Both the position numbers and the translations under genes were made by a program. From the NCBI RefSeq assembly GCF_900091495.1, contig NZ_LT607413.1, forward strand, positions 4,603,001 to 4,667,000: a stretch of 64,000 nt of DNA, given 5' to 3'. This document shows, one piece after another, positions 1 to 64,000 of this stretch; position 1 is the stretch's first letter; every line of letters begins with the position of its first letter. Below the pieces are notes generated by a model. It worked only from the letters and a program-made list of their open reading frames with translations. It was not told where the DNA came from and ran no database searches. Origin of the DNA: Micromonospora echinospora. Its GTDB lineage: Bacteria; Actinomycetota; Actinomycetes; Mycobacteriales; Micromonosporaceae.

Positions 1-3000
1 CCACGTGCCAGGCGACGGCGTGGAAGGCCGGGCGGTGCGGTACCAGCACCCCCTTCGGGCGACCGGTGGAGCCGGAGGTGTAGACGCACCAGGCGAGGTG
101 GTCCGGCCCGGACCCGGCGGGCGGGTCGGAACCGGCCGGCGGGCGGGGCGCTTCCGCGTCCCCGGCCCCGACCGCGGCGACGTCGACCTCCTCGACCAGC
201 AGTCGGGGCGGGGCCACCGGACGGTCGAGCGCGGTGAAGGTGACCACCAGCCGGGCACTGCTGTCGGCGAGGAGGGCGGCCAGCCGGGCGGGCGGCAGGT
301 CGGGGTCGAGCGGCAGGAAGGCCGCTCCGGCGAGCAGCACCCCGAGCTGCGCCGCGACCAGTTCCGGCCGCCGGGGCAACAGCACCGCGACCAGGTCGTC
401 CGCCCCGATGCCCGCGGCGGTGACCTCCCGGGCCAGCGCCTCGGCCCACACCCGCAGCTCCCGGTACGTCCAGCGGGCCGCGCCACCGACCACCGCCGGC
501 GCGTCCGGCGTCCGACCGGCCTGCCAGAGGACCAGGTCGTGCAGTCGGTCGGCGGTCTGCGCAATGTCCCGCCCGGCGTGCACCTCGACGGTCTCGGACA
601 GCCGGGACAGCGGGACGTCCGGTTCCCTGGTCAGCCGGTCGAGCAGCCGGACCCAGTGGTCGAGCAGCCTGCGGACGGTCACCGGATCGAACACCTCGGT
701 GCGGTACTCGACGTGGCAGCGGACGGTGTCGGTGTGCGACAGGTAGACCATGAGGTCGACCGGTGCCTTGTCCAGTCCCACCGGCAGCGGTTCGGCGGTC
801 ACGCCGGGCAGGTCGAAGGCGAACGCACCGCCGGTCTCGTACTCGACGACGACGTCGAACAGCGGGTGCCGGCCGGCCTCCCGGTGCGGGGCGAGCGCCC
901 GGACCAGGGCGTCGAACGGCACGGCGGCGTGCTCGTAGGCGTCGGCGGCGGCGGCCCGGACGCGGGTGAGGACCTCGCGGAAGGTCGGGTCGCCGGTGAG
1001 GTCCAGCCGCAACGGCAGGGTGTCGACGAAGAAGCCGACCAGGTCAGCGGTGCGCTCGTCCCGGCCGTTGAACCCGGTGCCGACCACCAGGTCCGGCTGC
1101 CCGCTGAACCGGAACAGCATGACGCCGAAGGCGCTGAGGAGGGTGGTGAACGGGGTGACCCGCTCGGCCCCGCTGAACCGGCGGATCCGGACGGCCAGCT
1201 CGGCCGGGACCTCGGTGAAGACGCTCCGGCCGGCCGGTGAGGGCAGGGCCGGACGGGTCAGGTCGGAGGGGAGGACGAGGGTGGGCGGCGGCGGATCGAA
1301 CCGGGCCAGCCAGTACCGCAGGTCCGCCTCGTCGACGGCGGTAGCCCGCCCGGCAGCGGTCCGGGCCAGCTCCGGATAGTCGACCGGCAGGGCGGCCAGC
1401 TCCGGCGCGGTGCCGGCCAGCCGGGCCCGGTAGGCGACCGAGACCTCCCGGGTGAGGACGGCGTACGAGCCACCGTCGGTGGACAGGTGGTGGAACGCCA
1501 GCACCAGCACGTGGTGGTCGGCGGAGAGCCGCAGCAGCGTGAACGCGAACACGGGGCCCTCGGCCAGGTCGAAGACCCGTCGGCTCTCCCCGGCCATCGT
1601 CTCCGCGACGGCCGGCTCCTCGGCCCGTCCGGTCAGGTCCCGTACCGGCAGCTCCACCGGCACCACCGGCCGGACGACCTGGCACGGCTCGCCGTCGACC
1701 TCGCGGTAAGTGGTGCGCAGTGGGGCGTGCCGGGCCACCACGTCACCGAGCGCGCCGCGCAGCGCCGCCACGTCCAGCGGGCCGCGCAGTCGCACCGCCA
1801 CCGCCTCGGTGTACGCCGGCGTGCCGGGGTGGAGCTGCTCGACCAGCCACAGCCGGCGCTGTCCGGGCGTCAGCGGCGCGATCTCCTTCCGGCCTGCCTG
1901 CCGGGTGCGGCGGCGCGGGCCGGTCTCCTCCCGGCCCGGCTGCCTGGTCCGGCGTGACGTGGCCCGCCGCAGCGCGTCGATGAAGGGCAGGCCGGCGCGG
2001 ACGGCGGGGGCGGGCAGGCCGAAGTCCACGAAACAGGCGATCTCGTCGGCGCCCGCGTCGAGCACCGCGTCCAGCACGCCACGGCAGCTCTCCGGGGTGC
2101 CGATCAGCGCCCGCTGCTCGCAGTACCGCCGGTACGCCCGGGACAGCACGAACCGGACGTCCTCGTCCGGGGTGTCGGCCAGGTCGATGCTCATCCCGAG
2201 GCTGTTCACCACCTGCCCGAGCAGGCTGAACGACGACCGCAGGTACGCGCAGAACGGGTCGAACGCCGCCTCGCGCACCCGGTCGAGGTCGTCGCCGAGG
2301 TACGTGTGCAGCAGCACCACCACCCGACCGGCGGCCGGGTCGAGGCCGTGCTCGGCGCGGGTCCGCCGGTACAGGGCGATGTTCTCGGCGAGCTGGGCGA
2401 CGTCCTGGGTCATCAGGTTCGTCACCACCCCGACGTCGCGCCGGGCGGCCTCCCGGTAGCTGTCCGGGTTGCCGACGATCGCGGTGAAGAACGGCGGGGC
2501 GTCCTGCACCGGCCGGGGGAAGAGCCGGACGTCGACCGGGTCGCCGCTGCCGGACGTGGCGCTGACCGCGTCGCCCCGCCAGAGCCGGCGCACCGTCTCC
2601 AGGTGCTCGTACATCACCTGCTTGTGCCGGCCGAAGTTCTCCGGCTGGAAGACGAAGTCGTTGGCGTGCCAGCCGGGGGCACAGCCGAGCCCGACCCGGC
2701 CGCCGGAGAGGTTGTCCACCATGGACCACTCCTCGGCCACCCGGACCGGGTGGTGCAGGGGCAGCACCACCGAGCCGGCGTTCAGCCGGATCCGTTCGGT
2801 CCGGACGGCGAGCGCGGCGGCGAGCACCGACGGGTTCGGGAAGTTGCCGCCGAAGGAGTGGAAGTGCCGCTCCGGGAACCAGACGGCGTGGAACCCGTGG
2901 GTGTCGGCGTACTGCGCGGCGTCGAGGATCAGGCCGTACCGGTCGTCGGCGCGCTGGTCGGGGTAGTCCCCGAAGAAGTACAGGCTGACGTCGACGGTCT

Positions 3001-6000
3001 CCCCGGTCTCCCCGGTCTCCCCGGTCTCCCCGGCCCCGACCTCGTCCGTCCCGATCCCCCCGGGCCCGGCCGCCTGCGTGGAGGCACCCGGGTCAACCGG
3101 GCCTGCCGCTACCGCCCGGGCCGGGGTCGTCCGGGCCGGGCCCTCGGCGGTCACCGCCGTCGGGGTGGTCGCCCCTGCCGCGCCGAGCAGGGCGAGTTGC
3201 TGCTGCATCAGGTCGAGCTGGCGGTGGATGATCGCGCTCAGGTCGCTTCCCGCCACCACTCCCTCGACCGCTCCGCCGCCCATCGCCCGTTCCGGCCGCG
3301 CGCCACCCCGTTGATCCACTCCAGATGCGGTGACCGGGGGTGTCCCGGGCCCTTCGACAGCCCGACCTGCCGCATCTCGCGGCGCAGCCGACGACGTCGC
3401 CGGTGCCGGCGACGGGGCATCTCCGGGCAGGGATCGGCCGGAGCCGGCGATGATCCGCTCGGCGAGTCGACGCGGGGTGTCGACGTCCTCGAAGAGCTCC
3501 CGGATCGGCACCCGGACCCCGTAGGCCTGGTCGATCTCCCGGGACATGCTGATCAGCAGCAGGGAGTCCGCCCCGAGGGAGAAGAAGGTCTCGTCGGGGC
3601 CGACCGCCGCGACCTCCAGCCCCAGCTTGCTGGCGGTCAACGCGCGGACCCGGTCCAGCACCGCGCCGTCGACCGCCGCGTCGCCGTCGGCGTCGGCGGG
3701 GGCTGCCTGGCTGGCCGGGACGGGCAGGGGGGCCGGGACGGCGTTCGCCGGTGCGGTGGGGTCGGGTGCGGGGCCCTGTGGAGCTGCCCGCACCGGCGGG
3801 GCAGCACCATCAGCCGAAGCCGAAGCCGAAGCCGAAGCCGGAGCCGAGGTCGAAGCCGAGGTCGAAGCCGAAGCCGAAGCCGGGACCGGAACCGGGTCGG
3901 CGTCGATCCAGTACCGGCGGCGCTGGAACGGGTACCCGGGCAACGACACCCGGCGTCCGGCGCAGCCCTCGGTGATCGCCACCCAGTCGACCGGAGCGCC
4001 CGCGCAGTACAGCTCCGCCACGGCCTGCCACACCCCGTCGACCGGGTCGAGGCCGCGTCGCTGGGACGGGATCCAGGTCGCCGTCGACCGGGTCGTCCGG
4101 GCCAGTCGGGTGAGCGCGGCCTCCGGTCCCGCCTCGACGAACGTCCGGCAGTCCCGGTCGACGGCCGTCCGGACGGCGGCGTGGAACTCGACGGTCCCAC
4201 GCGCCTGCCGGTACAGGTGCTCGGCGTCGGGCCGCCAGCCCGGCTCGCGGACCCGACCGTCGACGGTGCTGACCACCGGGACCCGGACCGGCCGCAGGTC
4301 CACCCGCGCGGCCAACTCCCGCAGGCGGTCCCGCAGCGGCTCGATCGCCGCGCAGTGGAAGGCCCGGGTCACCGGCAACCGCCGGGTCGACAGTCCGAGC
4401 CGGGCGGCCCGGGCGGCGACGGTGGCGACCGCGTCGGGTGACCCGGCCAGGACGTGTCGTTCCGGTCCGTTCACCACGGCGACCTCCACCGGAGTGCCGG
4501 TGACCAGGTCGTCGACGACCGTCCGTTCGGCGAGCACCGCCAGCATCGCGCCCGGCTCCAGCTCGTCGTGCATGAGCCGGCCACGCCAGGCGGCGAGGCG
4601 TACCGCGTCGGCGAACGGGAGCGCGCCGGCCACGGCCAGGGCGGTGTACTCGCCGACGCTGTGGCCGAGCACGTAGTCGGGGGTGACCCCCCAGGAGCGC
4701 CACAGCTCGGCGAGGGCCAGTCCGACGACGACCAGCACCGGCTGGGCCAGGTCGGTGGCGGGCCCGGCGGGGTCGGGAGCGTCCCGCAGCCGGGCGAGGA
4801 GGTCACCGCCGACCGCGTCCCGGTACGCCGACGCGGCCTCGGCCAGGACGTCCCCTACCACCGGGAAGTGCTCCGCGAGCGGCAGCAGCACCGGACGGAG
4901 GTCGCCCTGTCCGGGGAAGGCCAGCACGATCGGCCCGGCGGCGGCCGTGCCGGTGACCACGGTGTCCGAGGCGGCGGTGCCGGCGACGAACCGGTCCAGT
5001 GCCGAGGCGAGGGCGGCGGGGGAGCCGCCCCGCGCGACGAGTCGGTGCCGCAGGTGCCGGCGACCCCGTCCCGTGGTGGTCACCAGGTCCGCCAGGGCCA
5101 GGTCGGGGTGGGCGTGGAGGTGGTCCCGGTGGCGGGTGGCGAGCGCGATGAGGGCGGCCGGGTCGTTCGCCGAGAGCGGCAGCAGGCCGGGAGCGGTGGC
5201 CTGCGGGCGGACGGTGCCCAGCGGGACGGCATCGGTCGGAGCGACGGCTGCGACACCGGCGGCCGACGCAGTGGTGGACGGGGCGACGACCGGCTCGGGC
5301 GGCTGCTCGACGATGACGTGGGCGTTGGTGCCGCCGACGCCGAGGGCGCTCACCGCCGCCCGGCGTGGGGTGCCGGACCCGGACCACCCGACGCCGGTGG
5401 TGGTGACGGTGAACGGGGCCAGGTCGACCGCCGGCCGGGTGAAGTTGATCTGCGGGGGGATCCGGCCGGTCCGGACCGCCAGTACCGCCTTGACCAGCCC
5501 GGCCATGCCGGCGCAGCTGTCCAGGTGACCGATGTTCGCCTTGACCGAGCCGAGGAACGGCCGGGCCGACGCGTACGCCTCGGCGAGGGCGTGGTGTTCC
5601 ACCGGGTCGCCGAGGGCGGTGCCGGTGCCGTGTGCCTCGACGTACCCGATCGACGCGGCGGGCACGGCGGCGTCCCGCAGCGCCTGCCGGATCACCTCGA
5701 CCTGCCCGGTCACGCTCGGCGCGGTGAAGCCGACCTTGCCCGCGCCGTCGTTGTTCACCGCCGAGCCGAGGATCACCGCGTACACCGGGTCGCCGTCGGC
5801 GACGGCGCGGGCGTACGGCTTGAGCACCACCGCCGCGACCCCGTTGCCGCCGACCGTGCCGTCGGCGGCGGCGTCGAAGGGGCGGCACCGGCCCTGCGCG
5901 GAGAGGATCGAGCCGGGGGTGTGCCGGTAGCCGGTGACCTGGGGGACGTGCACGGCGACGGCGCCGGCCACCGCCAGGTCGGCGTCCCCGGTGAGCAGCG

Positions 6001-8653
6001 CGCGGGCGGCCAGGTGTACCGCGACCAGGGAGGTGGAGCAGGCGGTCTGCACGGTGACCGCCGGCCCGGTCAGCCCCAGCCGGTACGCGACCCGGGTGGC
6101 CAGGAAGTCCGGCTGGTTGCCCAGTGCCGCGCCGATCGTCGTGGCTGGGTCGTCGACCCGGGTGGCCGCGTCGAGGTTGTTCCGCAGGTAGGTGTGGTGG
6201 GTGTAGAGGTTCATCCCGCCACCGGCGAAGAGCCCGACCCGGGCCCGGTCGCCGGCACCGGCGTACCCGGCGTCCTCCAGGGCGTGCTGACAGGTCTCCA
6301 GGAAGAGCCGGTGCTGCGGGTCGAGCAGTTCGGCCTCCCGGGCACTGATGCCGAAGAAGCCCGCGTCGAAGCCGGTGACGTCGTCGAGGACGCCGCTGGC
6401 CGCGACGAATCCGGGGGCGTCCGCGTCCGGCACGCGCGCGCCGGCCAGCTCCTCGGGGGTGAAGAAGCGGACGCTCTCCACCCCGGCGAGGAGGTTCGAC
6501 CAGAACTCGTCGACGTCGGCGGCACCGGGGAAGCGGCCCGCCATGCCGATGACGGCGATCCGGTGGTCCCGGTCCACCGGTGCGGGGCCGGTGGCGTCGG
6601 CCGGGGCGGTGTCGGTGAGGTGCCGGACGAGCGCGTCGACGGTCGGGTGCGCGAAGAACGCCGGGGGCGGGACCGACCGGCCGAGGGCCTGTTCGAGCAG
6701 GGCCCGGAGCCGGACGATCTCCACCGAGCCGATGCCGAGCTCCCAGAGCGGCCGGTCGGTGTCGACCGGGCCGCCGAGCAGGTCACCGAGTGCGTCCAGG
6801 ACCGCTCGGCGCACCGCCGCCCGGGAGGGCGGGGCACCTGCGTGCCCGTCCGACGGGGAAACGGCCGGGGAAACGGCCGGGACGGGGAAGGACGGCGTGT
6901 CGGCGGCCGGGACCGGGCGGCGGTCGGCGTCGAAGTCGCCGGAGGTGAGGCGGCGGCGCAGCGCGGCCCGCTGGATCTTCCCGCCGGTGGTGCGGGGGAA
7001 CTCCGCTTCGGGCACCGCGACGACCCGGGCCGGCGCGATGCCCCAGCGTCGGGCCACCGCGGCGGTGACGTCCCGGGCCACCTCCGACGCCGGCCGGCCC
7101 GCGTCGGGGTCGGGCACGTGGAACAGGACCAGCGACTCGGTTCCGGTACGGGGATCGGGCACACCGCAGGCGGCGACCAGCCCGGCGGCGACGCCGGACA
7201 CCTCCCCGGCGACCTGCTCGACCTCGTGGCAGGGCAGGTTGTGCCCGTTGATGATGATCAGGTCCTTCTCCCGGCCGGTGACGGTGATCCGGCCGTCCAC
7301 CATGTACGCCAGGTCGCCGGTGTCCCACCAGCCGCCGGGGCGCTGGGCGGCGCGGGTCGCCTCCGGGTCGCCGAGGTAGCCGGGGGTGATCCGGGGCGAA
7401 CGGACCTGGAGCCGTCCGATCCGCCCCTCGGGCAGCACCTCGTCGTCCCGGCCGACGATCCGCAGGGCGGCACCGGGGGCGGGCGCGCCGACGGAGAGGA
7501 ACTCGACGCAGTCGGCGGGATCCTCGTCGGCGGTGGCCCACTCCAGGTCGCCGTCGAGGCTGGCGGCGCGGACCCGCTGCCGGCAGCCCGGCTCGCCGAG
7601 GGACGCGAAGGTGATCGCGGTGCAGGTCTCGGACATCCCCCAGGCCGGGGTCATCGCGGCGGCCGGCACGCCGGTCGCCGCCTCGAAGGCGTCGAAGGTC
7701 TCCGGCCGGCACTGCTCGCCGCCGCTGACCATCCGCCGTACGTGCCGCAGCTCCCACCGGGGGCCCGGATCGCGGGCCACCGCGTCGGCCACCAGCCGGA
7801 GTCCGAAGTTCGGCGCCCAGCTGTGGGTGACCCGGTGCCGGCGCATCAGTTCCAGCCAGCGCAGCGGGTCGGCCAGCACCCGGTCGGTGTCGACGTGGAC
7901 GCTGGTCGCGCCGAGGAACACCCCGGCGAGGTGGTAGAGGAGCAGCCCGGCGACGTGGTCCACCGGGAGCCAGTTGAGCAGCACGTCACCGGGGCGGATG
8001 TCGAGCATCTCCCGCGCGCCCACGGCGTACTGGGACAGACCGAGGTGGGTCAGCGGGATGATCTTCGGGGTGCCGGTGCTGCCGGAGGAGAGTTGCAGCA
8101 CCGCCACCTCCTCCGGCCCGGCGTGGTGGTCGGTGTCCGGCCCGGGCCGCTGACCGTCGGCCAGTTCGGCCACGGTGACCACCCGCCCGCCGAACGGGAG
8201 ATGACGCAGTCCGACCGCGTCGGCCGCCCCGGCGACGACGACCGGTTCCCCGAGTGTTCGCCAGGCGTGCCGGAGCGCGTCGAGCGCCGGGGAGTCCCCG
8301 GCGTGGCCGGGCCCGGCGGCGGTGGTCAGCGGCACCACCCCGGCCAGCACGCAACCGAAGAACGCCGGCCAGTACTCGACGGACGCGGCGACCCGCAGGA
8401 TCGCGTACCCGCCGGGGTCCACGTTCCGGGCCCGCAGGCCGTCGCGGACCGCGCGGGCCCGGTCGAGCAGGTCGGGGTGGGCCAGGAAGTCGGTGTCGCC
8501 GTCGGTGGCGACCAGGTGGAGGCCGGCCTCGGGGAACCGTTCCGCCGCGCGGGTGAGCGCCTCGCCCAGGGTCCGGGGGTGCTTCGGGTCGTCGGGCAGC
8601 TCGGCACCGTGGCTGACGGCGGGACGACGGCCGGACGGGCGGGGAACGGTCAC
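1..8653 (-). CDS. Hybrid PKS-NRPS megasynthase (AL-ACP-KS-AT-ACP-LLM-C-A...), 3' end outside the window
   Basis: One uninterrupted minus-strand frame, about 2,884 codons, leaves the window inside an adenylation domain. It starts at a GTG that overlaps the stop of the upstream MFS gene (GTGA). Domains by residue: acyl-AMP ligase about 30-575 (SSGSTGTPK near 187, GREKDLIIINGHNL, TTGGKIQRAALRRR); ACP1 with Ser643 in LGIGS; ketosynthase about 693-1120 with Cys872 (QTACSTSL), His1008 (EAHGTGT) and His1043 (NIGH); acyltransferase with Ser1332 (GHSVGE) and an AFH motif, suggesting malonyl-CoA; ACP2 with Ser1697 (LGADSL); luciferase-like flavin monooxygenase about 1888-2225 (SLYFFGDY); condensation domain with HHLSTDG at 2388-2394; adenylation domain from about 2700 (YTSGSTGRPKGV near 2860). 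The inferred chemistry is activation of a carboxylic acid, one malonyl extension, hydroxylation of the carrier-bound chain and amide formation with an amino acid. No KR, DH or aminotransferase domain is seen. The product is unknown. Confidence 0.93.
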   Translation of the reverse strand, partial: MTVPRPSGRRPAVSHGAELPDDPKHPRTLGEALTRAAERFPEAGLHLVATDGDTDFLAHPDLLDRARAVRDGLRARNVDPGGYAILRVAASVEYWPAFFGCVLAGVVPLTTAAGPGHAGDSPALDALRHAWRTLGEPVVVAGAADAVGLRHLPFGGRVVTVAELADGQRPGPDTDHHAGPEEVAVLQLSSGSTGTPKIIPLTHLGLSQYAVGAREMLDIRPGDVLLNWLPVDHVAGLLLYHLAGVFLGATSVHVDTDRVLADPLRWLELMRRHRVTHSWAPNFGLRLVADAVARDPGPRWELRHVRRMVSGGEQCRPETFDAFEAATGVPAAAMTPAWGMSETCTAITFASLGEPGCRQRVRAASLDGDLEWATADEDPADCVEFLSVGAPAPGAALRIVGRDDEVLPEGRIGRLQVRSPRITPGYLGDPEATRAAQRPGGWWDTGDLAYMVDGRITVTGREKDLIIINGHNLPCHEVEQVAGEVSGVAAGLVAACGVPDPRTGTESLVLFHVPDPDAGRPASEVARDVTAAVARRWGIAPARVVAVPEAEFPRTTGGKIQRAALRRRLTSGDFDADRRPVPAADTPSFPVPAVSPAVSPSDGHAGAPPSRAAVRRAVLDALGDLLGGPVDTDRPLWELGIGSVEIVRLRALLEQALGRSVPPPAFFAHPTVDALVRHLTDTAPADATGPAPVDRDHRIAVIGMAGRFPGAADVDEFWSNLLAGVESVRFFTPEELAGARVPDADAPGFVAASGVLDDVTGFDAGFFGISAREAELLDPQHRLFLETCQHALEDAGYAGAGDRARVGLFAGGGMNLYTHHTYLRNNLDAATRVDDPATTIGAALGNQPDFLATRVAYRLGLTGPAVTVQTACSTSLVAVHLAARALLTGDADLAVAGAVAVHVPQVTGYRHTPGSILSAQGRCRPFDAAADGTVGGNGVAAVVLKPYARAVADGDPVYAVILGSAVNNDGAGKVGFTAPSVTGQVEVIRQALRDAAVPAASIGYVEAHGTGTALGDPVEHHALAEAYASARPFLGSVKANIGHLDSCAGMAGLVKAVLAVRTGRIPPQINFTRPAVDLAPFTVTTTGVGWSGSGTPRRAAVSALGVGGTNAHVIVEQPPEPVVAPSTTASAAGVAAVAPTDAVPLGTVRPQATAPGLLPLSANDPAALIALATRHRDHLHAHPDLALADLVTTTGRGRRHLRHRLVARGGSPAALASALDRFVAGTAASDTVVTGTAAAGPIVLAFPGQGDLRPVLLPLAEHFPVVGDVLAEAASAYRDAVGGDLLARLRDAPDPAGPATDLAQPVLVVVGLALAELWRSWGVTPDYVLGHSVGEYTALAVAGALPFADAVRLAAWRGRLMHDELEPGAMLAVLAERTVVDDLVTGTPVEVAVVNGPERHVLAGSPDAVATVAARAARLGLSTRRLPVTRAFHCAAIEPLRDRLRELAARVDLRPVRVPVVSTVDGRVREPGWRPDAEHLYRQARGTVEFHAAVRTAVDRDCRTFVEAGPEAALTRLARTTRSTATWIPSQRRGLDPVDGVWQAVAELYCAGAPVDWVAITEGCAGRRVSLPGYPFQRRRYWIDADPVPVPASASASTSASTSAPASASASASADGAAPPVRAAPQGPAPDPTAPANAVPAPLPVPASQAAPADADGDAAVDGAVLDRVRALTASKLGLEVAAVGPDETFFSLGADSLLLISMSREIDQAYGVRVPIRELFEDVDTPRRLAERIIAGSGRSLPGDAPSPAPATSSAAPRDAAGRAVEGPGTPPVTASGVDQRGGARPERAMGGGAVEGVVAGSDLSAIIHRQLDLMQQQLALLGAAGATTPTAVTAEGPARTTPARAVAAGPVDPGASTQAAGPGGIGTDEVGAGETGETGETGETVDVSLYFFGDYPDQRADDRYGLILDAAQYADTHGFHAVWFPERHFHSFGGNFPNPSVLAAALAVRTERIRLNAGSVVLPLHHPVRVAEEWSMVDNLSGGRVGLGCAPGWHANDFVFQPENFGRHKQVMYEHLETVRRLWRGDAVSATSGSGDPVDVRLFPRPVQDAPPFFTAIVGNPDSYREAARRDVGVVTNLMTQDVAQLAENIALYRRTRAEHGLDPAAGRVVVLLHTYLGDDLDRVREAAFDPFCAYLRSSFSLLGQVVNSLGMSIDLADTPDEDVRFVLSRAYRRYCEQRALIGTPESCRGVLDAVLDAGADEIACFVDFGLPAPAVRAGLPFIDALRRATSRRTRQPGREETGPRRRTRQAGRKEIAPLTPGQRRLWLVEQLHPGTPAYTEAVAVRLRGPLDVAALRGALGDVVARHAPLRTTYREVDGEPCQVVRPVVPVELPVRDLTGRAEEPAVAETMAGESRRVFDLAEGPVFAFTLLRLSADHHVLVLAFHHLSTDGGSYAVLTREVSVAYRARLAGTAPELAALPVDYPELARTAAGRATAVDEADLRYWLARFDPPPPTLVLPSDLTRPALPSPAGRSVFTEVPAELAVRIRRFSGAERVTPFTTLLSAFGVMLFRFSGQPDLVVGTGFNGRDERTADLVGFFVDTLPLRLDLTGDPTFREVLTRVRAAAADAYEHAAVPFDALVRALAPHREAGRHPLFDVVVEYETGGAFAFDLPGVTAEPLPVGLDKAPVDLMVYLSHTDTVRCHVEYRTEVFDPVTVRRLLDHWVRLLDRLTREPDVPLSRLSETVEVHAGRDIAQTADRLHDLVLWQAGRTPDAPAVVGGAARWTYRELRVWAEALAREVTAAGIGADDLVAVLLPRRPELVAAQLGVLLAGAAFLPLDPDLPPARLAALLADSSARLVVTFTALDRPVAPPRLLVEEVDVAAVGAGDAEAPRPPAGSDPPAGSGPDHLAWCVYTSGSTGRPKGVLVPHRPAFHAVAWHV
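2996..3037 (-). repeat. 9-bp repeat coding a (Gly-Glu-Thr)n linker
   Basis: About four copies of the 9-mer ggtctcccc encode GETGETGETGET immediately before the luciferase-like monooxygenase domain. The unit is a multiple of three, so copy-number change would not break the frame. Confidence 0.9.
3805..3893 (-). repeat. Hexanucleotide repeat coding a Ser-Ala/Ser-Thr linker in the megasynthase
   Basis: The plus strand reads repeated agccga/ggtcga hexamers. In the synthase frame they encode an interdomain linker of alternating Ala-Ser and Thr-Ser dipeptides between the AT and ACP2. The repeat keeps the frame. Confidence 0.9.
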
Positions 8654-9909
8654 GGGGCTACCTCGGCAGGTTGACGGCGTGCTGCGGTCCGGAGGCGGAC
8701 GTGGGCCACGAGGAAGACGAGCGCGACGGCCAGGGCCAGCCCGTGGGCGGCCCCGACGACCGGCAGCGGCGGGAACCGGTCCAGCAGCGCGGCACAGACG
8801 ATCATGCCGAGCCCGAAACCGGCGTTCTGCGCCGCGCTGGCGAAGCCGAACAGGCGGGGCCGCAGGTCGGCGTCGACCGCCTGGAGGCGGGTGGTGTAGC
8901 TGATCTCGGCGTAGCCGTCGGCCGCGCCGGCGGCCAGGGTCACCGGGACCAGCAGCCAGACCGGCAGGCCGGTGAAGGCGAGCACGAAACAGACCGACAT
9001 CAGGCAGGTGGCGACGCCGAAGGGCAGTTCCGTGGGGCCTCGCCCCGAGCGTTTCGCCCGCCGGGCGGCCCAGCGGCCGGCGAGCAGGCTGCCCGCCGCC
9101 CAGGCGGTGGTGAAGGTGGCGGCGAACGTGGCGGGGGAGTCGGGGCGGACCAGGGTCGCGTACACCGGCAGGCCGACGTTGTGCGAGGCGGAGCCGAACG
9201 CGTCGGCGGCGCGTACCGCGATCATCGCCGGCACCACCGGGGCGACGGCCCGCAGCAGGCCGAACCGGCCGGGCGCGCGCCCGGCGACGGTGGTTCGCCC
9301 GGTGGTGGGGGCAGGGCGGTCGGCGGCGGGGGTGCGCCGGGCCACCGGGAGCAGGAGCAGGGCGGAGAGCAGGTACGTGGCGGCGTCGACCAGGAACGCC
9401 ACGTGGTAGCCGAGCCACCCCACCAGCACGCCCGCCGAGGCGAACCCGAGCAGCATCCCCACCGAGCGCAGCGTGACCACCAGGCCGTTGGCCCGGGTCA
9501 ACCGGTCCGCGCCGACCATGGTGGGCAGGTGCGCGCGCATCGCCACGCCCCAGAGCGTCTGGCCGGCGCCGAGCGCGACCGCGAGTCCGTACAGCACGGG
9601 GGTCCGGGCCCCGGCGGGGACCGTGACGAGCAGGACGAGCATGCCGGCCGCGAGCAGGTCGGCGCCGATCATCAGGTACGGGCGACGGTGGCGGGCGGCG
9701 AGCCGGCCGGCGACCGGCCCGGTGAGGAACCCGGCGGCCAGGCGGACGGCCATGAAGACGCCGGTCTGCACCGGGGAGCCGGTCAGGTGCAGCACGAACA
9801 GGCCCAGCGCCACCAGGTTCAGGAAGCTGCCGAAGGTCGACACGGCGTGTGCGGTGGCCACCAGCCGAAGATCGCCCCACGACTGGTCCGCCCCTGCTGG
9901 CCCGCCCAA
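8650..9909 (-). CDS. MFS transporter, probable exporter of the PKS-NRPS product
   Basis: A major facilitator superfamily protein of about 419 residues with roughly twelve hydrophobic segments. It starts with an N-terminal helix near FGSFLNLVALGLFVLHL and has the basic loop between helices 2 and 3 (GPVAGRLAARHRRPYL). The family (EntS/MFS_3-like) exports siderophores or antibiotics. Its stop codon overlaps the GTG start of the megasynthase by four bases, so the two are likely translationally coupled and the export role is inferred. I place the start at TTG 9909 because GGGGGGAAG sits just upstream. An ATG at 9963 in the same frame would add 18 residues that do not look like MFS sequence. Confidence 0.85.
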   Translation of the reverse strand: MGGPAGADQSWGDLRLVATAHAVSTFGSFLNLVALGLFVLHLTGSPVQTGVFMAVRLAAGFLTGPVAGRLAARHRRPYLMIGADLLAAGMLVLLVTVPAGARTPVLYGLAVALGAGQTLWGVAMRAHLPTMVGADRLTRANGLVVTLRSVGMLLGFASAGVLVGWLGYHVAFLVDAATYLLSALLLLPVARRTPAADRPAPTTGRTTVAGRAPGRFGLLRAVAPVVPAMIAVRAADAFGSASHNVGLPVYATLVRPDSPATFAATFTTAWAAGSLLAGRWAARRAKRSGRGPTELPFGVATCLMSVCFVLAFTGLPVWLLVPVTLAAGAADGYAEISYTTRLQAVDADLRPRLFGFASAAQNAGFGLGMIVCAALLDRFPPLPVVGAAHGLALAVALVFLVAHVRLRTAARRQPAEVAP

Positions 9910-10031
9910 CCTGATCTTCCCCCCGTCGCGTGACTGGCAATCATGCCGTCGACGGCAATGCATTTCAATTCCCGGATGCCGGACGCACGCCCGGTGACCG
10001 GCCCGGCACGGGAGTTGGGCAGAATCCTCCG

Positions 10032-10841
10032 GTGCCCGTCCACCAGATCACCGACCCCGACGACGACCGGATCGCCGACTACCGGGCGTTGACCGACGTC
10101 GAGCTGCGCACCCGCTGGGAGCCGCCGCACGGACTCTTCATCGCCGAGGGGGAGTTGGTGCTGCGGCGGGCGCTGCGGGCCGGCTACCCGCCCCGGTCGT
10201 TCCTGGTCGACGCCAAACGGGTCGACCAGCTCGCCGACCTGGACACCGGCGACGCCCCGGTCTACGCGGCCACCCCGGACGTGCTGGAACGGGCCACCGG
10301 CTTCCACGTGCACCGGGGAGTGCTCGCCTCGTTCCGCCGCCTGCCCCTGCCCAGCCCGGCTGACCTGCTCGCCACCGCCCGCCGGGTGGTGATCCTGGAG
10401 GACGTCAACAACCACACCAACCTGGGGGCGATCTTCCGGGCGGTGGCCGCGCTCGGGGTGGACGGGGTGCTGCTCTCCCCGTCCTGCGCGGACCCGCTCT
10501 ACCGGCGCAGCGTCCGGGTCAGCATGGGCGAGGTGTTCGCCGTGCCGTACGCCAAGCTGGAGCCCTGGCCGGACGGCCTGGCGCAGGTCCGCGCGGCCGG
10601 GTTCACGGTGCTGGCCATGACCCCCGCGCCGGACGCGGTGCCGATCCAGCGGCTCACCACGGGCCAGCGCGCCCGGGCCGCGCTGCTCCTCGGCGCGGAG
10701 GGCCCCGGACTGAGCCGGGCCGCGCAGGCCGCCAGCGACGTCCGGGTGGTGATCCCGATGCGCCGCAACGTCGACTCGCTCAACGTCGCCGCCGCCACCG
10801 CCGTGGCCTGCTGGGAGTTGGGCCGCGACGACCCACTGTGA
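10032..10841 (+). CDS. SpoU/TrmH-family RNA 2'-O-methyltransferase
   Basis: A 269-residue SPOUT-class methyltransferase that uses SAM to methylate ribose 2'-OH in rRNA or tRNA. The N-terminal part (GLFIAEGELVLRRAL) is the substrate-binding domain typical of 23S rRNA methyltransferases. The C-terminal knot motifs are present: LEDVNNHTNLGAIFRAVAA (motif 1), LLGAEGPGLS (motif 2) and IPMRRNVDSLNVAAATAV (motif 3). GTG 10032 is preferred over an in-frame upstream start at 9930 because family members begin with VHQITDPDD. The gene diverges from the MFS gene and marks the right border of the biosynthetic cluster. The exact nucleotide target cannot be told from sequence. Confidence 0.9.
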   Translation: MPVHQITDPDDDRIADYRALTDVELRTRWEPPHGLFIAEGELVLRRALRAGYPPRSFLVDAKRVDQLADLDTGDAPVYAATPDVLERATGFHVHRGVLASFRRLPLPSPADLLATARRVVILEDVNNHTNLGAIFRAVAALGVDGVLLSPSCADPLYRRSVRVSMGEVFAVPYAKLEPWPDGLAQVRAAGFTVLAMTPAPDAVPIQRLTTGQRARAALLLGAEGPGLSRAAQAASDVRVVIPMRRNVDSLNVAAATAVACWELGRDDPL

Positions 10842-10892
10842 GCACGTCGGGCCTGGCCAGCCGGGTAGGTCACGCACGGTAGCGTGTCGCCC

Positions 10893-12566
10893 GTGTTCCC
10901 TACCGTCCGTGAGGTGCTGGCGCTGGACCCGGTCCGGCACGGTGCGCCGCGCCTGGTCGCCGGGGAGAAGGCGGTGGACCGGCCGGTGCGCTGGGTGCAC
11001 GTCGCCGAGGTGCCGGACATCGCCACCCTGCTGCGCGGGGGTGAACTGGTCCTCACCACCGGCATCGGACTGCCCGCCGACGACGCCGGGCTGCGCGCGT
11101 TCATCGAGACGCTCGCCGACGTCCGGGTCTCCGGCCTCGTCGTCGAGCTGGGCCGCCGCTACTTCGGCGGGGTGCCCCGGGCGATGGCCGCCGCCGCCGC
11201 GCGACGCGGACTGCCCCTGGTGGAGCTGCGCCGGGCCACGCCGTTCGTGCGGATCACCGAGGCGGTGCACGCGCTGATCGTCGACGCCCAGCTGCACGAG
11301 CTGCGCGCCACCGAGGAGATCCACCAGCGGTTCACCGAACTGTCGGTCTCCGGGGCGGGGCCGCAGGAGGTGGTCCGGCAGGCCGCCGAGCTGGCCGGCT
11401 GCCCGGTGGTGCTGGAGAACCTCGCCCGCCAGGTGCTCGCCTACGACCCGGCGGGGGAGAGCGCCGAACTGCTGCTCGACGGCTGGGAACAGCACTCCCG
11501 GCGGATCCAACCGGCCGGGCGCACCGCGTACGACGCGGACAGCGGCTGGCTGGTCACCACGGTCGGCGCGCGGGAACAGGACTGGGGACGGCTGCTGCTG
11601 CGCTGGCCGGGCCGGGAGGCGGCCACCGCCCCGCCCGGTGGGACCACCCCGCCGACCCGGCTGACCATCCTGGTCGAACGGGCCGCCTCCACCCTGGCGC
11701 TCGGACGGCTGATCCGCCGGGACGCCGAAGGGCTGGAACGGCAGCTGCACCGGACCCTGCTCACCGCCCTGCTCGACCACTCCCGACCGGTGGACGAGGT
11801 GGCCCTGCGGGCCCGCGCGATCGGGGTCACCCTGGACCGGCGGCACCTGGTCGGCGTGGTGGTCCGGCACCGCGCCGATGACGGGGAGGACGGGCCGGAG
11901 GAAGCCGGCCCGGCGCGGCTGCGGGATCTCGCCGAGGCCGTCGGCCAGGCGTTACGGGAGGCGAAGCTGACCGCGCTGACCAGCGCGCTGGACGACCAGG
12001 CGGTGGGGGCGCTGCTCGCGCTCGCCGACCCCAGCGCCGAGGCGAAAGCGCTGGCCGCGTTCGCCGCCGCGTTGCGCCGGGTACGCGTCGACGCCCGTCC
12101 CGCCCCGGGCACGCCCGGCGCGGTGCTCGTGGCGGCCGGCTCCGGGGTGGGCAGCCTGCGGGAGGCCCACCGGTCGCTGGTCGAGGCGCGACAGGTCGCC
12201 GACGCCGCCCGCCGGGACCGGCGGGACCTCCCGGTGTTCCGGCTGCCGCACGTCGGCCTCGCCGGGCTGTTGCACCTGCTGCGGGAGGACCCCCGGGTGC
12301 AGACCTTCGTGGAGCGGGAACTCGGGCCGCTGCTGGCGTACGACGCCCGGCACCCCCGGGACCAACTGCTCGGGACCCTGCGGGCCTACCTGGAGCAGGG
12401 CCGGAACAAGTCCGCGGCGGCGGTCGCCGCGCACCTGTCCCGGCCGGCGTTCTACGAGCGGCTGGCCCGGATCGCCCGCATCCTCGACGTCGACCTGGAC
12501 TCGGTGGACGCCTGCCTCTCCCTGCACGTCGCCCTGCTCGCCCTGGACGCCGTCCGCGCCCGCTGA
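10893..12566 (+). CDS. PucR-family transcriptional regulator
   Basis: About 557 residues. The N-terminal PucR domain (purine catabolism regulator-like; TVREVLAL, ELVLTTGIGLP) is followed by a GGDEF-like middle region and a C-terminal PucR-type helix-turn-helix (LLGTLRAYLEQGRNKSAAA, then HLSRPAFYERLARI). These regulators often control purine or amino-acid catabolism or secondary metabolism, but no effector can be read here. An alternative GTG lies nine bases upstream at 10884. The gene follows the methyltransferase by about 50 bases, so it may be cotranscribed or driven by the short intergenic segment. It faces the sulfotransferase gene at its 3' end. Confidence 0.88.
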   Translation: MFPTVREVLALDPVRHGAPRLVAGEKAVDRPVRWVHVAEVPDIATLLRGGELVLTTGIGLPADDAGLRAFIETLADVRVSGLVVELGRRYFGGVPRAMAAAAARRGLPLVELRRATPFVRITEAVHALIVDAQLHELRATEEIHQRFTELSVSGAGPQEVVRQAAELAGCPVVLENLARQVLAYDPAGESAELLLDGWEQHSRRIQPAGRTAYDADSGWLVTTVGAREQDWGRLLLRWPGREAATAPPGGTTPPTRLTILVERAASTLALGRLIRRDAEGLERQLHRTLLTALLDHSRPVDEVALRARAIGVTLDRRHLVGVVVRHRADDGEDGPEEAGPARLRDLAEAVGQALREAKLTALTSALDDQAVGALLALADPSAEAKALAAFAAALRRVRVDARPAPGTPGAVLVAAGSGVGSLREAHRSLVEARQVADAARRDRRDLPVFRLPHVGLAGLLHLLREDPRVQTFVERELGPLLAYDARHPRDQLLGTLRAYLEQGRNKSAAAVAAHLSRPAFYERLARIARILDVDLDSVDACLSLHVALLALDAVRAR

Positions 12567-12628
12567 CCGCCGGCCGCCGAATGTCGTCGAGTTGGGCGCA
12601 TGGCGGGCGACACTCTCAAGGAGTCTGG

Positions 12629-13486
12629 TCAACGCGCCGGGTAGCCGAGAACCTCCACGAGGTCGCCCGTCGCCGCGGTGAAAGCCTCGTAGAGTTCGTC
12701 GTCGAAGTGGTTGCGCCAGTCGCCGGCCTTGCCCTTCCGGTAGTGGGAGATCTGCCCCGCGCTCTCCCGGTCCTTCTTCATCTTGGAGAAGCTGTAGCGG
12801 GCGAGGAGATCCTCCAGTTCGGACGGCGGCACGGTGATTCCGCAGTGCCGCAGCAACTGGTCCATTTCGTCCATCTGCCGTTCGCCGGTCAGGTCCTCGT
12901 AACGGAACAGGCGGATGGTCTCGGATTTCGGGGCGACCGCCCAGGACCGGAGCTGCTTGAAGGTGTATCTCTCGGAGAGGCGGTTGATGCAGTACAGCAA
13001 CCCTTCCTTCATCGGCTTCTCGCGCAGGATCTTCCGGGCCTGCAGGATGTCACCCATCGGGGCGTGTGAGTTCCTGAGGGAGAAGTAGCTGGAGATGACG
13101 ATGTCGCGCGGGTCGCGGATCACGAAGAACGCGCGGTAGGTGCCGGGTTTGACGATCTGCTCGAAGCGTGGGTAGGAGTGGAAAAGGGCCAGGGCCGCAC
13201 GACCGCGCGGAACGACCGGCAGCGACCGGCGCTTGTAGAAGCGCGGATCGTAGGGCAGCAGACCGGAATGACGGTAGACGGTGGGATCACTGAACAGGGC
13301 CTTGATCCACTGGCTGCCCGTCTTGTGCACCGTACAGTGGTAGACGTTGTCGTACTCGCACCGCGAGACCACCGGAACGGTGAGCCGCATTCTGCTGTTC
13401 CGGGCTTCGAGTTGTGCTCGTCGCGCCAGAATGCGCATCTGGTTGGGTGTGTGGTGCTTGGCGAACTCGACAGTTCTTTTGATCAT
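12629..13486 (-). CDS. PAPS-dependent sulfotransferase-domain protein
   Basis: A 285-residue soluble sulfotransferase (Sulfotransfer_1-like). The 5'-phosphosulfate loop is HKTGSQWIKALF near residues 54-65. The 3'-phosphate motif is VIRDPRDIVISSYFSLR, and the C-terminal KGKAGDWRNHF matches the conserved RKGxxGDW PAPS-binding loop. It would transfer sulfate from PAPS to a small molecule or carbohydrate; the acceptor is unknown. Codon use is less GC-biased than in neighbouring genes (for example the start region and the 13000-13200 stretch), which suggests horizontal acquisition. The ATG at 13486 has only a weak AAGG upstream. No cosynthetic neighbour is evident, and the gene is 2.7 kb outside the PKS-NRPS segment. 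Confidence 0.87.
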   Translation of the reverse strand: MIKRTVEFAKHHTPNQMRILARRAQLEARNSRMRLTVPVVSRCEYDNVYHCTVHKTGSQWIKALFSDPTVYRHSGLLPYDPRFYKRRSLPVVPRGRAALALFHSYPRFEQIVKPGTYRAFFVIRDPRDIVISSYFSLRNSHAPMGDILQARKILREKPMKEGLLYCINRLSERYTFKQLRSWAVAPKSETIRLFRYEDLTGERQMDEMDQLLRHCGITVPPSELEDLLARYSFSKMKKDRESAGQISHYRKGKAGDWRNHFDDELYEAFTAATGDLVEVLGYPAR

Positions 13487-13703
13487 CGCTTAAGCCTTAT
13501 TCGTACCCGCGGAGCAGGGGATTTCCAGTTGTCGTGCAGAGGGTCGTGCCGCTCGAAATCTCCAGGCTTGGCCTCTCCTCTCAAGGGCCGACACGACGGT
13601 AGGAATATCCCCGACGGTCCTATTCGTGTCAATCCCCGGCGGCGGGTGACCCCACGTGCCGACGGAGCGCAACCGGGTCGGCTCCGACGTTCGGCGGCGC
13701 GGG
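13487..13703. promoter_or_regulatory. Leader/intergenic region between murL and the sulfotransferase gene
   Basis: A 217-base gap upstream of the sulfotransferase and downstream of murL. It must hold the sulfotransferase promoter, but I see no convincing -35/-10 pair. The segment nearest the start (around tcatcgcttaagcct) is relatively AT-rich. Confidence 0.3.
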
Positions 13704-15053
13704 TCAGGCCAGCGCGTCCAGGGCCTTGGCGTACGCCGGGGGGACGAAGTTCGGCCCACCCGGGGTGAACACGTCGGAATCCGCCGCCGCCGACCACGCG
13801 GTGTCCGGTACCGCCTCGACCAGAGCGCGGACCACCGGAGCGTCCCGCCACTGCTCCTGCCCGGCCAGCAGGCTCAACGCCACCACCGACTCCTCGACCT
13901 CGCCGACGCACTCGAACGGCTTGTGTCCGTCCACGCCGAGCAGTTCCCGGTAGCCGGGGATCTGCGTGTCGTCGGCGAGCAGGTCGCCGCCGAAGATGTG
14001 GGTGATCCGCTCACGGGGCATGAACGGGGCGAGGGCGAGGAAGACGAACCGGCACTTCGGGCAGTCCCGGCACCAGCGGGCGCTCGGGTCGTGCAGTTTG
14101 AACGCCGCGTTGCAGCTGGTCACCACGTCGTCGTACCGGGTGAAGGCGGCGAAGAGACGGGCGATGTGCAGCTCCGACAGCGAGCGCAGCAGCGAGAAGT
14201 ACGGCTCGGTGAGGCCGGCGTGCTCGGCGAGCGCGGCCCGCAGCAGCCCCTCCGCCTCGACACCCTTGGACCACTGGTGGTTGATCTCGTGACCGTTCCA
14301 GACCAGGTTCGGGTCGGAGGCGGAGCGCTCGTTGGACATGACCACCGGTCCGAGTCCGTGCAGCACCGCGGTGGCCACGGCGATCAGTGAGTTGATCGCG
14401 GTGACCGGGATGTGCCCGTTGAGCGCGCCGGCCTTGTTCAGCTCGAACAGCGTCGGGTCGAGCCGCCGCCGGGCGGCGAGCGGGGTCAACCCGGACGCCG
14501 CGTTCACCGCGTCGATCACATGGTTCGGGTTGACCGAGAAGGGCACCGGCTCCATGCCGGCCCGGCGCAGCGCCTCCAGGCTGACGATGGAGTCCTTCCC
14601 ACCGCCCACCGCCGAGAGGGGACGCCGGTCGGTGGTGTCCACCGGGGCCGCCGGGGACACCGACCCGGTCGGGATCTCCGGGGCCAGCTCCAGCACGTGC
14701 GGCAGCTGGTTGCGGTAGGCGTACTCGGCGAGGCCCTTGGTGTAGACGGCGGTGAGCCAGCCGGCGGCGGCCGAACCGAGCGGCGCGGGCGCGACCAGGC
14801 GGGGCGGGGCGGCGGCCTTGTAGTAGCTCACCCCGGCGGCCAGGTGCAGCAGGTCCAGCACCCGGTCGAGGGTGGCGAGGGTGGCTTCCGACGGTGGCTC
14901 GGGCGGTGGCGGAAGGGCGATCACCTCGGTGAATCGCCGCTCACCGTCCGGGCCGGTCAGCGCGTAGTCGAGACGCACCTCGCCGGTGGCCGGGTCGATC
15001 GAGCGGGCCGGGAAGGTGAAGGCATCCATCCGCCGGAGCTGTTCGTTGGGCAC
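13704..15053 (-). CDS. murL: UDP-MurNAc-L-Ala-L-Glu epimerase (MurL)
   Basis: About 449 residues, matching the glycopeptidyl-glutamate epimerase family. It inverts the terminal L-Glu of UDP-MurNAc-L-Ala-L-Glu to D-Glu, replacing the usual glutamate racemase plus MurD route. Visible features are a PP-loop-like nucleotide motif (SAVGGGKDSIVSLEAL), the conserved NEISASDPN-like stretch VMSNERSASDPNL, and a CRDCPKC cysteine cluster followed by RFVFLALAPF. It is divergently paired with murD2, the ligase that makes its substrate, which strongly supports the call. GTG 15053 is preferred because TAGTAT lies five bases upstream, consistent with a leaderless transcript; ATG 15029 is the alternative start. 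Confidence 0.9.
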   Translation of the reverse strand: MPNEQLRRMDAFTFPARSIDPATGEVRLDYALTGPDGERRFTEVIALPPPPEPPSEATLATLDRVLDLLHLAAGVSYYKAAAPPRLVAPAPLGSAAAGWLTAVYTKGLAEYAYRNQLPHVLELAPEIPTGSVSPAAPVDTTDRRPLSAVGGGKDSIVSLEALRRAGMEPVPFSVNPNHVIDAVNAASGLTPLAARRRLDPTLFELNKAGALNGHIPVTAINSLIAVATAVLHGLGPVVMSNERSASDPNLVWNGHEINHQWSKGVEAEGLLRAALAEHAGLTEPYFSLLRSLSELHIARLFAAFTRYDDVVTSCNAAFKLHDPSARWCRDCPKCRFVFLALAPFMPRERITHIFGGDLLADDTQIPGYRELLGVDGHKPFECVGEVEESVVALSLLAGQEQWRDAPVVRALVEAVPDTAWSAAADSDVFTPGGPNFVPPAYAKALDALA

Positions 15054-15075
15054 ACGCCATACTAGGCCGTGACAA
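15053..15075. promoter_or_regulatory. Back-to-back promoter elements between murL and murD2
   Basis: On the minus strand TAGTAT (15064-15059) is a good -10 and ends five bases before the murL GTG. On the plus strand the overlapping CATACT (15058-15063) is a weaker -10 candidate and would give murD2 a leader of about 38 nt with its GGAGGAGA site. The -35 elements are not obvious. Confidence 0.45.
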
Positions 15076-15107
15076 ATGAGCCCGTACCCGGCTGGAGGAG
15101 ATCCCCT

Positions 15108-16451
15108 GTGCGCCTGTCTGACCTGCGCGGACGGTCCGTCGCTGTCTGGGGCACCGGCCGGGAGGGCCGGGCCGCGGTGACCGCCGTCGCGGCGCACGGC
15201 CCGGCGGCGCTGGTCGCCGTCGACGACAGCGCGAACTTCCTGTCGCTGGACTGGTCCGGGCCGCTGGCCGAGGCCGCGCCGCTGGTCACCGGGGAGGAGG
15301 GCTTCGCCCGGCTGGCCGCCGCCGACGTGGTGGTCCGCTCGCCGGGGGTGCCGCAGACCCACCCGTGGCTGGTCGAGCTGCGCCGCCGGGGCAGCACGGT
15401 CACCGGCGGCAGCGCCCTCTGGATGGCCGACCACGCCGCCCGCACCGTCGGGGTGACCGGCAGCAAGGGTAAGAGCACCACGTCCAGTCTGATCAGCCAC
15501 CTGCTCACCGCGCTCGGCCGGCCGAACGTGTTCGGCGGCAACATCGGGGTGCCCCTGCTCGACCTGCCGGAGGCCGAGCTGTACGTGCTGGAGCTGTCGA
15601 GCTACCAGTGCAGCGACCTGACCGACTCGCCCCGGGTGGCGGTGGTCACCGCGCTGTTCCCGGAACACCTGGACGCGCACGGCGGCGAGCGGGAGTACTA
15701 CCGGGACAAGCTCAACCTGCTCGCCCACGGCCCGGAGACGGTGGTGGTCAACGGCACCGACGAGCGCCTCGCCGCCGAGCTGGGCGACCGGCCGGCGGTG
15801 CGCGCCGGCCGTCCCGACGGCTTCCATGTCGCCCCCGGCCCGGACGGCACCCCGTGGTTCCACGCCGCCGACCGACCGTTGTTCGCCCGTACGACGCTGC
15901 CGCTGGTCGGCGCGCACAACGCGGGCAACCTCTGCGTGGCCCTGGCGGTGCTCGACGCGCTCGGCGTGGACGTGCCGGCCCGGTCCGACGAGGTCGCGGC
16001 GGCGGTCACCGCCTTCCAGGGGCTCGCCCACCGGCTCACCGAGATCGCCGACCCGTCGGGGCTGACCTTCGTCGACGACACGCTCGCCACCAGCCCGTAC
16101 GCGGCGATGCACGCGATCGACGCGTACGCGGCCCGCCCGTTGACGGTGATCGTCGGGGGCACCGACCGGGGGCTGGACTACACCCCGCTCCGGGAGCACC
16201 TGGCCGACCGGGAGCTCACCGTGATCGGCATCCCGGACAGCGGTTCCCGGATCGTCGAGGCCCTCGCCGGGCTGCCCCGGGTGCGTACCGAACTCGCCGA
16301 CGACCTGGTCGCGGCGGTCCGACTGTCCCGCAAGCTCACCCCCGCCGACGGGGTGGTGCTGCTCTCCCCGGCCGCGCCGAGCTACGGCCGGTTCCGCAAC
16401 TTCGAGCACCGTTCCGAGGTGTTCGCCGAGGCCGTCCGGGACACCGCCTGA
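15108..16451 (+). CDS. murD2: UDP-N-acetylmuramoyl-L-alanine--L-glutamate ligase (MurD2)
   Basis: A 447-residue Mur ligase. It is expected to add L-Glu (not D-Glu) to UDP-MurNAc-L-Ala with ATP, in the cytoplasmic stage of peptidoglycan synthesis. Features: N-terminal Rossmann part (GRSVAVWGTGREGRAAV), ATP loop VTGSKGKSTTSSLISHLL, middle-domain motif LELSSYQCSDL, FPEHLDAHGG with the H expected of Mur ligases, and NAGNLCVAL. GTG 15108 is chosen because GGAGGAGA lies six bases before it; an in-frame GTG at 15069 lacks a ribosome site. Substrate choice rests on pairing with murL, since MurD and MurD2 are hard to separate by eye. Confidence 0.88.
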   Translation: MRLSDLRGRSVAVWGTGREGRAAVTAVAAHGPAALVAVDDSANFLSLDWSGPLAEAAPLVTGEEGFARLAAADVVVRSPGVPQTHPWLVELRRRGSTVTGGSALWMADHAARTVGVTGSKGKSTTSSLISHLLTALGRPNVFGGNIGVPLLDLPEAELYVLELSSYQCSDLTDSPRVAVVTALFPEHLDAHGGEREYYRDKLNLLAHGPETVVVNGTDERLAAELGDRPAVRAGRPDGFHVAPGPDGTPWFHAADRPLFARTTLPLVGAHNAGNLCVALAVLDALGVDVPARSDEVAAAVTAFQGLAHRLTEIADPSGLTFVDDTLATSPYAAMHAIDAYAARPLTVIVGGTDRGLDYTPLREHLADRELTVIGIPDSGSRIVEALAGLPRVRTELADDLVAAVRLSRKLTPADGVVLLSPAAPSYGRFRNFEHRSEVFAEAVRDTA

Positions 16452-16522
16452 CCTGCCCTTCCGGCCCGCCGGCATGATGGGCACCGCCGGGAGCGGGGCG
16501 ACCCGGCGGAAGGGGGGACGGC

Positions 16523-17434
16523 GTGGACGTCGCGGTGGTCGACCAGGAGTGGCCGAAGGCCCGGCGGGCGGTGCTGGCCGACGCGGCCGGGGTGGGGGTC
16601 GCGGTCGGTGCGCTGGGGTTGTCGTTCGGGGCCCTGGCGGTGGTGTCCGGGTTCTCGGTGTGGCAGGCGTGTGCGCTGTCGCTGTTGATGTTCTCCGGGG
16701 CGTCCCAGTTCGCGGTGATCGGTGTGCTGGCGGCCGGTGGTGGGGCGCTCACCGGAGCGGCCACCGCCACGCTGCTGGGGGTACGCAACGCCCTCTACGG
16801 GCTCAACCTCTCGTCGCTGCTGCGGGTGCGCGGCCTGCGTCGGCTGTTCGGCGCGCAACTCGTCATCGACGAGAGTTCGGCGATGGCGCTGGTCCGGGAC
16901 GATCCCCGGCAGGCCCGGCTGGCGTTCTGGGCCACCGGCACCTCGGTCTTCGTGTTCTGGAACGTGGCCACCCTGGTCGGGGCGTTCGGCGCACAGGTGC
17001 TGCCCGACCCGGAGGCGCTCGGACTCGACGTGGCCGCCCCGGCGGCGTTCCTCGCCCTGCTGATGCCCCGGCTGCGCAACCGGCGTCTCTGGGCGGTGGC
17101 CATCGCCGCCGCCGCGACGGCGCTGCTCACCGTCCCGGTGCTGCCCGCCGGTCTCCCGGTGCTGGCCGCCGGACTGGTCGCGGTGGCGGTGGCCCTGCGC
17201 GGCCGACGCGACCGCCCCGACGGCGGCCCGACCGGCGCGGACCAGCCGGAGGGTGCCGGGCCGACCGGCACGGACCGGCCGGAGACTGCCGTCCCGAGCG
17301 GCGTGGACCGGCCGGAGGGTGCCGTCCCGAGCAGCGTGGACCAGCCGGAGGGTGCCGGGCCGACCGGCACGGACCGGCCGGACGGTGCCGGGACCGCGCC
17401 GGTGCCGGCCCTCGGTCGGGACGGTGACCGCTGA
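16523..17434 (+). CDS. azlC: AzlC-type branched-chain amino acid exporter subunit with repetitive C-terminal tail
   Basis: A 303-residue membrane protein. Residues about 15-235 match the AzlC family (SFGALAVVSGFSVWQACALS, MFSGASQFAVIGVLAAGG, LLGVRNALYGL), the large subunit of the AzlCD exporter of branched-chain amino acids and related compounds. After the last helix the protein carries a hydrophilic tail of 11-residue tandem repeats (about 240-290) not typical of AzlC. GTG 16523 follows a GGGGGGAC stretch. The stop overlaps the azlD start (TGATG), so the two subunits are translationally coupled. Confidence 0.88.
   Translation: MDVAVVDQEWPKARRAVLADAAGVGVAVGALGLSFGALAVVSGFSVWQACALSLLMFSGASQFAVIGVLAAGGGALTGAATATLLGVRNALYGLNLSSLLRVRGLRRLFGAQLVIDESSAMALVRDDPRQARLAFWATGTSVFVFWNVATLVGAFGAQVLPDPEALGLDVAAPAAFLALLMPRLRNRRLWAVAIAAAATALLTVPVLPAGLPVLAAGLVAVAVALRGRRDRPDGGPTGADQPEGAGPTGTDRPETAVPSGVDRPEGAVPSSVDQPEGAGPTGTDRPDGAGTAPVPALGRDGDR
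17240..17392 (+). repeat. 33-bp tandem repeat, about 4.6 units, inside azlC
   Basis: Units of 33 bases encode D-[RQ]-P-E-G-A-x-P-[TS]-x-[TV] repeated about 4.6 times. The units alternate in sequence (GAGPTGT versus TAVPSGV/GAVPSSV), which points to stepwise duplication and homogenisation. Confidence 0.88.
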
Positions 17435-17733
17435 TGTGGACCGCGATCCTGCTGGGCACCCTCGGCGTCTACCTGCTCAAGCTCGTCGGCCTGGCCGTGC
17501 CCCGGTCGGTGCTGGAGAAACCCCAGGTGGAGGAGGCCTCGGCGCTGCTGCCGGTGGCCCTGCTGGCCGCCCTCGTCGCGGTGCAGACCTTCGCCACCGG
17601 GTCGCACCTGGCGCTGGACGCCCGGGCGGCCGGGTTCGCCGTCGCCCTGGTGGCCGTGCTGCTGCGCGCGCCCTTCCTGCTGGTGGTCGCGCTCGGCGCG
17701 GGCACCGCCGCCCTGCTGCGTCTGCTCACCTGA
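17434..17733 (+). CDS. azlD: AzlD-type small subunit of the amino acid exporter
   Basis: A 99-residue protein with four hydrophobic segments (MWTAILLGTLGVYLLKLVGL at the start, then three more). Size and position fit AzlD (Bcat/AzlD-like, about 100 residues), the partner of AzlC in the inner membrane. The ATG overlaps the azlC stop by one base. The C-terminal LLRAPFLLVVALGAGTAALL matches the last helix of the family. Confidence 0.88.
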   Translation: MWTAILLGTLGVYLLKLVGLAVPRSVLEKPQVEEASALLPVALLAALVAVQTFATGSHLALDARAAGFAVALVAVLLRAPFLLVVALGAGTAALLRLLT

Positions 17734-17740
17734 CCCCGGC

Positions 17741-17930
17741 GGCGGCGGGCCGGGGATACCCGGACGGCGGGCCGGGGATGCCCGGACGGCGGTGGCCGGC
17801 GTCAGCCCGAGTCAGGGCACCGTCGGCGGGGTCGACTCCGGTCAGGGTGCCGTCGGCGGGGCCGACTCCGGTCCAGGAACCGCTGCCGGGATCAACTCGG
17901 GTCAGGGCGTGGCGGTCGGCGTCAGCTCGG
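17741..17930. repeat. Two degenerate tandem repeat arrays after azlD, the second entering the GNAT gene
   Basis: First, a 22-bp unit containing cgggccggggat occurs twice at about 17741-17795. Second, a 30-bp unit beginning gtcaggg/gtccagg occurs four times at 17811-17840, 17841-17870, 17871-17900 and 17901-17930. Units 1 and 2 are nearly identical and units 3 and 4 have decayed. The last unit covers the 3' codons of the GNAT gene. Confidence 0.8.
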
Positions 17931-18384
17931 CGACGATCTCGTCGTCCTCGGTGTCGCCGGTCGGCCGGAAGCCGGCCGACTCGTAGAGCCGCCGGGCCGG
18001 GGTGTTCTCCGGGTGGTACGACAGCCGGATCGCCCGGCATCCCGGCTGCTCCGCCAGCCAGGCCGTGACGGTCCGCAGGAGAGCCGACCCGAGTCCCCGG
18101 CCCTGCTCGGCGGCGTCGACGACCATGCCGCCGAGCCAGTACGAGCCGTCCTCGTCCACGCCCCACATCACGTGCCCGACCACCGTGTCGTCGGCGTGGA
18201 CGGCCAACGACCGCCACACGTCCTCGCGGGTGGAGAGCAGCAGGTAGCGGGCGGCCAGGGCGGCGACGAACCGGCGTTGGTCGTCGCGGGGCGCGACGTC
18301 GGCGACGGCACGCCAGTTGTCGTCGTTCACCTCACGCAGGGTGACGAGTCGTCCGGTCCGGTCGCGGAGTCCGTAGTCGATCAC
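17902..18384 (-). CDS. GNAT-family N-acetyltransferase
   Basis: A 160-residue Gcn5-related acetyltransferase that would transfer acetyl from acetyl-CoA to an unknown amine. The acetyl-CoA loop motif A is seen as GMVVDAAEQGRGLGSALLRT, preceded by strand VVGHVMWGVD and followed by LSYHPENTPARRLYESAGFR, the C-terminal part of the fold. GTG 18384 is chosen because family members begin right before IDYGLRDRTGRLVTLREV; a frame extending further upstream is not protein-like. The 3' end overlaps a decayed 30-bp repeat. Confidence 0.85.
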   Translation of the reverse strand: MIDYGLRDRTGRLVTLREVNDDNWRAVADVAPRDDQRRFVAALAARYLLLSTREDVWRSLAVHADDTVVGHVMWGVDEDGSYWLGGMVVDAAEQGRGLGSALLRTVTAWLAEQPGCRAIRLSYHPENTPARRLYESAGFRPTGDTEDDEIVAELTPTATP

Positions 18385-18512
18385 CGGCAGATGGTAGGCC
18401 GGACCGGGTGTGACCACGAGCGGGTTTCCGACGCCCCACACGGGGCCGCGCGGATCGGCGCACGTCGACCGTCGGCGTGGACGGGCGCGTCCGGCCCTGA
18501 CCGACACCGCGC

Positions 18513-18560
18513 TGCGGCATGTCGGGGTGTCCGGCCGGGCGGATGCCCCGACATGCCGCA
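18513..18560 (-). terminator. 15-bp perfect inverted repeat downstream of the acyltransferase gene
   Basis: Arms tgcggcatgtcgggg (18513-18527) and ccccgacatgccgca (18546-18560) are perfect complements separated by an 18-base loop. The hairpin begins 12 bases beyond the stop codon of the minus-strand acyltransferase gene. No U-tract follows, as is common for actinomycete terminators. Confidence 0.7.
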
Positions 18561-18571
18561 TGTCGAGTTGA

Positions 18572-20086
18572 TCAGCGGGGCGAGCCGGGCGGCGTCGGGT
18601 CGCGGGTGCCGGGCCACTCCCGCAGCAGCCGCAGCACTCCCGCCCCGACCAGGTAGGTCAGCAGCGCCGGAACCGGCAGCCCGAGCGGTTCGGCGGCGTG
18701 GCGTGGGGTCACCGCGTTGACCGCGAGCGCGGCGACCACGGCGACGAAGCCCACCACCGCGAGGGCGGCGCGGATCCGGGGTGGTGGGTGCCGGCGGGCC
18801 GGCCGGTCCCGGGAACCCGGTCCAGCGTCCGGGTCCCGGGAATCCGGTCCGGTGCCTGGGCCCCGGGGACCTGGGCCGTCGTGCCGCTGCGGGGGACGCG
18901 GCCGGGCTGTCGGTTCGCCCCGGGCCGGCCGCCGCCCTTTGGAGGCCCGCACTGGGCGCCGCCCGGTGCGGGCCTCCACCGGGCCGAAGACCGCGACCAG
19001 CACCGCCAGCACCACCGAGAGCATCAGCAGCCACGGCACGCGCCAGGCGAACCAGGCCGGTGAGCCCACCGGCGGGGTGGGCAGCAGACCCACCGCGTCG
19101 AGGCCGCCGACCAGCAGGATCGCCGCGCTCAGGTGCCAGAGGAAGACGGTCAGCACCACCGCGTTGACCGCGATCACCGCCTGCCAGGGGCCGGGGCGGC
19201 GCAGCCAGCGTTCGGCCGGTCCGCGGAGCACCATGACCAGCCCGACCTGGGTGGTGGCCAGGACGAGCAGCGCCAGGCTCGGTGGCGCGGCGTTGTCCAG
19301 CCGCTCACCCGGGATGTTGATCATGCTGATCGGGTACGGGCCGACGGTGGTCAGGGCCACCAGCGTGGCCAACCCGCCGAGCAGCAGCGTCCACCCGAGC
19401 CGTCGGGTCGGTGGGAACCGGAGACCGACCCCACGGCGGGCGTCGTACCAGGCGTAGCCGAGCTGGTGCACGGCGAGCCAGCCGAACAGGTAGTTGCCGA
19501 CCGCGAGTCCGGGCCGGTCGGCGAGCCGGGCCAGGTCGCCGAGACCGACCAGGGCCGCAAACGCCAGGGGCACGGCCAGCCCGTACCGCCGGTGCAGGGC
19601 GTAGGTGAGCGGGGTCAGCGGGACGACGAGCAGGTAGGCGGCGAGGAACCACAGCGGCACGGTGGCGAACCAGACCACGGTACGGGTCAGCGACGGATCG
19701 ACCCCGGCCAGGCGGGCGACCAGCGCACCGGCGGCGAGCACCAGGACGAGGACGGTGGTCGGCCGGACCAGCCGGGCGCTGCGGTCGAGCAACCAGTCGG
19801 CGGCGTCCCCGCCCCGGGCGCGGCGGGCGGCCAGCGAGGCGGCGTTGGCGAAACCGCCCACGACGAAGAAGACCGGCATCACCTGGACCAGCCAGGTCAG
19901 CGGGTACGCCCAGGGCAGGTCGGGCAGGGCGGAGCGGCCGGTGGGCCGTCCGGCCGCGTCGTGTCCGACGACGGCGACGGCCCAGTGCCCGAGGACGACG
20001 GCGGTGATCGCCACCGCGCGGAGCAGGTCGACGTACCGTTCCCGGTCGGCCGGGGTCCGCTCGGCGAGCTGCCGCAGGCGGCGCAT
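18572..20086 (-). CDS. Acyltransferase-3 family integral membrane protein
   Basis: A 504-residue polytopic protein of the OafA/YrhL acyltransferase-3 family, which O-acylates cell-surface polysaccharides, lipids or antibiotics. The N-terminal signature is RYVDLLRAVAITAVVLGHW, with the conserved R and H, followed by MPVFFVVGGFANAASL. About ten to twelve membrane helices follow. A Pro/Gly/Arg-rich, low-complexity cytoplasmic-like segment lies around residues 380-440 before two last helices. Acyl donor and acceptor cannot be read. It stands alone between the kinase gene and the GNAT gene on the same strand. Confidence 0.85.
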   Translation of the reverse strand: MRRLRQLAERTPADRERYVDLLRAVAITAVVLGHWAVAVVGHDAAGRPTGRSALPDLPWAYPLTWLVQVMPVFFVVGGFANAASLAARRARGGDAADWLLDRSARLVRPTTVLVLVLAAGALVARLAGVDPSLTRTVVWFATVPLWFLAAYLLVVPLTPLTYALHRRYGLAVPLAFAALVGLGDLARLADRPGLAVGNYLFGWLAVHQLGYAWYDARRGVGLRFPPTRRLGWTLLLGGLATLVALTTVGPYPISMINIPGERLDNAAPPSLALLVLATTQVGLVMVLRGPAERWLRRPGPWQAVIAVNAVVLTVFLWHLSAAILLVGGLDAVGLLPTPPVGSPAWFAWRVPWLLMLSVVLAVLVAVFGPVEARTGRRPVRASKGRRPARGEPTARPRPPQRHDGPGPRGPGTGPDSRDPDAGPGSRDRPARRHPPPRIRAALAVVGFVAVVAALAVNAVTPRHAAEPLGLPVPALLTYLVGAGVLRLLREWPGTRDPTPPGSPR

Positions 20087-20197
20087 GGCGTCAGGCTATG
20101 CCACCCGGGCGGGCCCGGCAGCCCGGTCGAGGTCGCCGGCCGGGGCGCGGATGGTCCGTCGAGGCGGAAGGCCCGGCCGAGATCCTCGACGATCCGG

Positions 20198-21187
20198 TCA
20201 GGCCGCCGGTCGTACCAGCAGCGCGTGCAGCGCGGCCGGATCCGCCACCCCGGGCAGGTCGCGGGCGGCTAGCCAGGCGGCTGCCGCCGCGCCGTCGCCG
20301 GCCCGCCGCAGGGGCGCGTGCGGCCATCGGCGGCGCAGTTCGGCCTGGAGCGCGGTGGCCAGCGGGGTGTCCCCGGTGAGCAGTCCGCCGCCGAGGACGA
20401 GCGGATCGCCTGCGTCCGGTGGGCGGATCCGGGAGGCGCTCTCCGCGAGGTGTCCGGCGGCCTCGCCGACGATGGCGACGGCGGTCGGCTCGTCCTGGCG
20501 GGCGGCGTCGACGACCAGCGGGGCCAGCCGCGCCAGCTCGACCGGGGAGCGTCGGGTGACCGCCTGGACCAGCGCGTCGACGGTGTCCCGGGGGCGGGGG
20601 GCGACCTCGGCGTGTCCGAGCAGTTCGGTGAGGACGCGGGCGCCGAGCGGTCCGGGCCGGTGGGCACGGTCCAGGTCGGCCAGCACCCGCCGGACCGCCT
20701 CGCGGCCCAGCCAGAAGCCGGAGCCGGCGTCGCCCAGCAGCCAGCCGTGTCCGTCGGCGATCCGGTCCAGCTCCAGTCCGCGAACCCGGGCGGCGACGGC
20801 CCCGGTCCCGGCGATCAGTACGGTGCCGTCCGGGTCGGGGGTGCCGGAGGCGTAGGCGACCAGGGCGTCCTTCTGCACCGTGTACGGGCAGCGCAGGCCG
20901 GCGTCGTGCCAGGCCCGGTCGAAGGCGTCCCGGCCGGCGGGGTCGGCGAGGAGCCGGCCCGCCCCGGCCAGCCCGATCACCCCGGCGGCGACCCGGGCGG
21001 GGTCGACGTCGGTGAGCGCCGCGCGCAGGGCGGTGCGGAGCTCGGTGGCGGCCCGCTCGGCGCCGTGGCTGGTGGGGTTGCCGCCCCCGGCGCGGCCGGT
21101 GCCGAGTCGTTCCCCGGTGGTGGTGACGACCGCGGCCCGGGTGGAGGTGCCGCCGACGTCCAGGCCGACCACGATGCTGCCGGACAT
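20198..21187 (-). CDS. BadF/BadG-family N-acetylglucosamine kinase-like protein
   Basis: A 329-residue ASKHA-fold sugar kinase. The N-terminal phosphate loop is GLDVGGTSTRAAVVTTTG, a second glycine loop is IAGTGAVAAR, and WLLGDAGSGFWLGREAV is the diagnostic BadF/NagK-type motif. Expected reaction: ATP-dependent phosphorylation of GlcNAc (or GlcN) to the 6-phosphate in the cytoplasm. ATG 21187 follows GGGAGG with good spacing. It is divergent from the MurR/RpiR regulator and the NgcEFG-type importer, which supports a job in using imported amino sugar. Substrate is inferred from context. Confidence 0.83.
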   Translation of the reverse strand: MSGSIVVGLDVGGTSTRAAVVTTTGERLGTGRAGGGNPTSHGAERAATELRTALRAALTDVDPARVAAGVIGLAGAGRLLADPAGRDAFDRAWHDAGLRCPYTVQKDALVAYASGTPDPDGTVLIAGTGAVAARVRGLELDRIADGHGWLLGDAGSGFWLGREAVRRVLADLDRAHRPGPLGARVLTELLGHAEVAPRPRDTVDALVQAVTRRSPVELARLAPLVVDAARQDEPTAVAIVGEAAGHLAESASRIRPPDAGDPLVLGGGLLTGDTPLATALQAELRRRWPHAPLRRAGDGAAAAAWLAARDLPGVADPAALHALLVRPAA

Positions 21188-21316
21188 GCCGTTGAACCTC
21201 CCGGGGGATCGTCGCTGCGGCGATTCATGCTGGTCGACCCGGGTGCGCCTGGCAAGGTCGAGCCGGACCACGGAGGGTGTGGTCCAGGTAACAGTTTGAA
21301 AACTTCGCCCACGGCC

Positions 21317-21364
21317 TTGACATGGAGGGCCCTTCAGTAAGAACTTTTACCACTAACGGTTAAC
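21317..21364 (+). promoter_or_regulatory. Promoter/operator region between the kinase and the MurR/RpiR regulator
   Basis: TTGACA at 21317-21322 is a consensus -35. The AT-rich stretch after it contains the interrupted palindrome GTAAGAACTTTTAC (21337-21350, ends GTAA/TTAC) overlapping the expected -10, plus GTTAAC at 21359-21364. The AT content contrasts with the surroundings. I infer an operator for the adjacent MurR/RpiR protein; the exact site is unproven. Confidence 0.5.
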
Positions 21365-21389
21365 ACTCTTTTCAGAAAGGCGGACCCCG

Positions 21390-22349
21390 ATGGTCGGTCA
21401 CGAGGTGGACACCACCGCGGCTGCGGTGGTCCACACCGACGGGCCCGACCGCCGGGTCCCGCTCGGGGTCGCCTCCGACGGTGTGCTGGCCCGCGTCCGT
21501 GCCGGCGCGGGTGAGCTGACCGGGGCGCTGCGCCGGGTCGCCGAGCACGTGCTCAGCGACCCGGAGGCGGCGGCCCGGGCCACCATCGTGGAACTCGCCG
21601 AACGCAGTGGCACGTCCCCGGCCACGGTCACCCGGTTCTGCCGGGCGATGGGCTTCGAGGGCTACGCCGACCTGCGGCTCGGTATCGCCGCCGAGACCGG
21701 TCGGTCCCGCTCCGCCGGCTGGACCGTCGACATCGGCCGGGAGATCCAGCCGGGCGACCCGCTCGAACGGGTGCTCGGGCAGATCATGGCCGCCGACACC
21801 CGGGCCATGCACGACACCGCCGCCCTGCTCGACCTGGCCGAGGTGGAACGCGCCGCCGTCGCCATCGCCGGGGCCGACCGGGTGAACATCTTCGGGGCCA
21901 GCGGCAGCGCGCTGGTCGGCGAGGAGATGCAGTTCAGCCTGCACCGCATCGGCGTGGCCGCGTGGGCCTGGAACGACGTGCACGAAGGGCTGGCCAGTGC
22001 CGCGCTGCTGCGCCCCGGCGACGTGGCGCTGGGCATCTCGCACACCGGGCAGACCCGGGAGACCATCGAGATGCTCGCCGAGGCAGGCAGCCGGGGCGCG
22101 ACCACCGTCGCGCTGACCGGCTTCCCCCGCTCGCCCCTGGCCGAACTGGCCGACGTCGTCCTGCTGACCGCCAGCCAGGCCACCACCTTCCGTCCCGACG
22201 CGTTGTCCGCCCGCCACCCCCAGCTCGTCGTGCTCGACCTGCTCTACGTGGCGGTCGCGCAACGCACCCACGACCGCGCCCACGCGGCGTTCCGGCGTAC
22301 CGCACAGGCGGTCGACGGGCACAAGGCCGCGCGGGGAGCCCTGCCATGA
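21390..22349 (+). CDS. MurR/RpiR-family transcriptional regulator (HTH plus SIS domain)
   Basis: 319 residues. The N-terminal HTH_6 domain spans about residues 30-105 (AEHVLSDPEAAARATIVELA, then GTSPATVTRFCRAMGF). The C-terminal SIS domain, about 130-290, binds phosphosugars (VNIFGASGSALVGEEM, ALGISHTGQTRETIEMLAEA). These proteins sense sugar phosphates such as GlcNAc-6-P or MurNAc-6-P. Placed between a GlcNAc-type kinase and an NgcEFG-type importer, it is the likely local regulator and responds to the kinase product. A GAAAGGCGG ribosome site precedes ATG 21390. Confidence 0.88.
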   Translation: MVGHEVDTTAAAVVHTDGPDRRVPLGVASDGVLARVRAGAGELTGALRRVAEHVLSDPEAAARATIVELAERSGTSPATVTRFCRAMGFEGYADLRLGIAAETGRSRSAGWTVDIGREIQPGDPLERVLGQIMAADTRAMHDTAALLDLAEVERAAVAIAGADRVNIFGASGSALVGEEMQFSLHRIGVAAWAWNDVHEGLASAALLRPGDVALGISHTGQTRETIEMLAEAGSRGATTVALTGFPRSPLAELADVVLLTASQATTFRPDALSARHPQLVVLDLLYVAVAQRTHDRAHAAFRRTAQAVDGHKAARGALP

Positions 22350-22485
22350 CCCACGTCCGGTGGACCACCGGGCCGGCCCGCCGCACCGGCTGACCCGACC
22401 CACCGGTCCGCCGAGGGCCGTCACCCGGCCCGATCCGACCCGCACGCCACGCCCGATCCGACTTCCACGTCAAGGAGAGACGACG

Positions 22486-23919
22486 ATGTCCGTTATCCCC
22501 GAGCTCCCGGCCGACCTGAGCCGCCGTACCGTGCTGCGCCGTGCCGCCGCCGTGGGCCTGCTGGCCACCCCGGCCGTCGGCCTGCTCAGCGGCTGTGTCG
22601 GCGGCGGCGACGACGAGCCGGTCGAGCAGGCCGCCGGCGAGAAGTCGGCCACCAACCCGCTGGGCGTCAAGGAGGACGCCCCGCTGGAGGTGGTCATCTT
22701 CAACGGCGGGCTGGGCACCAAGTACGCCACCGACGTGCACATCCCGTCGTACAAGAAGGCGTTCCCCAAGGCCGAGGTGAAGCACTCGGCGACCGAGGAG
22801 GTCGGCACCGTCCTCCAGCCCCGGTTCACCAGCAACACCCCGCCGGACATGGTCAACAACGCCGGCTCGAAGCTGATGGACCAGGGCGCGCTGGTGCAGG
22901 CCGGCCAGGTGCAGGACCTCACCGAGCTCTACGACGCCCCGTCGCTGGATGACCCGTCGAAGAAGGTGCGGGACCTGCTCATCCCGGGCACCGTCGAGCA
23001 GGGCACCTTCAACGGCAAGCCGTACGTGCTGAACTACGCGTTCACCGTCTTCGGCCTCTGGTACGACAGCGCGCTGTTCGAGAAGAACGGCTGGACCGCG
23101 CCGAAGACCTGGGCCGACTTCACCGCGCTCCTCGACAAGATCAAGGCCGCCGGGATCACGCCGTACTCGTACGCCGGCGCGAACGCCGCCTACTACCAGT
23201 ACCTGGTCCTGCTCACCAGCGCCGCCAAGATCGGCGGCCCGGACGTGCTGAAGAACATCGACAACCTGGAGGACGGCGCCTGGCAGGCCGAGCCGGTCAA
23301 GCAGGCCGCCGCCGCGTGGGCCGAGATCGGCGCGAAGTACGGCAACAAGGCGCACCTGGGCCTCAAGCACACCGAGGTCCAGCTCCAGCAGAACCAGGGC
23401 AAGGTGGCGTTCTACCCCAGCGGCTCCTGGCTGGAGAACGAGCAGGCCAAGGACACCCCGCCCGGCTTCAAGTACGCGGTGATGCCGGTGCCGAGCGTGA
23501 CCGCCTCGGACGCGCTGCCGCCGACCGCGATCTACGCGGCGGCCGGCGAGATGTACTTCGTCGCCGCCAAGGGCAAGAACCCGCGCGGCGGCATGGAGTA
23601 CCTGCGGCACATGCTCTCCAAGGCCGGCGCGAAGGGCTTCACCGAGCTCACCAAGGTGCTCACGGTGGTCCAGGGCGCGGTCGACGGCGTCGACATCTCG
23701 CCCGGTCTGACCAGCGGCAACGCCATGCTGGCGGCGGCCGGCAAGGACTACTTCAGCTACCGCTTCGACGCCTGGTACAAGAAGCTCGACGACGAGGCCC
23801 GCGCCGCGACCAACGAGCTGATGTTCTCCGGGGGCACCGCGCAGAAGTTCTGCGACCGGATGCAGAAGGTCGCCGACGCGGTCAAGAAGGACTCCTCCAT
23901 CGAGAAGTTCAAGCGCTGA
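22486..23919 (+). CDS. ngcE: N-acetylglucosamine/diacetylchitobiose ABC transporter, binding lipoprotein (NgcE-like)
   Basis: A 477-residue family-1 solute-binding lipoprotein. The export signal combines a twin-arginine motif (SRRTVLRRAA, residues 12-21) with a lipobox LLSGC. The mature part has the LEVVIFNGGLG start, the GTKYATDVHIPSYKKAFP segment and WYDSALFEKNGWTAPKTWADF typical of NgcE proteins, which bind GlcNAc and chitobiose outside the membrane. AAGGAGAG precedes ATG 22486. The two permease genes follow with short gaps and no ATPase gene is present, so a shared MsiK-type ATPase is expected. Specificity is inferred from similarity and from the kinase/regulator context. Confidence 0.85.
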   Translation: MSVIPELPADLSRRTVLRRAAAVGLLATPAVGLLSGCVGGGDDEPVEQAAGEKSATNPLGVKEDAPLEVVIFNGGLGTKYATDVHIPSYKKAFPKAEVKHSATEEVGTVLQPRFTSNTPPDMVNNAGSKLMDQGALVQAGQVQDLTELYDAPSLDDPSKKVRDLLIPGTVEQGTFNGKPYVLNYAFTVFGLWYDSALFEKNGWTAPKTWADFTALLDKIKAAGITPYSYAGANAAYYQYLVLLTSAAKIGGPDVLKNIDNLEDGAWQAEPVKQAAAAWAEIGAKYGNKAHLGLKHTEVQLQQNQGKVAFYPSGSWLENEQAKDTPPGFKYAVMPVPSVTASDALPPTAIYAAAGEMYFVAAKGKNPRGGMEYLRHMLSKAGAKGFTELTKVLTVVQGAVDGVDISPGLTSGNAMLAAAGKDYFSYRFDAWYKKLDDEARAATNELMFSGGTAQKFCDRMQKVADAVKKDSSIEKFKR

Positions 23920-23955
23920 TCCGGGCGTAGCGAGGCGAGCGGAGACGAGACAACC

Positions 23956-24867
23956 ATGCGGCATGGCAGGTACCCGTTCATCATCGGCTTCCTGGCGGCG
24001 CCGGTCGCGATCTACGTGACCTTCGTCCTGGGGCCGTACGCCCAGGCCTTCTACCTGGCCCTCACCAACTGGCGGGGGGTCAGCGCGAACCCGGAGTTCG
24101 TCGGTCTGGAGAACTTCACCCGGCTCCTGGACGACGACGTCTTCTGGAAGGCCATCCGGCACCACGGGCTCCTGCTGCTCGCCCTGCCGCTGCTCACGAT
24201 CCTCCTCGCGCTCTTCTTCGCCTTCATGCTCAACGTGGGCGGGGGGAGCCGGGGCGGCGTGATGACCGGGGTCTGGGGGTCGAAGTTCTACCGGGTGGTG
24301 TTCTTCTTCCCCCAGGTCCTGGCGGTGGTCATCGTCGGGGTCATCTTCAGCCGGGTGTACGCCCCGGACGACAGCGGCCTGCTCAACGGAGCGCTGGGCG
24401 CGGTCGGCATCGACCCGGTGCTCTTCATGGCCGACCCGGACATCGCGCTCTGGTCGATCATCGCGGTGCTGGTCTGGCAGGCGGTCGGCTTCTACGTGGT
24501 GCTCTTCAGCGCCGGCATGTCCTCGGTGCCGAAGGACATCTACGAGGCGGCCACCATCGACGGGGCCGGACGGACGGCGATGTTCTTCAAGGTGACCCTG
24601 CCGCTGCTCTGGGACACCCTCCAGGTGGCCTGGGTCTACCTGGGCATCGCCGCCTTCGACGCCTTCGCCATCGTGCAGGTGCTCTCCGTCGACCAGGGCG
24701 GCCCCGACGGGGCCACCACCGTGCTCGGCATGGAGATCTACCGCAACGCGTTCAGCTACTCCCAGTTCGGCTACGCCTCGGCGATGGGCGTGGCGCTGTT
24801 CTTCCTGACGATCACGTTCGCCGCGCTCACCCTGCGCGTCAGCAAGCGTGACACGATCGAGCTGTAG
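23956..24867 (+). CDS. ngcF: Sugar ABC transporter permease (NgcF-like)
   Basis: A 303-residue MalF/UgpA-type permease with six predicted helices starting at FIIGFLAAPVAIYVTFVLGP. The cytoplasmic EAA loop reads EAATIDGAGRTAMFFKVTLP (near residues 197-216), the contact for the ATPase. The gene lies 36 bases after the binding protein. The gap holds a gcgtagcgaggcgagc stretch and a GGAG site. It transports GlcNAc/chitobiose if the locus assignment is right. Confidence 0.86.
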   Translation: MRHGRYPFIIGFLAAPVAIYVTFVLGPYAQAFYLALTNWRGVSANPEFVGLENFTRLLDDDVFWKAIRHHGLLLLALPLLTILLALFFAFMLNVGGGSRGGVMTGVWGSKFYRVVFFFPQVLAVVIVGVIFSRVYAPDDSGLLNGALGAVGIDPVLFMADPDIALWSIIAVLVWQAVGFYVVLFSAGMSSVPKDIYEAATIDGAGRTAMFFKVTLPLLWDTLQVAWVYLGIAAFDAFAIVQVLSVDQGGPDGATTVLGMEIYRNAFSYSQFGYASAMGVALFFLTITFAALTLRVSKRDTIEL

Positions 24868-24878
24868 AGGCGGCACCG

Positions 24879-25808
24879 ATGACGACGGAGATCGCACCCA
24901 GCGCCCCGGCCGCCCCGGTCGGGTCCGCCCCGGGAGGCCGTAAGCACACCGCCGCCCGCCGGCAGCGCTCCGAGGTGGGACTGCTGACCGGACTGGGCCA
25001 CCTGGCCCTGCTGGTCTGGGCGATCCTGGTGATCGCCCCGCTGCTCTGGACGATCCTCGCCTCGTTCAAGAGCAACACCGAGATCTTCCTCGGCAACCCG
25101 TTCGCGCTGCCCGGGACGTTCAACTTCGACAGCTACGTCCGGGCGTGGAGCGAGGCGAACGTCGGGCGGTACTTCCTCAACAGCGTCTTCGTGGTGACGC
25201 TGAGCACCACCGGCACCATGCTGCTCGGGTCGATGGCCGCGTACGTGCTGGCCCGCTACCCGTTCCCGGGCAACCGGGTGATCTACTACCTGTTCGTCTC
25301 CGGCCTGGCGTTCCCGGTCTTCCTCGCTCTGGTGCCGCTCTTCCTGGTGGTCAACAACCTCGGGCTGCTGAACACGTACACCGGGCTGGTCCTGGTCTAC
25401 ATCGCGTACTCGCTGCCGTTCACGGTGTTCTTCCTGGCCGCGTTCTTCAAGACGTTGCCGAACTCGGTGGCCGAGGCGGCGATGATCGACGGGGCCTCGC
25501 ACACCCGGTTGTTCTTCCAGGTCATGATGCCGATGGCCCGGCCGGGCCTGGTCAGCATCGCGATCTTCAACGTGATCGGTCAGTGGAATCAGTACCTGCT
25601 GCCGGTGGCGCTGATGCAGGGCGAGGGGGCAGACCGCAAGTGGGTGCTCACCCAGGGCATCGCCAGCATCTCCACCTCCGCCGGCTACCAGGCCGACTGG
25701 GCGGCGCTCTTCGCGGCGCTCACCCTCTCCATCCTGCCGATGATCATCGTGTACGCGTTCTTCCAGCGGCAGATCCAGTCCGGCCTCACCGCCGGGGCGG
25801 TCAAGTAG
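24879..25808 (+). CDS. ngcG: Sugar ABC transporter permease (NgcG-like)
   Basis: A 309-residue MalG-type permease. A hydrophilic Ala/Pro/Arg-rich N-terminus of about 30 residues precedes six helices (LGHLALLVWAILVIAPLLW first). The EAA loop is EAAMIDGASHTRLFFQVMMP. The gene starts 11 bases after ngcF, so they are cotranscribed. It ends the importer operon; the symmetrical hairpin at 26061-26080 may end transcription from both sides. Confidence 0.86.
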   Translation: MTTEIAPSAPAAPVGSAPGGRKHTAARRQRSEVGLLTGLGHLALLVWAILVIAPLLWTILASFKSNTEIFLGNPFALPGTFNFDSYVRAWSEANVGRYFLNSVFVVTLSTTGTMLLGSMAAYVLARYPFPGNRVIYYLFVSGLAFPVFLALVPLFLVVNNLGLLNTYTGLVLVYIAYSLPFTVFFLAAFFKTLPNSVAEAAMIDGASHTRLFFQVMMPMARPGLVSIAIFNVIGQWNQYLLPVALMQGEGADRKWVLTQGIASISTSAGYQADWAALFAALTLSILPMIIVYAFFQRQIQSGLTAGAVK

Positions 25809-26060
25809 CCCACCGTGGTCGCCGCGCGGCTGCCCGACCCTCGTCAGGTAGCCGCACGGCCCCGGCCGGCGCGTGGTGACGACCCGTCGTCGGCTGTCGC
25901 CGACACCGCCCCTCGGACCGGGTTCGGGTGCCCACATGCGCGCGGTGCCGATTCAACGCCACCCGTCCACGTCTGGTACGCGAAGTTCGTGGTGGCGCAC
26001 CAACTGCCGTTAGGCTGGGTGGCGCAGGAGGCCCTCTCGGGGGTTCCCGCAGCCGCCTTA

Positions 26061-26080
26061 GGGCCCGCTCACGCGGGCCC
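26061..26080. terminator. Bidirectional hairpin between the ngc operon and the XRE operon
   Basis: gggcccgc-tcac-gcgggccc is an 8-bp perfect GC stem with a 4-base loop. It lies between convergent operons and contains the stop codon of the 36-residue ORF on the minus strand. Confidence 0.7.
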
Positions 26081-26179
26081 TTCGTGCATCTGGTGGGCGG
26101 TCGGGGACCAGCACCAGGAGTGGTAGCGGCATGTCTCGTCGGGGTTCGGGCGGGCTTCGCGGTGCTGGAGGACGGCCAT
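26069..26179 (-). CDS. 36-residue His/Cys-containing mini-protein
   Basis: An ATG ORF begins one base after the stop of the XRE regulator and ends inside the terminator hairpin. The product, MAVLQHREARPNPDETCRYH followed by SWCWSPTAHQMHEGPA, has two cysteines and several histidines (C17, H20, C23, H29, H32) spaced as in a small metal-binding site. The tight spacing suggests translational coupling. There is no family assignment. It could be chance, but the length, position and Cys/His pattern favour a real gene. Confidence 0.5.
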   Translation of the reverse strand: MAVLQHREARPNPDETCRYHSWCWSPTAHQMHEGPA

Positions 26180-26180
26180 G

Positions 26181-27422
26181 TCATCTTTTGTCGAGCGGTG
26201 CCGACCACGGCGTGGTCAGGCCGATGAAGGCGGCAAGACGGGTGACGTCGGCAGGGGTGGAGCCGGAGCGAAGGACCGTGGCGAGGATGGTGTGGGTGAC
26301 GGGTCGGAGGCGTACCTCGGTGGGGGCGACATGGTCGGCGGTGACGAGGGTGCGGCCGGCGGCGTAGTGGTCGCCTGCGTCGAGATGGATGCGCGCCATG
26401 TCGATGAGGTGGGCGGCGCGGTGTTCGGCGGGCAGTCGCTGCCAGTCAGGGTGACGGGTGGCGCGCTGGTGGTGGGCGATGGCGTTGTGCTGGTCGCCGA
26501 GGCGGGCGGCGACGAGGGTGCGGGCGAGTTCGATCACGACTGGTCCGAAGCCGTCGTCGTGGTGATGCTGGGTGACGGCGAGGTGCTCAGCACGGTCGAT
26601 CAGGTCGTGGGCGGCGATGGCATCGCCGTGGGTGGCGGCGGCGATGGCGGCTTCGGTGAGGAGCATTCCGGCGAGGGCGATCTGGTCGGGCAGTGATCGG
26701 CGGTACGGGGCGAGGTCGATCGGGCGTACGGCGGCGGTCGCGGCGGCCAGGGCGAGGCGGCTGCGGTCGAGTGCGCGGAGTGCCTGGGCGAGAGGGACGG
26801 CGGCGTGAGCGATGAGGTGGGGGTCTCCGGCGGCAATGGTGATGGCCCGGTCGGCGGTGAGCCAGGCGAGGTGGGGTTCGCCGAGTTTGACCAAGACGTG
26901 CGCGGTGAGCCGGTAGACCCGTACCAGTAGCGGGGTGGCGGGCCAGGTGTCGGTGGTGGTGTGGGTTCGGCGGGCGTGGCGGGCGGCGACAAGGAGGCCG
27001 GGCAGCACGCGCAGGACCTGGACGTGGTGAGCGTGTCGGTAGGCGGTGTGGGCGTAGTTGATCTGGCGGTCGAGTTCCGCTGTCGATGATGGCCAATCGC
27101 GTCCGGTCGGGGTGTCGTAGTCGGCGAGGGCCTCGCGGATGCGTTCGACGGCGGCGCTGGTTCCGGTCGTGGGTGGTCGGCGGGTGTTGCGGCCGAGCAG
27201 GACAGCCGTTGAGACGCCGAGGGCGGCGGCGACAGCCTCGATCGTGGAAAGTCGGTCGAGTCGGCGGACGCCGCGTTCGACCTTGTCGACCCAGCTTTTC
27301 GACTTGCCGATGCGGTCGGCCAAGACCTGCTGGTTCATGCCCCGGCGGGTACGGAGCTGAGCGATGCGCCGGCCGACGGGCAGGTCCCGGTGGTGGTCCG
27401 GCCGATTCGTCGGCGTGCTCAC
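26181..27422 (-). CDS. XRE-family regulator with TPR-like C-terminal region
   Basis: 413 residues. The N-terminal helix-turn-helix is at about 17-72 (GRRIAQLRTRRGMNQQVLA, KSKSWVDKVERGVRRLDRL). The rest is an alpha-helical, Ala/His/Arg-rich region resembling TPR-type sensing domains of actinomycete XRE regulators. GTG 27422 overlaps the stop of the upstream small gene (GTGA). Composition is His- and Thr-rich with CAC/ACC codons. The operon is small membrane protein, regulator, 36-residue ORF, ending in a hairpin. Targets unknown. Confidence 0.85.
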   Translation of the reverse strand: MSTPTNRPDHHRDLPVGRRIAQLRTRRGMNQQVLADRIGKSKSWVDKVERGVRRLDRLSTIEAVAAALGVSTAVLLGRNTRRPPTTGTSAAVERIREALADYDTPTGRDWPSSTAELDRQINYAHTAYRHAHHVQVLRVLPGLLVAARHARRTHTTTDTWPATPLLVRVYRLTAHVLVKLGEPHLAWLTADRAITIAAGDPHLIAHAAVPLAQALRALDRSRLALAAATAAVRPIDLAPYRRSLPDQIALAGMLLTEAAIAAATHGDAIAAHDLIDRAEHLAVTQHHHDDGFGPVVIELARTLVAARLGDQHNAIAHHQRATRHPDWQRLPAEHRAAHLIDMARIHLDAGDHYAAGRTLVTADHVAPTEVRLRPVTHTILATVLRSGSTPADVTRLAAFIGLTTPWSAPLDKR

Positions 27423-27571
27423 CGGCGCGCCTTCGCCCGGCGCAGGGCTTCAGTGGACTGCCCGCAGCGCGGACACCACCGGGACTTGACCCGGCATGAG
27501 AAAAGCCCGAGGAGAAACCCCAGCGTCAGGCCACCGACGACGATCATCGAGATTCCGACTACCACGAGCAC
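27419..27571 (-). CDS. 50-residue membrane mini-protein with a CxxC knuckle
   Basis: GTG 27571 follows GGGAG with six-base spacing. The product starts MLVVVGISMIVVGGLTLGFL (one membrane helix) and ends in a basic tail carrying C-x6-C-P-R-C, so a membrane anchor plus a zinc-knuckle-like WCPRCG. Its stop overlaps the start of the XRE regulator gene, indicating translational coupling and a joint role, possibly as membrane partner of the regulator. The longer open frame upstream to 27910 lacks protein-like features. Confidence 0.65.
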   Translation of the reverse strand: MLVVVGISMIVVGGLTLGFLLGLFSCRVKSRWCPRCGQSTEALRRAKARR

Positions 27572-27778
27572 ACTCGTCTCCCGGCGGCGCCGAGAACCGG
27601 GACGATGCCGCACCCCAGCACTCGACCTGTTGCCGTGACATGAACCGGGCCCACTGCCCGATTCCCCGGTGCCCAGTTGACCCCGGTCGAGCCGGAGAGG
27701 AGGCAGGTGCGCGGGGTGCCTACCGGTGCGAACCGGTGCCGGGCATCCGAGTCCGCCACGACCTCCGCTACGGTGCGT

Positions 27779-29179
27779 ATGAGCGACCGCTACAGACGAA
27801 GGGTCGATGGTGTGACACCCAGCGGAGACGCGATCACCCACCTGCTCGCTGAGGCGGGCTGGCAGCCCGAGCAACTGGCCCGGCGACTCAACGAATGTGC
27901 CGAGCGGCACGGTCGGCCGGAGCGGCTACACATCAAAACGCCGTACAAGTGGAAGAAGGGCGATGTTCCTCGAAGCCCATGGCCCTTGCTGACCACCGTG
28001 CTGTTGGCGGAGCAGTTGCAGCGACCGATCACCCTCGATGATTTGGGTTGGCCGGACGACGGTTTCGAGGCGGTACCCGCCTCGGCCGGTCTGGAACTTC
28101 CCTGGTCACCGGCCGGGGCCTTGCAGGCAGGCGAGGTCGTGAACGAGTCTGAGGGAATGATGCACCGACGGATGTTTCTGACTCTGCTCGGTTCCGCACT
28201 GACGTCCCCGGCCCACGAGTGGCTGATCGCGCAGCCATCGCGGGCCGTCGCGTCGACCGCAGGCCGTCCACTGTCCCCAGGCGTCGTCGACCACCTGGAC
28301 GCCGTGACCGCCAGCCTACGGCGAATGGACGACCACCTTGGCGGCGGCCAGACCCTCGGTCTGGTCCGCCAACACCTCAGCACAGTGGTCGGTGTACTTC
28401 GCGATCGACGCTACACCGACAGTGTGGGCCGACGACTGCACGCCACCGCGGGTGAGCTGTTGCGCCTCGCGGGCTGGCTCTCGTTCGACGATGGTCATCA
28501 CAGCCGGGCCCAGCGCTTCTGGATCGCCGGTCTCTACCAGGCCCACGCCGCCGGTGACCGAGGACTCGGTGCGAACATCCTCGGGTTCATGTCATGCCAG
28601 GCCAAGGACCTCGGTCAACTACGGCAGGCGGTTACTCTCGCCGAAACCGCGCGATCCAGCTACCCGGACACCAGCCCGAAAGTTTCCACGATCCTCGACC
28701 TGCGGGCCGCCGAGGCGTACGCGAACAATCGGTCGGTGGCCGACACCCGGCGCGCTCTCGACAGCGCTTTCGACCGGCTGAACGACAACCGGCCGGAACA
28801 CGGCGACCCGGACTGGTCGTACTGGATCAACGAGGCACAGGCCCACGCCCAGGCCGGCTACTGCTACGTCAAGCTGAAAGACTGGCCCCGAGCCCGCGAC
28901 CACCTCCGGGCAGCGCTACGGCTCCAGGAGAACGAGTACACCCGCGAGGGTGCCCTGCGGAACGCTCTGCTCGCCACCACCTACGTCCAGCAGGCGCATC
29001 CCGACCTGGACAAGGCACTTGCCCTCGGCGACCAGGCCGTCCAGACACTCACCGGCCAGGTCACCTCCGCGAGGTGCATCAAACACGTACGCAACCTGGT
29101 CGGCGCGTTGGGACCGTACCGGCGCACTCCCGCCGTGCGCCGGTTCTGTCACGACGCGAAAGACCTCGTCGCGACCTGA
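27779..29179 (+). CDS. Transcriptional-regulator-like protein with N-terminal HTH and TPR repeats
   Basis: About 466 residues. The N-terminal part (GDAITHLLAEAGWQPEQLARR, then HIKTPYKWKKGDVPRSPWP) looks like a divergent XRE-type DNA-binding domain found in actinomycete regulators. After MFLTLLGSALTSPAHEWL the protein is alpha-helical with TPR-like units up to the C-terminus (AQAGYCYVKLKDWPRARDHL, TREGALRNALLATTYVQQAH). ATG 27779 lies directly after TACGGT, a possible -10, so the transcript may be leaderless; GTG 27810 is an alternative. It is divergent from the XRE operon. Lower GC than flanking metabolic genes. Effector unknown. Confidence 0.75.
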   Translation: MSDRYRRRVDGVTPSGDAITHLLAEAGWQPEQLARRLNECAERHGRPERLHIKTPYKWKKGDVPRSPWPLLTTVLLAEQLQRPITLDDLGWPDDGFEAVPASAGLELPWSPAGALQAGEVVNESEGMMHRRMFLTLLGSALTSPAHEWLIAQPSRAVASTAGRPLSPGVVDHLDAVTASLRRMDDHLGGGQTLGLVRQHLSTVVGVLRDRRYTDSVGRRLHATAGELLRLAGWLSFDDGHHSRAQRFWIAGLYQAHAAGDRGLGANILGFMSCQAKDLGQLRQAVTLAETARSSYPDTSPKVSTILDLRAAEAYANNRSVADTRRALDSAFDRLNDNRPEHGDPDWSYWINEAQAHAQAGYCYVKLKDWPRARDHLRAALRLQENEYTREGALRNALLATTYVQQAHPDLDKALALGDQAVQTLTGQVTSARCIKHVRNLVGALGPYRRTPAVRRFCHDAKDLVAT

Positions 29180-29576
29180 CGACGCAGGGCGATCTGACCG
29201 GAGGCGGCCGGATACCGAGGACTGGCCTTCGGTCCACGGGTGGTCGAGCCAGGTAGAGCCGTTCCGCTCTACGCATGATCGCCCTGCCGAAGACGTGGTG
29301 CGTTCGGGGTTTCTAGCCGTACATGCGCCAAGGGCGCATAGACGGGGCAGCTCGACAGCTTCGCAGACCCATGTGCCCTTCCGGCGGCTCCACCACCGGC
29401 CGCACCGGGTCAGCCGACGTCCGGACCTCGACCCGGCCCGCGCCGACGCGCGTCGTCCCGCCCCGCCCGCCTGTCGTTTCCGTCCAAGACCCGGCCGGGC
29501 CCGGCCGATAGCCTCGGGACGCGGCCGGGACGATCTGGCCGAGGTGTGGTGCTCGACGACGGATGCGGAGATTGTG
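29180..29576. other. Intergenic stretch without a recognisable gene
   Basis: About 400 bases between the TPR regulator and the RibD/DHFR remnant. Several short open frames exist but none has a ribosome site plus protein-like composition. A GC palindrome, ccggccgggcccggcc, sits near 29495-29515 just upstream of a possible -10 (gatagcc). Confidence 0.5.
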
Positions 29577-30151
29577 GTGACGCGCGAACTGGTGTGGACC
29601 GGGTTCATCTCGCTCGACGGGATCGTGGACTCGCCCGGGGGACGACCGAGGGACACCCGGCCGGGGGATGGGTGTTCCGGACGCCGTTCGACCCGGAGTC
29701 CTTCTCCCTCAAGGCTGAGGAGCTCCAGGAGACCACCGCGCTGATGTTCGGACGCCGCAGCTACGAGGCGTTCGCCTCGGTGTGGCCGCAGTCCGACGAC
29801 CATGCGGACTACCGGGACCTCCCGAAGTACGTGGTGTCCACGACGTTGGACGACGGCGCGCTCGTCGACGGGTGGGGCGAGCAGCACATCCTGCGCTCGG
29901 TGGAGGACGTGGCCGCCCTCAAGAAGACCGACGGTGGGGCGATCTTCGTCCACGGCAGCGCCGAGTTGGCGCGCAACCTGGCCGACGCCGGTCTCGTCGA
30001 CCGGTACAACCTTCTGGTCTTCCCGGTGCTGCTCGGCGAGGGGAAGAGCGTGTTCCCCCGGCGTGAGCAGGAGGAACAGCGGCTAGCGCTGCGCGACTCT
30101 GCCGCCTACCCCAACGGCATCCTCAAGGCCGTGTACGACGTCGTCCGATAG
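29577..30151 (+). pseudogene. RibD C-terminal/DHFR-family reductase, disrupted by a -1 frameshift near 29637-29641
   Basis: The N-terminal frame starts at GTG 29577 and reads VTRELVWTGFISLDGIVDSP before running into unrelated sequence. The frame that continues as TTEGHPAGGWVFRTPFDPES and then AEELQETTALMFGRRSYEAF lacks its own N-terminus. The two join if one more G is placed in the five-G run at 29637-29641. The rest is intact to the stop: DLPKYVVSTTL, IFVHGSAELARNLADAGLVD and YNLLVFPVLLGEGKSVF are hallmarks of the family, NADPH-dependent reductases of pteridine- or riboflavin-like substrates. The cause may be a sequencing error, a true inactivating deletion or, less likely, frameshifting. 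The 3' end overlaps the convergent AraC-type gene. Confidence 0.8.
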
Positions 30152-30844
30152 GTGCGACAACCCGATCGCGCCGCCGAGGCCGCCCCGGAGCTGGCCGGCG
30201 GTGCGTCCCACGTACCGCCGTAGCGCCCGCGCGAGGTGCGGTTCGTCGTAGTAGCCGAGCAGACCCACCACGACGCTCACCTCCTCGCCGCAGGAGAGCA
30301 GGTCCGCGGCGGTCCGGGCGCGTTCGATCTGCCCGACGGCGCTACGGGTGAGCCCGGTGACGGTACGGAACCTCCGTTCCAGGGTCCGGGATCCTGCTAC
30401 GGGGTGACGGCCGTCCAGCGCCGCCGTCACCAGTGGGTCCCGCACCAGGACGCCGGTGCGGACGAGCCGTGCGACCAGCGCTTCGGCATCGTCGTCGACG
30501 CGCGGCGTCGGCCAGCGTGCGCCGTCGAGCCAGAACCGCCCCGCCGTCGTGTCGGGCAGCTCCAGCCCCGAGTTGACGAACGACGACGTGGGAGCCATCC
30601 GCAACGCGGTGCCGACGGCGAACTGGATGCCGACGAAACGGGCCTCCGCCGGAACGGGCGCCGTCCGGGTGTGCTCCTCCGGACCCGTGACAGCCGCGTA
30701 CGACGTCCCGTCGCTCTCCCAGAACACGAGCCCCCAGGTCTCGCTCGCGACCGAGGTCATCTGTGACACTCCCGCGCTGCGGCTGGCCCACACCGAGGAG
30801 ATCCACGGAGACTCCGAGGAACGCGAGGTGATCAGCAGTCCCAC
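30083..30844 (-). CDS. AraC-family transcriptional regulator
   Basis: 253 residues. An N-terminal DUF6597-like sensor region (SPWISSVWASRS, EEHTRTAPVPAEARFVGIQF) is followed by a C-terminal AraC helix-turn-helix pair (SRTLERRFRTVTGLTRSAV and VVVGLLGYYDEPHLARALRRYVG). Its 3' end overlaps the RibD/DHFR-family gene by 69 bases in convergent orientation, and it is divergent from the DNA polymerase gene. Regulators of this type are often beside small reductase or VOC genes, which matches this pairing. Ligand unknown. Confidence 0.83.
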   Translation of the reverse strand: MGLLITSRSSESPWISSVWASRSAGVSQMTSVASETWGLVFWESDGTSYAAVTGPEEHTRTAPVPAEARFVGIQFAVGTALRMAPTSSFVNSGLELPDTTAGRFWLDGARWPTPRVDDDAEALVARLVRTGVLVRDPLVTAALDGRHPVAGSRTLERRFRTVTGLTRSAVGQIERARTAADLLSCGEEVSVVVGLLGYYDEPHLARALRRYVGRTAGQLRGGLGGAIGLSHLSDDVVHGLEDAVGVGGRVAQR

Positions 30845-30897
30845 GTCGGAACCCTACGACGCGCACCGGCCGGCGCGTGTCGTAGGGCGGGGGCAGG

Positions 30898-32577
30898 ATG
30901 GGGGACGTGCTGGTCGCGGTGGTGGCGGGGGAGGGCGGCGGGGGCGTGCTGTGTCCGCTGCGCGCCGACGGGAGCCCGGCCGGTCCCGCCGAGCCGGTCG
31001 ACGATCTCGCCGCCGCCGTCGCGACCCGGGAGCGCGCCGACCGGCCCCGCTGGGTGTGGGCGTCCGGCGCGACGGTCTATCCCGGGCTGCTGCGCGCCGG
31101 GGTCCGGGTCGAGCGCTGCCACGACGTCGAGCTGACCGAGGCGCTGCTGCTCGGGTACGCCGGCCACTGGGGCGAGCCGCGTTCGCTGGCGGCGGCCTGG
31201 GCCCGGCTGACCGGCGCGCCGGTGCCGCCCGACCCGCCGCCGCGTCCGCCCGCGCCGCCCGGCGACGGTCAGGTCGCGCTCTTCGACGCGCCGTCCGGGC
31301 CGCCCGGTCCGGGCATTGCGGCGTTGACCCGGGTGTACGCCGACCAGCTCGCCCGGATCGCCGCCACCGCCCACCCCGGCCGGTTCCGGCTGCTGGTGGC
31401 CGCCGAGTCGGCCGGCGCGCTGATCGCGGTCGAGATGGGGACGGTCGGCCTGCCCTGGCGGGTCGACGTGCACGACCGGATCCTCACCGAGCTGCTCGGC
31501 GAGCCGTCCCCGGTGGGCGGGCCGCCGCGCCGCCTGGCCGAGCTGGGCGCCCGGATCGCCGACGCGTTCGGGCTGCGGCAGCTGCACGCCGACTCCCCGG
31601 CCGAGCTGCTGCGCGCGTTCGCCCGGGCCGGCATCGACCTGCCGAACACCCGGGCCTGGGTGCTGCGTGGGGTGGAACACCCGGCGGTGCCGCTGGTCCT
31701 GGAGTACAAGGAGCTCTACCGGATCTGGACGGCGCACGGCTGGGCCTGGCGGGACGCGTGGGTCCGCGACGGCCGGTTCCGCCCCGAGTACGTGCCCGGT
31801 GGGGTGGTCTCCGGCCGGTGGGCCACCCGGGGCGGAGGGGCGTTGCAGATCCCGAAGGTGATCCGCCGGGCGGTGGTGGCCGACCCGGGGTGGCGGTTCG
31901 TGGTGGCCGACGCCGGCCAGTTGGAGCCCCGGGTGCTCGCCGCGGTCTCCGGCGACGCCCGGTTGGCGGCGGCCGGCGGGGCGGGCGACCTCTACGCCGC
32001 CCTGGCCCGGGACGCCTTCGGCGGTGACCGGGCCCGCGCCAAGCTCGCCCTGCTCGGGGCGATGTACGGGCAGACCGGCGGGTCGGCGGTGCCGGCACTG
32101 GCCGTCCTGCGTCGGCACTATCCCACCGCCTTCGGGTACGTCGAGGCGGCGGCCCGCACCGGGGAGACGGGCGGGCTGGTCCGCTCCTGGCTGGGCCGGA
32201 CCTGCCCGCCCGGCTCGGTCGGCCTCGGTGACGACCCGGCGGGGGAGGAGGGCGGCGGGGACCCGCAGGGGCCCCGGGCTCGGGCGGCCCGTTCCCGGGG
32301 GCGGTTCACCCGCAACTTCGTCATCCAGGCGACCGCCGCCGAGTGGGCGTCCACCCTGCTCGCCATGCTGCGGACCGCCTTGGCCGGCACCGACGCGGAG
32401 CTGGTCTTCTTTCAACACGACGAGGTGGTGGTGCACTGCCCGGCGGGGCAGGCGGACGCGGTGGCCCGGTCGGTGGGCGACGCGGGCACCCGGGCGGCGG
32501 CGCTGATGTTCGGTGACACCCCGGTCCGGTTCCCGCTGGACCTGTCGGTGGTCGACTGCTACGCCGACGCCGACTGA
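30898..32577 (+). CDS. Bifunctional 3'-5' exonuclease/DNA polymerase (family A, actinobacterial second PolA type)
   Basis: A 559-residue protein, much shorter than PolA. The C-terminal half has family-A polymerase motifs: motif A VVADAGQLEPRVLAAVSGD (canonical form DYSQIELR), motif B RAKLALLGAMYGQTGG and motif C FFQHDEVVVHC with the catalytic HD. ALQIPKVIRRA precedes motif A. The N-terminal region is a reduced 3'-5' exonuclease-like domain. No 5' nuclease domain is present. Such proteins are widespread in actinomycetes as an accessory polymerase, with presumed repair roles. A Pro-rich linker lies near residue 115, and an Arg/Gly-rich insertion near 460-480 separates motifs B and C. Confidence 0.85.
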   Translation: MGDVLVAVVAGEGGGGVLCPLRADGSPAGPAEPVDDLAAAVATRERADRPRWVWASGATVYPGLLRAGVRVERCHDVELTEALLLGYAGHWGEPRSLAAAWARLTGAPVPPDPPPRPPAPPGDGQVALFDAPSGPPGPGIAALTRVYADQLARIAATAHPGRFRLLVAAESAGALIAVEMGTVGLPWRVDVHDRILTELLGEPSPVGGPPRRLAELGARIADAFGLRQLHADSPAELLRAFARAGIDLPNTRAWVLRGVEHPAVPLVLEYKELYRIWTAHGWAWRDAWVRDGRFRPEYVPGGVVSGRWATRGGGALQIPKVIRRAVVADPGWRFVVADAGQLEPRVLAAVSGDARLAAAGGAGDLYAALARDAFGGDRARAKLALLGAMYGQTGGSAVPALAVLRRHYPTAFGYVEAAARTGETGGLVRSWLGRTCPPGSVGLGDDPAGEEGGGDPQGPRARAARSRGRFTRNFVIQATAAEWASTLLAMLRTALAGTDAELVFFQHDEVVVHCPAGQADAVARSVGDAGTRAAALMFGDTPVRFPLDLSVVDCYADAD

Positions 32578-32714
32578 CCCGGCAGGTCCGGCGCGGAACT
32601 CCCATGAGGGTCGTCCGCGCGTCCAGAGCGGTCAGCCGAGCCGGAGCGCCGGTGTTGTACTAAATATCCGATTCGCCCCGCCACCGATCGGGGCCGTTGG
32701 TCGTTGCACCCGGT

Positions 32715-33323
32715 GTGCGAATCGCAGGAATGATCATCGCCGCGGGCGGCGGCCGGCGGATCGGCGGGCCCGAGGCGCTACTGCGCCTCGGGGAGCGCCC
32801 CCTGGTGGACCGGATGGTCGCCACGATGATCGAGGCGGGCTGTGACCCGACCGTGGTCGTCCTCGGCGCGGCCGCCGACGAGGTGCGCCGGACCGCCGAA
32901 CTGGACGGGGCGACGGTGGTGGTCAACCAGGCCTGGGGCACCGGTGTCGGGTCCTCCATCCGGGCCGGTCTCGCCGCGCTCACCGACGACGCGATCGAGG
33001 CCGTCGTGGTGGTCCCGGTGGACATGCCCGGCCTCACCGTCGAGGCGGTCCGCCGGGTCGTCGCGCTGCCGTACCCGGATGTGCTGGTCTGCGCCACCTA
33101 CGGCGGGCTGCGCGGCTACCCGATGCTCTTCGGTCGGCGGCACTGGGCCGGCATCGCCACCCTGGCGCGCGCCGACGTCGGCGCGCGGCCGTACCTGCTG
33201 GCCCACAAGGACCTGATAGTCGACATCGCCTGCGACGCGGTGGCCGACGGCAGCCGGGTCGACTCCCCGGAGCTGATGACGCTCTACGGGCTCAGCGTCC
33301 CGCCGCAGCGGGTAGGCGCCTGA
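32715..33323 (+). CDS. MobA-like nucleotidyltransferase
   Basis: About 202 residues of the NTP_transf_3 (MobA/MocA/CoxI-type) fold. The nucleotide-binding signature is GMIIAAGGGRRIGGPEALLR, in which the Lys usual after the glycine loop is replaced (GGPEALL). VVPVDMPGL carries the metal-binding Asp and RGYPMLFGRRHW the later substrate motif. Expected role: CTP- or GTP-dependent transfer to a molybdopterin-type cofactor or another phosphorylated substrate. The start is uncertain: GTG 32715 or ATG 32730; the upstream AT-rich ttgtactaaatat near 32653 may hold the promoter. Confidence 0.78.
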   Translation: MRIAGMIIAAGGGRRIGGPEALLRLGERPLVDRMVATMIEAGCDPTVVVLGAAADEVRRTAELDGATVVVNQAWGTGVGSSIRAGLAALTDDAIEAVVVVPVDMPGLTVEAVRRVVALPYPDVLVCATYGGLRGYPMLFGRRHWAGIATLARADVGARPYLLAHKDLIVDIACDAVADGSRVDSPELMTLYGLSVPPQRVGA

Positions 33324-33384
33324 GCGGACGGCGGGGGCGGGGTACAGGGCGGACCACCGACCGATTCGTCCTTCCGGCCGGCAG

Positions 33385-34050
33385 GTGACGTCCCCGGGGC
33401 GGCGCACGGTGGCCCTGCTGTCCGTGCTGGCGCTGTCGGCCTGCACCCGGCCGGTGCCGCCCCCGGCTCCGCCGTCGCCCACCCCGCCCGCCTTCGCCAG
33501 CGAGATCCGGCCGGTGACCGAGGCGGACGTGGCGGGCAGTTGGCGGCCGGGCTGCCCGGTGGGCCCGGACCGGCTGCGGCTCGTCCGACTGACCCACTGG
33601 GACTTCGCGGGGCAGCCCCGCACGGGTGCCCTGGTCGTGCACGAGGCGGTCGCCGCCGACGTGGTGACCGTCTTCGACGCCCTGTTCCGGCAGCGGTTCC
33701 CGATCCGGCAGATGCGACCGGTGGACGTCTACGGCGGTGACGACGCCGCGTCGATGGCCGCCGACAACACCTCCGGGTTCAACTGCCGTCGTGCGGTGAC
33801 CGAGGGGGCGGCGAGTTGGTCGACCCACGCGTACGGGCGGGCGATCGACGTCAACCCGGTGGAGAACCCGTACCTGTTCGGCGGTCGGGTGCTCCCGCCG
33901 GCCGGCGCGGCGTACGTCGACCGTGGCGCGTACCGGCCCGGAATGGCGGTGCCGGACGGCGTCCTCGTCCGGGCGTTCGCGGCGGTCGGCTGGTCCTGGG
34001 GTGGGGTCTGGTCCAACCCCGACTACCAGCACTTCACCACCGGGCGCTGA
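33385..34050 (+). CDS. M15-family D-Ala-D-Ala carboxypeptidase-like lipoprotein
   Basis: 221 residues. A short signal with lipobox LALSACT is followed by a Pro-rich linker and a peptidase M15_4 (VanY/L-Ala-D-Glu peptidase-like) domain. Zinc/catalytic motifs are visible: SWSTHAYGRAIDVNP (SxHxxGxAxD) and SNPDYQHF with the last His ligand. It should cleave peptidoglycan stem peptides outside the cell membrane. GTG 33385 lies just after a GGCAGG stretch. It stands alone between the MobA-like gene and the LacI-controlled sugar operon. Confidence 0.86.
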   Translation: MTSPGRRTVALLSVLALSACTRPVPPPAPPSPTPPAFASEIRPVTEADVAGSWRPGCPVGPDRLRLVRLTHWDFAGQPRTGALVVHEAVAADVVTVFDALFRQRFPIRQMRPVDVYGGDDAASMAADNTSGFNCRRAVTEGAASWSTHAYGRAIDVNPVENPYLFGGRVLPPAGAAYVDRGAYRPGMAVPDGVLVRAFAAVGWSWGGVWSNPDYQHFTTGR

Positions 34051-34155
34051 AGCCGCAGCCGCGCCTGCCCGCCCTTCGCCACGGGCGCGGCGTATCGAGA
34101 GTTGTCGGCGTTGCTCTTGACATTGATGAATGACTTCGCCAGTATCCGAAAATGT

Positions 34156-34169
34156 TGTAAGCGCTTTCA
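34156..34169. promoter_or_regulatory. LacI-type operator upstream of the oligosaccharide operon
   Basis: TGTAAGCGCTTTCA is a 14-bp palindrome with one mismatch centred on AGCGCT, the classic LacI/GalR-family shape. It lies about 70 bases before the binding-protein start, in the only long gap of the locus. The LacI gene at 40969 is its likely partner. Confidence 0.75.
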
Positions 34170-34237
34170 GTCTGCGCCCGTCCCGGCCTGCCGACGTAAA
34201 TGGCCGAACACGGGCCGGTTGCATTGGAGGTTGTCCC

Positions 34238-35497
34238 ATGGCGACGTGGACGCGGCCACTGGCCGCGCTCGGACTCGCCGCTGTCCTGCTGGTCGCCGGC
34301 TGCGGTCGGGACGAGGACGGCGGCGCGGAGGGCCCCGGTAGGAGCATCGGCGAGGGCAAGGCGACCGGCGAGGTCACCGTCTGGGCGATGGGCACCGAGG
34401 GCGAGAAACTGGGCGTTCTCGCCGACGCCTTCATGAAGGAGAACCCGGACGCCACGGTCAAGGTGACCCCGATCCCGTGGGACGGGGCACACGACAAGAT
34501 CGCCACCGCGATCGCCGGCCGGCAGACCCCCGACGTCAGCCTGGTCGGCACCACCTGGATGGGGGAGTTCGCCAAGACCGGCGGGCTCGACCCGGCCCCG
34601 GCCGACCTGGTCGCCAAGGACGACTTCTTCCCCGGCGCCTGGGACACCACCGTGGTCGACGGCACCTCCTACGGCGTTCCCTGGTACGTCGAGACCCGCC
34701 TGCTCTACGTCAACAAGGCGGTCGCGGCGAAGGCCGGGATCACCACCGCCCCACAGACCTGGGAGGACCTGAAGACCGCGATCACCGCGCTGAAGACCAA
34801 GGGCGGCGCGAAGTGGGGCGTCTCCTTCCCGGCCGGCGGCCCCGGCTCCTGGCAGGCGGTGCTCCCGTTCGTCTGGCAGAACGGCGGGGACGTCCTCTCC
34901 GGTGACACGTTCGCCCTCGACAGCCCCGCCACCGTCGAGGCGCTCGGCTACTACCAGTCCTACTTCGCCGAGGGCCTGAGCCCGAAGGACCTGCCGCAGG
35001 GCACCCTGGAGGCGGAGTTCGTCAAGGGGACCATCGGGGCGTTCGTCTCCGGACCCTGGCACATCAATCTGCTCAAGGAGCAGGGCGCGGCCGACAACTT
35101 CCAGCTCTGGCACATGCCGAAGCGGCAGGCGGCCACCTCGTTCGTCGGCGGCGGCAACCTCGCGGTCTTCAAGGACGCCAAGAACCGCGACGCGGCCTGG
35201 AAGTTCGTCGAGTACCTGTCCCGCCCGGACGTGCAGATCACCTGGTACCGGACGGCGTCGGACCTGCCGTCGGTGAAGAAGGCGTGGGAGGACCCGGTGC
35301 TGGCCGGCGACCCGCACCTGGCCATGTTCGGCAAGCAGTTGGACGACGCCAAGTCGCCCCCGGCGATCGCCACCTGGGAGCAGGTCGCGGTCGGCATGGA
35401 GGCCGAGGTGGAGAAGCTCACCAAGACCGGCGTCAGCCCGCAGGACGCGGCCCGCGCGATCCAGCAGAAGGCCACCTCGATCGGGACGGGAGCCTGA
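34238..35497 (+). CDS. Sugar ABC transporter substrate-binding lipoprotein
   Basis: 419 residues, family-1 solute-binding lipoprotein with signal MATWTRPLAALGLAAVLLVA and lipobox VAGCG. The mature part begins with EVTVWAMGTEGEKL and has VSLVGTTWMGEFAKTG and VPWYVETRLLYVNKAV, as in MalE-like proteins. GGAGG lies eight bases before ATG 34238. It delivers an unidentified oligosaccharide to the two permeases that follow at once. No ATPase gene is in the operon, so a shared MsiK-like subunit is expected. Confidence 0.88.
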   Translation: MATWTRPLAALGLAAVLLVAGCGRDEDGGAEGPGRSIGEGKATGEVTVWAMGTEGEKLGVLADAFMKENPDATVKVTPIPWDGAHDKIATAIAGRQTPDVSLVGTTWMGEFAKTGGLDPAPADLVAKDDFFPGAWDTTVVDGTSYGVPWYVETRLLYVNKAVAAKAGITTAPQTWEDLKTAITALKTKGGAKWGVSFPAGGPGSWQAVLPFVWQNGGDVLSGDTFALDSPATVEALGYYQSYFAEGLSPKDLPQGTLEAEFVKGTIGAFVSGPWHINLLKEQGAADNFQLWHMPKRQAATSFVGGGNLAVFKDAKNRDAAWKFVEYLSRPDVQITWYRTASDLPSVKKAWEDPVLAGDPHLAMFGKQLDDAKSPPAIATWEQVAVGMEAEVEKLTKTGVSPQDAARAIQQKATSIGTGA

Positions 35498-35498
35498 C

Positions 35499-36407
35499 GT
35501 GACGGCACCGGGCCGCCACGCCGGGCGGGGCGGCGCGACCCACCGGGGGCTCACCGGCTGGGCGTTCGCGCTGCCGTTCGCCGTACCGTTTGCGATCTTC
35601 CTGGTCGGCCCGGTGCTCGTCTCGCTGCTGATGAGCTTCACCGACATCCGCCTGGCCGACCTGCGCACCCCGCTGGCCGTGGAGTTCGTCGGATTCGAGA
35701 ACTACCTGCGTCTGGCCGACGACGAGGTCTTCCTGAAGTCGATCCGGAACACCGCGCTGGTGGTGCTCCTCGGCATCCCGCTGACGCTGGGGCTCGGCCT
35801 GGCCGTGGCCCTCGGGCTGAACTCTGGGCTGACCCGGTTCAAGGCGCTGTTCCGGGTCGGCTACTACCTGCCGGTGGTGACCAGCATCGTCGCCGTCTCG
35901 GTGGTCTGGCGGTTCGTCTACCAGAAGGACTCCGGGCTGGTGAACGGGTTCCTCGGGTTGTTCGGGGTCACCGGCCCGAACTGGCTGGAGAGCACCCACC
36001 TGGCCCTGCCCGCGCTGATCGTGATGATCGTCTGGCGGGGGCTCGGCTTCCAGATGGTGATCTTCCTGGCCGGGCTCCAGGCCATCCCCGAGCAGCTCTA
36101 CGAGGCCGCCCGGATCGACGGGGCCAGCGCCTGGCAGCAGTTCCGGCACATCACCCTGCCGATGCTCAAGCCCACCCTGCTGCTCTCCACCGTCATCGGC
36201 ACGGTCGGCCTGATGCTGGTCTTCGAGGAGCCCTTCGTGATGACCCAGGGCGGGCCGCTGCACTCCACCGTCTCCGTCTCGCAGTACGTCTACAGCCAGT
36301 TCGGGTTCGGCAACTACGGCTACGCCTCCGCGATGAGCTACGTGCTCTTCCTGGCCGTCGCGGCGCTCGGCGTGGGCTGGTTCCGCCTGCTCAAGTCGGA
36401 CTCCTGA
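35499..36407 (+). CDS. Sugar ABC transporter permease (MalF type)
   Basis: 302 residues with six helices (WAFALPFAVPFAIFLVGPVL first). The EAA loop reads EAARIDGASAWQQFRHITLP near residues 203-222. GTG 35499 follows the binding-protein stop by one base, implying coupling. Substrate as for the operon: an oligosaccharide attacked by the two glycoside hydrolases downstream. Confidence 0.88.
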   Translation: MTAPGRHAGRGGATHRGLTGWAFALPFAVPFAIFLVGPVLVSLLMSFTDIRLADLRTPLAVEFVGFENYLRLADDEVFLKSIRNTALVVLLGIPLTLGLGLAVALGLNSGLTRFKALFRVGYYLPVVTSIVAVSVVWRFVYQKDSGLVNGFLGLFGVTGPNWLESTHLALPALIVMIVWRGLGFQMVIFLAGLQAIPEQLYEAARIDGASAWQQFRHITLPMLKPTLLLSTVIGTVGLMLVFEEPFVMTQGGPLHSTVSVSQYVYSQFGFGNYGYASAMSYVLFLAVAALGVGWFRLLKSDS

Positions 36408-36417
36408 GGAGCGGCAC

Positions 36418-37305
36418 ATGGCCACCCCCGTGATCGACGACGCCCCCGTCCGGCCGGCTCCGGCGGCGGGCCGGACCCGCCGTTCCCGCGACCGGGTCGC
36501 CGCGACCGTCCTGCACCTGCTGCTCGGCGGCGGGCTGCTGCTGATGGTCGGCCCGTTCCTGTGGATGCTGGTCTCGTCGCTCAAACCCGAGGGCGAGGTC
36601 CGCCGGGTGCCGCCGACCTGGTGGCCGGAGGCGGCCACGCTGGAGAACTACCGGGAACTGTTCGGCCGGCTGGACTTCCCGCAGTACTTCACCAACTCGG
36701 CGGTCGTCGCCACCCTGGTCACCGTCGGCAACGTACTGATCTGCGCGGCCACCGGGTACGCCCTGGCCAAGCTGCCGTTCCGGGGCCGGCGTGGGCTCTT
36801 CGCCGCCGTGGTCGGGACGATCATGGTGCCGCCGGTGGTCTGGTTCATCCCGGTCTTCGTGCTGGTCAGCAACCTCGGCCTGGTCAACACGTACGCGGGC
36901 CTGGTGCTGCCGAACATCGCCCAGGCGATCAACGTCTTCCTGATGCGGCAGTTCATGCTCTCCGTACCGGACGAACTGCTGGAGTCGGCGCGGATCGACG
37001 GGGCCGGCGAGTGGCGGATCTTCTGGCGGATCGTGCTGCCGCTGTCCCGACCGGCCATGGCCACCGTCGGCATCCTCACCTTCCTCGGCTCCTGGAACAA
37101 CTTCCTTTGGCCGCTCGCGGTCGCCACCACCGAGGACAAATACACCCTGCCGGTGGCGCTCGCGCTCTACAGCGTCGGGCAGAACGAGGCCCGGTACGGC
37201 CTGCTGCTGGCCGGTTCGGTCGTCGTGGTGCTACCGATCCTGCTCGTCTTCCTGGTCCTGCAACGCCACTTCGTACGGGGCATCGCCACCACCGGTCTCA
37301 AGTGA
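36418..37305 (+). CDS. Sugar ABC transporter permease (MalG type)
   Basis: 295 residues with six helices (VLHLLLGGGLLLMVGPFLWM first). The EAA loop is ESARIDGAGEWRIFWRIVLP. GAGGAGCGGCAC precedes ATG 36418, 10 bases after the first permease. It forms the heterodimeric membrane channel with the preceding gene. Confidence 0.88.
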   Translation: MATPVIDDAPVRPAPAAGRTRRSRDRVAATVLHLLLGGGLLLMVGPFLWMLVSSLKPEGEVRRVPPTWWPEAATLENYRELFGRLDFPQYFTNSAVVATLVTVGNVLICAATGYALAKLPFRGRRGLFAAVVGTIMVPPVVWFIPVFVLVSNLGLVNTYAGLVLPNIAQAINVFLMRQFMLSVPDELLESARIDGAGEWRIFWRIVLPLSRPAMATVGILTFLGSWNNFLWPLAVATTEDKYTLPVALALYSVGQNEARYGLLLAGSVVVVLPILLVFLVLQRHFVRGIATTGLK

Positions 37306-37329
37306 CCCCACACCCGCAGGAGGTACCCG

Positions 37330-38877
37330 ATGAAACGCAGGTCCGTGCTGACGCTGGCCGCCGGCGCGTCGGCGGCGCTGCTCGTCCCGGCCGGGGCGAC
37401 CGCGGCCCCGACCGTCCGGTCCGGCGGCTCCGACCGGCGACTGCTGCTGCGCTACGCGGCCGACACCTGGCGGTCGATGACCGCGATGGTGGACCCCGGC
37501 ACCGGGCTGCCGTCGGACAACATCGACGGTGACCTGAGCCCGGCCAGCCGGTCCCGGTACACCTCGCCGACCAACATCGGCTGCCTGATCTGGTCGGCGG
37601 TCGCCGCCCGCGAGCTGGGCCTGGTCTCCCGGGGCGAGGCCCGCCGCCGGATCCGCGCCGCGCTGGACACGCTGGCCCGACTGGAACGCCACCCGTACTC
37701 CGGGATGTTCTACAACTGGTACGACCCGGCCACCGGGCAGCTGCTGCGCACCTGGCCGATCGACGGCTCGACGGTGCACCCCTTCCTCTCCAGCGTGGAC
37801 AACGGCTGGCTCGCCGCCGCGCTGATGGTGGTCGGCAACGACGACCCGGCGCTGCGCGCGTCGGCCGGCCGGATCCTCGCCGGCATGGACTTCGGCTTCT
37901 ACTACGACGCGAACGCCCGGGGCGCCGACTTCGGCGCCGGCCTGCTGCGCGGCGGGTTCTGGCCGGAACGCCCGCCGAACGGCGGCGTCGAGGACAACTA
38001 CCGGGGTCGGGGCCCGAACGTCTGGTACACCGGCCACCACTACGGCACGCTGAACAGCGAGACCCGGATCGGCAGCTACGTCGCGATCGCGCTCGGCCAG
38101 GTGCCCCGGGAGCACTACTTCGCCATGTGGCGCACCTTCGAGCCGAACTGCGACTGGTCGTGGCAGGAGATGAAACCGGTCGGGGAGTACACCGAACACC
38201 TCGGCATCCGGGTCTTCGAGGGCGCGTACCGGCACCGGGGACGACAGTACGTGCCGAGCTGGGGCGGCTCCATGTTCGAGGCGCTGATGCCGGACATGCT
38301 GGTGCCCGAGGCCCGGTGGGCGCCGGACAGCTGGGGCCGCAACCACCCGGTGTTCGTCCAGGGGCAGATCGACCACGGCCTGCACGAGGCCGGCTACGGG
38401 CACTGGGGCTTCTCGCCGTCGTCCGACCCGGCCGGCGGCTACCGGGAGTACGGCGTCGACCCGATGGGCCTGGACACCGACGGCTACACCAGCGACCAGG
38501 AGCGCACCCGGGTCAACCTCGGCTTCGACGGCTGCCGACCCGCCGACCCGCTCCCCACCGCCTACGGCGACGGCGTGGTGACCCCGCACGCGGTCTTCCT
38601 CGCCCTGCCGTACGCCCCCGGCGAGGCGGTCGACCAGCTGGCCCGGCTCCGCGCCGACTTCGACTGCTACGGCCCCGGCGGCTTCCACGACGCGGTGGCG
38701 GTGCGCAGCGGCGCCGTCGCCCACCGGTACCTCGCCCTGGACCAGGGCATGGTGCTGGGCGCGCTGGGCAACCTGCTCGGCGGTGACGCGCTGCGCCGCC
38801 GGTTCGCCGCCGGACCGGCCACCGAGCGGCTCCGCCCGCTGCTCGGGATCGAGGAGTTCGCCGTACCGGTCGGGTGA
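37330..38877 (+). CDS. Exported glycoamylase-like (PF10091-type) glycoside hydrolase
   Basis: 515 residues. The signal MKRRSVLTLAAGASAALLVP carries a twin Arg and probably uses Tat. The mature protein is an (alpha/alpha)6-barrel enzyme of the 'glycoamylase' type: STVHPFLSSVDNGWLAAALM, YTGHHYGTLNSETRIGSYVA, PSWGGSMFEALMPDMLVPE, GQIDHGLHEAGYGHWGFSPS and REYGVDPMG are its hallmark blocks. Related families act on beta-1,2-glucans and other beta-glucans, so I would not call it a starch enzyme. GGAGG precedes ATG 37330. Its place after the permeases suggests that it makes or trims the oligosaccharide taken up by the importer. Confidence 0.82.
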   Translation: MKRRSVLTLAAGASAALLVPAGATAAPTVRSGGSDRRLLLRYAADTWRSMTAMVDPGTGLPSDNIDGDLSPASRSRYTSPTNIGCLIWSAVAARELGLVSRGEARRRIRAALDTLARLERHPYSGMFYNWYDPATGQLLRTWPIDGSTVHPFLSSVDNGWLAAALMVVGNDDPALRASAGRILAGMDFGFYYDANARGADFGAGLLRGGFWPERPPNGGVEDNYRGRGPNVWYTGHHYGTLNSETRIGSYVAIALGQVPREHYFAMWRTFEPNCDWSWQEMKPVGEYTEHLGIRVFEGAYRHRGRQYVPSWGGSMFEALMPDMLVPEARWAPDSWGRNHPVFVQGQIDHGLHEAGYGHWGFSPSSDPAGGYREYGVDPMGLDTDGYTSDQERTRVNLGFDGCRPADPLPTAYGDGVVTPHAVFLALPYAPGEAVDQLARLRADFDCYGPGGFHDAVAVRSGAVAHRYLALDQGMVLGALGNLLGGDALRRRFAAGPATERLRPLLGIEEFAVPVG

Positions 38878-38962
38878 CCGCCACCGAGGCCCGCGCGGCC
38901 GGTCCGACCGGCCGCGCGGCCACCGGGATCGACGGCGCACCGCCACGAGGGAGAGGACGAGG

Positions 38963-40813
38963 ATGGGCAACGAGCAGGTGGCCACGCCGACCGGGGACGC
39001 CCGCGCCGACTGGGAGGCCCGGATCGGGCTGCGCCGCCACGGCGGCAGTGGCCGGGATCAGCTTCCGCCGCCGACCGGGCTGCGCGCGGCCGGCGGACGG
39101 GGACAGGTGACCCTCGACTGGGAGCCGGTGCCCGGGGCGGTCGGCTATCTGGTCCACCGGGCGGACCGGCCGGACGGGCCGTACCTTCCCCTGGACCACC
39201 AGGGCGGCGACGTGCTGGCGGTGCCGCACCCGCCGTACGCGGACACCACCGGCGAGCCGGGCCGCACCTACCACTACGCGGTCGCCACGCTGGCCGACGT
39301 GGACGTGTGCGGGGAACCGGGGGGCGGTGTCGCCGCGGCGTCGACGCCCGACGGCCCGGCCGCCGTCCGGGTCGCCGTCGACGCCGCCGGCACCGACGGA
39401 CCGGTGCACCGCCCGTGGCGACGCATGATCGGCGCCGAGCGCCTCAGCCACCTGCTCTGCGCCGACACCACGGGCGGGCGGCCGATCGGCGCGGAGTTCA
39501 CCGAGGCACTGTCGATCATGCGCCGGGAGCTGGGCGTCGAGACGGTCCGCGCGCACGCCATCCTGCACGACGACGTCGGGGTCTACCGGGAGGTCGACGG
39601 CCGGCCGGTGTACGACTTCTCCCGCGTCGACGAGATCTACGACACCCTGCTCGGCCTCGGCCTGCGTCCGGTCGTGGAACTCTCCTTCATGCCGGCCGAC
39701 CTGGCCCGGGATCCGGACCGGACGGTCTTCGCGTTCAACGCGATCATCTCCCCGCCTCGGGACTGGGACCGCTGGGCGGACCTGGTCCGGGCCCTCGTCG
39801 CGCACCTGGTCGACCGGTACGGGCTGGCCGAGGTCCGCCGCTGGGAGTTCGAGGTGTGGAACGAGGCGAACCTGGAGGTGTTCTGGACCGGCACCCGGGA
39901 GGAGTACCTGCGGCTGTACGAGGTGTCCGCCCGCGCCGTCCGGGACGTCGACGCGGCGTTGCGGGTCGGCGGCCCCGGGTCGGCCGCCGCCGCGTGGAAC
40001 GGGGCGCTGCTGGACCACGTCGCCCGCACCGGCGCCCCGATCGACTTCCTCTCCACCCACACCTACGGCAGCCCGCCACTGGACCTGCGCCCGCTCTGCG
40101 AGGCCGCCGGTCGGCCCGACCTGGAACTGCTCTGGACCGAGTGGGGCATCACCCCCACCCACTTCAACCCGGTCACCGACGGGGTGTTCGCCGCCGCCTT
40201 CCTGCTGCGTGGCATGCGGTCCGCCGCCGGTCGGATCGAGGCGCTGGCGTACTGGGTGGCCTCCGACCACTTCGAGGAGCTGGGCCGGCCGCCCCGGCTG
40301 TTCCACGGCGGGTTCGGCCTGCTGACCGTCGGCAACCTCCGCAAGCCCCGGTTCTGGGCGCTGGCCGCGCTCGCCCGGCTCGGCGACGACCAGTTGCCGG
40401 TGACCGTCGACGGCGACGGGGCGGGTTCCCTGGTCGAGACGTGGGCGGCCCGGCACGCCGACGGCCGGGTGCACGTCCTGGTCTGGAACGGCACGCTGGA
40501 CCAGTCCAAGGCCGGCGGGGCGCCGGCGCTGGAGCGGGACGTGCGGGTCGACGTCGCTGGACTCGCCGACCGGCCGTACCGGGTGACGCACTGGCGGGTC
40601 GACGCCACGCACTCCAACATCGAGGAGGTCTGGGCGCGGCACGGCGGCGGGGACTGGCCCGACGACGCCCAGTGGTCGCTGCTGCGGGCGGCCGACACCC
40701 TCGACCGGTACGAACCGGACACCGAGGCACGTCCGGCGGACGGTGTCCTCGGCTGGGCCTTTCCGCTGCCCATGCCGGGCTTCTCCCTGCTGGAACTCGT
40801 GCCGCTCGACTGA
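38963..40813 (+). CDS. GH39-like glycoside hydrolase with N-terminal fibronectin type III domain
   Basis: 616 residues without signal peptide, so cytoplasmic. Residues about 40-130 form an FN3-like domain (LPPPTGLRAAGGRGQVTLDW, TYHYAVATL). The TIM-barrel catalytic part follows, with acid/base Glu301 in FEVWNEAN and nucleophile Glu393 in LLWTEWG, the GH39 (beta-xylosidase/alpha-L-iduronidase clan A) pattern. A beta-sandwich C-terminal region carries THSNIEEVW. It likely removes monosaccharides from the imported oligosaccharide. ATG 38963 follows GAGGACGAGG. Exact sugar unknown. Confidence 0.83.
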   Translation: MGNEQVATPTGDARADWEARIGLRRHGGSGRDQLPPPTGLRAAGGRGQVTLDWEPVPGAVGYLVHRADRPDGPYLPLDHQGGDVLAVPHPPYADTTGEPGRTYHYAVATLADVDVCGEPGGGVAAASTPDGPAAVRVAVDAAGTDGPVHRPWRRMIGAERLSHLLCADTTGGRPIGAEFTEALSIMRRELGVETVRAHAILHDDVGVYREVDGRPVYDFSRVDEIYDTLLGLGLRPVVELSFMPADLARDPDRTVFAFNAIISPPRDWDRWADLVRALVAHLVDRYGLAEVRRWEFEVWNEANLEVFWTGTREEYLRLYEVSARAVRDVDAALRVGGPGSAAAAWNGALLDHVARTGAPIDFLSTHTYGSPPLDLRPLCEAAGRPDLELLWTEWGITPTHFNPVTDGVFAAAFLLRGMRSAAGRIEALAYWVASDHFEELGRPPRLFHGGFGLLTVGNLRKPRFWALAALARLGDDQLPVTVDGDGAGSLVETWAARHADGRVHVLVWNGTLDQSKAGGAPALERDVRVDVAGLADRPYRVTHWRVDATHSNIEEVWARHGGGDWPDDAQWSLLRAADTLDRYEPDTEARPADGVLGWAFPLPMPGFSLLELVPLD

Positions 40814-40968
40814 GCCGCACGGCGACCGCCGCCGGGCCGGGGCGCCCGCCGCCTCCGGCCCGGCGGCGGCCCGGGGCGGGTCGGCCCGGGGAAGCACCGT
40901 GACCAGGTCGGACCCGCCCGGGCACCGTAGCCTGGACCCGGAAGACCTCGACGACGCGGAGTGGTGGG

Positions 40969-42006
40969 GTGACGAGACCGGACAACGAGGCGGTCGGCCG
41001 GGCGGACGGTCCGCACCGCCGCCGTCCCACCGTCTACCAGGTGGCGGAACTGGCGGGAGTGTCGATCGCCACGGTCTCCCGGGCCCTGCGCGCCGACGAG
41101 CCGGTGGCGCCGGAGACCCGGCGACGGGTGCTGGCCGCCGCGCGAACCCTGAACTGGTGGCCGAGCCGGGCCGCGCAGACCCTGGCCGGTGAGAAGCACG
41201 ACGCGGTGGCGATCATCATGCCCGACCTCGCCGGCCCCTACTACGCCCAGGTCGTCGCCGGCTTCGAGTCGGAAGTGGTCGGGCGGGACAGCGTCGTCAT
41301 GGTGATGGCCACCCACGGGCGGGCCGCCTCCGAGCGGCTGGCGCGCGATCTCGCGTCCCGGATCGACGGGCTGGTCGTGATGGGCGAGAGCGTCCCGGAG
41401 CCGACCCTCCACGAGATGGTCGCGCAGGTGCCGGTGGTCCTGCTGGCCCGCCCGGCGCTGCCCGCCGTCACCACCGTGGTCTGCGAGAACGTCCAGGCGG
41501 CGGAGACCCTGACCCGGCACCTGTTCGACCACGGACGGCGTCGGCTGCGCTTCGTCGGCGACCCGGAGGGCACCCCGGACGTGCGGGAACGGTGGACCGG
41601 GTTCGTCCGGGCGCACACCGACGCGGGCGTGCCGCTGCTCGCCGGCCCTGCCGAATGCGAGCGCCTGGAGGCGGAGAGCGGCTACCGGGCGGGGCTGGAG
41701 ATCCTCCGCGACCCGGAGGTGGACGCGGTGTTCTGCGCCAACGACGAACTCGCCTCCGGGGTGTACCGGGCCGCCGCCGAGGTCGGCCGGACCGTGCCCG
41801 GGGACCTCGCGGTCACCGGCTGGGACGACGTGACCCTCGCCGCCCACCTGTCGCCGCGCCTGACCACGGTGCGTCAGCCGATGCGGGAGCTCGGGGCCGC
41901 CGCCGCGCGGCTGCTCTTCGACCAGATCGGTGGTGCCCGCACACCGCCCACGGTGCAGCTCGACACGGAGGTGGTGATCCGGGCCAGCTGCGGTTGCCAC
42001 GGCTGA
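40969..42006 (+). CDS. LacI-family transcriptional repressor
   Basis: 345 residues. The N-terminal HTH has TVYQVAELAGVSIATVSRAL and the hinge region SRAAQTLAGEK. The periplasmic-binding-like sensor contains AIIMPDLAGPYYAQVVAGFE, the domain signature VFCANDELASGVYRAAAEVG and VTGWDDVTLAAHLSPRLTTV. It ends the locus on the same strand, 155 bases after the GH39-like gene, and probably represses the operon at the TGTAAGCGCTTTCA palindrome with the incoming sugar as inducer. GTG 40969 lacks a strong ribosome site; a leaderless or weak start is possible. Confidence 0.88.
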   Translation: MTRPDNEAVGRADGPHRRRPTVYQVAELAGVSIATVSRALRADEPVAPETRRRVLAAARTLNWWPSRAAQTLAGEKHDAVAIIMPDLAGPYYAQVVAGFESEVVGRDSVVMVMATHGRAASERLARDLASRIDGLVVMGESVPEPTLHEMVAQVPVVLLARPALPAVTTVVCENVQAAETLTRHLFDHGRRRLRFVGDPEGTPDVRERWTGFVRAHTDAGVPLLAGPAECERLEAESGYRAGLEILRDPEVDAVFCANDELASGVYRAAAEVGRTVPGDLAVTGWDDVTLAAHLSPRLTTVRQPMRELGAAAARLLFDQIGGARTPPTVQLDTEVVIRASCGCHG

Positions 42007-42054
42007 CCGGGAACCGCTGACGGCCGGGCCGACCCGCGTTGACGGGAGGTCGGC

Positions 42055-42864
42055 TCAGACGTCGGTGGTGAAGCGCTCCAGCACCGAGGGGGCGACCAGG
42101 CCGATGGCGGCGAGGACGGAGACCACGGTGAGCACCGAGCGGACCACCACGATCTCGGTCTTGCCGCCGGCCCGCAGCGCGATGCTGTTCGGCAGGCCGA
42201 TCGGCGTCCACATCCGGCGTTTGATCGGGATGGGCCAGAGGATCGGCACCCCGGCCTTGGTGACCATGTCGCCGATGATGTGCACGAAGCAGCCCACCCC
42301 CATGGCCAACCCGATCATCGGGTAGCCCCGGTCGCCGGGCAGGTTCGCGAAGGTGTACCAGGCGCCGGCGGCCGAGGCCAGCGTGACGATCACCCAGCCG
42401 GCCCGTTCCGCCCAGCGGTCGAAGAGGCCGCGCAACGCCAGGCCGATCATGAAGAACAGGATGCCGACCACGGCCCACTTGCCGTACGCGGTGCAGAGCG
42501 CGGTGGTGCCCCAGCCGACCAGCACGGTGAACGGGATGGTGTGGGTCAGCGTCCGGTGCCCGTTGTTGCGTTTCGGGTCGCGGCTGAGCTTGGTGGCGTA
42601 GTAGACGCCGAGCGACACCTTCTCGATCACCTCGGCCACGAAGAGCGAGAAGACGCCGAAGGTGCGGGCGACGGTGGCCCCGCCCTGGTTGCGGGTCACC
42701 TTGCCGGAGAGGTCGAGGTCGGGGAAGAGCGCGCCGCCCGCGCAGACCGCCGTGCCGACGGCGAGCGCCAGGGTGGACTGTTCGTAGTCGGCGAAGTGTT
42801 CCAGCGCCAACGACCCGGTCAGCCACACCGCCGCGCCGGAGAGCGCGTGCGACGGTCCCATCAT
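42055..42864 (-). CDS. YdjM/DUF457-like membrane-bound metal-dependent hydrolase family protein
   Basis: About 269 residues with several membrane helices. Family motifs are MMGPSHALSGAAVW at the N-terminus, GGALFPDLDLSGKVTRN (conserved Asp pair) and the histidines of NGHRTLTHTIPF, plus GCFVHIIGDMVTKAG. Members are annotated as metal-dependent hydrolases, often DNA-damage regulated in E. coli; the reaction is not known. ATG 42864 is preferred because GGGGAGG directly abuts the upstream ATG 42873. Convergent with the LacI gene. Confidence 0.83.
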   Translation of the reverse strand: MMGPSHALSGAAVWLTGSLALEHFADYEQSTLALAVGTAVCAGGALFPDLDLSGKVTRNQGGATVARTFGVFSLFVAEVIEKVSLGVYYATKLSRDPKRNNGHRTLTHTIPFTVLVGWGTTALCTAYGKWAVVGILFFMIGLALRGLFDRWAERAGWVIVTLASAAGAWYTFANLPGDRGYPMIGLAMGVGCFVHIIGDMVTKAGVPILWPIPIKRRMWTPIGLPNSIALRAGGKTEIVVVRSVLTVVSVLAAIGLVAPSVLERFTTDV

Positions 42865-42984
42865 GTCGGTCATCCTCCCCCGGAGATCGTGATCGACAAG
42901 TTACGGCACCGGGGCGACATCCTGGCTGTCGGGTTCTCGTCCGTCGGCAGTGGAACCGCGCGTTCCGGCCGTGGCCCGGGGGAG

Positions 42985-43105
42985 GCCGCGGCCGGAACAG
43001 GTCCGTCACCGCCGGACGGTTCCGGCTGCCCGCCCAGCGGGGCGGGAAGCTTCCGGCTGCCCGGTCAGCGCGGCGGCTTTCTCGGCTATCCGGTCAGCGC
43101 GGCGG
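42985..43105. repeat. Degenerate direct repeats downstream of the sugar dehydrogenase gene
   Basis: The stretch holds repeated ggtcagcgcggcgg and ttccggctgcccg elements in tandem. The last copy enters the 3' end of the PQQ-type dehydrogenase gene. No gene is seen in the 230-base gap. Confidence 0.6.
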
Positions 43106-44191
43106 GAAGCGCAGGACCCGGTCGTCGGTCGCCGCCGGGGAGCCGCGCCCGTCGCGGTTGCTGGTGGTGACCCAGAGGTACCCGTCCGGCCCGTACTCCA
43201 CCGTGCGCAGCCGGCCGTACGTGCCGACCAACTCGGCCACCGGCGTGCCCGCGCCGCCGGACGTGGTCAGCGGTACGTTCCACAGCCGGGTCCCGCGCAG
43301 CGCGGCCACGTAGAGCCGGTTGCCGACGACCGCCGCGCCGCTCGGGGACGCCTGCGAGGTCGACCAGACCACCAGCGGGTCACGGAACCGGGAGTCGTTG
43401 GCCCGGCCCTCGACGATCGGCCAGCCGTAGTTGCCGCCACGCACGATGACGTTGACTTCGTCCCAGGAGTTCTGTCCGAACTCGGTGGCGAGCAACCGGC
43501 CCTGGGCGTCCCAGGTCAGGCCCTGCACGTTGCGGTGACCGAGGCTGTAGACCAGGGAGCCGGCGAACGGGTTGTCCGTCGGGACCGTTCCGTCCGGACG
43601 CATTCGCAGGATCTTGCCGTTGCGGCTCTGGAGGTTCTGCGAGGTGGACGTCTGCCCCGCGTCGCCGACCCCGGCGTAGAGCATCCCGTCCGGACCGAAG
43701 GCGATCCGGCCGCCGTTGTGGATGCTGGCCTTGGCGAGTCCGGTGAGGATCGGCTGCTGGGTCTGTGGCGTGCTGAGGCGGAAGCGGGCGATCCGGTTGT
43801 CGGTCGAGGTGGTGAAGTAGACGTAGACGTAGCCGTCCTGGGCGTGCGTGGGGGAGACCGCCAGGCCGAGCAGCCCGCCCTCGCCGCCGGGAGCGACCCC
43901 GGCGATCTGGGTCACCGGCGTGGGCGCCTGACCGGGGCGCACCCGGACCACCTGGCCGGAGTTCCGCTGCGCGACCAGGGCGGAGCCGTCGGGGAGGAAG
44001 TCCATCCCCCACGGCACGGTCAGGTTGCTGGCGACCACCTGCGGTCGCGTGAAGTCGAAGTCACCGAGGGCCTCGACCGTGGCGCTCGGACGCGGCGCCT
44101 GCTGGGCCGGGTCGGCGAGCGCGGCGGCCCCGCCCCCGGTCAGCGCGACACCCATCGTCGTCGCTGCCACGATCATCAACCGGACTCTCAC
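43094..44191 (-). CDS. Secreted PQQ-type sugar (glucose/sorbosone) dehydrogenase-like protein
   Basis: About 365 residues. A signal peptide (RVRLMIVAATTMGVALTGGG) precedes a six-bladed beta-propeller of the GSDH family: VPWGMDFLPDGSALVAQRNS, GEGGLLGLAVSP, HNGGRIAFGPDGMLYAGVGD, GHRNVQGLTWD, GQNSWDEVNVI and NYGWP. These are the conserved metal/PQQ-site blocks. It would oxidise aldoses outside the cell with PQQ or a related cofactor. The start is uncertain: GTG 44191 gives the best signal peptide; ATG 44206 or 44239 are possible. TAGAAT lies upstream, so the transcript may have almost no leader. Confidence 0.82.
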   Translation of the reverse strand: MRVRLMIVAATTMGVALTGGGAAALADPAQQAPRPSATVEALGDFDFTRPQVVASNLTVPWGMDFLPDGSALVAQRNSGQVVRVRPGQAPTPVTQIAGVAPGGEGGLLGLAVSPTHAQDGYVYVYFTTSTDNRIARFRLSTPQTQQPILTGLAKASIHNGGRIAFGPDGMLYAGVGDAGQTSTSQNLQSRNGKILRMRPDGTVPTDNPFAGSLVYSLGHRNVQGLTWDAQGRLLATEFGQNSWDEVNVIVRGGNYGWPIVEGRANDSRFRDPLVVWSTSQASPSGAAVVGNRLYVAALRGTRLWNVPLTTSGGAGTPVAELVGTYGRLRTVEYGPDGYLWVTTSNRDGRGSPAATDDRVLRFPPR

Positions 44192-44256
44192 GACAAACAC
44201 CACCATTCTATCAGCGATTGCCGTCAATATATATCGCAACGAGTGATCAAATCGAT

Positions 44257-44274
44257 ACGGAAAGCGCTATCCGT
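44257..44274. promoter_or_regulatory. LacI-type 18-bp palindrome between the sugar dehydrogenase and the subtilase
   Basis: ACGGAAAGC/GCTATCCGT has one mismatch per half-site and the AGCGCT centre shared with the operator at 34156. It lies in the divergent gap, 66 bases before the dehydrogenase start and 99 before the subtilase start. Confidence 0.65.
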
Positions 44275-44372
44275 TGGTGGCCTGGCCTCGAATACCATCG
44301 CTGATGGTCGATGTCTCTGGAGCCTGCGGGACAACGGGGACCGCGACGGGGGATCGACCGGGAAGGCAGCAG

Positions 44373-45710
44373 ATGCGAACCCCACATGTCACCCCGCGCC
44401 GGCGCGGCGCCCCACGTCGCCTCGGTGCCGTCGCGCTGGCCGTCGCGGTCGGCACGGCGTCGCTGGTCGGTGCCGGCGCGCCGGCGGCGGCCGAGCCGGC
44501 GACCATCCTCGGAGCCGGCGCGCCGACCGCGATCCCGGGCAGCTACATCGTGGTGCTCAAGGACAGCGTCACGCTCCGGGACACCGGCATCCTGACCCGC
44601 GACGGCCGGGTGCCGCGCGGCACCATGTCCCCGTCGGCCCGCGCGGCGGCCCGGGACGCGGTGGACCGGGCGGCGGAGACCCTGGCCGACCGGCACGGTG
44701 CGACCGTGGGCCACCGGTACAGTGCCGCGCTGCGCGGCTTCACCATCCGGGCCAGCGAGACGGTGGCCCGGCGCATCGCCGCCGAGGAGTCGGTGGCCTT
44801 CGTGGAGCAGAACCGCCGCACCCGGCTGGACGACGACCGCACCGCGCCGGTGACGACGCTGGGCACCCAGCCGAACCCGCCGTCGTGGGGGCTGGACCGG
44901 GTCGACCAGACCAGCCTGCCGCTGGACAACTCGTTCAGCTACCCGTCCTCGGGCGGCCAGGGCGTGCACGCGTACGTCATCGACTCCGGCATCCGCCTCA
45001 CCCACCAGGACTTCGGCACCCGCGTCGTCAACGGCATCGACGTGGTGGACGGCGGCACCGCCGACGACTGCTACGGGCACGGCAGCCACGTCGCCGGCAC
45101 GCTGGGCGGCACGACGTACGGGGTGGCCAAAAGCGTCACCCTGGTCGCCGTACGCGTCTGGGCATGCGACGCCACCGGCGACATCGCCACCACCACCCAG
45201 GCGATCGACTGGGTCACCGCGAACGCGCAGCAGCCCGCCGTGGCGAACATGAGCTTCGGCAACTCGACCACGCTCAACCCCGGCGCGTACGAGGCCGCCA
45301 CCACCGGGCTGATCAACTCGGGCGTGACCGTGGTCGCGTCCGCCGGCAACGACGGCGGCGACGCCTGCGTCAAGACCCCCGCGTTCATTCCGGCGGTGCT
45401 CACCGTCGGCTCCACCTGGCCGGACGACGGGGCGGCCTGGCTCAGCAACCACGGCCCCTGCGTGGACCTGTTCGCGCCCGGCCAGAGCATCGTCTCCGCC
45501 GGCCACACCACCGACACCGCCTGGACGACGAAGACCGGCACCTCGATGGCCGCGCCGCACGTGGCCGGCGCCGCCGCATTGATCCTCGCCGCGAATCCGA
45601 CCTGGACCCCGGCACAGGTGCACGCCCAGGTGATCGCCGACTCCACCTCCGGCGTCGTCTTCAACACCCGACCCGACACGACCAGCCGGATGCTGTACGT
45701 GCCCTCCTGA
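44373..45710 (+). CDS. Secreted subtilisin-like serine protease (S8, proteinase K type)
   Basis: 445 residues: signal peptide ending near AAAEPA, an inhibitor-I9 propeptide (GSYIVVLKDS to FVEQNRRT) and an S8 catalytic domain. The triad is Asp204 (AYVIDSGI), His236 (CYGHGSHVAG) and Ser391 (TGTSMAAPHVAG), with the oxyanion Asn in SAGNDGGD. It is autoprocessed and active outside the cell. GGGAAGG precedes ATG 44373. The gene ends cleanly, 67 bases before the left end of the IS256-family element. Confidence 0.92.
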   Translation: MRTPHVTPRRRGAPRRLGAVALAVAVGTASLVGAGAPAAAEPATILGAGAPTAIPGSYIVVLKDSVTLRDTGILTRDGRVPRGTMSPSARAAARDAVDRAAETLADRHGATVGHRYSAALRGFTIRASETVARRIAAEESVAFVEQNRRTRLDDDRTAPVTTLGTQPNPPSWGLDRVDQTSLPLDNSFSYPSSGGQGVHAYVIDSGIRLTHQDFGTRVVNGIDVVDGGTADDCYGHGSHVAGTLGGTTYGVAKSVTLVAVRVWACDATGDIATTTQAIDWVTANAQQPAVANMSFGNSTTLNPGAYEAATTGLINSGVTVVASAGNDGGDACVKTPAFIPAVLTVGSTWPDDGAAWLSNHGPCVDLFAPGQSIVSAGHTTDTAWTTKTGTSMAAPHVAGAAALILAANPTWTPAQVHAQVIADSTSGVVFNTRPDTTSRMLYVPS

Positions 45711-45777
45711 ACCCGGCGGCCGTTCCGCCGGTCCCGGACCTCCGAACAGGACCCACCGCGCCCGGGTCTGTGGATCT

Positions 45778-47143
45778 AACGGTGTTTCCGGCCTGACCCA
45801 TCGGGCGTTGTGCCTGGTGAGGAGGGTGCCGTGATGACCGCGACATCGAACGATGTAAGCCCGAGGAAGGCTAAGGCTGATCAGTCGGCCGAGGCGAAGG
45901 CCGCTGCCGACCTGGTGCGAGCCGCGAAGGAGCAAGGGCTGTCGCTGACCGGCCCGGACGGCCTGTTGAAGCAGTTGACGAAGACGGTTCTGGAGACCGC
46001 GCTCAACGAGGAGATGACCGAGCACCTCGGTTACGAGAAGCATGACTCGGCCGGTGCGGGGTCGGGCAACATCCGCAACGGCAGCCGGCCGAAGACGGTG
46101 CTGACCGACGCCAGCGGGCCGGTGGAGATCAACGTGCCACGGGATCGGGCCGGCACGTTCGAGCCCCGGATCGTGCGGAAGCGGCAGCGGCGCCTGTCAG
46201 GGGTCGACGAGGTCGTGTTGTCGTTGTATGCCAAGGGTTTGACGACCGGGGAGATCTCGGCGCACTTTGCGGAGATCTATGGGGCGTCGGTGTCGAAGGA
46301 GACGATCTCCCGGATCACCGACAAGGTCATCGAGGAGATGGTCGACTGGTCCCACCGGCCGTTGGACGAGATCTACGCGGCGGTGTTCATCGACGCGATC
46401 GTGGTCAAGGTGCGTGACGGGCAGGTCGCGAACCGGCCGTTCTACGCCGCGATCGGGGTCACCCTTGACGGCGAGAAGGACATCCTCGGCCTGTGGGCGG
46501 GCACGGGCGGTGAGGGCGCGAAGTTCTGGATGAGCGTGCTGACCGACCTGCGTAACCGGGGTGTGAAGGACGTGTTCTTTCTGGTCTGCGACGGCCTCAA
46601 GGGCCTGCCCGAGGTCGTGACGAACGTGTGGCCCCGCACGGTGGTGCAGACCTGCGTGATCCATCTGATCCGCAACACGTTCCGGTTGACCTCCCGCAGG
46701 TACTGGGACGAACTGAAGCGTGACATCAAACCGATTTACACGGCGGTCAACGCCACTGCCGCGAGGGCGGCGTTCGACGACCTGGCGGAGAAGTGGGGCG
46801 GCCGGTATCCGGCGGTGATCCGGTTGTGGGACAACGCCTGGGCCGAGTTCATCCCGTTCCTCGACTACGACCTGGAGATCCGCAAGGTCATCTGCTCGAC
46901 CAACGCGATCGAGTCGTTGAACGCCCGCTACCGGCGGGCCGTGAAGGCCCGCGGCCACTTCCCGAACGAGCAGGCCGCGTTGAAGTGTCTGTACCTGGTG
47001 ACCCGGTCCCTGGATCCCACCGGAGCCGGCAGGACCCGATGGACGATGCGTTGGAAACCCGCGTTGAACGCCTTCGCCATCACCTTCAGCGACCGCTTCC
47101 CGGCCGCTGAAACCTACTAACCAAGATCGCCGGAAACACCGTT
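45778..47143 (+). mobile_element. IS256-family insertion sequence
   Basis: A 1,366-bp element bounded by 15-bp perfect inverted repeats, AACGGTGTTTCCGGC at 45778-45792 and its complement at 47129-47143, around one complete transposase gene. Flanking bases (gtggatct on the left, ggcgagac on the right) are not the 8-9 bp direct duplication normally made by this family, so the present flanks were probably not joined by simple insertion. Confidence 0.88.
45834..47120 (+). CDS. IS256-family (Mutator type) transposase
   Basis: 428 residues, full length for the family (about 400-430). DDE elements: first Asp in AVFIDAIVVKVRDG, second in LVCDGLKGLPEVV and the Glu in CSTNAIESLNARYRRAVKAR. C-x2-H follows the second Asp (VVQTCVIHLIRN), the usual family hallmark. 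Intact, so the element may be active. ATG 45834 is chosen with GGAGG eight bases upstream; GTG 45831 is equally possible. Confidence 0.93.
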   Translation: MTATSNDVSPRKAKADQSAEAKAAADLVRAAKEQGLSLTGPDGLLKQLTKTVLETALNEEMTEHLGYEKHDSAGAGSGNIRNGSRPKTVLTDASGPVEINVPRDRAGTFEPRIVRKRQRRLSGVDEVVLSLYAKGLTTGEISAHFAEIYGASVSKETISRITDKVIEEMVDWSHRPLDEIYAAVFIDAIVVKVRDGQVANRPFYAAIGVTLDGEKDILGLWAGTGGEGAKFWMSVLTDLRNRGVKDVFFLVCDGLKGLPEVVTNVWPRTVVQTCVIHLIRNTFRLTSRRYWDELKRDIKPIYTAVNATAARAAFDDLAEKWGGRYPAVIRLWDNAWAEFIPFLDYDLEIRKVICSTNAIESLNARYRRAVKARGHFPNEQAALKCLYLVTRSLDPTGAGRTRWTMRWKPALNAFAITFSDRFPAAETY

Positions 47144-48193
47144 GGCGAGACAGCCCCCTCCGGTGAACTGAGCGTCACCCGCCGACGGATGACCCCGTTC
47201 GGCGAGAACCGTGGGGCACCGCCAGGCACCTGGCCGGACGACAAAGGCTTCGTCGGCGGCACCATCGACCCAACCGGCTACACCCACCTCGGGGCCCGCG
47301 AGTACGACCCCGCGACCGGCCGGTTCCTCTCCGTCGACCCCCTCGTCGACTACGGCGACCCACAGAGCCTCAACGCCTACTCGTACTCGGGCAACAACCC
47401 CGTCCGCTACTCCGACCCCGACGGCCTGCGCCGCATCGAACACGGTGGCGTCGGTGGCGGTGGCGGTGGCGGAGGCGGGCGGGGCGGCATCGGCGTCACC
47501 TTCGCTGTCGGCCGGTCCAGGACGATCCGAGCATCCGCCGGGACGAAGGTCGGCTACACGGGGGCCCGTGGCAGTAGCAGAGTCAAGGCCCCAGGTTCCG
47601 CTGCCCGGAGCGAGCGAGGCATCATGCGCGACCGGGCCATGCGAAAGAGGTCCGGTGGGCAGAACGGGGCCAAGACAAACAGCAAGGGCAGGACTCCCAA
47701 CAAGGGAACCACGAGCAAGGGCACCAAGGGAAAGAGCCCTACCAGCAAGGCCAAGCGCAAGAGCAACAGCACGGGCAAGGGCACGAGCAAGAAGGGACGC
47801 AGCAGCAACTCCGGCAAGGGTAGGAAGGGACCGTCGTCACGGCCCAAGCCAACCCCGCCCAAGAAGGAAGTCCAGACCATCAAACCTCGGGACGGCAAGC
47901 AGGACGTGCCCGAGCCCGCCGCCAGTGCCCAGGAGCACGCGCAGCGGGTCCAGGACGTCCTCGGTCAGCGCGTCCATGACATGGGAAGTGATGTCGTCGC
48001 CGGGCTCGGTACTGTGGGGAAGGCTTCGCAGTTGTCGCCCGGTACTGTGGTGCCCCGCGGCCCTCCCGCGTCCGGTCCTTCCTGGAGTGCCCACCATGCC
48101 GACGGCGGCTTCGTTGCCGACGCGAATGCCGCTGGAGCCGTGATCGCGTTGGTGTGGACGGTAGCGAAAATCGTTGCCCGAGGGCGAAAATAG
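47144..48193 (+). pseudogene. 3' remnant of an RHS-repeat polymorphic toxin gene with Lys/Ser/Gly-rich tail
   Basis: The open frame continues out of the IS right end and begins in the middle of the RHS core: VTRRRMTPFGENRGAPPG, FVGGTIDPTGYTHLGAREYD, PATGRFLSVDPLVDYGDPQS and LNAYSYSGNNPVRYSDPDGL form the classic RHS-associated core C-terminus. The large shell-coding 5' part is absent on both sides of the IS. The variable tail (about residues 85-350) is Gly-rich, then strongly basic and Lys/Ser/Thr/Gly-rich, and ends with a hydrophobic stretch AGAVIALVWTVAKIVARGRK. Its activity is unknown. An internal ATG at 47189 exists, but I expect no functional product. Confidence 0.83.
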
Positions 48194-48220
48194 ATGCCGA
48201 CGTCGGGGGAGGTGCGTGGC

Positions 48221-48787
48221 ATGGGTGAGCAAGGGAGGGCTTCGAAGGCTCCGCAAGGCTCACCGGACCCCTCCCTCCCCTCGAAGCCGACGACGATCAG
48301 CACCAAGCAGGGACGGATGATCCGGGCCGAACTTCTCGGCAATTTCGCTGAGGCCGATCGTTTGAGGGATCTGCTTCGCGCGGAGAATTCGGACCTCGAA
48401 GTACTCTCCGGTGCCTTCGTGGCTGCCGTGCGTCGGCGTTTCGGTAGGATAGACGATCTTCGAGGGATCACTGAATTCGTCGCGAACCTCGGCGCCATTC
48501 TCGGTGCGGGCGTACCACGTCGCGAGACCGAGGCTATGGTGCGTGTCGTTTTGGGAGAGGAGTACCTGCTGGACTCGGTGGAGCCCGAGGCGGCTGGCAC
48601 TGCGGTGTGGGCTGTGCTGCTTGGCGTCGTGATGGAACTGGAACTCTCATCGACCGACGTCGACTCGTTGATCCTAGAGGCGGAGTGGTACGCGGGAATG
48701 ATCGATCAGCTCGGGGCGCTCGACGCCCTAAGATCGGCATCGCCGGAGATGCACCCCGCGTGGTGGCGTCTCCCGCACAGTTGGTGA
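48221..48787 (+). CDS. Unknown protein, putative RHS-linked immunity gene, copy 1
   Basis: 188 residues, no known family recognised. The core (AFVAAVRRRFGRIDDLRGIT to VDSLILEAE) is alpha-helical and homologous to the next gene: AFxxAVRRxF, DLRxI, VPxxETExxxRxxLGEE and a final EAE block are shared. ATG 48221 has GGGGGAGG eight bases upstream; an ATG at 48194 abutting the RHS stop would add nine residues. The position directly after an RHS toxin tail is where immunity genes sit. Codon use is less GC-rich than in the chromosomal backbone. Confidence 0.72.
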   Translation: MGEQGRASKAPQGSPDPSLPSKPTTISTKQGRMIRAELLGNFAEADRLRDLLRAENSDLEVLSGAFVAAVRRRFGRIDDLRGITEFVANLGAILGAGVPRRETEAMVRVVLGEEYLLDSVEPEAAGTAVWAVLLGVVMELELSSTDVDSLILEAEWYAGMIDQLGALDALRSASPEMHPAWWRLPHSW

Positions 48788-48830
48788 GCTGATTGTGGTG
48801 ATCTGCTGACGTGGCGCGCGAGTGGGAGGC

Positions 48831-49337
48831 ATGGTGAGCAAGAAGTTGAAGAGGGTTTTCTTCGGAGCGCGGCGACCGTCCTCGCCTTCTTCTCCGCAGC
48901 CGCAGACGCTGATGGGGCAGTTTCTTCGGGCCGTCATGCTGCGTTGGGATGAGCAGACCCAGCTGCACGTCGAGGTCAAGAAGCATGGCTCGAAAGACGG
49001 CAACGAGCTGACCCGGGCGGCATTCGAGGTCGCGGTTCGGCGGTACTTCCCCCCGGACACCGACCTACGGGTGATCAGTGGGTTGGTGCACGAGATGCGT
49101 CAGGTGTTCGGAGAACTCGTACCGGTCCTGGAGACCGAAATGCTGATCCGTGCGGCGCTCGGTGAGGAAGTTCCCATCGACGACATCACGCTTGTCCCGG
49201 AGCTGACGGCCAAGACCTTCACGCTCATGGGGCTGACCGACAAGTGGAGCCGGGACGTGTCGACGGTGAACAGCGTCCTGGCGGAGGCGGAGGAACTCGT
49301 TCACCGACGAGGCTTCGCCCCAACGCCTGCGGCGTAG
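48831..49337 (+). CDS. Unknown protein, paralogue of the preceding gene (putative immunity, copy 2)
   Basis: 168 residues. The basic N-terminus (MVSKKLKRVFFGARR) differs from copy 1. From AAFEVAVRRYFPPDTDLRVI onward it aligns with copy 1 through VPVLETEMLIRAALGEEVPI and NSVLAEAEELVHRRGF. No catalytic motif is seen. GGGAGG nearly abuts ATG 48831; GTG 48834 would fit spacing better. Tandem duplicates of this kind are common after polymorphic toxins, but no named family is recognised here. Confidence 0.7.
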   Translation: MVSKKLKRVFFGARRPSSPSSPQPQTLMGQFLRAVMLRWDEQTQLHVEVKKHGSKDGNELTRAAFEVAVRRYFPPDTDLRVISGLVHEMRQVFGELVPVLETEMLIRAALGEEVPIDDITLVPELTAKTFTLMGLTDKWSRDVSTVNSVLAEAEELVHRRGFAPTPAA

Positions 49338-49354
49338 CCCGTCGGCCGTGGTAG

Positions 49355-50671
49355 CTATACGGCGAGCAGGCGCCCCTCCGGGATGGCGATCTTCGACCGT
49401 ACGCCGGCCAGCGGCGCGGCGGCCCGGCGGACCCGCAGCGGCACGTGTTCCCGGCGGGCGGTGGCGTAGCTGGCGGCGGTGGAGGCGGCGATGGTCGACC
49501 AGCCGTACCGCTCGCCGACCATGGTGCGGGCGCGGCGGGCGACCCGGCGGGCGAAGACCTCGTCGCCGACGAGCCGGTCGACCGCCCCGGCCAGGGCGTC
49601 GGGGTCGCTGTGCGGGAAGGTCATGCCGGTGACGCCCGGCTCGACGATCTCGGCGAGTCCGCCGGTGGCGGCCACCGCCAAGGGCGCGCCGGCGGCCGCG
49701 GCCTCCAGGGCGACCATGCCGAACGGCTCGTAGAGGCTGGGCACCACGGTCGCGTCGGTGGCCCCGAGCATCGCCGGGAGCTGTGACTCGGTGAGGAAGC
49801 CGGTGAACCGGACCGTGTCGGTCAGCCCCAGGCCGTCCACCCGGGCCCGCAGTTCGTCCTTGTACGGGCCGTCCCCGGCGATCACGACGCGCAGGCCGGG
49901 GTGCCGGTGGCGCAGGTGCGGCACGGCCTCCACCAGGTGCTGGACGCCCTTCTCGTAGACGAGGCGGCCGGCGTACCCGACCAGGGGGCCGTCGGCGGCG
50001 AACCGGGCGCGGGCGGCGGTGACCGCGCGCGGCCGGGCCTGCCAGGCGCGGGCGTTCACCCCGTTGGGCACCACGTCGACCCGGCCGGCGGGCACGTCGA
50101 AGAGGGTGGTGACCTGGTCGCGCATGTAGCCCGAGCAGGCGATGACCCGGGCCGAGGAGTTGCTGAGCCAGTGCTCGACGCCGTGGATGGTGCGGTTCAT
50201 CTCCTCCGGCAGCCAGCCCTGGTGCCGGCCGGCCTCGGTGGCGTGGATGGTGGTGACCAGGGGCAGGTCGAGGTGTTCGCTGATGGTGACGGCGGTGTGC
50301 GCGACCAGCCAGTCGTGGGCGTGCACCACGTCGTACTCGCCGGACTCGGCGGCGCGCAGCGCGGTGCGGGTGAGCGTGTGGTTGAACGCCATCGTCCAGG
50401 CGAGCAGGGCCGGGGTGGCCAGGGGGAAGGTCACCGGGTCCTCGGGGGCGCGCAGGATCCGGACGCCGTCGGCGTACTCCTCAAGTGGCGCGCCCTCGGC
50501 GTGCCGGGTGACCACGGTGACCTCGTGGCCGGCGGCGGCCAGGGCGACGGAGAGGGCGTGCACGTGCCGGCCGAGTCCACCCACGAGCACCGGCGGATAC
50601 TCCCACGACAGCATCAGCACCCGCTGCTGCCGGGCGGGGTGGATGTCGATCACATCGGCGTTCGGTGACAT
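49355..50671 (-). CDS. GT4-family glycosyltransferase (glycogen/maltosaccharide synthase-like)
   Basis: 438 residues, GT-B fold. The N-terminal domain has LMLSWEYPPVLVGGLGRHVH, the glycogen-synthase-like acceptor/donor loop, and VVHAHDWLVAHTA. The C-terminal nucleotide-sugar domain has GYAGRLVYEKGVQHLVEAV and the EX7E element PSLYEPFGMVALEAAAAG. It would transfer glucose (or another sugar) from an NDP- or ADP-sugar. The next gene on the same strand is a debranching enzyme, so alpha-glucan synthesis or remodelling is likely. Convergent with the putative immunity genes, 17 bases apart. Confidence 0.86.
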   Translation of the reverse strand: MSPNADVIDIHPARQQRVLMLSWEYPPVLVGGLGRHVHALSVALAAAGHEVTVVTRHAEGAPLEEYADGVRILRAPEDPVTFPLATPALLAWTMAFNHTLTRTALRAAESGEYDVVHAHDWLVAHTAVTISEHLDLPLVTTIHATEAGRHQGWLPEEMNRTIHGVEHWLSNSSARVIACSGYMRDQVTTLFDVPAGRVDVVPNGVNARAWQARPRAVTAARARFAADGPLVGYAGRLVYEKGVQHLVEAVPHLRHRHPGLRVVIAGDGPYKDELRARVDGLGLTDTVRFTGFLTESQLPAMLGATDATVVPSLYEPFGMVALEAAAAGAPLAVAATGGLAEIVEPGVTGMTFPHSDPDALAGAVDRLVGDEVFARRVARRARTMVGERYGWSTIAASTAASYATARREHVPLRVRRAAAPLAGVRSKIAIPEGRLLAV

Positions 50672-50812
50672 GCGGCCCCCTGGAGTTGTCCCCTGCGCGC
50701 GGCGACGGCCTCCGCTGTCCGGATTCCCGTCGCCGCGCCCTGGTCGGGGCCAATCCTGCCGCCGGCTCGATAACCGGCGGCGACGTCACCGTTGCGGCTC
50801 TGTAAAGCGGGC

Positions 50813-52756
50813 CTATCGGGTACGACGGCAGCGCAGCAACTCGGCGACCGACCACGCCTGGAACGGGCAGCCGGTCGCGCCGTGCGGCGGCAGGCCGTCA
50901 GCCGTTTCACTGACCGAACCTAGGCCATATTCAGTCAAATGTGCCTCAATAGCCACGAACAGTTCATCAACTGAAATTTTGCCTCGACGGCAGGCGTCCA
51001 CGTACGGTCCGAGCAGCCACGGCCAGACCGTCCCCTGGTGGTAGCCGCCGTCCCGCTCGGCCGGCGTGCCCCGGTGCCGGCCGATGAAGCCGGGGGAGTC
51101 GGGGGAGAGGCTGCGCGGCCCCAGCGGGGTGAGCAGCCCGGCCGCGACCCGGCGCAGCGTCGCCTCGTCCGGCTCCAGCGGCGCGTGCGGCAGCGACCAG
51201 GCGAGCAGCTGGTTCGGGCGGAGCAGGTCGTCGTCGTGGTGCGGCGCGCCACCCAGCGGGTACGTCGGCGCGGGCCCGTCCACCACGTCGTAGAGCCAGC
51301 CCGTCGGGGCGGGGAACCGCTCCCGGAACGCGGTCACCGCCCGCTCGTGCAGCCGTTCCAGCTCGCCGATGTCCTGCCCGGCCAGCTCGGTCAACTCGAC
51401 GAGCCCGGCCAACCCGTTGATCCACAGCGCGTTCACCTCGACCGGCTTGCCGGTCCGGGGCGTCACCGGCACCCCGTACACCCGGGCGTCCATCCAGGTC
51501 AGCGCGACACCCGGGGTGCCGCCCTGGGTGAGCAGCCCGTCGGCCGGGTCGACCGCGATGCCGTACCGGGTGCCGGCCAGATGCGCGTCGACCACCCCGC
51601 GCAGCGCCGGCAGCAGCTCGTTACCGAGGTCGATGTCTCCGGTGACGGTGACGTGCCGGTTCACCGCGTGCAGGAACCACAGGGTCGCGTCAACGGTGTT
51701 GTACTCGACCCGCCCGGTGTCGGCGGTGTTCGCCAGCATCCCCTCCGACAGGGTCGCCGCGTACGACCGCAGCAGCTCCCGTCCCTCGGTGGCCCGGTTG
51801 GTGCAGAGGAACAGCCCCTCGTACGAGATCATCGTGTCCCGCGACCAGGCCCCGAACCACGGGTAGCCGGCCACCACGTCGACCGGCGCCTGGTCGGTGC
51901 GCACCACGAACGCGTCGGCGGCCAGGGTCAGCGTCGCCTCCACCGCGTCGGCCGGCCGGGCGGCGGCCACCACCCGCCGGTTGCGTCGCCGGGCGGTCGC
52001 CACCACCTCGGTCGCCGGTGGCGGCTGGAGATCGAGCTGGTCGGCCCAGGCCAGCACGGAGACGGTGTCGCCGGGGCCCGCCAACTGCCCGGCGAAGCGC
52101 CCGGCGTACCAGAGGTCCTCGTCCGGGTGCAGGCCCCGGGCGGCCTCCTCCCGGTGGTGCACGCCCAGCCACCACTGGCCCTCCGGCGTCCAGTCCGGAC
52201 CGGCGAGGCGGAACGCGCCCTCGATCACGGCCCCGCCGTCGACCGGCTCCATCCGGGGCGCGGGGCCGTCCGCGCGGCGCTCGCCGTGCGCGTCCCGCCA
52301 GGTGCAGACCGCCGCCAGCTCCAGGCGCACCGGGCCACCGGAGACCAGCCGGTGTACCACCGCCACGCAGGGGCGGCCGGGCAGCATGGCCAGCTCCCGC
52401 TCGACCACCGTGTCACCGATCCGCCACCGCCACCGGGGCAGGCCGTCGACCAGGGCGAAGTGCTCCAGCAACTCGTACCCGCGTGGGTCGACGTCGCCGG
52501 AGGACCACTCGTGGGCCCCGAGGCGCACCTGTGCGCCGCCGGGGAGCAGCACCGACGCGTCCAGGCTGGCCAGCCCGACCCGCCGGGTCGCCGGGGTGTC
52601 GCCGGCCACCACCAGCAGCCCGTGGTAGCGGCGCGTACGCAGTCCGCTGACGGTGCCCATGGCGTATCCGCCCCGACCGTCGGGCACCAGCCACTCGCGG
52701 GTGGCCCCGCCGGTGAGCTCGCCACAGACCTGCGGACCGAAACCGATCTCGATCAA
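50813..52756 (-). CDS. Glycogen-debranching amylo-alpha-1,6-glucosidase (GDE type, GH133-like)
   Basis: 647 residues. The N-terminal GDE_N-like domain (REWLVPDGRGGYAMGTVSGL, RTRRYHGLLVVA) and C-terminal GDE_C (alpha/alpha)6 catalytic domain are both present: FGAWSRDTMISYEGLFLC, EYNTVDATLWFLHAV, DARVYGVPVTPRTGKPVEVN, GGYHQGTVWPWLLGPYVDA and GCPFQAWSVAELLR. It cleaves alpha-1,6-linked glucose at glycogen branch stubs. The start is probably TTG 52756, four bases after GGAGG. A frame extending further upstream is antisense to the GH63-like gene. Codons 50900-50980 are unusually AT-rich. Confidence 0.9.
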   Translation of the reverse strand: MIEIGFGPQVCGELTGGATREWLVPDGRGGYAMGTVSGLRTRRYHGLLVVAGDTPATRRVGLASLDASVLLPGGAQVRLGAHEWSSGDVDPRGYELLEHFALVDGLPRWRWRIGDTVVERELAMLPGRPCVAVVHRLVSGGPVRLELAAVCTWRDAHGERRADGPAPRMEPVDGGAVIEGAFRLAGPDWTPEGQWWLGVHHREEAARGLHPDEDLWYAGRFAGQLAGPGDTVSVLAWADQLDLQPPPATEVVATARRRNRRVVAAARPADAVEATLTLAADAFVVRTDQAPVDVVAGYPWFGAWSRDTMISYEGLFLCTNRATEGRELLRSYAATLSEGMLANTADTGRVEYNTVDATLWFLHAVNRHVTVTGDIDLGNELLPALRGVVDAHLAGTRYGIAVDPADGLLTQGGTPGVALTWMDARVYGVPVTPRTGKPVEVNALWINGLAGLVELTELAGQDIGELERLHERAVTAFRERFPAPTGWLYDVVDGPAPTYPLGGAPHHDDDLLRPNQLLAWSLPHAPLEPDEATLRRVAAGLLTPLGPRSLSPDSPGFIGRHRGTPAERDGGYHQGTVWPWLLGPYVDACRRGKISVDELFVAIEAHLTEYGLGSVSETADGLPPHGATGCPFQAWSVAELLRCRRTR

Positions 52757-52834
52757 CTTTCCTCCAGCAACGACGTGCAACACGCCACGACGACGGTGGG
52801 TACGGTGGTCAAGTGACCGCGCGGCGTCGAAGAT

Positions 52835-55507
52835 GTGCGGGTGATCACTGACGTGACTCCTCCCATGGCACCGCCCCCCGACGCCGAGCGGATCCGCCTG
52901 GCCCAGGCCGACTCGGGGGAGCAGGACTGGCGCGCATGGGGCCCCTATCTCTCGGAACGGGCCTGGGGGACGGTGCGGGAGGACTACAGCGAACACGGTA
53001 CGGCCTGGGACTACTTTCCCCACGATCATGCTCGGTCCCGAGCGTACCGGTGGAGCGAGGACGGCATGGCGGGCGTCTGCGACGACCGGCAGACGTTCTG
53101 CTTCGCGCTGGCGCTCTGGAACGGCCGGGACCCGATCCTCAAGGAGCGGATGTTCGGCCTCGGCGGCGACGGCGGCAACCACGGCGAGGACGCCAAGGAC
53201 TACTGGTGGTACGAGGACTCCACCCCCACCCACTCCTTCATGCGCTGGCGCTACCACTACCCGCAGGCCGCCTTCCCGTACGACGAACTGGTCGCCGTGA
53301 ACGCGCTGCGCGGCCGGGACGACACCGAGTACGAGCTGGTCGACACCGGCATCTTCGACGACGACCGGTACTGGGCGGTGACCGTCGACTACGCCAAGGA
53401 GTCCCCGACCGACCTGTGCATGGTGGTCACCGTGGCCAACCGGGGTGACCGGGCCGCCCGGCTGCACGTGCTGCCCACCCTGTGGTTCCGCAACACCTGG
53501 GGGTGGGGGCTGCCCGGCAGCGACCGGGTGCCCACCCTGGCCGGCGAGGAGGGCCGGCTGGTCGGCGAGCACCGGGTGCTCGGTCAGCTCGTGCTGGCCG
53601 GGGACGGCACGCCGACGCCGCTGCTCTGCGACAACGAGAGCAACGCCGAGCGGCTCTGGGGGCTGCCCGGCCGGTCCCGCTACCCGAAGGACGGCATCAA
53701 CGACCACGTGGTCGACGGGGCCGACACGGTCAACCCGGACCGCGTCGGCACCAAGGGCGCGCTGCACTACGTGCTGGACGTGCCGGCCGGTGGGCAGCGG
53801 CAGATCCGGCTGCGGCTGACCCGTACCGCGCCGCCGCCCGCCGGCACGCCCGCCCCCGCCCTCGACCTCGGGGCCGGCTTCGAGGCGACGATGCGGACCC
53901 GGCGCTTCGAGGCGGACCGGTTCTTCGCCGACGTCATCCCGGCCGCCGCCAGCGAGGACGAGGCCCTGGTGGCCCGGCAGGCCATCGCCGGGCTGATGTG
54001 GGGCAAGCAGTTCTACCACTTCGACGTGAAACGGTGGCTCGACGGCGACCCGGGCTCCACCCCGCCGCCGGCCGGGCGGCGGCACGGGCGCAACAGCGCC
54101 TGGTGGCACATGAACAGCTTCGACGTCATCTCCATGCCGGACCCGTGGGAGTACCCCTGGTACGCCGCCTGGGACCTGGCGTTCCACTGTGTCAGCATCG
54201 CCCGGGTCGACCCCGGCTTCGCCAAGGAGCAACTGCTGCTCCTGCTCCGCGAGTGGTACCTGCACCCCAACGGGCAGATCCCGGCGTACGAGTGGGCGTT
54301 CGGCGACGTGAACCCCCCGGTGCACGCCTGGGCGGCGTTGAAGGTCTTCGAGATCGACGGCAGCCAGGACCACGAGTTCCTCGCCCGGGTGCTGCACAAA
54401 CTGCTGCTCAACTTCACCTGGTGGGTCAACCGCAAGGACACCCTGGGCAGCAACGTCTTCGAGGGCGGTTTCCTCGGGCTGGACAACGTCGGCCCGTTCG
54501 ACCGGTCGGCCGCGCTGCCGGTGGCCGGGGTGCTGGAGCAGTCCGACGGCACCGGCTGGATGGCCATGTACGCGCTGAACCTGCTCGACATGGCGATCAT
54601 CCTCGCCGAGCGGGACCGGGCGTACGTCGACGTCGCGACGAAGTTCTTCGAACACTTCGCGTACATCGCCGCCGCCGCGTACGACCAGGGGCTCTGGGAC
54701 GACGAGGACGCCTTCTTCTACGACGTGCTGCGGCTGGCCGACGGGACGAAGGTGCCGCTGAAGGTGCGCTCGGTGGTGGGGCTGCTGCCGCTGGCGGCGA
54801 CCACCCGGCTCACCGCGCGGACCCTGCGCCACCTGCCGGAACTGGGCGCCCGGCTGCGCTGGTTCCTGACCAACCGGCCGGAGTACGCCGACGTGGTCGG
54901 AGCCCGCCGGATCGGCCCGGACGGCCGGCAGCAGCGGCTGCTGTCGATGGTCGGTCCGGAGCAGGTGGTCCGGCTGCTGGCCCGGATGCTCGACCCCGAG
55001 GAGTTCCTCTCCGAGTACGGGCTGCGCACCCTCTCCCGGGCCCACCTGGACGAGCCGTTCTCGGTCACCCTCGGCGGGCAGGAGTTCAGCGTCGGGTACG
55101 AGCCAGCCGAGTCGACCAGCGGGCTGTTCGGCGGCAACTCCAACTGGCGTGGGCCGATCTGGATGCCGACGAACTTCCTGCTGGTCAGCGCGCTGCGCGA
55201 CTACGCCGCCTTCTTCGGTGACGACCTCCAGGTGGAGTACCCGACCGGCTCCGGCGTGAAGCGCACCCTCGCCGAGATCGCCGACGACCTCTCCGCCCGC
55301 CTGATCGCCCTGTTCACCCGGGACGGCTGGGGGCGACGGCCGATCTACGGGGCCTGCCAGCTCTTCCAGACCCACCCGGACTGGCGGGACCTGATCGCCT
55401 TCCCCGAGTACTTCCACGGGGACAACGGCGCGGGGCTCGGCGCGTGGCACCAGACCGGCTGGACGGCGCTGGTCGCCGACCTGATCCTCACCCTGCGCCG
55501 CCGCTGA
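52835..55507 (+). CDS. GH63-like (MGH1-like) glucosidase
   Basis: 890 residues, cytoplasmic. The N-terminal part (RAWGPYLSERAWGTVREDYS, AWDYFPHDHARSRAYRWSED) and C-terminal (alpha/alpha)6 part (WHMNSFDVISMPDPWEYPWY, QIPAYEWAFGDVNPPVHAWA, GGNSNWRGPIWMPTNFLLV, FHGDNGAGLGAWHQTGWTAL) are typical of bacterial GH63 relatives, which act on alpha-glucosides or mannosylglycerate-type substrates. It is divergent from the debranching enzyme with an 80-base gap, so shared control is likely. The start is uncertain: GTG 52835 or ATG 52865. Confidence 0.86.
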   Translation: MRVITDVTPPMAPPPDAERIRLAQADSGEQDWRAWGPYLSERAWGTVREDYSEHGTAWDYFPHDHARSRAYRWSEDGMAGVCDDRQTFCFALALWNGRDPILKERMFGLGGDGGNHGEDAKDYWWYEDSTPTHSFMRWRYHYPQAAFPYDELVAVNALRGRDDTEYELVDTGIFDDDRYWAVTVDYAKESPTDLCMVVTVANRGDRAARLHVLPTLWFRNTWGWGLPGSDRVPTLAGEEGRLVGEHRVLGQLVLAGDGTPTPLLCDNESNAERLWGLPGRSRYPKDGINDHVVDGADTVNPDRVGTKGALHYVLDVPAGGQRQIRLRLTRTAPPPAGTPAPALDLGAGFEATMRTRRFEADRFFADVIPAAASEDEALVARQAIAGLMWGKQFYHFDVKRWLDGDPGSTPPPAGRRHGRNSAWWHMNSFDVISMPDPWEYPWYAAWDLAFHCVSIARVDPGFAKEQLLLLLREWYLHPNGQIPAYEWAFGDVNPPVHAWAALKVFEIDGSQDHEFLARVLHKLLLNFTWWVNRKDTLGSNVFEGGFLGLDNVGPFDRSAALPVAGVLEQSDGTGWMAMYALNLLDMAIILAERDRAYVDVATKFFEHFAYIAAAAYDQGLWDDEDAFFYDVLRLADGTKVPLKVRSVVGLLPLAATTRLTARTLRHLPELGARLRWFLTNRPEYADVVGARRIGPDGRQQRLLSMVGPEQVVRLLARMLDPEEFLSEYGLRTLSRAHLDEPFSVTLGGQEFSVGYEPAESTSGLFGGNSNWRGPIWMPTNFLLVSALRDYAAFFGDDLQVEYPTGSGVKRTLAEIADDLSARLIALFTRDGWGRRPIYGACQLFQTHPDWRDLIAFPEYFHGDNGAGLGAWHQTGWTALVADLILTLRRR

Positions 55508-55537
55508 GGCGGTTGCGGGGTGGCGTGGGTGGTGGTT

Positions 55538-55583
55538 GCAGGGGTCCCCTCCTCATCAAAATGCGGTAACAGGGGACCCCTGC
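55538..55583. repeat. Palindromic intergenic repeat, likely bidirectional terminator
   Basis: GCAGGGGTCCCCT (55538-55550) and AGGGGACCCCTGC (55571-55583) are perfect complements around a 20-base spacer rich in A/T. Each arm is itself palindromic (AGGGGWCCCCT). It lies between convergent genes. From memory, similar aggggtcccct elements are dispersed in Micromonospora-type genomes. Confidence 0.75.
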
Positions 55584-55671
55584 TATCACCTCACCTCAGC
55601 CCACCGCCGGCGCCGGCGCCGGCGTGCCGGCGGGGGCGACCCGGACCCGGACCGACCCGGCCCCGGTCCGG

Positions 55672-56079
55672 TCAGCTGACCATCGACAGCAGTTCGCGGC
55701 AGGCCGACTCGCAGGAGCGGCAGGCCTCGGCGCAGATCGCGCAGTGCTCGTGCATGCCGGCGTGGCTGGCGCACTCGTCGCCGCAGGCGCGGCACGCGGT
55801 GATACAGGCCGCCAGCAGGCTCCGGGTGATGTTGGCGTCGTAGCCGGTGTGCCGGGACAGCACCCGGGCGGTGGCCGCGCAGATGTCCGCGCAGTCCAGG
55901 TTCGTCCGGATGCACTTGGTCAGCTCGGTGACCGCCTCCTCGCTCAGGCAGGCGTCGGCGCATGCGGTGCAGGCCTGGGCGCAGGCGTTCAGCTCGTCGA
56001 TCACCCGCGCGAGTCGTACGCGGTCCAGGTTGATCTCCGCCGGGTACGTCCTGAGCATCGGGTTCGTCATCGTTGTCAC
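55672..56079 (-). CDS. Four-helix-bundle copper-binding protein (Csp/DUF326-like)
   Basis: 135 residues with 16 cysteines in CxxxC spacing along four helices: NACAQACTACADACL, KCIRTNLDCADICA, AACITACRACGDECA and HCAICAEACRSCESAC. This is the copper-storage fold in which Cys pairs fill the bundle with Cu(I). No signal peptide is seen, so a cytosolic Csp3-like role. GTG 56079 follows GGGGAGGGG. It stands alone between the palindromic repeat and the HAD gene; no copper regulator is adjacent. Confidence 0.88.
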   Translation of the reverse strand: MTTMTNPMLRTYPAEINLDRVRLARVIDELNACAQACTACADACLSEEAVTELTKCIRTNLDCADICAATARVLSRHTGYDANITRSLLAACITACRACGDECASHAGMHEHCAICAEACRSCESACRELLSMVS

Positions 56080-56209
56080 GGTCTGTCACCCCTCCCCGGG
56101 TCGTCCTCGTCCTCCCCGACCCGATACCCGTTGCGCGGGCCGGAAACCGGGATGAGCGCGGCCGGTCCGGCCGAGTACGGTGTCCCGGGCCGCGCGGGAG
56201 GGGTGGAAC

Positions 56210-56914
56210 GTGGAGCAGGGGCAGCGTCACCACGGCAGGGTGCTCGTCTTCGACGCCGACGACACGCTCTGGGAGAACAACGTCCTGTTCGAGCGAGTCA
56301 TCGACGACTTCCTGGCCTGGGTGGACCATCCCACCCTGGACCGGACCGAGATCCGCGCCATCCTCGACGACATCGAGCGGGCCAACACCGTGGTCCACGG
56401 GTACGGCAGCAAGGTCTTCCTGCACAGCCTGGGGGAGTGCCTGGAGCGGCTGCGGGAGCGTCCGGCCACCGAGCGGGAGCGTCGGGAGATCGACGACCTC
56501 GCGGTGGCGCTGGCCCACCACGAGGTGGAGCTGATGCCGGGCGTCGCGGAGACCCTCGACGAACTGGCCGGGCGGCACGAACTGCTCCTGCTCACCAAGG
56601 GCGACCCGGAGGAGCAGCGGCGCAAGCTGGACGCCTCCGGACTGCTGCACCACTTCCGCGCCGCGCACGTGGTCATGGAGAAGGACACCGACACCTACCG
56701 CCGCCTGGCGCGCGAACACCCCTTCGACCCGGCGGTGGCGTGGATGATCGGCAACTCCCCGAAGTCGGACATCCTGCCGGCGCGGGCGGCCGGGATGGGG
56801 GCGGTGTTCATCCCGAACGACGACACCTGGGTGCTGGAGCACGCCGAGGTGGATCCGGACGACGCCGGGGTGCTGCACCTCACCGCGTTCCCGGACCTGC
56901 TCCGGCACTTCTGA
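56210..56914 (+). CDS. HAD-superfamily hydrolase
   Basis: 234 residues. HAD motifs: I, LVFDADDTLWENN (nucleophile Asp and acid Asp); II, LLLLTKGDPEEQRRKLD; III, the Lys in VVMEKDTDTYRRL; IV, IGNSPKSDILPARAAGMGAV. The cap is all-helical, as in phosphoglycolate phosphatase or haloacid dehalogenase relatives. Expected activity: hydrolysis of a phosphomonoester in the cytoplasm, substrate not readable. GTG 56210 follows GGGAGGGG by six bases; upstream in-frame residues are not conserved-looking. Confidence 0.87.
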   Translation: MEQGQRHHGRVLVFDADDTLWENNVLFERVIDDFLAWVDHPTLDRTEIRAILDDIERANTVVHGYGSKVFLHSLGECLERLRERPATERERREIDDLAVALAHHEVELMPGVAETLDELAGRHELLLLTKGDPEEQRRKLDASGLLHHFRAAHVVMEKDTDTYRRLAREHPFDPAVAWMIGNSPKSDILPARAAGMGAVFIPNDDTWVLEHAEVDPDDAGVLHLTAFPDLLRHF

Positions 56915-57098
56915 CCCGGGGTGGTGGCGTTTCTCGGCCGGTGACGTGAGATCGTGGAGCCTCTCACCTCATTTCCTCGGACAAAATCGCGGATACTGTT
57001 TCTCGACCCCGAACAGCGTCGGTGCCCCCGCTTTCGTTACATCGACATGCCGGTTGTCGCGGTAGACGTTGCTCACCATTTCGAACGGCCGGATCTTC

Positions 57099-57128
57099 TT
57101 GTCCGTGGAATCGCCTTCTGCCTAATCT
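57099..57128 (+). promoter_or_regulatory. Promoter-like -35/-10 pair in the gene-poor stretch
   Basis: TTGTCC (57099-57104), an 18-base spacer and TAATCT (57123-57128) resemble a primary sigma promoter pointing right. No start codon with a ribosome site follows closely. Confidence 0.4.
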
Positions 57129-57302
57129 TGGGGCCGCGTTGCGGCTCGTCGGGGTGAGCCGGGGACGCGACAGGAGTCCGGTGGTGGAGCACCGTGGAGC
57201 TGAGTGCATGCGGGCCGCCTCGCCACATCGGGTCCGACGTCGGGCGTCGTGCCACGCCCGGGGCCCTGAGCGGCGAAACCGCTGCCACGCCGGGCGACTG
57301 GA

Positions 57303-57338
57303 GGTCAGGACCGGGGAGTTGCGGACCCGGTCCTGACC
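57303..57338 (+). terminator. 13-bp perfect hairpin
   Basis: GGTCAGGACCGGG (57303-57315) and CCCGGTCCTGACC (57326-57338) pair perfectly around a 10-base loop, followed by a pyrimidine-rich run (tcctcccacccttctt). It lies about 200 bases after the promoter-like pair. Confidence 0.6.
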
Positions 57339-57659
57339 GATCCTCCCACCCTTCTTCTCGGACTGGTCGAGGTGCGGACTCGCTCTGGTGGCCCGGCAGT
57401 GGAACCCCACACTGGACAGCTTCGGCGTTCGGGAGCGAGCCGATTGCGTACCCGAGAATGAGCGTTTTTCGGGTTGACGCCAGATGGAGACCGGAATGGC
57501 CTCCGGTCCGCCGCTGTCCGGGCTGGTGACCGCCGTCGGAACCGCCGTCGCAATCTCGTTGGTTTCCGCTGCGGAGGACGGCAGGGAACGGGAGCTGCGA
57601 CGCCCTCTTCGTCGGGGCGCGCCAACCCTGAGGTGGGCCCGCTGATGCGCGGGGCGCGG

Positions 57660-58049
57660 TCAGTCGGTCGGCGTGCAGGTGACCGCGGGCAGGGCCGGAC
57701 TGCCCGTCCCCGTGTACCCGAACGTGGCGATGGCGGTGGGCCCGAGCGTGGGGGCGTGGGTGGGTGGGTCGATGGTGTACTGGGTGCCGAACCTGGTGAA
57801 CGTGGCGTCCCAGCCGGTGACGGTGCCCGACGGCACGGTCAGCTTGGCCTGCCACGCGATCCGGTCGGAGCTGATGTTCTTGATGGTGATGTCCGCCTGG
57901 TAGCCGTTGGCCCACGCGACGGTCGAGGTCGTGATGAGGCACCGCAGTGGCGGCTCGTCCGCCGGGGCGGCGGTCGCGGGTGTGGCGCCGGGTGCCACGG
58001 CGATCGCCCCGAGTGCGGCAAGGGCGGCGAAGCGCATCCGTAGAGCCAT
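57660..58049 (-). CDS. Secreted stand-alone carbohydrate-binding protein (CBM2-like)
   Basis: 129 residues: a signal peptide (MRFAALAALGAIAVAPGATP, cleaved near AAPADEP) and one CBM2-like beta-sandwich. CBM2 marks: opening Cys in LRCLITTSTVAWANGYQADI, then IKNISSDRIAWQAKLTVPSG, TGWDATFTRFGTQYTI and the closing Cys near the C-terminus, which would form the usual end-to-end disulfide. No catalytic domain is attached. It probably binds cellulose or chitin. ATG 58049 or 58037. It is the last gene of a minus-strand series. Confidence 0.75.
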   Translation of the reverse strand: MALRMRFAALAALGAIAVAPGATPATAAPADEPPLRCLITTSTVAWANGYQADITIKNISSDRIAWQAKLTVPSGTVTGWDATFTRFGTQYTIDPPTHAPTLGPTAIATFGYTGTGSPALPAVTCTPTD

Positions 58050-58139
58050 GCGGGCAATATATGTTTGTCTATGTACTGCGGTAACCCTACGTTCGGATGA
58101 GCCGGCCGGCGACGGATCACCGCGCAGGTGCCGGAGGGG

Positions 58140-58415
58140 TCAGCTGGCGTCGCCGCGCACGATCGCCACGGCGACCCGGCAGAACTCGTCCATGTCCGGG
58201 GTGAAGCCGGCGGCGATGTCGGGGTGCAGACCGGCGCGGGTCTCGTCCAGCAGCCGCTGGCAGACCTGCTCGACCGGCTCACCGGCGTAGTCGGCGCGGA
58301 CCCGGTCGGTGGCGGCCCGCAGCGCCGATGTGAGCTGCTCCTCCAGTGGGCCCCGCAGTTTCTGCTGCACGGGGTCGAGCCCTCTCGGGTCGAGGGTGAC
58401 GTGTGGCTCCGGCAT
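58140..58415 (-). CDS. Small hypothetical protein
   Basis: 91 residues, alpha-helical and acidic, with no family recognised. GGGAG lies five bases before ATG 58415. The sequence includes GPLEEQLTSALRAATDRVRA and VEQVCQRLLDETRAGLHPDI, so two amphipathic helices. It follows the next upstream gene by 47 bases and is probably cotranscribed. Confidence 0.65.
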   Translation of the reverse strand: MPEPHVTLDPRGLDPVQQKLRGPLEEQLTSALRAATDRVRADYAGEPVEQVCQRLLDETRAGLHPDIAAGFTPDMDEFCRVAVAIVRGDAS

Positions 58416-58462
58416 CGGCGCTCCCTTCGTCGGCGTCCGCGGTACCCCACCGCGGGCGTCGG

Positions 58463-58894
58463 TCAAACCACGGTCGGTGTCTCCGCCACCCGTACCCGGT
58501 ACGAGTACTCCGCCGCCGGCTCCTCGGTGTACGACAGGCGGCGGATCTGTCGGTCGTCGGTGTAGAGGGCGACGGCCACCAGCACGCCCAGGTGGGCCAG
58601 GCCGATGGTGGAGACGCGTTTCCTGGCCGCCAGGACGGCGCAGACCCCGCCGAGCAGCGTGCTGGCGTCGGAGGTGCGGTGTCCGGGTGGGCAACGCAGG
58701 GTCAGGTCGATCTCCACCGGTCCGGTCGGCGGTGTCCATCCGGTCCGTTGCGCGGCGGTGCCGGCGGCCCGGAGCAGGGCACGGACCCGGGTGGCCTGCC
58801 GGTGGCCGGCGGTGACGGCGGACAGGGCCTCGGTCCGGACCGGAGGCAGGCCGCCCACCTCGAACGTGAGGGCGAGAGCGTGGGTGTCCTGCAC
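58463..58894 (-). CDS. Hypothetical protein with weak RusA-like resolvase resemblance
   Basis: 143 residues. GGAGG is seven bases before GTG 58894. The order of elements, a strand PVEIDLTLRCPPGHRTSDAS, a helix, then a strand ending in YTDDRQIRRLSYTEEPA, resembles RusA-type Holliday-junction resolvases, where an Asp pair (DDxQI) binds metal. The first acidic motif (DxDN in RusA) is degenerate (SDASTLL). I treat the resemblance as a hint only. Probable operon with the 91-residue gene downstream. Confidence 0.55.
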   Translation of the reverse strand: MQDTHALALTFEVGGLPPVRTEALSAVTAGHRQATRVRALLRAAGTAAQRTGWTPPTGPVEIDLTLRCPPGHRTSDASTLLGGVCAVLAARKRVSTIGLAHLGVLVAVALYTDDRQIRRLSYTEEPAAEYSYRVRVAETPTVV

Positions 58895-58989
58895 GACGGC
58901 ACCTCCTCTGCTGGGATCCTGCCCAACCGCAGGCGCGCGGGACGGGGGAATCCGCGATCATCCCCCGATCGGGCCGGCCGGCCCGCCCG

Positions 58990-59739
58990 TCAGCGCTGCG
59001 GAGCGAACGCGCAGAACTCGTTGCCCTCCGGATCGGCCAGGATCCACCAGTCGATGTCGTCGTCCGGTTCGCGCAGCAGCGTCGCGCCGGCGTCCAGCAG
59101 CGCCGCGCAGTCGTCGTCGGTGAGGTCCACGTCCCAGTGCATCCGGTTCTTGATTGTCTTCGGCTCCGTCACCGGCGCGAAGACCCAGTATTCCCAGGGA
59201 AAGCCGGCCGCGCCGACGACCGAGGCGGCGCCGGTGGCGTCGCGCTCGACCCGGCCGCCGGCCACCCCGGCCCACCAGGTGGCCTGCGCGGTGGCGTCCC
59301 GGGCGTCGACGACCAGTTCGAACGGACCCGGTACGGTGCCCGGCCGGGGCGCGAAGGCACGGAACTCGTAGCCGTCGGGGTCGGCGAGCACCCACCAGCC
59401 CACCTCGTCGTCCGGTTCCCGGACCAGACGGGCCCCGGCGGCCAGCAGGTCGGCCGGGTCGGACCGGTGCAGCCGCAGGCCCAGGTGAACCCGGGTCCTG
59501 CGGGCGCGTGGTTCCGGGACCCGGTTCACCCAGATCGACTCGGGGCCGGGTCGGCCGGGCCGGCCGTCGACCCGGGTGTCCCCGTCGCGCAGGTCGACCA
59601 GGTCGGCGTGGAGGACCCGGGCCCAGAAGCCGCCGAGGGCGTGCGGGTCGACGGCGTCCAGGCAGAGGTCCTTGAACCGGGCGAGCGGCAGCCCGTCCCC
59701 GGAGAGCCGCCCGGGAGCCCGACCGGCGGCGGAGGTCAC
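58990..59739 (-). CDS. VOC-family protein with two glyoxalase-like domains
   Basis: 249 residues with two tandem Glyoxalase_6-type betaalphabetabetabeta units. Each ends alike: REPDDEVGWWVLADPDGYEF then FRAFAP in the first, REPDDDIDWWILADPEGNEF then CAFAP in the second. The duplicated pattern suggests a single-chain dimer. Enzyme or binding role unknown. GTG 59739 overlaps the stop of the DsbA-family gene by four bases, so the pair is translationally coupled. Confidence 0.83.
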   Translation of the reverse strand: MTSAAGRAPGRLSGDGLPLARFKDLCLDAVDPHALGGFWARVLHADLVDLRDGDTRVDGRPGRPGPESIWVNRVPEPRARRTRVHLGLRLHRSDPADLLAAGARLVREPDDEVGWWVLADPDGYEFRAFAPRPGTVPGPFELVVDARDATAQATWWAGVAGGRVERDATGAASVVGAAGFPWEYWVFAPVTEPKTIKNRMHWDVDLTDDDCAALLDAGATLLREPDDDIDWWILADPEGNEFCAFAPQR

Positions 59740-60314
59740 CGCCGGCCCCGCTTGATCTCGTGGAAGGCGGGCATCCGTACCAGCGGCAGCAGCGAGTCCC
59801 ACAGTCGCAGGGCCTCCTCGGCGTCGGGCACCTCGGTCACGATCGGTCCGTGCACGCCCCGGTCGGCGTCGGGCAGGGTCAGCACCGGCGAGCCGATGTC
59901 CGGGCCCGCCGAGGCGTACGCCAGGGCGTGCGACTCCCGTACCGCCTCGTCCCAGCGGTCGTCGTCGAGAGCCGGCGCGTCCGTCCGGAGGCCGGCCGCG
60001 TCGACGGCGTCGGTGACCGCCCGGTCGGAGAGCGGGTTGCCGACGTCGTGGCTACGCGCGCCGAGTTCGGCGTAGAAGCGGGCGGCGTCGTCGCCGCGTC
60101 CCTCGGCGCGCAGCGCCTCGACCAGCCGCAGGGCCCGGCCGGAGGCGGCGAGCGCCTCGGCGAACTTCGGGGCGCCCCGACCCTCGTTGAGGATGGCGAG
60201 GCTGAACGCCCGCCACTCGATACGCAGGTCGCGGGCCTGACCCACGGTCACCAGCCAGCGGGAGGTCCGCCAGGTGTGTGGGCAGGCCGGGTCGAAGAAG
60301 AAGGTGACGTCCAT
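59736..60314 (-). CDS. DsbA-family thioredoxin-fold protein (Rv2466c/mycothiol-type relative)
   Basis: 192 residues. The fold and blocks FFFDPACPHTWRTSRWLVTV, IEWRAFSLAILNEGRG and the C-terminal FHEIKRGRR parallel the mycobacterial mycothiol-dependent reductase Rv2466c. In that enzyme the active site is CPWC; here it is CPHT, so only the first Cys remains (monothiol type). GSPVLTLPDADRG carries the cis-Pro loop. Cytoplasmic, with likely glutaredoxin-like or nitroreductase-type activity using mycothiol. Coupled to the VOC gene and divergent from lpqY. Confidence 0.8.
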   Translation of the reverse strand: MDVTFFFDPACPHTWRTSRWLVTVGQARDLRIEWRAFSLAILNEGRGAPKFAEALAASGRALRLVEALRAEGRGDDAARFYAELGARSHDVGNPLSDRAVTDAVDAAGLRTDAPALDDDRWDEAVRESHALAYASAGPDIGSPVLTLPDADRGVHGPIVTEVPDAEEALRLWDSLLPLVRMPAFHEIKRGRR

Positions 60315-60554
60315 CGGCCGAGCGTAGACGTCACCTGATCTCCCCGCAGGTTCGAGGTTTCGTCCGTGGATGTCCGGTTATCGGGGCACCGGGGCCCTTC
60401 ATGTTTCGTCGCCGGACGTTACGGGCAGTGAGGGGGCCACGAAACGCCCGCGGGACGACCCCGATCCGCAACCGGTGCCGTCCCGCATCGTCTCGCCGCG
60501 CGCCGGGGCGCGGTTCCCACCCCGGTATGTGCAGTAGGAGAGGGGGAGGGGCGA

Positions 60555-61841
60555 ATGAGCGAGCCTGACGGTGCCGGCGTCCGGCGCCGGTCACGGGCCC
60601 GCGCGGTGGCGGTGGCCACCGCGTTGACGCTGCTGGCGCCGACCGCCGCGTGCAGTTCCGGTGGGGACGGCGGACCGCCGACGATCAACCTGTACTACCC
60701 GCCGGAGCAGAACCTGCAGAAGGTGGTCGACGACTGCAACGCGCAGGCGCAGGGGCGGTACCGGATCGCCTACCAGGTGCTGCCCCGGCAGGCCGACGAG
60801 CAGCGGGTACAGATGGTCCGGCGGCTCGCCGCGCAGGACAGCGGCATGGACGTGCTCGGTCTCGACGTGACCTGGACCCAGGAGTTCGCCAGCGCGGACT
60901 GGATCCGGGAGTGGACCGGCGAGGACCGGACCGAGGTCGAGCAGGGCACCCTGGAGGGCCCGTTGGCCACGGCCCGCTACGAGGACAAGCTCTTCGCCGC
61001 GCCGAAGAACACCAACGTGCAACTGCTGTGGTACCGCGCCGACCTGGTGCCGCAGCCGCCGAAGACCTGGGACGAGATGATCGAGCAGGCCCAGGCGCTG
61101 AAGGACCAGGGCAAGCCGTACCAGGTGCTCACCATGGGCGCGCAGTACGAGGGCCTGGTCGTCCTCTACAACACCATGGTCGCCAGCGCGGGCGGCGAGA
61201 TCGTCAGCTCCGACGGCAAGAAGGCCGTGATGGACGACGGCGCGGTGCGCGCCCTGGAGCAGCTCAAGCGGCTCGCGACCTCCGGGGTGGTCTCCCCGTC
61301 GTTCAGCAACGCCACCGAGGACCCGGTCCGGTTGGAGTTCCAGTCCGGCAACGGCGCCTTCCAGGTCAACTGGCCCTTCGTCTACCCGGCGTTGCAGGAG
61401 GCCGACCCGGAGCTGGCCAAGCAGGTCAAGTGGGCCCGGTACCCGGGTGTCGACGCGGCCACGCCGAGCCGGGCCACCATCGGCGGGATCAACATGGCGG
61501 TCAGCGCCTACTCGAAGTACCCGGAGGAGTCCTTCGACGCGGCGAAGTGCATCCGCAACGAGCAGAACCAGAAGTTCTCCGCCGTCAACGACGGGGTGCC
61601 GCCGACCATCGAGGCGGTCTACGACGACCCGGAGATGGCCGAGGCGTACCCGATGAAGGAGACGATCCTGGAGGAGCTCAAGGAGCCGTCGACCCGGCCC
61701 CTCACCCCGGCGTACCAGAGCATCTCCACGGTCATGTCGGCGATCCTCTCCCCGCCGTCGGGCATCGACCCCGAGCGGACGGCGGACGAGTTGCGCGGGG
61801 CGGTCTCCGACGCCCTGGAGTCGAAGGGGGTCCTGCCGTGA
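60555..61841 (+). CDS. lpqY: Trehalose ABC transporter substrate-binding lipoprotein (LpqY-like)
   Basis: 428 residues. The signal has the lipid-attachment Cys in APTAACSSGG. Conserved blocks include INLYYPPEQNLQKVVDDCNA, MDVLGLDVTWTQEFASADWI, YRADLVPQPPKTWDEMIEQA, QVNWPFVYPALQ and GGINMAVSAYSKYPEESFDA, as in mycobacterial LpqY, which captures trehalose released from the envelope. ATG 60555 follows a purine-rich GGGGGAGGGG. First gene of the four-gene importer. Confidence 0.87.
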   Translation: MSEPDGAGVRRRSRARAVAVATALTLLAPTAACSSGGDGGPPTINLYYPPEQNLQKVVDDCNAQAQGRYRIAYQVLPRQADEQRVQMVRRLAAQDSGMDVLGLDVTWTQEFASADWIREWTGEDRTEVEQGTLEGPLATARYEDKLFAAPKNTNVQLLWYRADLVPQPPKTWDEMIEQAQALKDQGKPYQVLTMGAQYEGLVVLYNTMVASAGGEIVSSDGKKAVMDDGAVRALEQLKRLATSGVVSPSFSNATEDPVRLEFQSGNGAFQVNWPFVYPALQEADPELAKQVKWARYPGVDAATPSRATIGGINMAVSAYSKYPEESFDAAKCIRNEQNQKFSAVNDGVPPTIEAVYDDPEMAEAYPMKETILEELKEPSTRPLTPAYQSISTVMSAILSPPSGIDPERTADELRGAVSDALESKGVLP

Positions 61842-61915
61842 GCGAGCGTATCGAGCGAACCGGTGGCGCAGGTGTGTCTCACGGCGGTGCCGACCGTAGG
61901 GAGGTGGCGGCGTGA
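61838..61915 (+). CDS. 25-codon ORF exactly bridging lpqY and sugA
   Basis: GTG 61838 overlaps the lpqY stop (GTGA) and its own TGA overlaps the sugA GTG (GTGA). The product would be MSERIERTGGAGVSHGGADR and REVAA. It contains the GGGAGG that serves sugA. It could be a translation-coupling leader or a by-product of a dispersed gagcgagcg-type sequence. Confidence 0.4.
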   Translation: MSERIERTGGAGVSHGGADRREVAA

Positions 61916-62895
61916 GCGTCAACACCACGCCGGCCGGCGCGGAGGTGGCCGCCGAGAAGACCGGTCGACACGCGGCCGGTCCCGGCCGGCCCGGGCGTCG
62001 GGGCAGGGCGGCGCTGAGCGAGAACAAGAAGGCCGAACGGAAGCTCGGCTGGCTGCTGTGCGCGCCGGCCGCGCTGGTCATGGTCGCGGTGACCGCGTAC
62101 CCGATCCTCTACTCGGTCTGGCTGTCGTTGCAGCGCTTCGACCTGCGGTTCCCCGACGAGCGGGAGTTCGTGGGGCTGGAGAACTACGCCACCGTGCTGA
62201 CCAACGAGTTCTGGTGGACGGCGTTCGGGGTGACCATGCTGATCACGGTGGTCACCGTGGCGATCGAACTGGTGCTCGGTATGGGTCTGGCGATCCTGAT
62301 GCACCGGACGCTGGTCGGCCGGGGCATCGTCCGGACCTCCGCGCTGATCCCGTACGGGATCGTCACGGTGGTGGCCGCGTTCTCCTGGCGGTACGCCTGG
62401 ACGCCGGGCACCGGCTACCTGGCGAACCTGTTCGGTGAGGGCGCGCCGCTGACCGAGCGGGCCAGCTCGCTGGCGATCATCATGCTCGCCGAGATCTGGA
62501 AGACCACGCCGTTCATGGCGCTGCTGCTGATGGCCGGGCTGGCGCTGGTGCCGGAGGACCTGCTCAAGGCGGCCTCCACCGACGGCGCGACCGCCTGGCA
62601 GCGGTTCACCAAGGTGATGCTGCCGGTGATGAAGCCGGCGATCCTGGTCGCCCTGCTGTTCCGCACGCTGGACGCGTTCCGGGTCTTCGACAACATCTAC
62701 GTGCTCACCGCGGGCGGCAACGAGACCTCGTCGGTGTCGATGCTGACCTACAACAACCTGATGCGGGGGCTGAACCTCGGCATCGGGTCGACGATGTCGG
62801 TGCTGATCTTCCTCACCGTGGCGGTCATCGCCTTCGTCTTCGTGAAGCTGTTCGGTACCGCTGCCCCCGGCAGCGACGAGGGGGAGAGGCGCTGA
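61912..62895 (+). CDS. sugA: Trehalose ABC transporter permease (SugA-like)
   Basis: 327 residues: a basic, low-complexity N-terminus of about 40 residues, then six helices ([20 protein letters not shown] first). The EAA-type loop is [23 protein letters not shown] 61912 has GGGAGG ahead. Pairs with SugB as trehalose channel. Confidence 0.87.
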
Positions 62896-62896
62896 G

Positions 62897-63730
62897 ATGG
62901 CCGACACCACCACCCGTGCGAAGCTGCGCTGGGGCCTGCTGGACGTCATCGTCGTCGTCTTCGCGTTGATCCCGGTGCTGTGGATCGTGTCGCTGTCGTT
63001 GAAGACCCCGGCGACGCTCACCGACGGGAAGTTCATCCCCCGGGAATGGACCCTGGAGAACTACCGGACGATCTTCCAGACCGACCAGTTCGTCCGGGCC
63101 CTGGTCAACTCGATCGGGATCGCCCTGATCGCCACGTTCATCGCGGTGGTTCTCGGCGCGATGGCCGCGTACGCGATCTCCCGGCTGGACTTCCCGGGCA
63201 AGCGGCTGCTGGTCGGGGTGTCCCTGCTGATCGCGATGTTCCCGCAGGTGTCCCTGGTGTCGCCGCTGTTCGAGATCGAACGGCAGCTCGGCATCTTCGA
63301 CACCTGGCCGGGGCTGATCCTGCCGTACATCACGTTCGCGTTGCCGCTGGCGATCTACACGCTGTCGGCGTTCTTCAAGCAGATCCCGTGGGACCTGGAG
63401 AAGGCGGCGAAGATGGACGGCGCCACGCAGGGGCAGGCGTTCCGGCGGGTCATCGCCCCGCTGGCCGCGCCGGGGCTGTTCACCACGGCGATCCTGGTCT
63501 TCATCTTCTGCTGGAACGACTTCCTCTTCGCCATCTCGCTGACCTCCACCGAGCGGTCCCGGACGGTGCCGGTCGCGCTCTCCTTCTTCACCGGCGAGTC
63601 GCAGTTCGAGGACCCCACCGGGGCGATCTGCGCCGCCGCCGTGATGATCACCATTCCGATCATCCTCTTCGTCCTCTTCTTCCAGCGCCGCATCGTCTCC
63701 GGCCTGACCAACGGCGCCGTCAAGGGATAG
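62897..63730 (+). CDS. sugB: Trehalose ABC transporter permease (SugB-like)
   Basis: 277 residues, six helices ([20 protein letters not shown] first). The EAA loop is [20 protein letters not shown]. One base separates it from the sugA stop. The C-terminus [17 protein letters not shown] is typical for MalG-type subunits. Confidence 0.87.
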
Positions 63731-63741
63731 GTGAACAACTC

Positions 63742-64000
63742 GTGGCTGAGATCGTGCTCGACAAGGTCAGCAAGAAGTTCCCGGACGGCACCGTGGCCGT
63801 CTCCGACGTCGACCTGGAGATCGCCGACGGTGAGTTCGTGATCCTGGTCGGTCCCTCCGGCTGTGGGAAGTCCACCACGCTCAACATGATCGCCGGGCTG
63901 GAGGACATCAGCTCCGGTGAGCTGCGCATCGCCGGCCAGCGGGTGAACGACAAGGCCCCCCGGGACCGGGACATCGCGATGGTGTTCCAGTCGTACGCGC
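63742..64000 (+). CDS. sugC: Trehalose ABC transporter ATPase (SugC-like), 3' end outside the window
   Basis: The first 86 codons are present: [20 protein letters not shown], Walker [20 protein letters not shown] and the Q-loop start [10 protein letters not shown]. This is the MalK/MsmX/SugC type of ATPase. It energises SugAB and may also serve the two ATPase-less importers in this window, though those usually rely on MsiK. GTG 63742 follows the sugB stop by 11 bases. Confidence 0.85.

Follow-up and report, generated by a model that had tools for sequence, protein, structure and literature searches.

The window, by which we mean the whole stretch of 64,000 nucleotides analysed here (positions 4603001-4667000 of a 7.78 Mb single-contig genome), begins inside a very large synthase gene on the minus strand. 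This gene starts with a GTG at window position 8653, as chosen by a home-made gene caller, and runs off the left edge to position -2563; residues 2885-3738, left of the window, comprise the rest of an adenylation (A) domain, a PCP and a terminal condensation (C) domain. The complete gene is an open frame of 3738 codons for one protein, laid out as loading A-ACP-KS-AT-ACP-LLM-C-A-PCP-C, where LLM is a luciferase-like flavin monooxygenase. Its GTG start overlaps the stop codon of an upstream MFS gene (GTGA). The features are:

1-8653, minus strand: 5' part of the synthase gene, residues 1-2884 of 3738 (gene caller, translation)
6956-8533, minus strand: loading adenylation domain, residues 41-566, nearest to the keto-acid/McyG type
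6584-6853, minus strand: first carrier domain (ACP1), residues 601-690, Ser643 (Pfam, alignment)
5309-6565, minus strand: ketosynthase (KS), residues 697-1115, Cys872, His1008 and His1043 (Pfam, alignment)
3974-4933, minus strand: acyltransferase (AT), residues 1241-1560, GHSVG with Ser1332, AFH motif (Pfam, motif)
3434-3667, minus strand: second carrier domain (ACP2), residues 1663-1740, Ser1697 (Pfam, alignment)
2996-3433, minus strand: ACP2-LLM linker, low-complexity sequence and a QLDLMQQQLALLG segment
1964-2995, minus strand: luciferase-like flavin monooxygenase domain (LLM), residues 1887-2230, TIGR04020
584-1888, minus strand: first condensation domain, residues 2256-2690, HHLSTDG (Pfam)
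1-553, minus strand: 5' part of the amino-acid adenylation domain (whole domain residues 2701-3205), pocket code DAAFVGAIVK
8650-9843, minus strand: MFS exporter-type gene, upstream of the synthase and overlapping its start

Pfam matches (E<=0.01) follow one another in the synthase as AMP-binding, PP-binding, KS, AT, luciferase-like, Condensation and AMP-binding; by Pfam and NCBIfam, a non-reducing KS-AT-ACP module is followed by a monooxygenase and then by C-A. This bears out the order ligase-ACP-KS-AT-ACP-luciferase-C-A read in a first-pass annotation of the same DNA, which had also numbered the active-site residues correctly (Ser643, Cys872, His1008, His1043, Ser1332, Ser1697 and HHLSTDG at residue 2388). 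What that reader did not see was how the A domain ends, the PCP and terminal C domain beyond it, and the partnership with the exporter. In an alignment of 12 sequences the KS, AT, ACP2, C and PCP residues are invariant, including Cys872, His1008, His1043, Ser1332, Ser1697 and HHLSTDG, and Ser643 is found in at least 90% (L054 is without that part). The AFH motif of the AT is one that we take to be malonyl-type. Rfam at gathering thresholds gave no match in the window.

This layout is not unique to the window. We searched 201 genomes (200 relatives and the window's own) and found an LLM above the TIGR04020 cut-off in 34 of them. Comparison of 20 relative loci from those genomes and one Streptomyces aurantiacus plasmid locus yielded 11 loci colinear with the window protein over almost its whole length. 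Six of them are 61-66% and five 42-45% identical to it, and one of the 11, L054, has no loading part. A scan of a genome collection gave 407 LLM relatives; the best 80 by likeness to the query were retained, so proportions among relatives are biased towards near ones. We ran reference domains against all frames and required KS and LLM in one frame over 8 kb. This left 68 entries without and 12 with an aminotransferase (AMT- and AMT+), or 63 and 12 once five AMT- duplicates were removed; neither incomplete contigs nor AMT+ systems divided between two frames enter these counts.

In this near-relative set (best 80 of 407), 57 of the 63 AMT- loci carry the full order, loading A-ACP-KS-AT-ACP-LLM-C-A-PCP-C, in one frame. 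The AT query finds no AT between KS and ACP2 in L103 and L115 (Streptomyces zhaozhouensis and S. sedi), where the AT is perhaps divergent or trans-acting; no first ACP was found in L123 and L056; and the synthase frame of L054 and L131 has no loading domain, L131 having one in an overlapping frame. The genera represented are Micromonospora, Streptomyces, Kribbella, Saccharothrix, Amycolatopsis, Actinosynnema, Longispora, Actinoplanes and Catellatospora, and the nearest named relatives of the window LLM are from Micromonospora species. Beside the synthase of one relative, from Micromonospora inaquosa (L047, 13347-19998), there are more NRPS/PKS frames and another LLM, which stands alone in a frame of 351 aa.

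Motif patterns counted in the 63 AMT- synthases (again from the best 80 of 407) were EAHGTGT (63/63), TACS[ST]S (55/63) and the second His (55/63) of the KS, G-x-D-S of ACP2 (63/63), GHSxG (59/63) and AFH (57/63) of the AT, and GG[HDN]S of the PCP (62/63). The ACP1 pattern was found in only 28 of 63. Alignments trace the misses in KS and ACP1 to narrow patterns: 75 of 75 aligned rows (63 AMT- and 12 AMT+) retain the KS Cys and second His, and every one of the 68 rows that have ACP1 retains its Ser.

The synthase also has a conserved partner. Of the AMT- loci in the near-relative set (best 80 of 407), 61 have a loading domain and 1.5 kb or more of sequence upstream of it; in 57 of these, the window included, the gene immediately upstream codes on the same strand for an MFS homologue, which is absent from L055, L125, L135 and L143. 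Among AMT+ loci with room it is found in three of four, one of them a paralogue in the window's own genome. The flanks examined were short (medians 4.5 and 5.5 kb), and apart from MFS no family is common in them: the next occurs in 20 loci, varying in both side and orientation. Dozens of related bacteria with the same synthase-exporter pair point to an overlooked family rather than a one-off.

A sulfotransferase gene (PF00685; window 12629-13390), four genes from the synthase, does not belong to a common flanking family, and a predicted protein of 449 aa (window 13704-15053) matches nothing in Pfam at E 0.01. The synthase is followed directly by a 109 aa frame (L009 17094-17423; window -2906 to -2577) that has no Pfam match and by eye resembles the end of a methyltransferase. 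In the Streptomyces aurantiacus plasmid NZ_CP114282.1 (L045, 11266-13340), genes for PEP mutase and phosphonopyruvate decarboxylase (aepX/aepY) precede the MFS-synthase pair, with an aminotransferase and transketolase halves upstream. They suggested a phosphonate amine as release partner, an idea we dropped as the genes are not shared: eight L045 neighbour proteins have no match in the other loci compared except a 35% aepY match in L051. Only two members of the PEP-mutase family were matched in the window's genome, each of them several hundred kb distant.

On balance we favour the view that exporter and one-protein assembly line form a two-gene biosynthetic locus, in which a starter acid would be joined to malonate, alpha-hydroxylated, coupled to one amino acid, released by the terminal C domain and exported by the MFS protein. 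Anatomy, conservation and pairing are observed here, whereas each chemical step is proposed; the steps are considered below with their alternatives.

In the first step, the sequence and fold of the N-terminal A domain suggest that it would adenylate a carboxylic acid other than an amino acid, possibly an aryl acid or one with an alpha-keto or alpha-hydroxy group, and load it onto ACP1. Its closest solved relatives are the A domains of StsA (6ULW/6ULX) and McyG (4R0M), with fatty-acyl ligases less close. The label of ligase given at first pass had the class right, but the closest relatives appear to be keto-acid and McyG A domains rather than fatty-acyl ligases, as which such loading domains are easily labelled. 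Like StsA and McyG, the window domain has a residue other than Asp at the amine-binding position and Gly-Met where amino-acid A domains have Gly-Pro: Val stands at the Asp235 position (StsA I306) and Gly-Met at StsA G414-M415, by alignment to the StsA positions given in PMC11253843. The two keto-acid-type features, a hydrophobic residue for Asp235 and Gly-Met, do not single out keto acids, since McyG has both. StsA also differs in having a ketoreductase (KR) in its A-KR-T initiation module; none follows the window loading domain.

Across 31 loading domains Gly-Met is invariant. The residue at the Asp235 position goes with the presence or absence of a KR: all 10 KR+ rows have Val, all 51 rows that lack a KR and lie outside the window's clade have Ser, and the window's clade itself is mixed, with Val (5), Ser (4) and Ile (1). 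Given the Ser of most KR-less relatives, members of the family may differ in the class of starter they use. The foremost alternative to our proposal concerns this step: a fatty acid might prime the synthase through a fatty-acyl-AMP ligase, giving a lipopeptide-like N-acyl amino acid. We consider this unlikely, though it is the rival that fares best.

With a starter acid on ACP1 as we propose, the intact KS, AT and ACP would carry out one malonyl extension to a beta-ketoacyl-ACP2, which no domain of the synthase itself would reduce or aminate. The PuwE-type LLM would then hydroxylate the alpha carbon, yielding a 2-hydroxy-3-oxoacyl-ACP. The comparison with TIGR04020 proposed at first pass puts the window LLM over the cut-off, at 467.5 against 244.45 bits and along the whole model, 1-341 of 341 (NCBIfam, among the best 25 of 156 families). 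Its nearest relative is the PuwE monooxygenase, whose fold it shares. For the palmerolide LLM, also of TIGR04020, alpha-hydroxylation is proposed in the available text of PMC8739492. The same text reports chain shortening via Baeyer-Villiger-type steps for the LLMs of calyculin CalD and mandelalide MndB; these two, likened here by description only, have their LLM in a PKS setting as in the window. We regard it as improbable that the window LLM, with or without a preceding alpha-hydroxylation, oxygenates the beta-ketoacyl chain in a Baeyer-Villiger-type reaction, which would give an ester or a shortened chain in place of the 2-hydroxy-3-oxoacyl group. The window's own genome has 33 Bac_luciferase matches and three TIGR04020 LLMs above the cut-off, one of them a 452-aa frame at 6888795.

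Following the hydroxylation that we favour, the first C domain would couple the acyl chain to a single amino acid, the one that the A domain selects. The pocket code is DAAFVGAIVK in the window's own clade and most commonly DVQFFAQ[VI]IK in a Streptomyces-rich clade; neither matches an assignable code, and naming the amino acid this way was abandoned. The canonical HHxxxDG pattern occurs in only 12 of the 63 first C domains (at window 1472-1492 here), and these 12 make up the window's clade. Its place is taken by HHxxxD[S/A] in the Streptomyces-rich clade and by HHxxxD[S/T] in L054 and the AMT+ proteins. Given the non-DG motif of the Streptomyces-rich clade, the amide-forming step may not work alike in all members.

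The full synthase has two Condensation stretches and no thioesterase domain by Pfam (E<=0.01), and a C domain with HHLNGDG at residue 3431 follows the last PCP. We propose that this terminal C domain would release the product to a free amine or by an oxygen or carbon nucleophile of the product itself. Its HHxxxDG pattern is found in 59 of 63 relatives, and the alignment shows it changed in four: L109 and L119 (NHxxxDA), L102 (SHxxxDG) and L110 (HHxxxDA). Values of dN/dS for the terminal C domain range from 0.21 to 0.54, every value obtained is below 1, and the LLM has the lowest of seven domains in five of six pairs, two of which share L066.

The most conspicuous trait of the synthase is what it lacks. 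By Pfam (E<=0.01) it has neither an aminotransferase nor a KR domain, as had been claimed from the sequence, and the HMM check of the 1735-1888 linker advised at the time returned no Pfam match at that threshold, ruling out a hidden aminotransferase there. The gap between ACP2 and LLM is 196 residues in the window synthase and 140-243 in 12 AMT- proteins, against 732-825 in three AMT+ relatives, where a class-III aminotransferase fills it. The first-pass reading of a microginin-type order without its aminotransferase holds, and the interpretation built on it is supported in part.

A microginin-like 3-amino-2-hydroxyacyl peptide could still be made if an aminotransferase, and a KR, acted in trans from elsewhere in the genome. 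Candidates exist: profile searches of the genome gave 22 Aminotran_3 (class-III), 29 Aminotran_1_2 (class-I/II) and 92 KR-family matches; a related aminotransferase lies inside the paralogue, and as a query it finds seven further matches at 34-41% identity; and an SDR-like flanking family occurs in five entries, the window not among them. The neighbourhood, which the first-pass annotation had suggested checking, argues otherwise. Between positions -40000 and 64000, where the Pfam scan covered ten of the called genes, the Aminotran_3 and Aminotran_1_2 searches found nothing, and the single KR-family match (4569020-4569472) is about 34 kb left of the window beside what we take to be enoyl-reductase-like and ferrochelatase-like genes; given these neighbours we set it aside as housekeeping. 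The common flanking families of the relatives (4-5 kb flanks) include no aminotransferase, nor is any aminotransferase or KR gene conserved there. The paralogue's aminotransferase finds no match above 40% identity (E<=1e-20) in six close-clade genomes (G006, G011, G028, G094, G107 and G113); G036 has a 42% match, inside another large frame. With a neighbourhood free of aminotransferases of these two classes and only distant relatives of the enzyme in close-clade genomes, dedicated amination in trans is not supported, and we think it decidedly improbable.

Retention of the 3-oxo group, as in our proposal, can be set against the paralogue, which lies near 6.53 Mb (G000:C1, about 6522635-6539165; L012-L014). 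Its plan is MFS, loading A, KR, KS, AT, ACP, class-III aminotransferase, LLM, C, A, PCP and terminal C, the last of these matching beyond the end of the main frame. It resembles the window locus in its upstream MFS gene (49% identity), loading A (45%), KS (63%) and LLM (67%) and differs in the KR after the loading A domain and the aminotransferase before the LLM. The initiation module with the KR scores 392 bits to 6ULW over 992 residues.

The aminotransferase has been lost at least once in this family. The AMT- L054 and the AMT+ L053, of the same genus, are near letter-for-letter alike in the linker beside the LLM, and L054 falls within the AMT+ clade as sister of L053 in both the LLM and the KS+C tree; one loss, a recent one in L054, is thus well supported. 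At this locus (L054 13699-17400) the synthase begins at the KS, its loading module missing; a separate adenylating enzyme lies upstream of its MFS gene, as do frames that are presumably acyl-CoA-dehydrogenase-like. A single origin of the AMT- state was rejected: the LLM tree (99 rows, 12 of which could be put in neither class) demands several changes (AMT- 7, AMT+ 5), and two suffice in the KS+C tree, built by a quick method with no bootstrap. In the LLM tree the window's clade stands beside AMT+ proteins (support 95/73, not starred), and the two trees differ on the deep split. The loss in L054, beside AMT+ L053, might invite the view that the window synthase is a decayed, functionless copy of an AMT+ synthase, but the 3738-codon open frame, the kept catalytic motifs, dN/dS below 1 throughout and recurrence in many genera make this very improbable.

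Beyond the single locus, the observed layout, its conservation, the pairing with an exporter and the same-genome paralogue with KR and aminotransferase leave room for a broader and more tentative suggestion. The family may make an unnamed, widespread class of actinobacterial metabolites, 2-hydroxy-3-oxoacyl amides that one protein with its exporter would build from a non-amino-acid starter, one malonate and one amino acid. The terminal C domain would release them, possibly closing a ring as it does so, and the lineage would swap oxygen and nitrogen at C3 through KR and aminotransferase cassettes, with both forms in one genome. A presumed oddity becomes a compact, recurring and directly testable two-gene pathway. 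Nature has in effect run an experiment by keeping AMT+ and AMT- paralogues in the same genome, one that bears on how the LLM acts when the beta-keto group is retained and on how assembly lines gain or lose cassettes.

Titles and abstract openings of the open PMC literature, mostly without subscription journals, gave no description of the two-gene family. Its closest known counterparts are the puwainaphycin synthase PuwE and the microginin PKS/NRPS hybrid, which, in the available text of PMC4219810, share with the window synthase a non-reducing PKS module, a flavin monooxygenase of the same family and an NRPS module; formation of the 3-amino-2-hydroxy acyl group by PuwE was assigned by its authors from sequence (PMC4219810). 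We expect the window synthase to work like the first half of the microginin/puwainaphycin line. It is not a member of that group, as the defining aminotransferase is absent, and the largely conserved LLM and terminal C motifs together with purifying selection argue against a broken microginin synthase. PuwE, as far as that text describes it, has an aminotransferase before the monooxygenase, a ligase and ACP on separate proteins, and further NRPS proteins and a thioesterase after it (PMC4219810), whereas the window has one protein with no aminotransferase, one amino acid and a terminal C domain.
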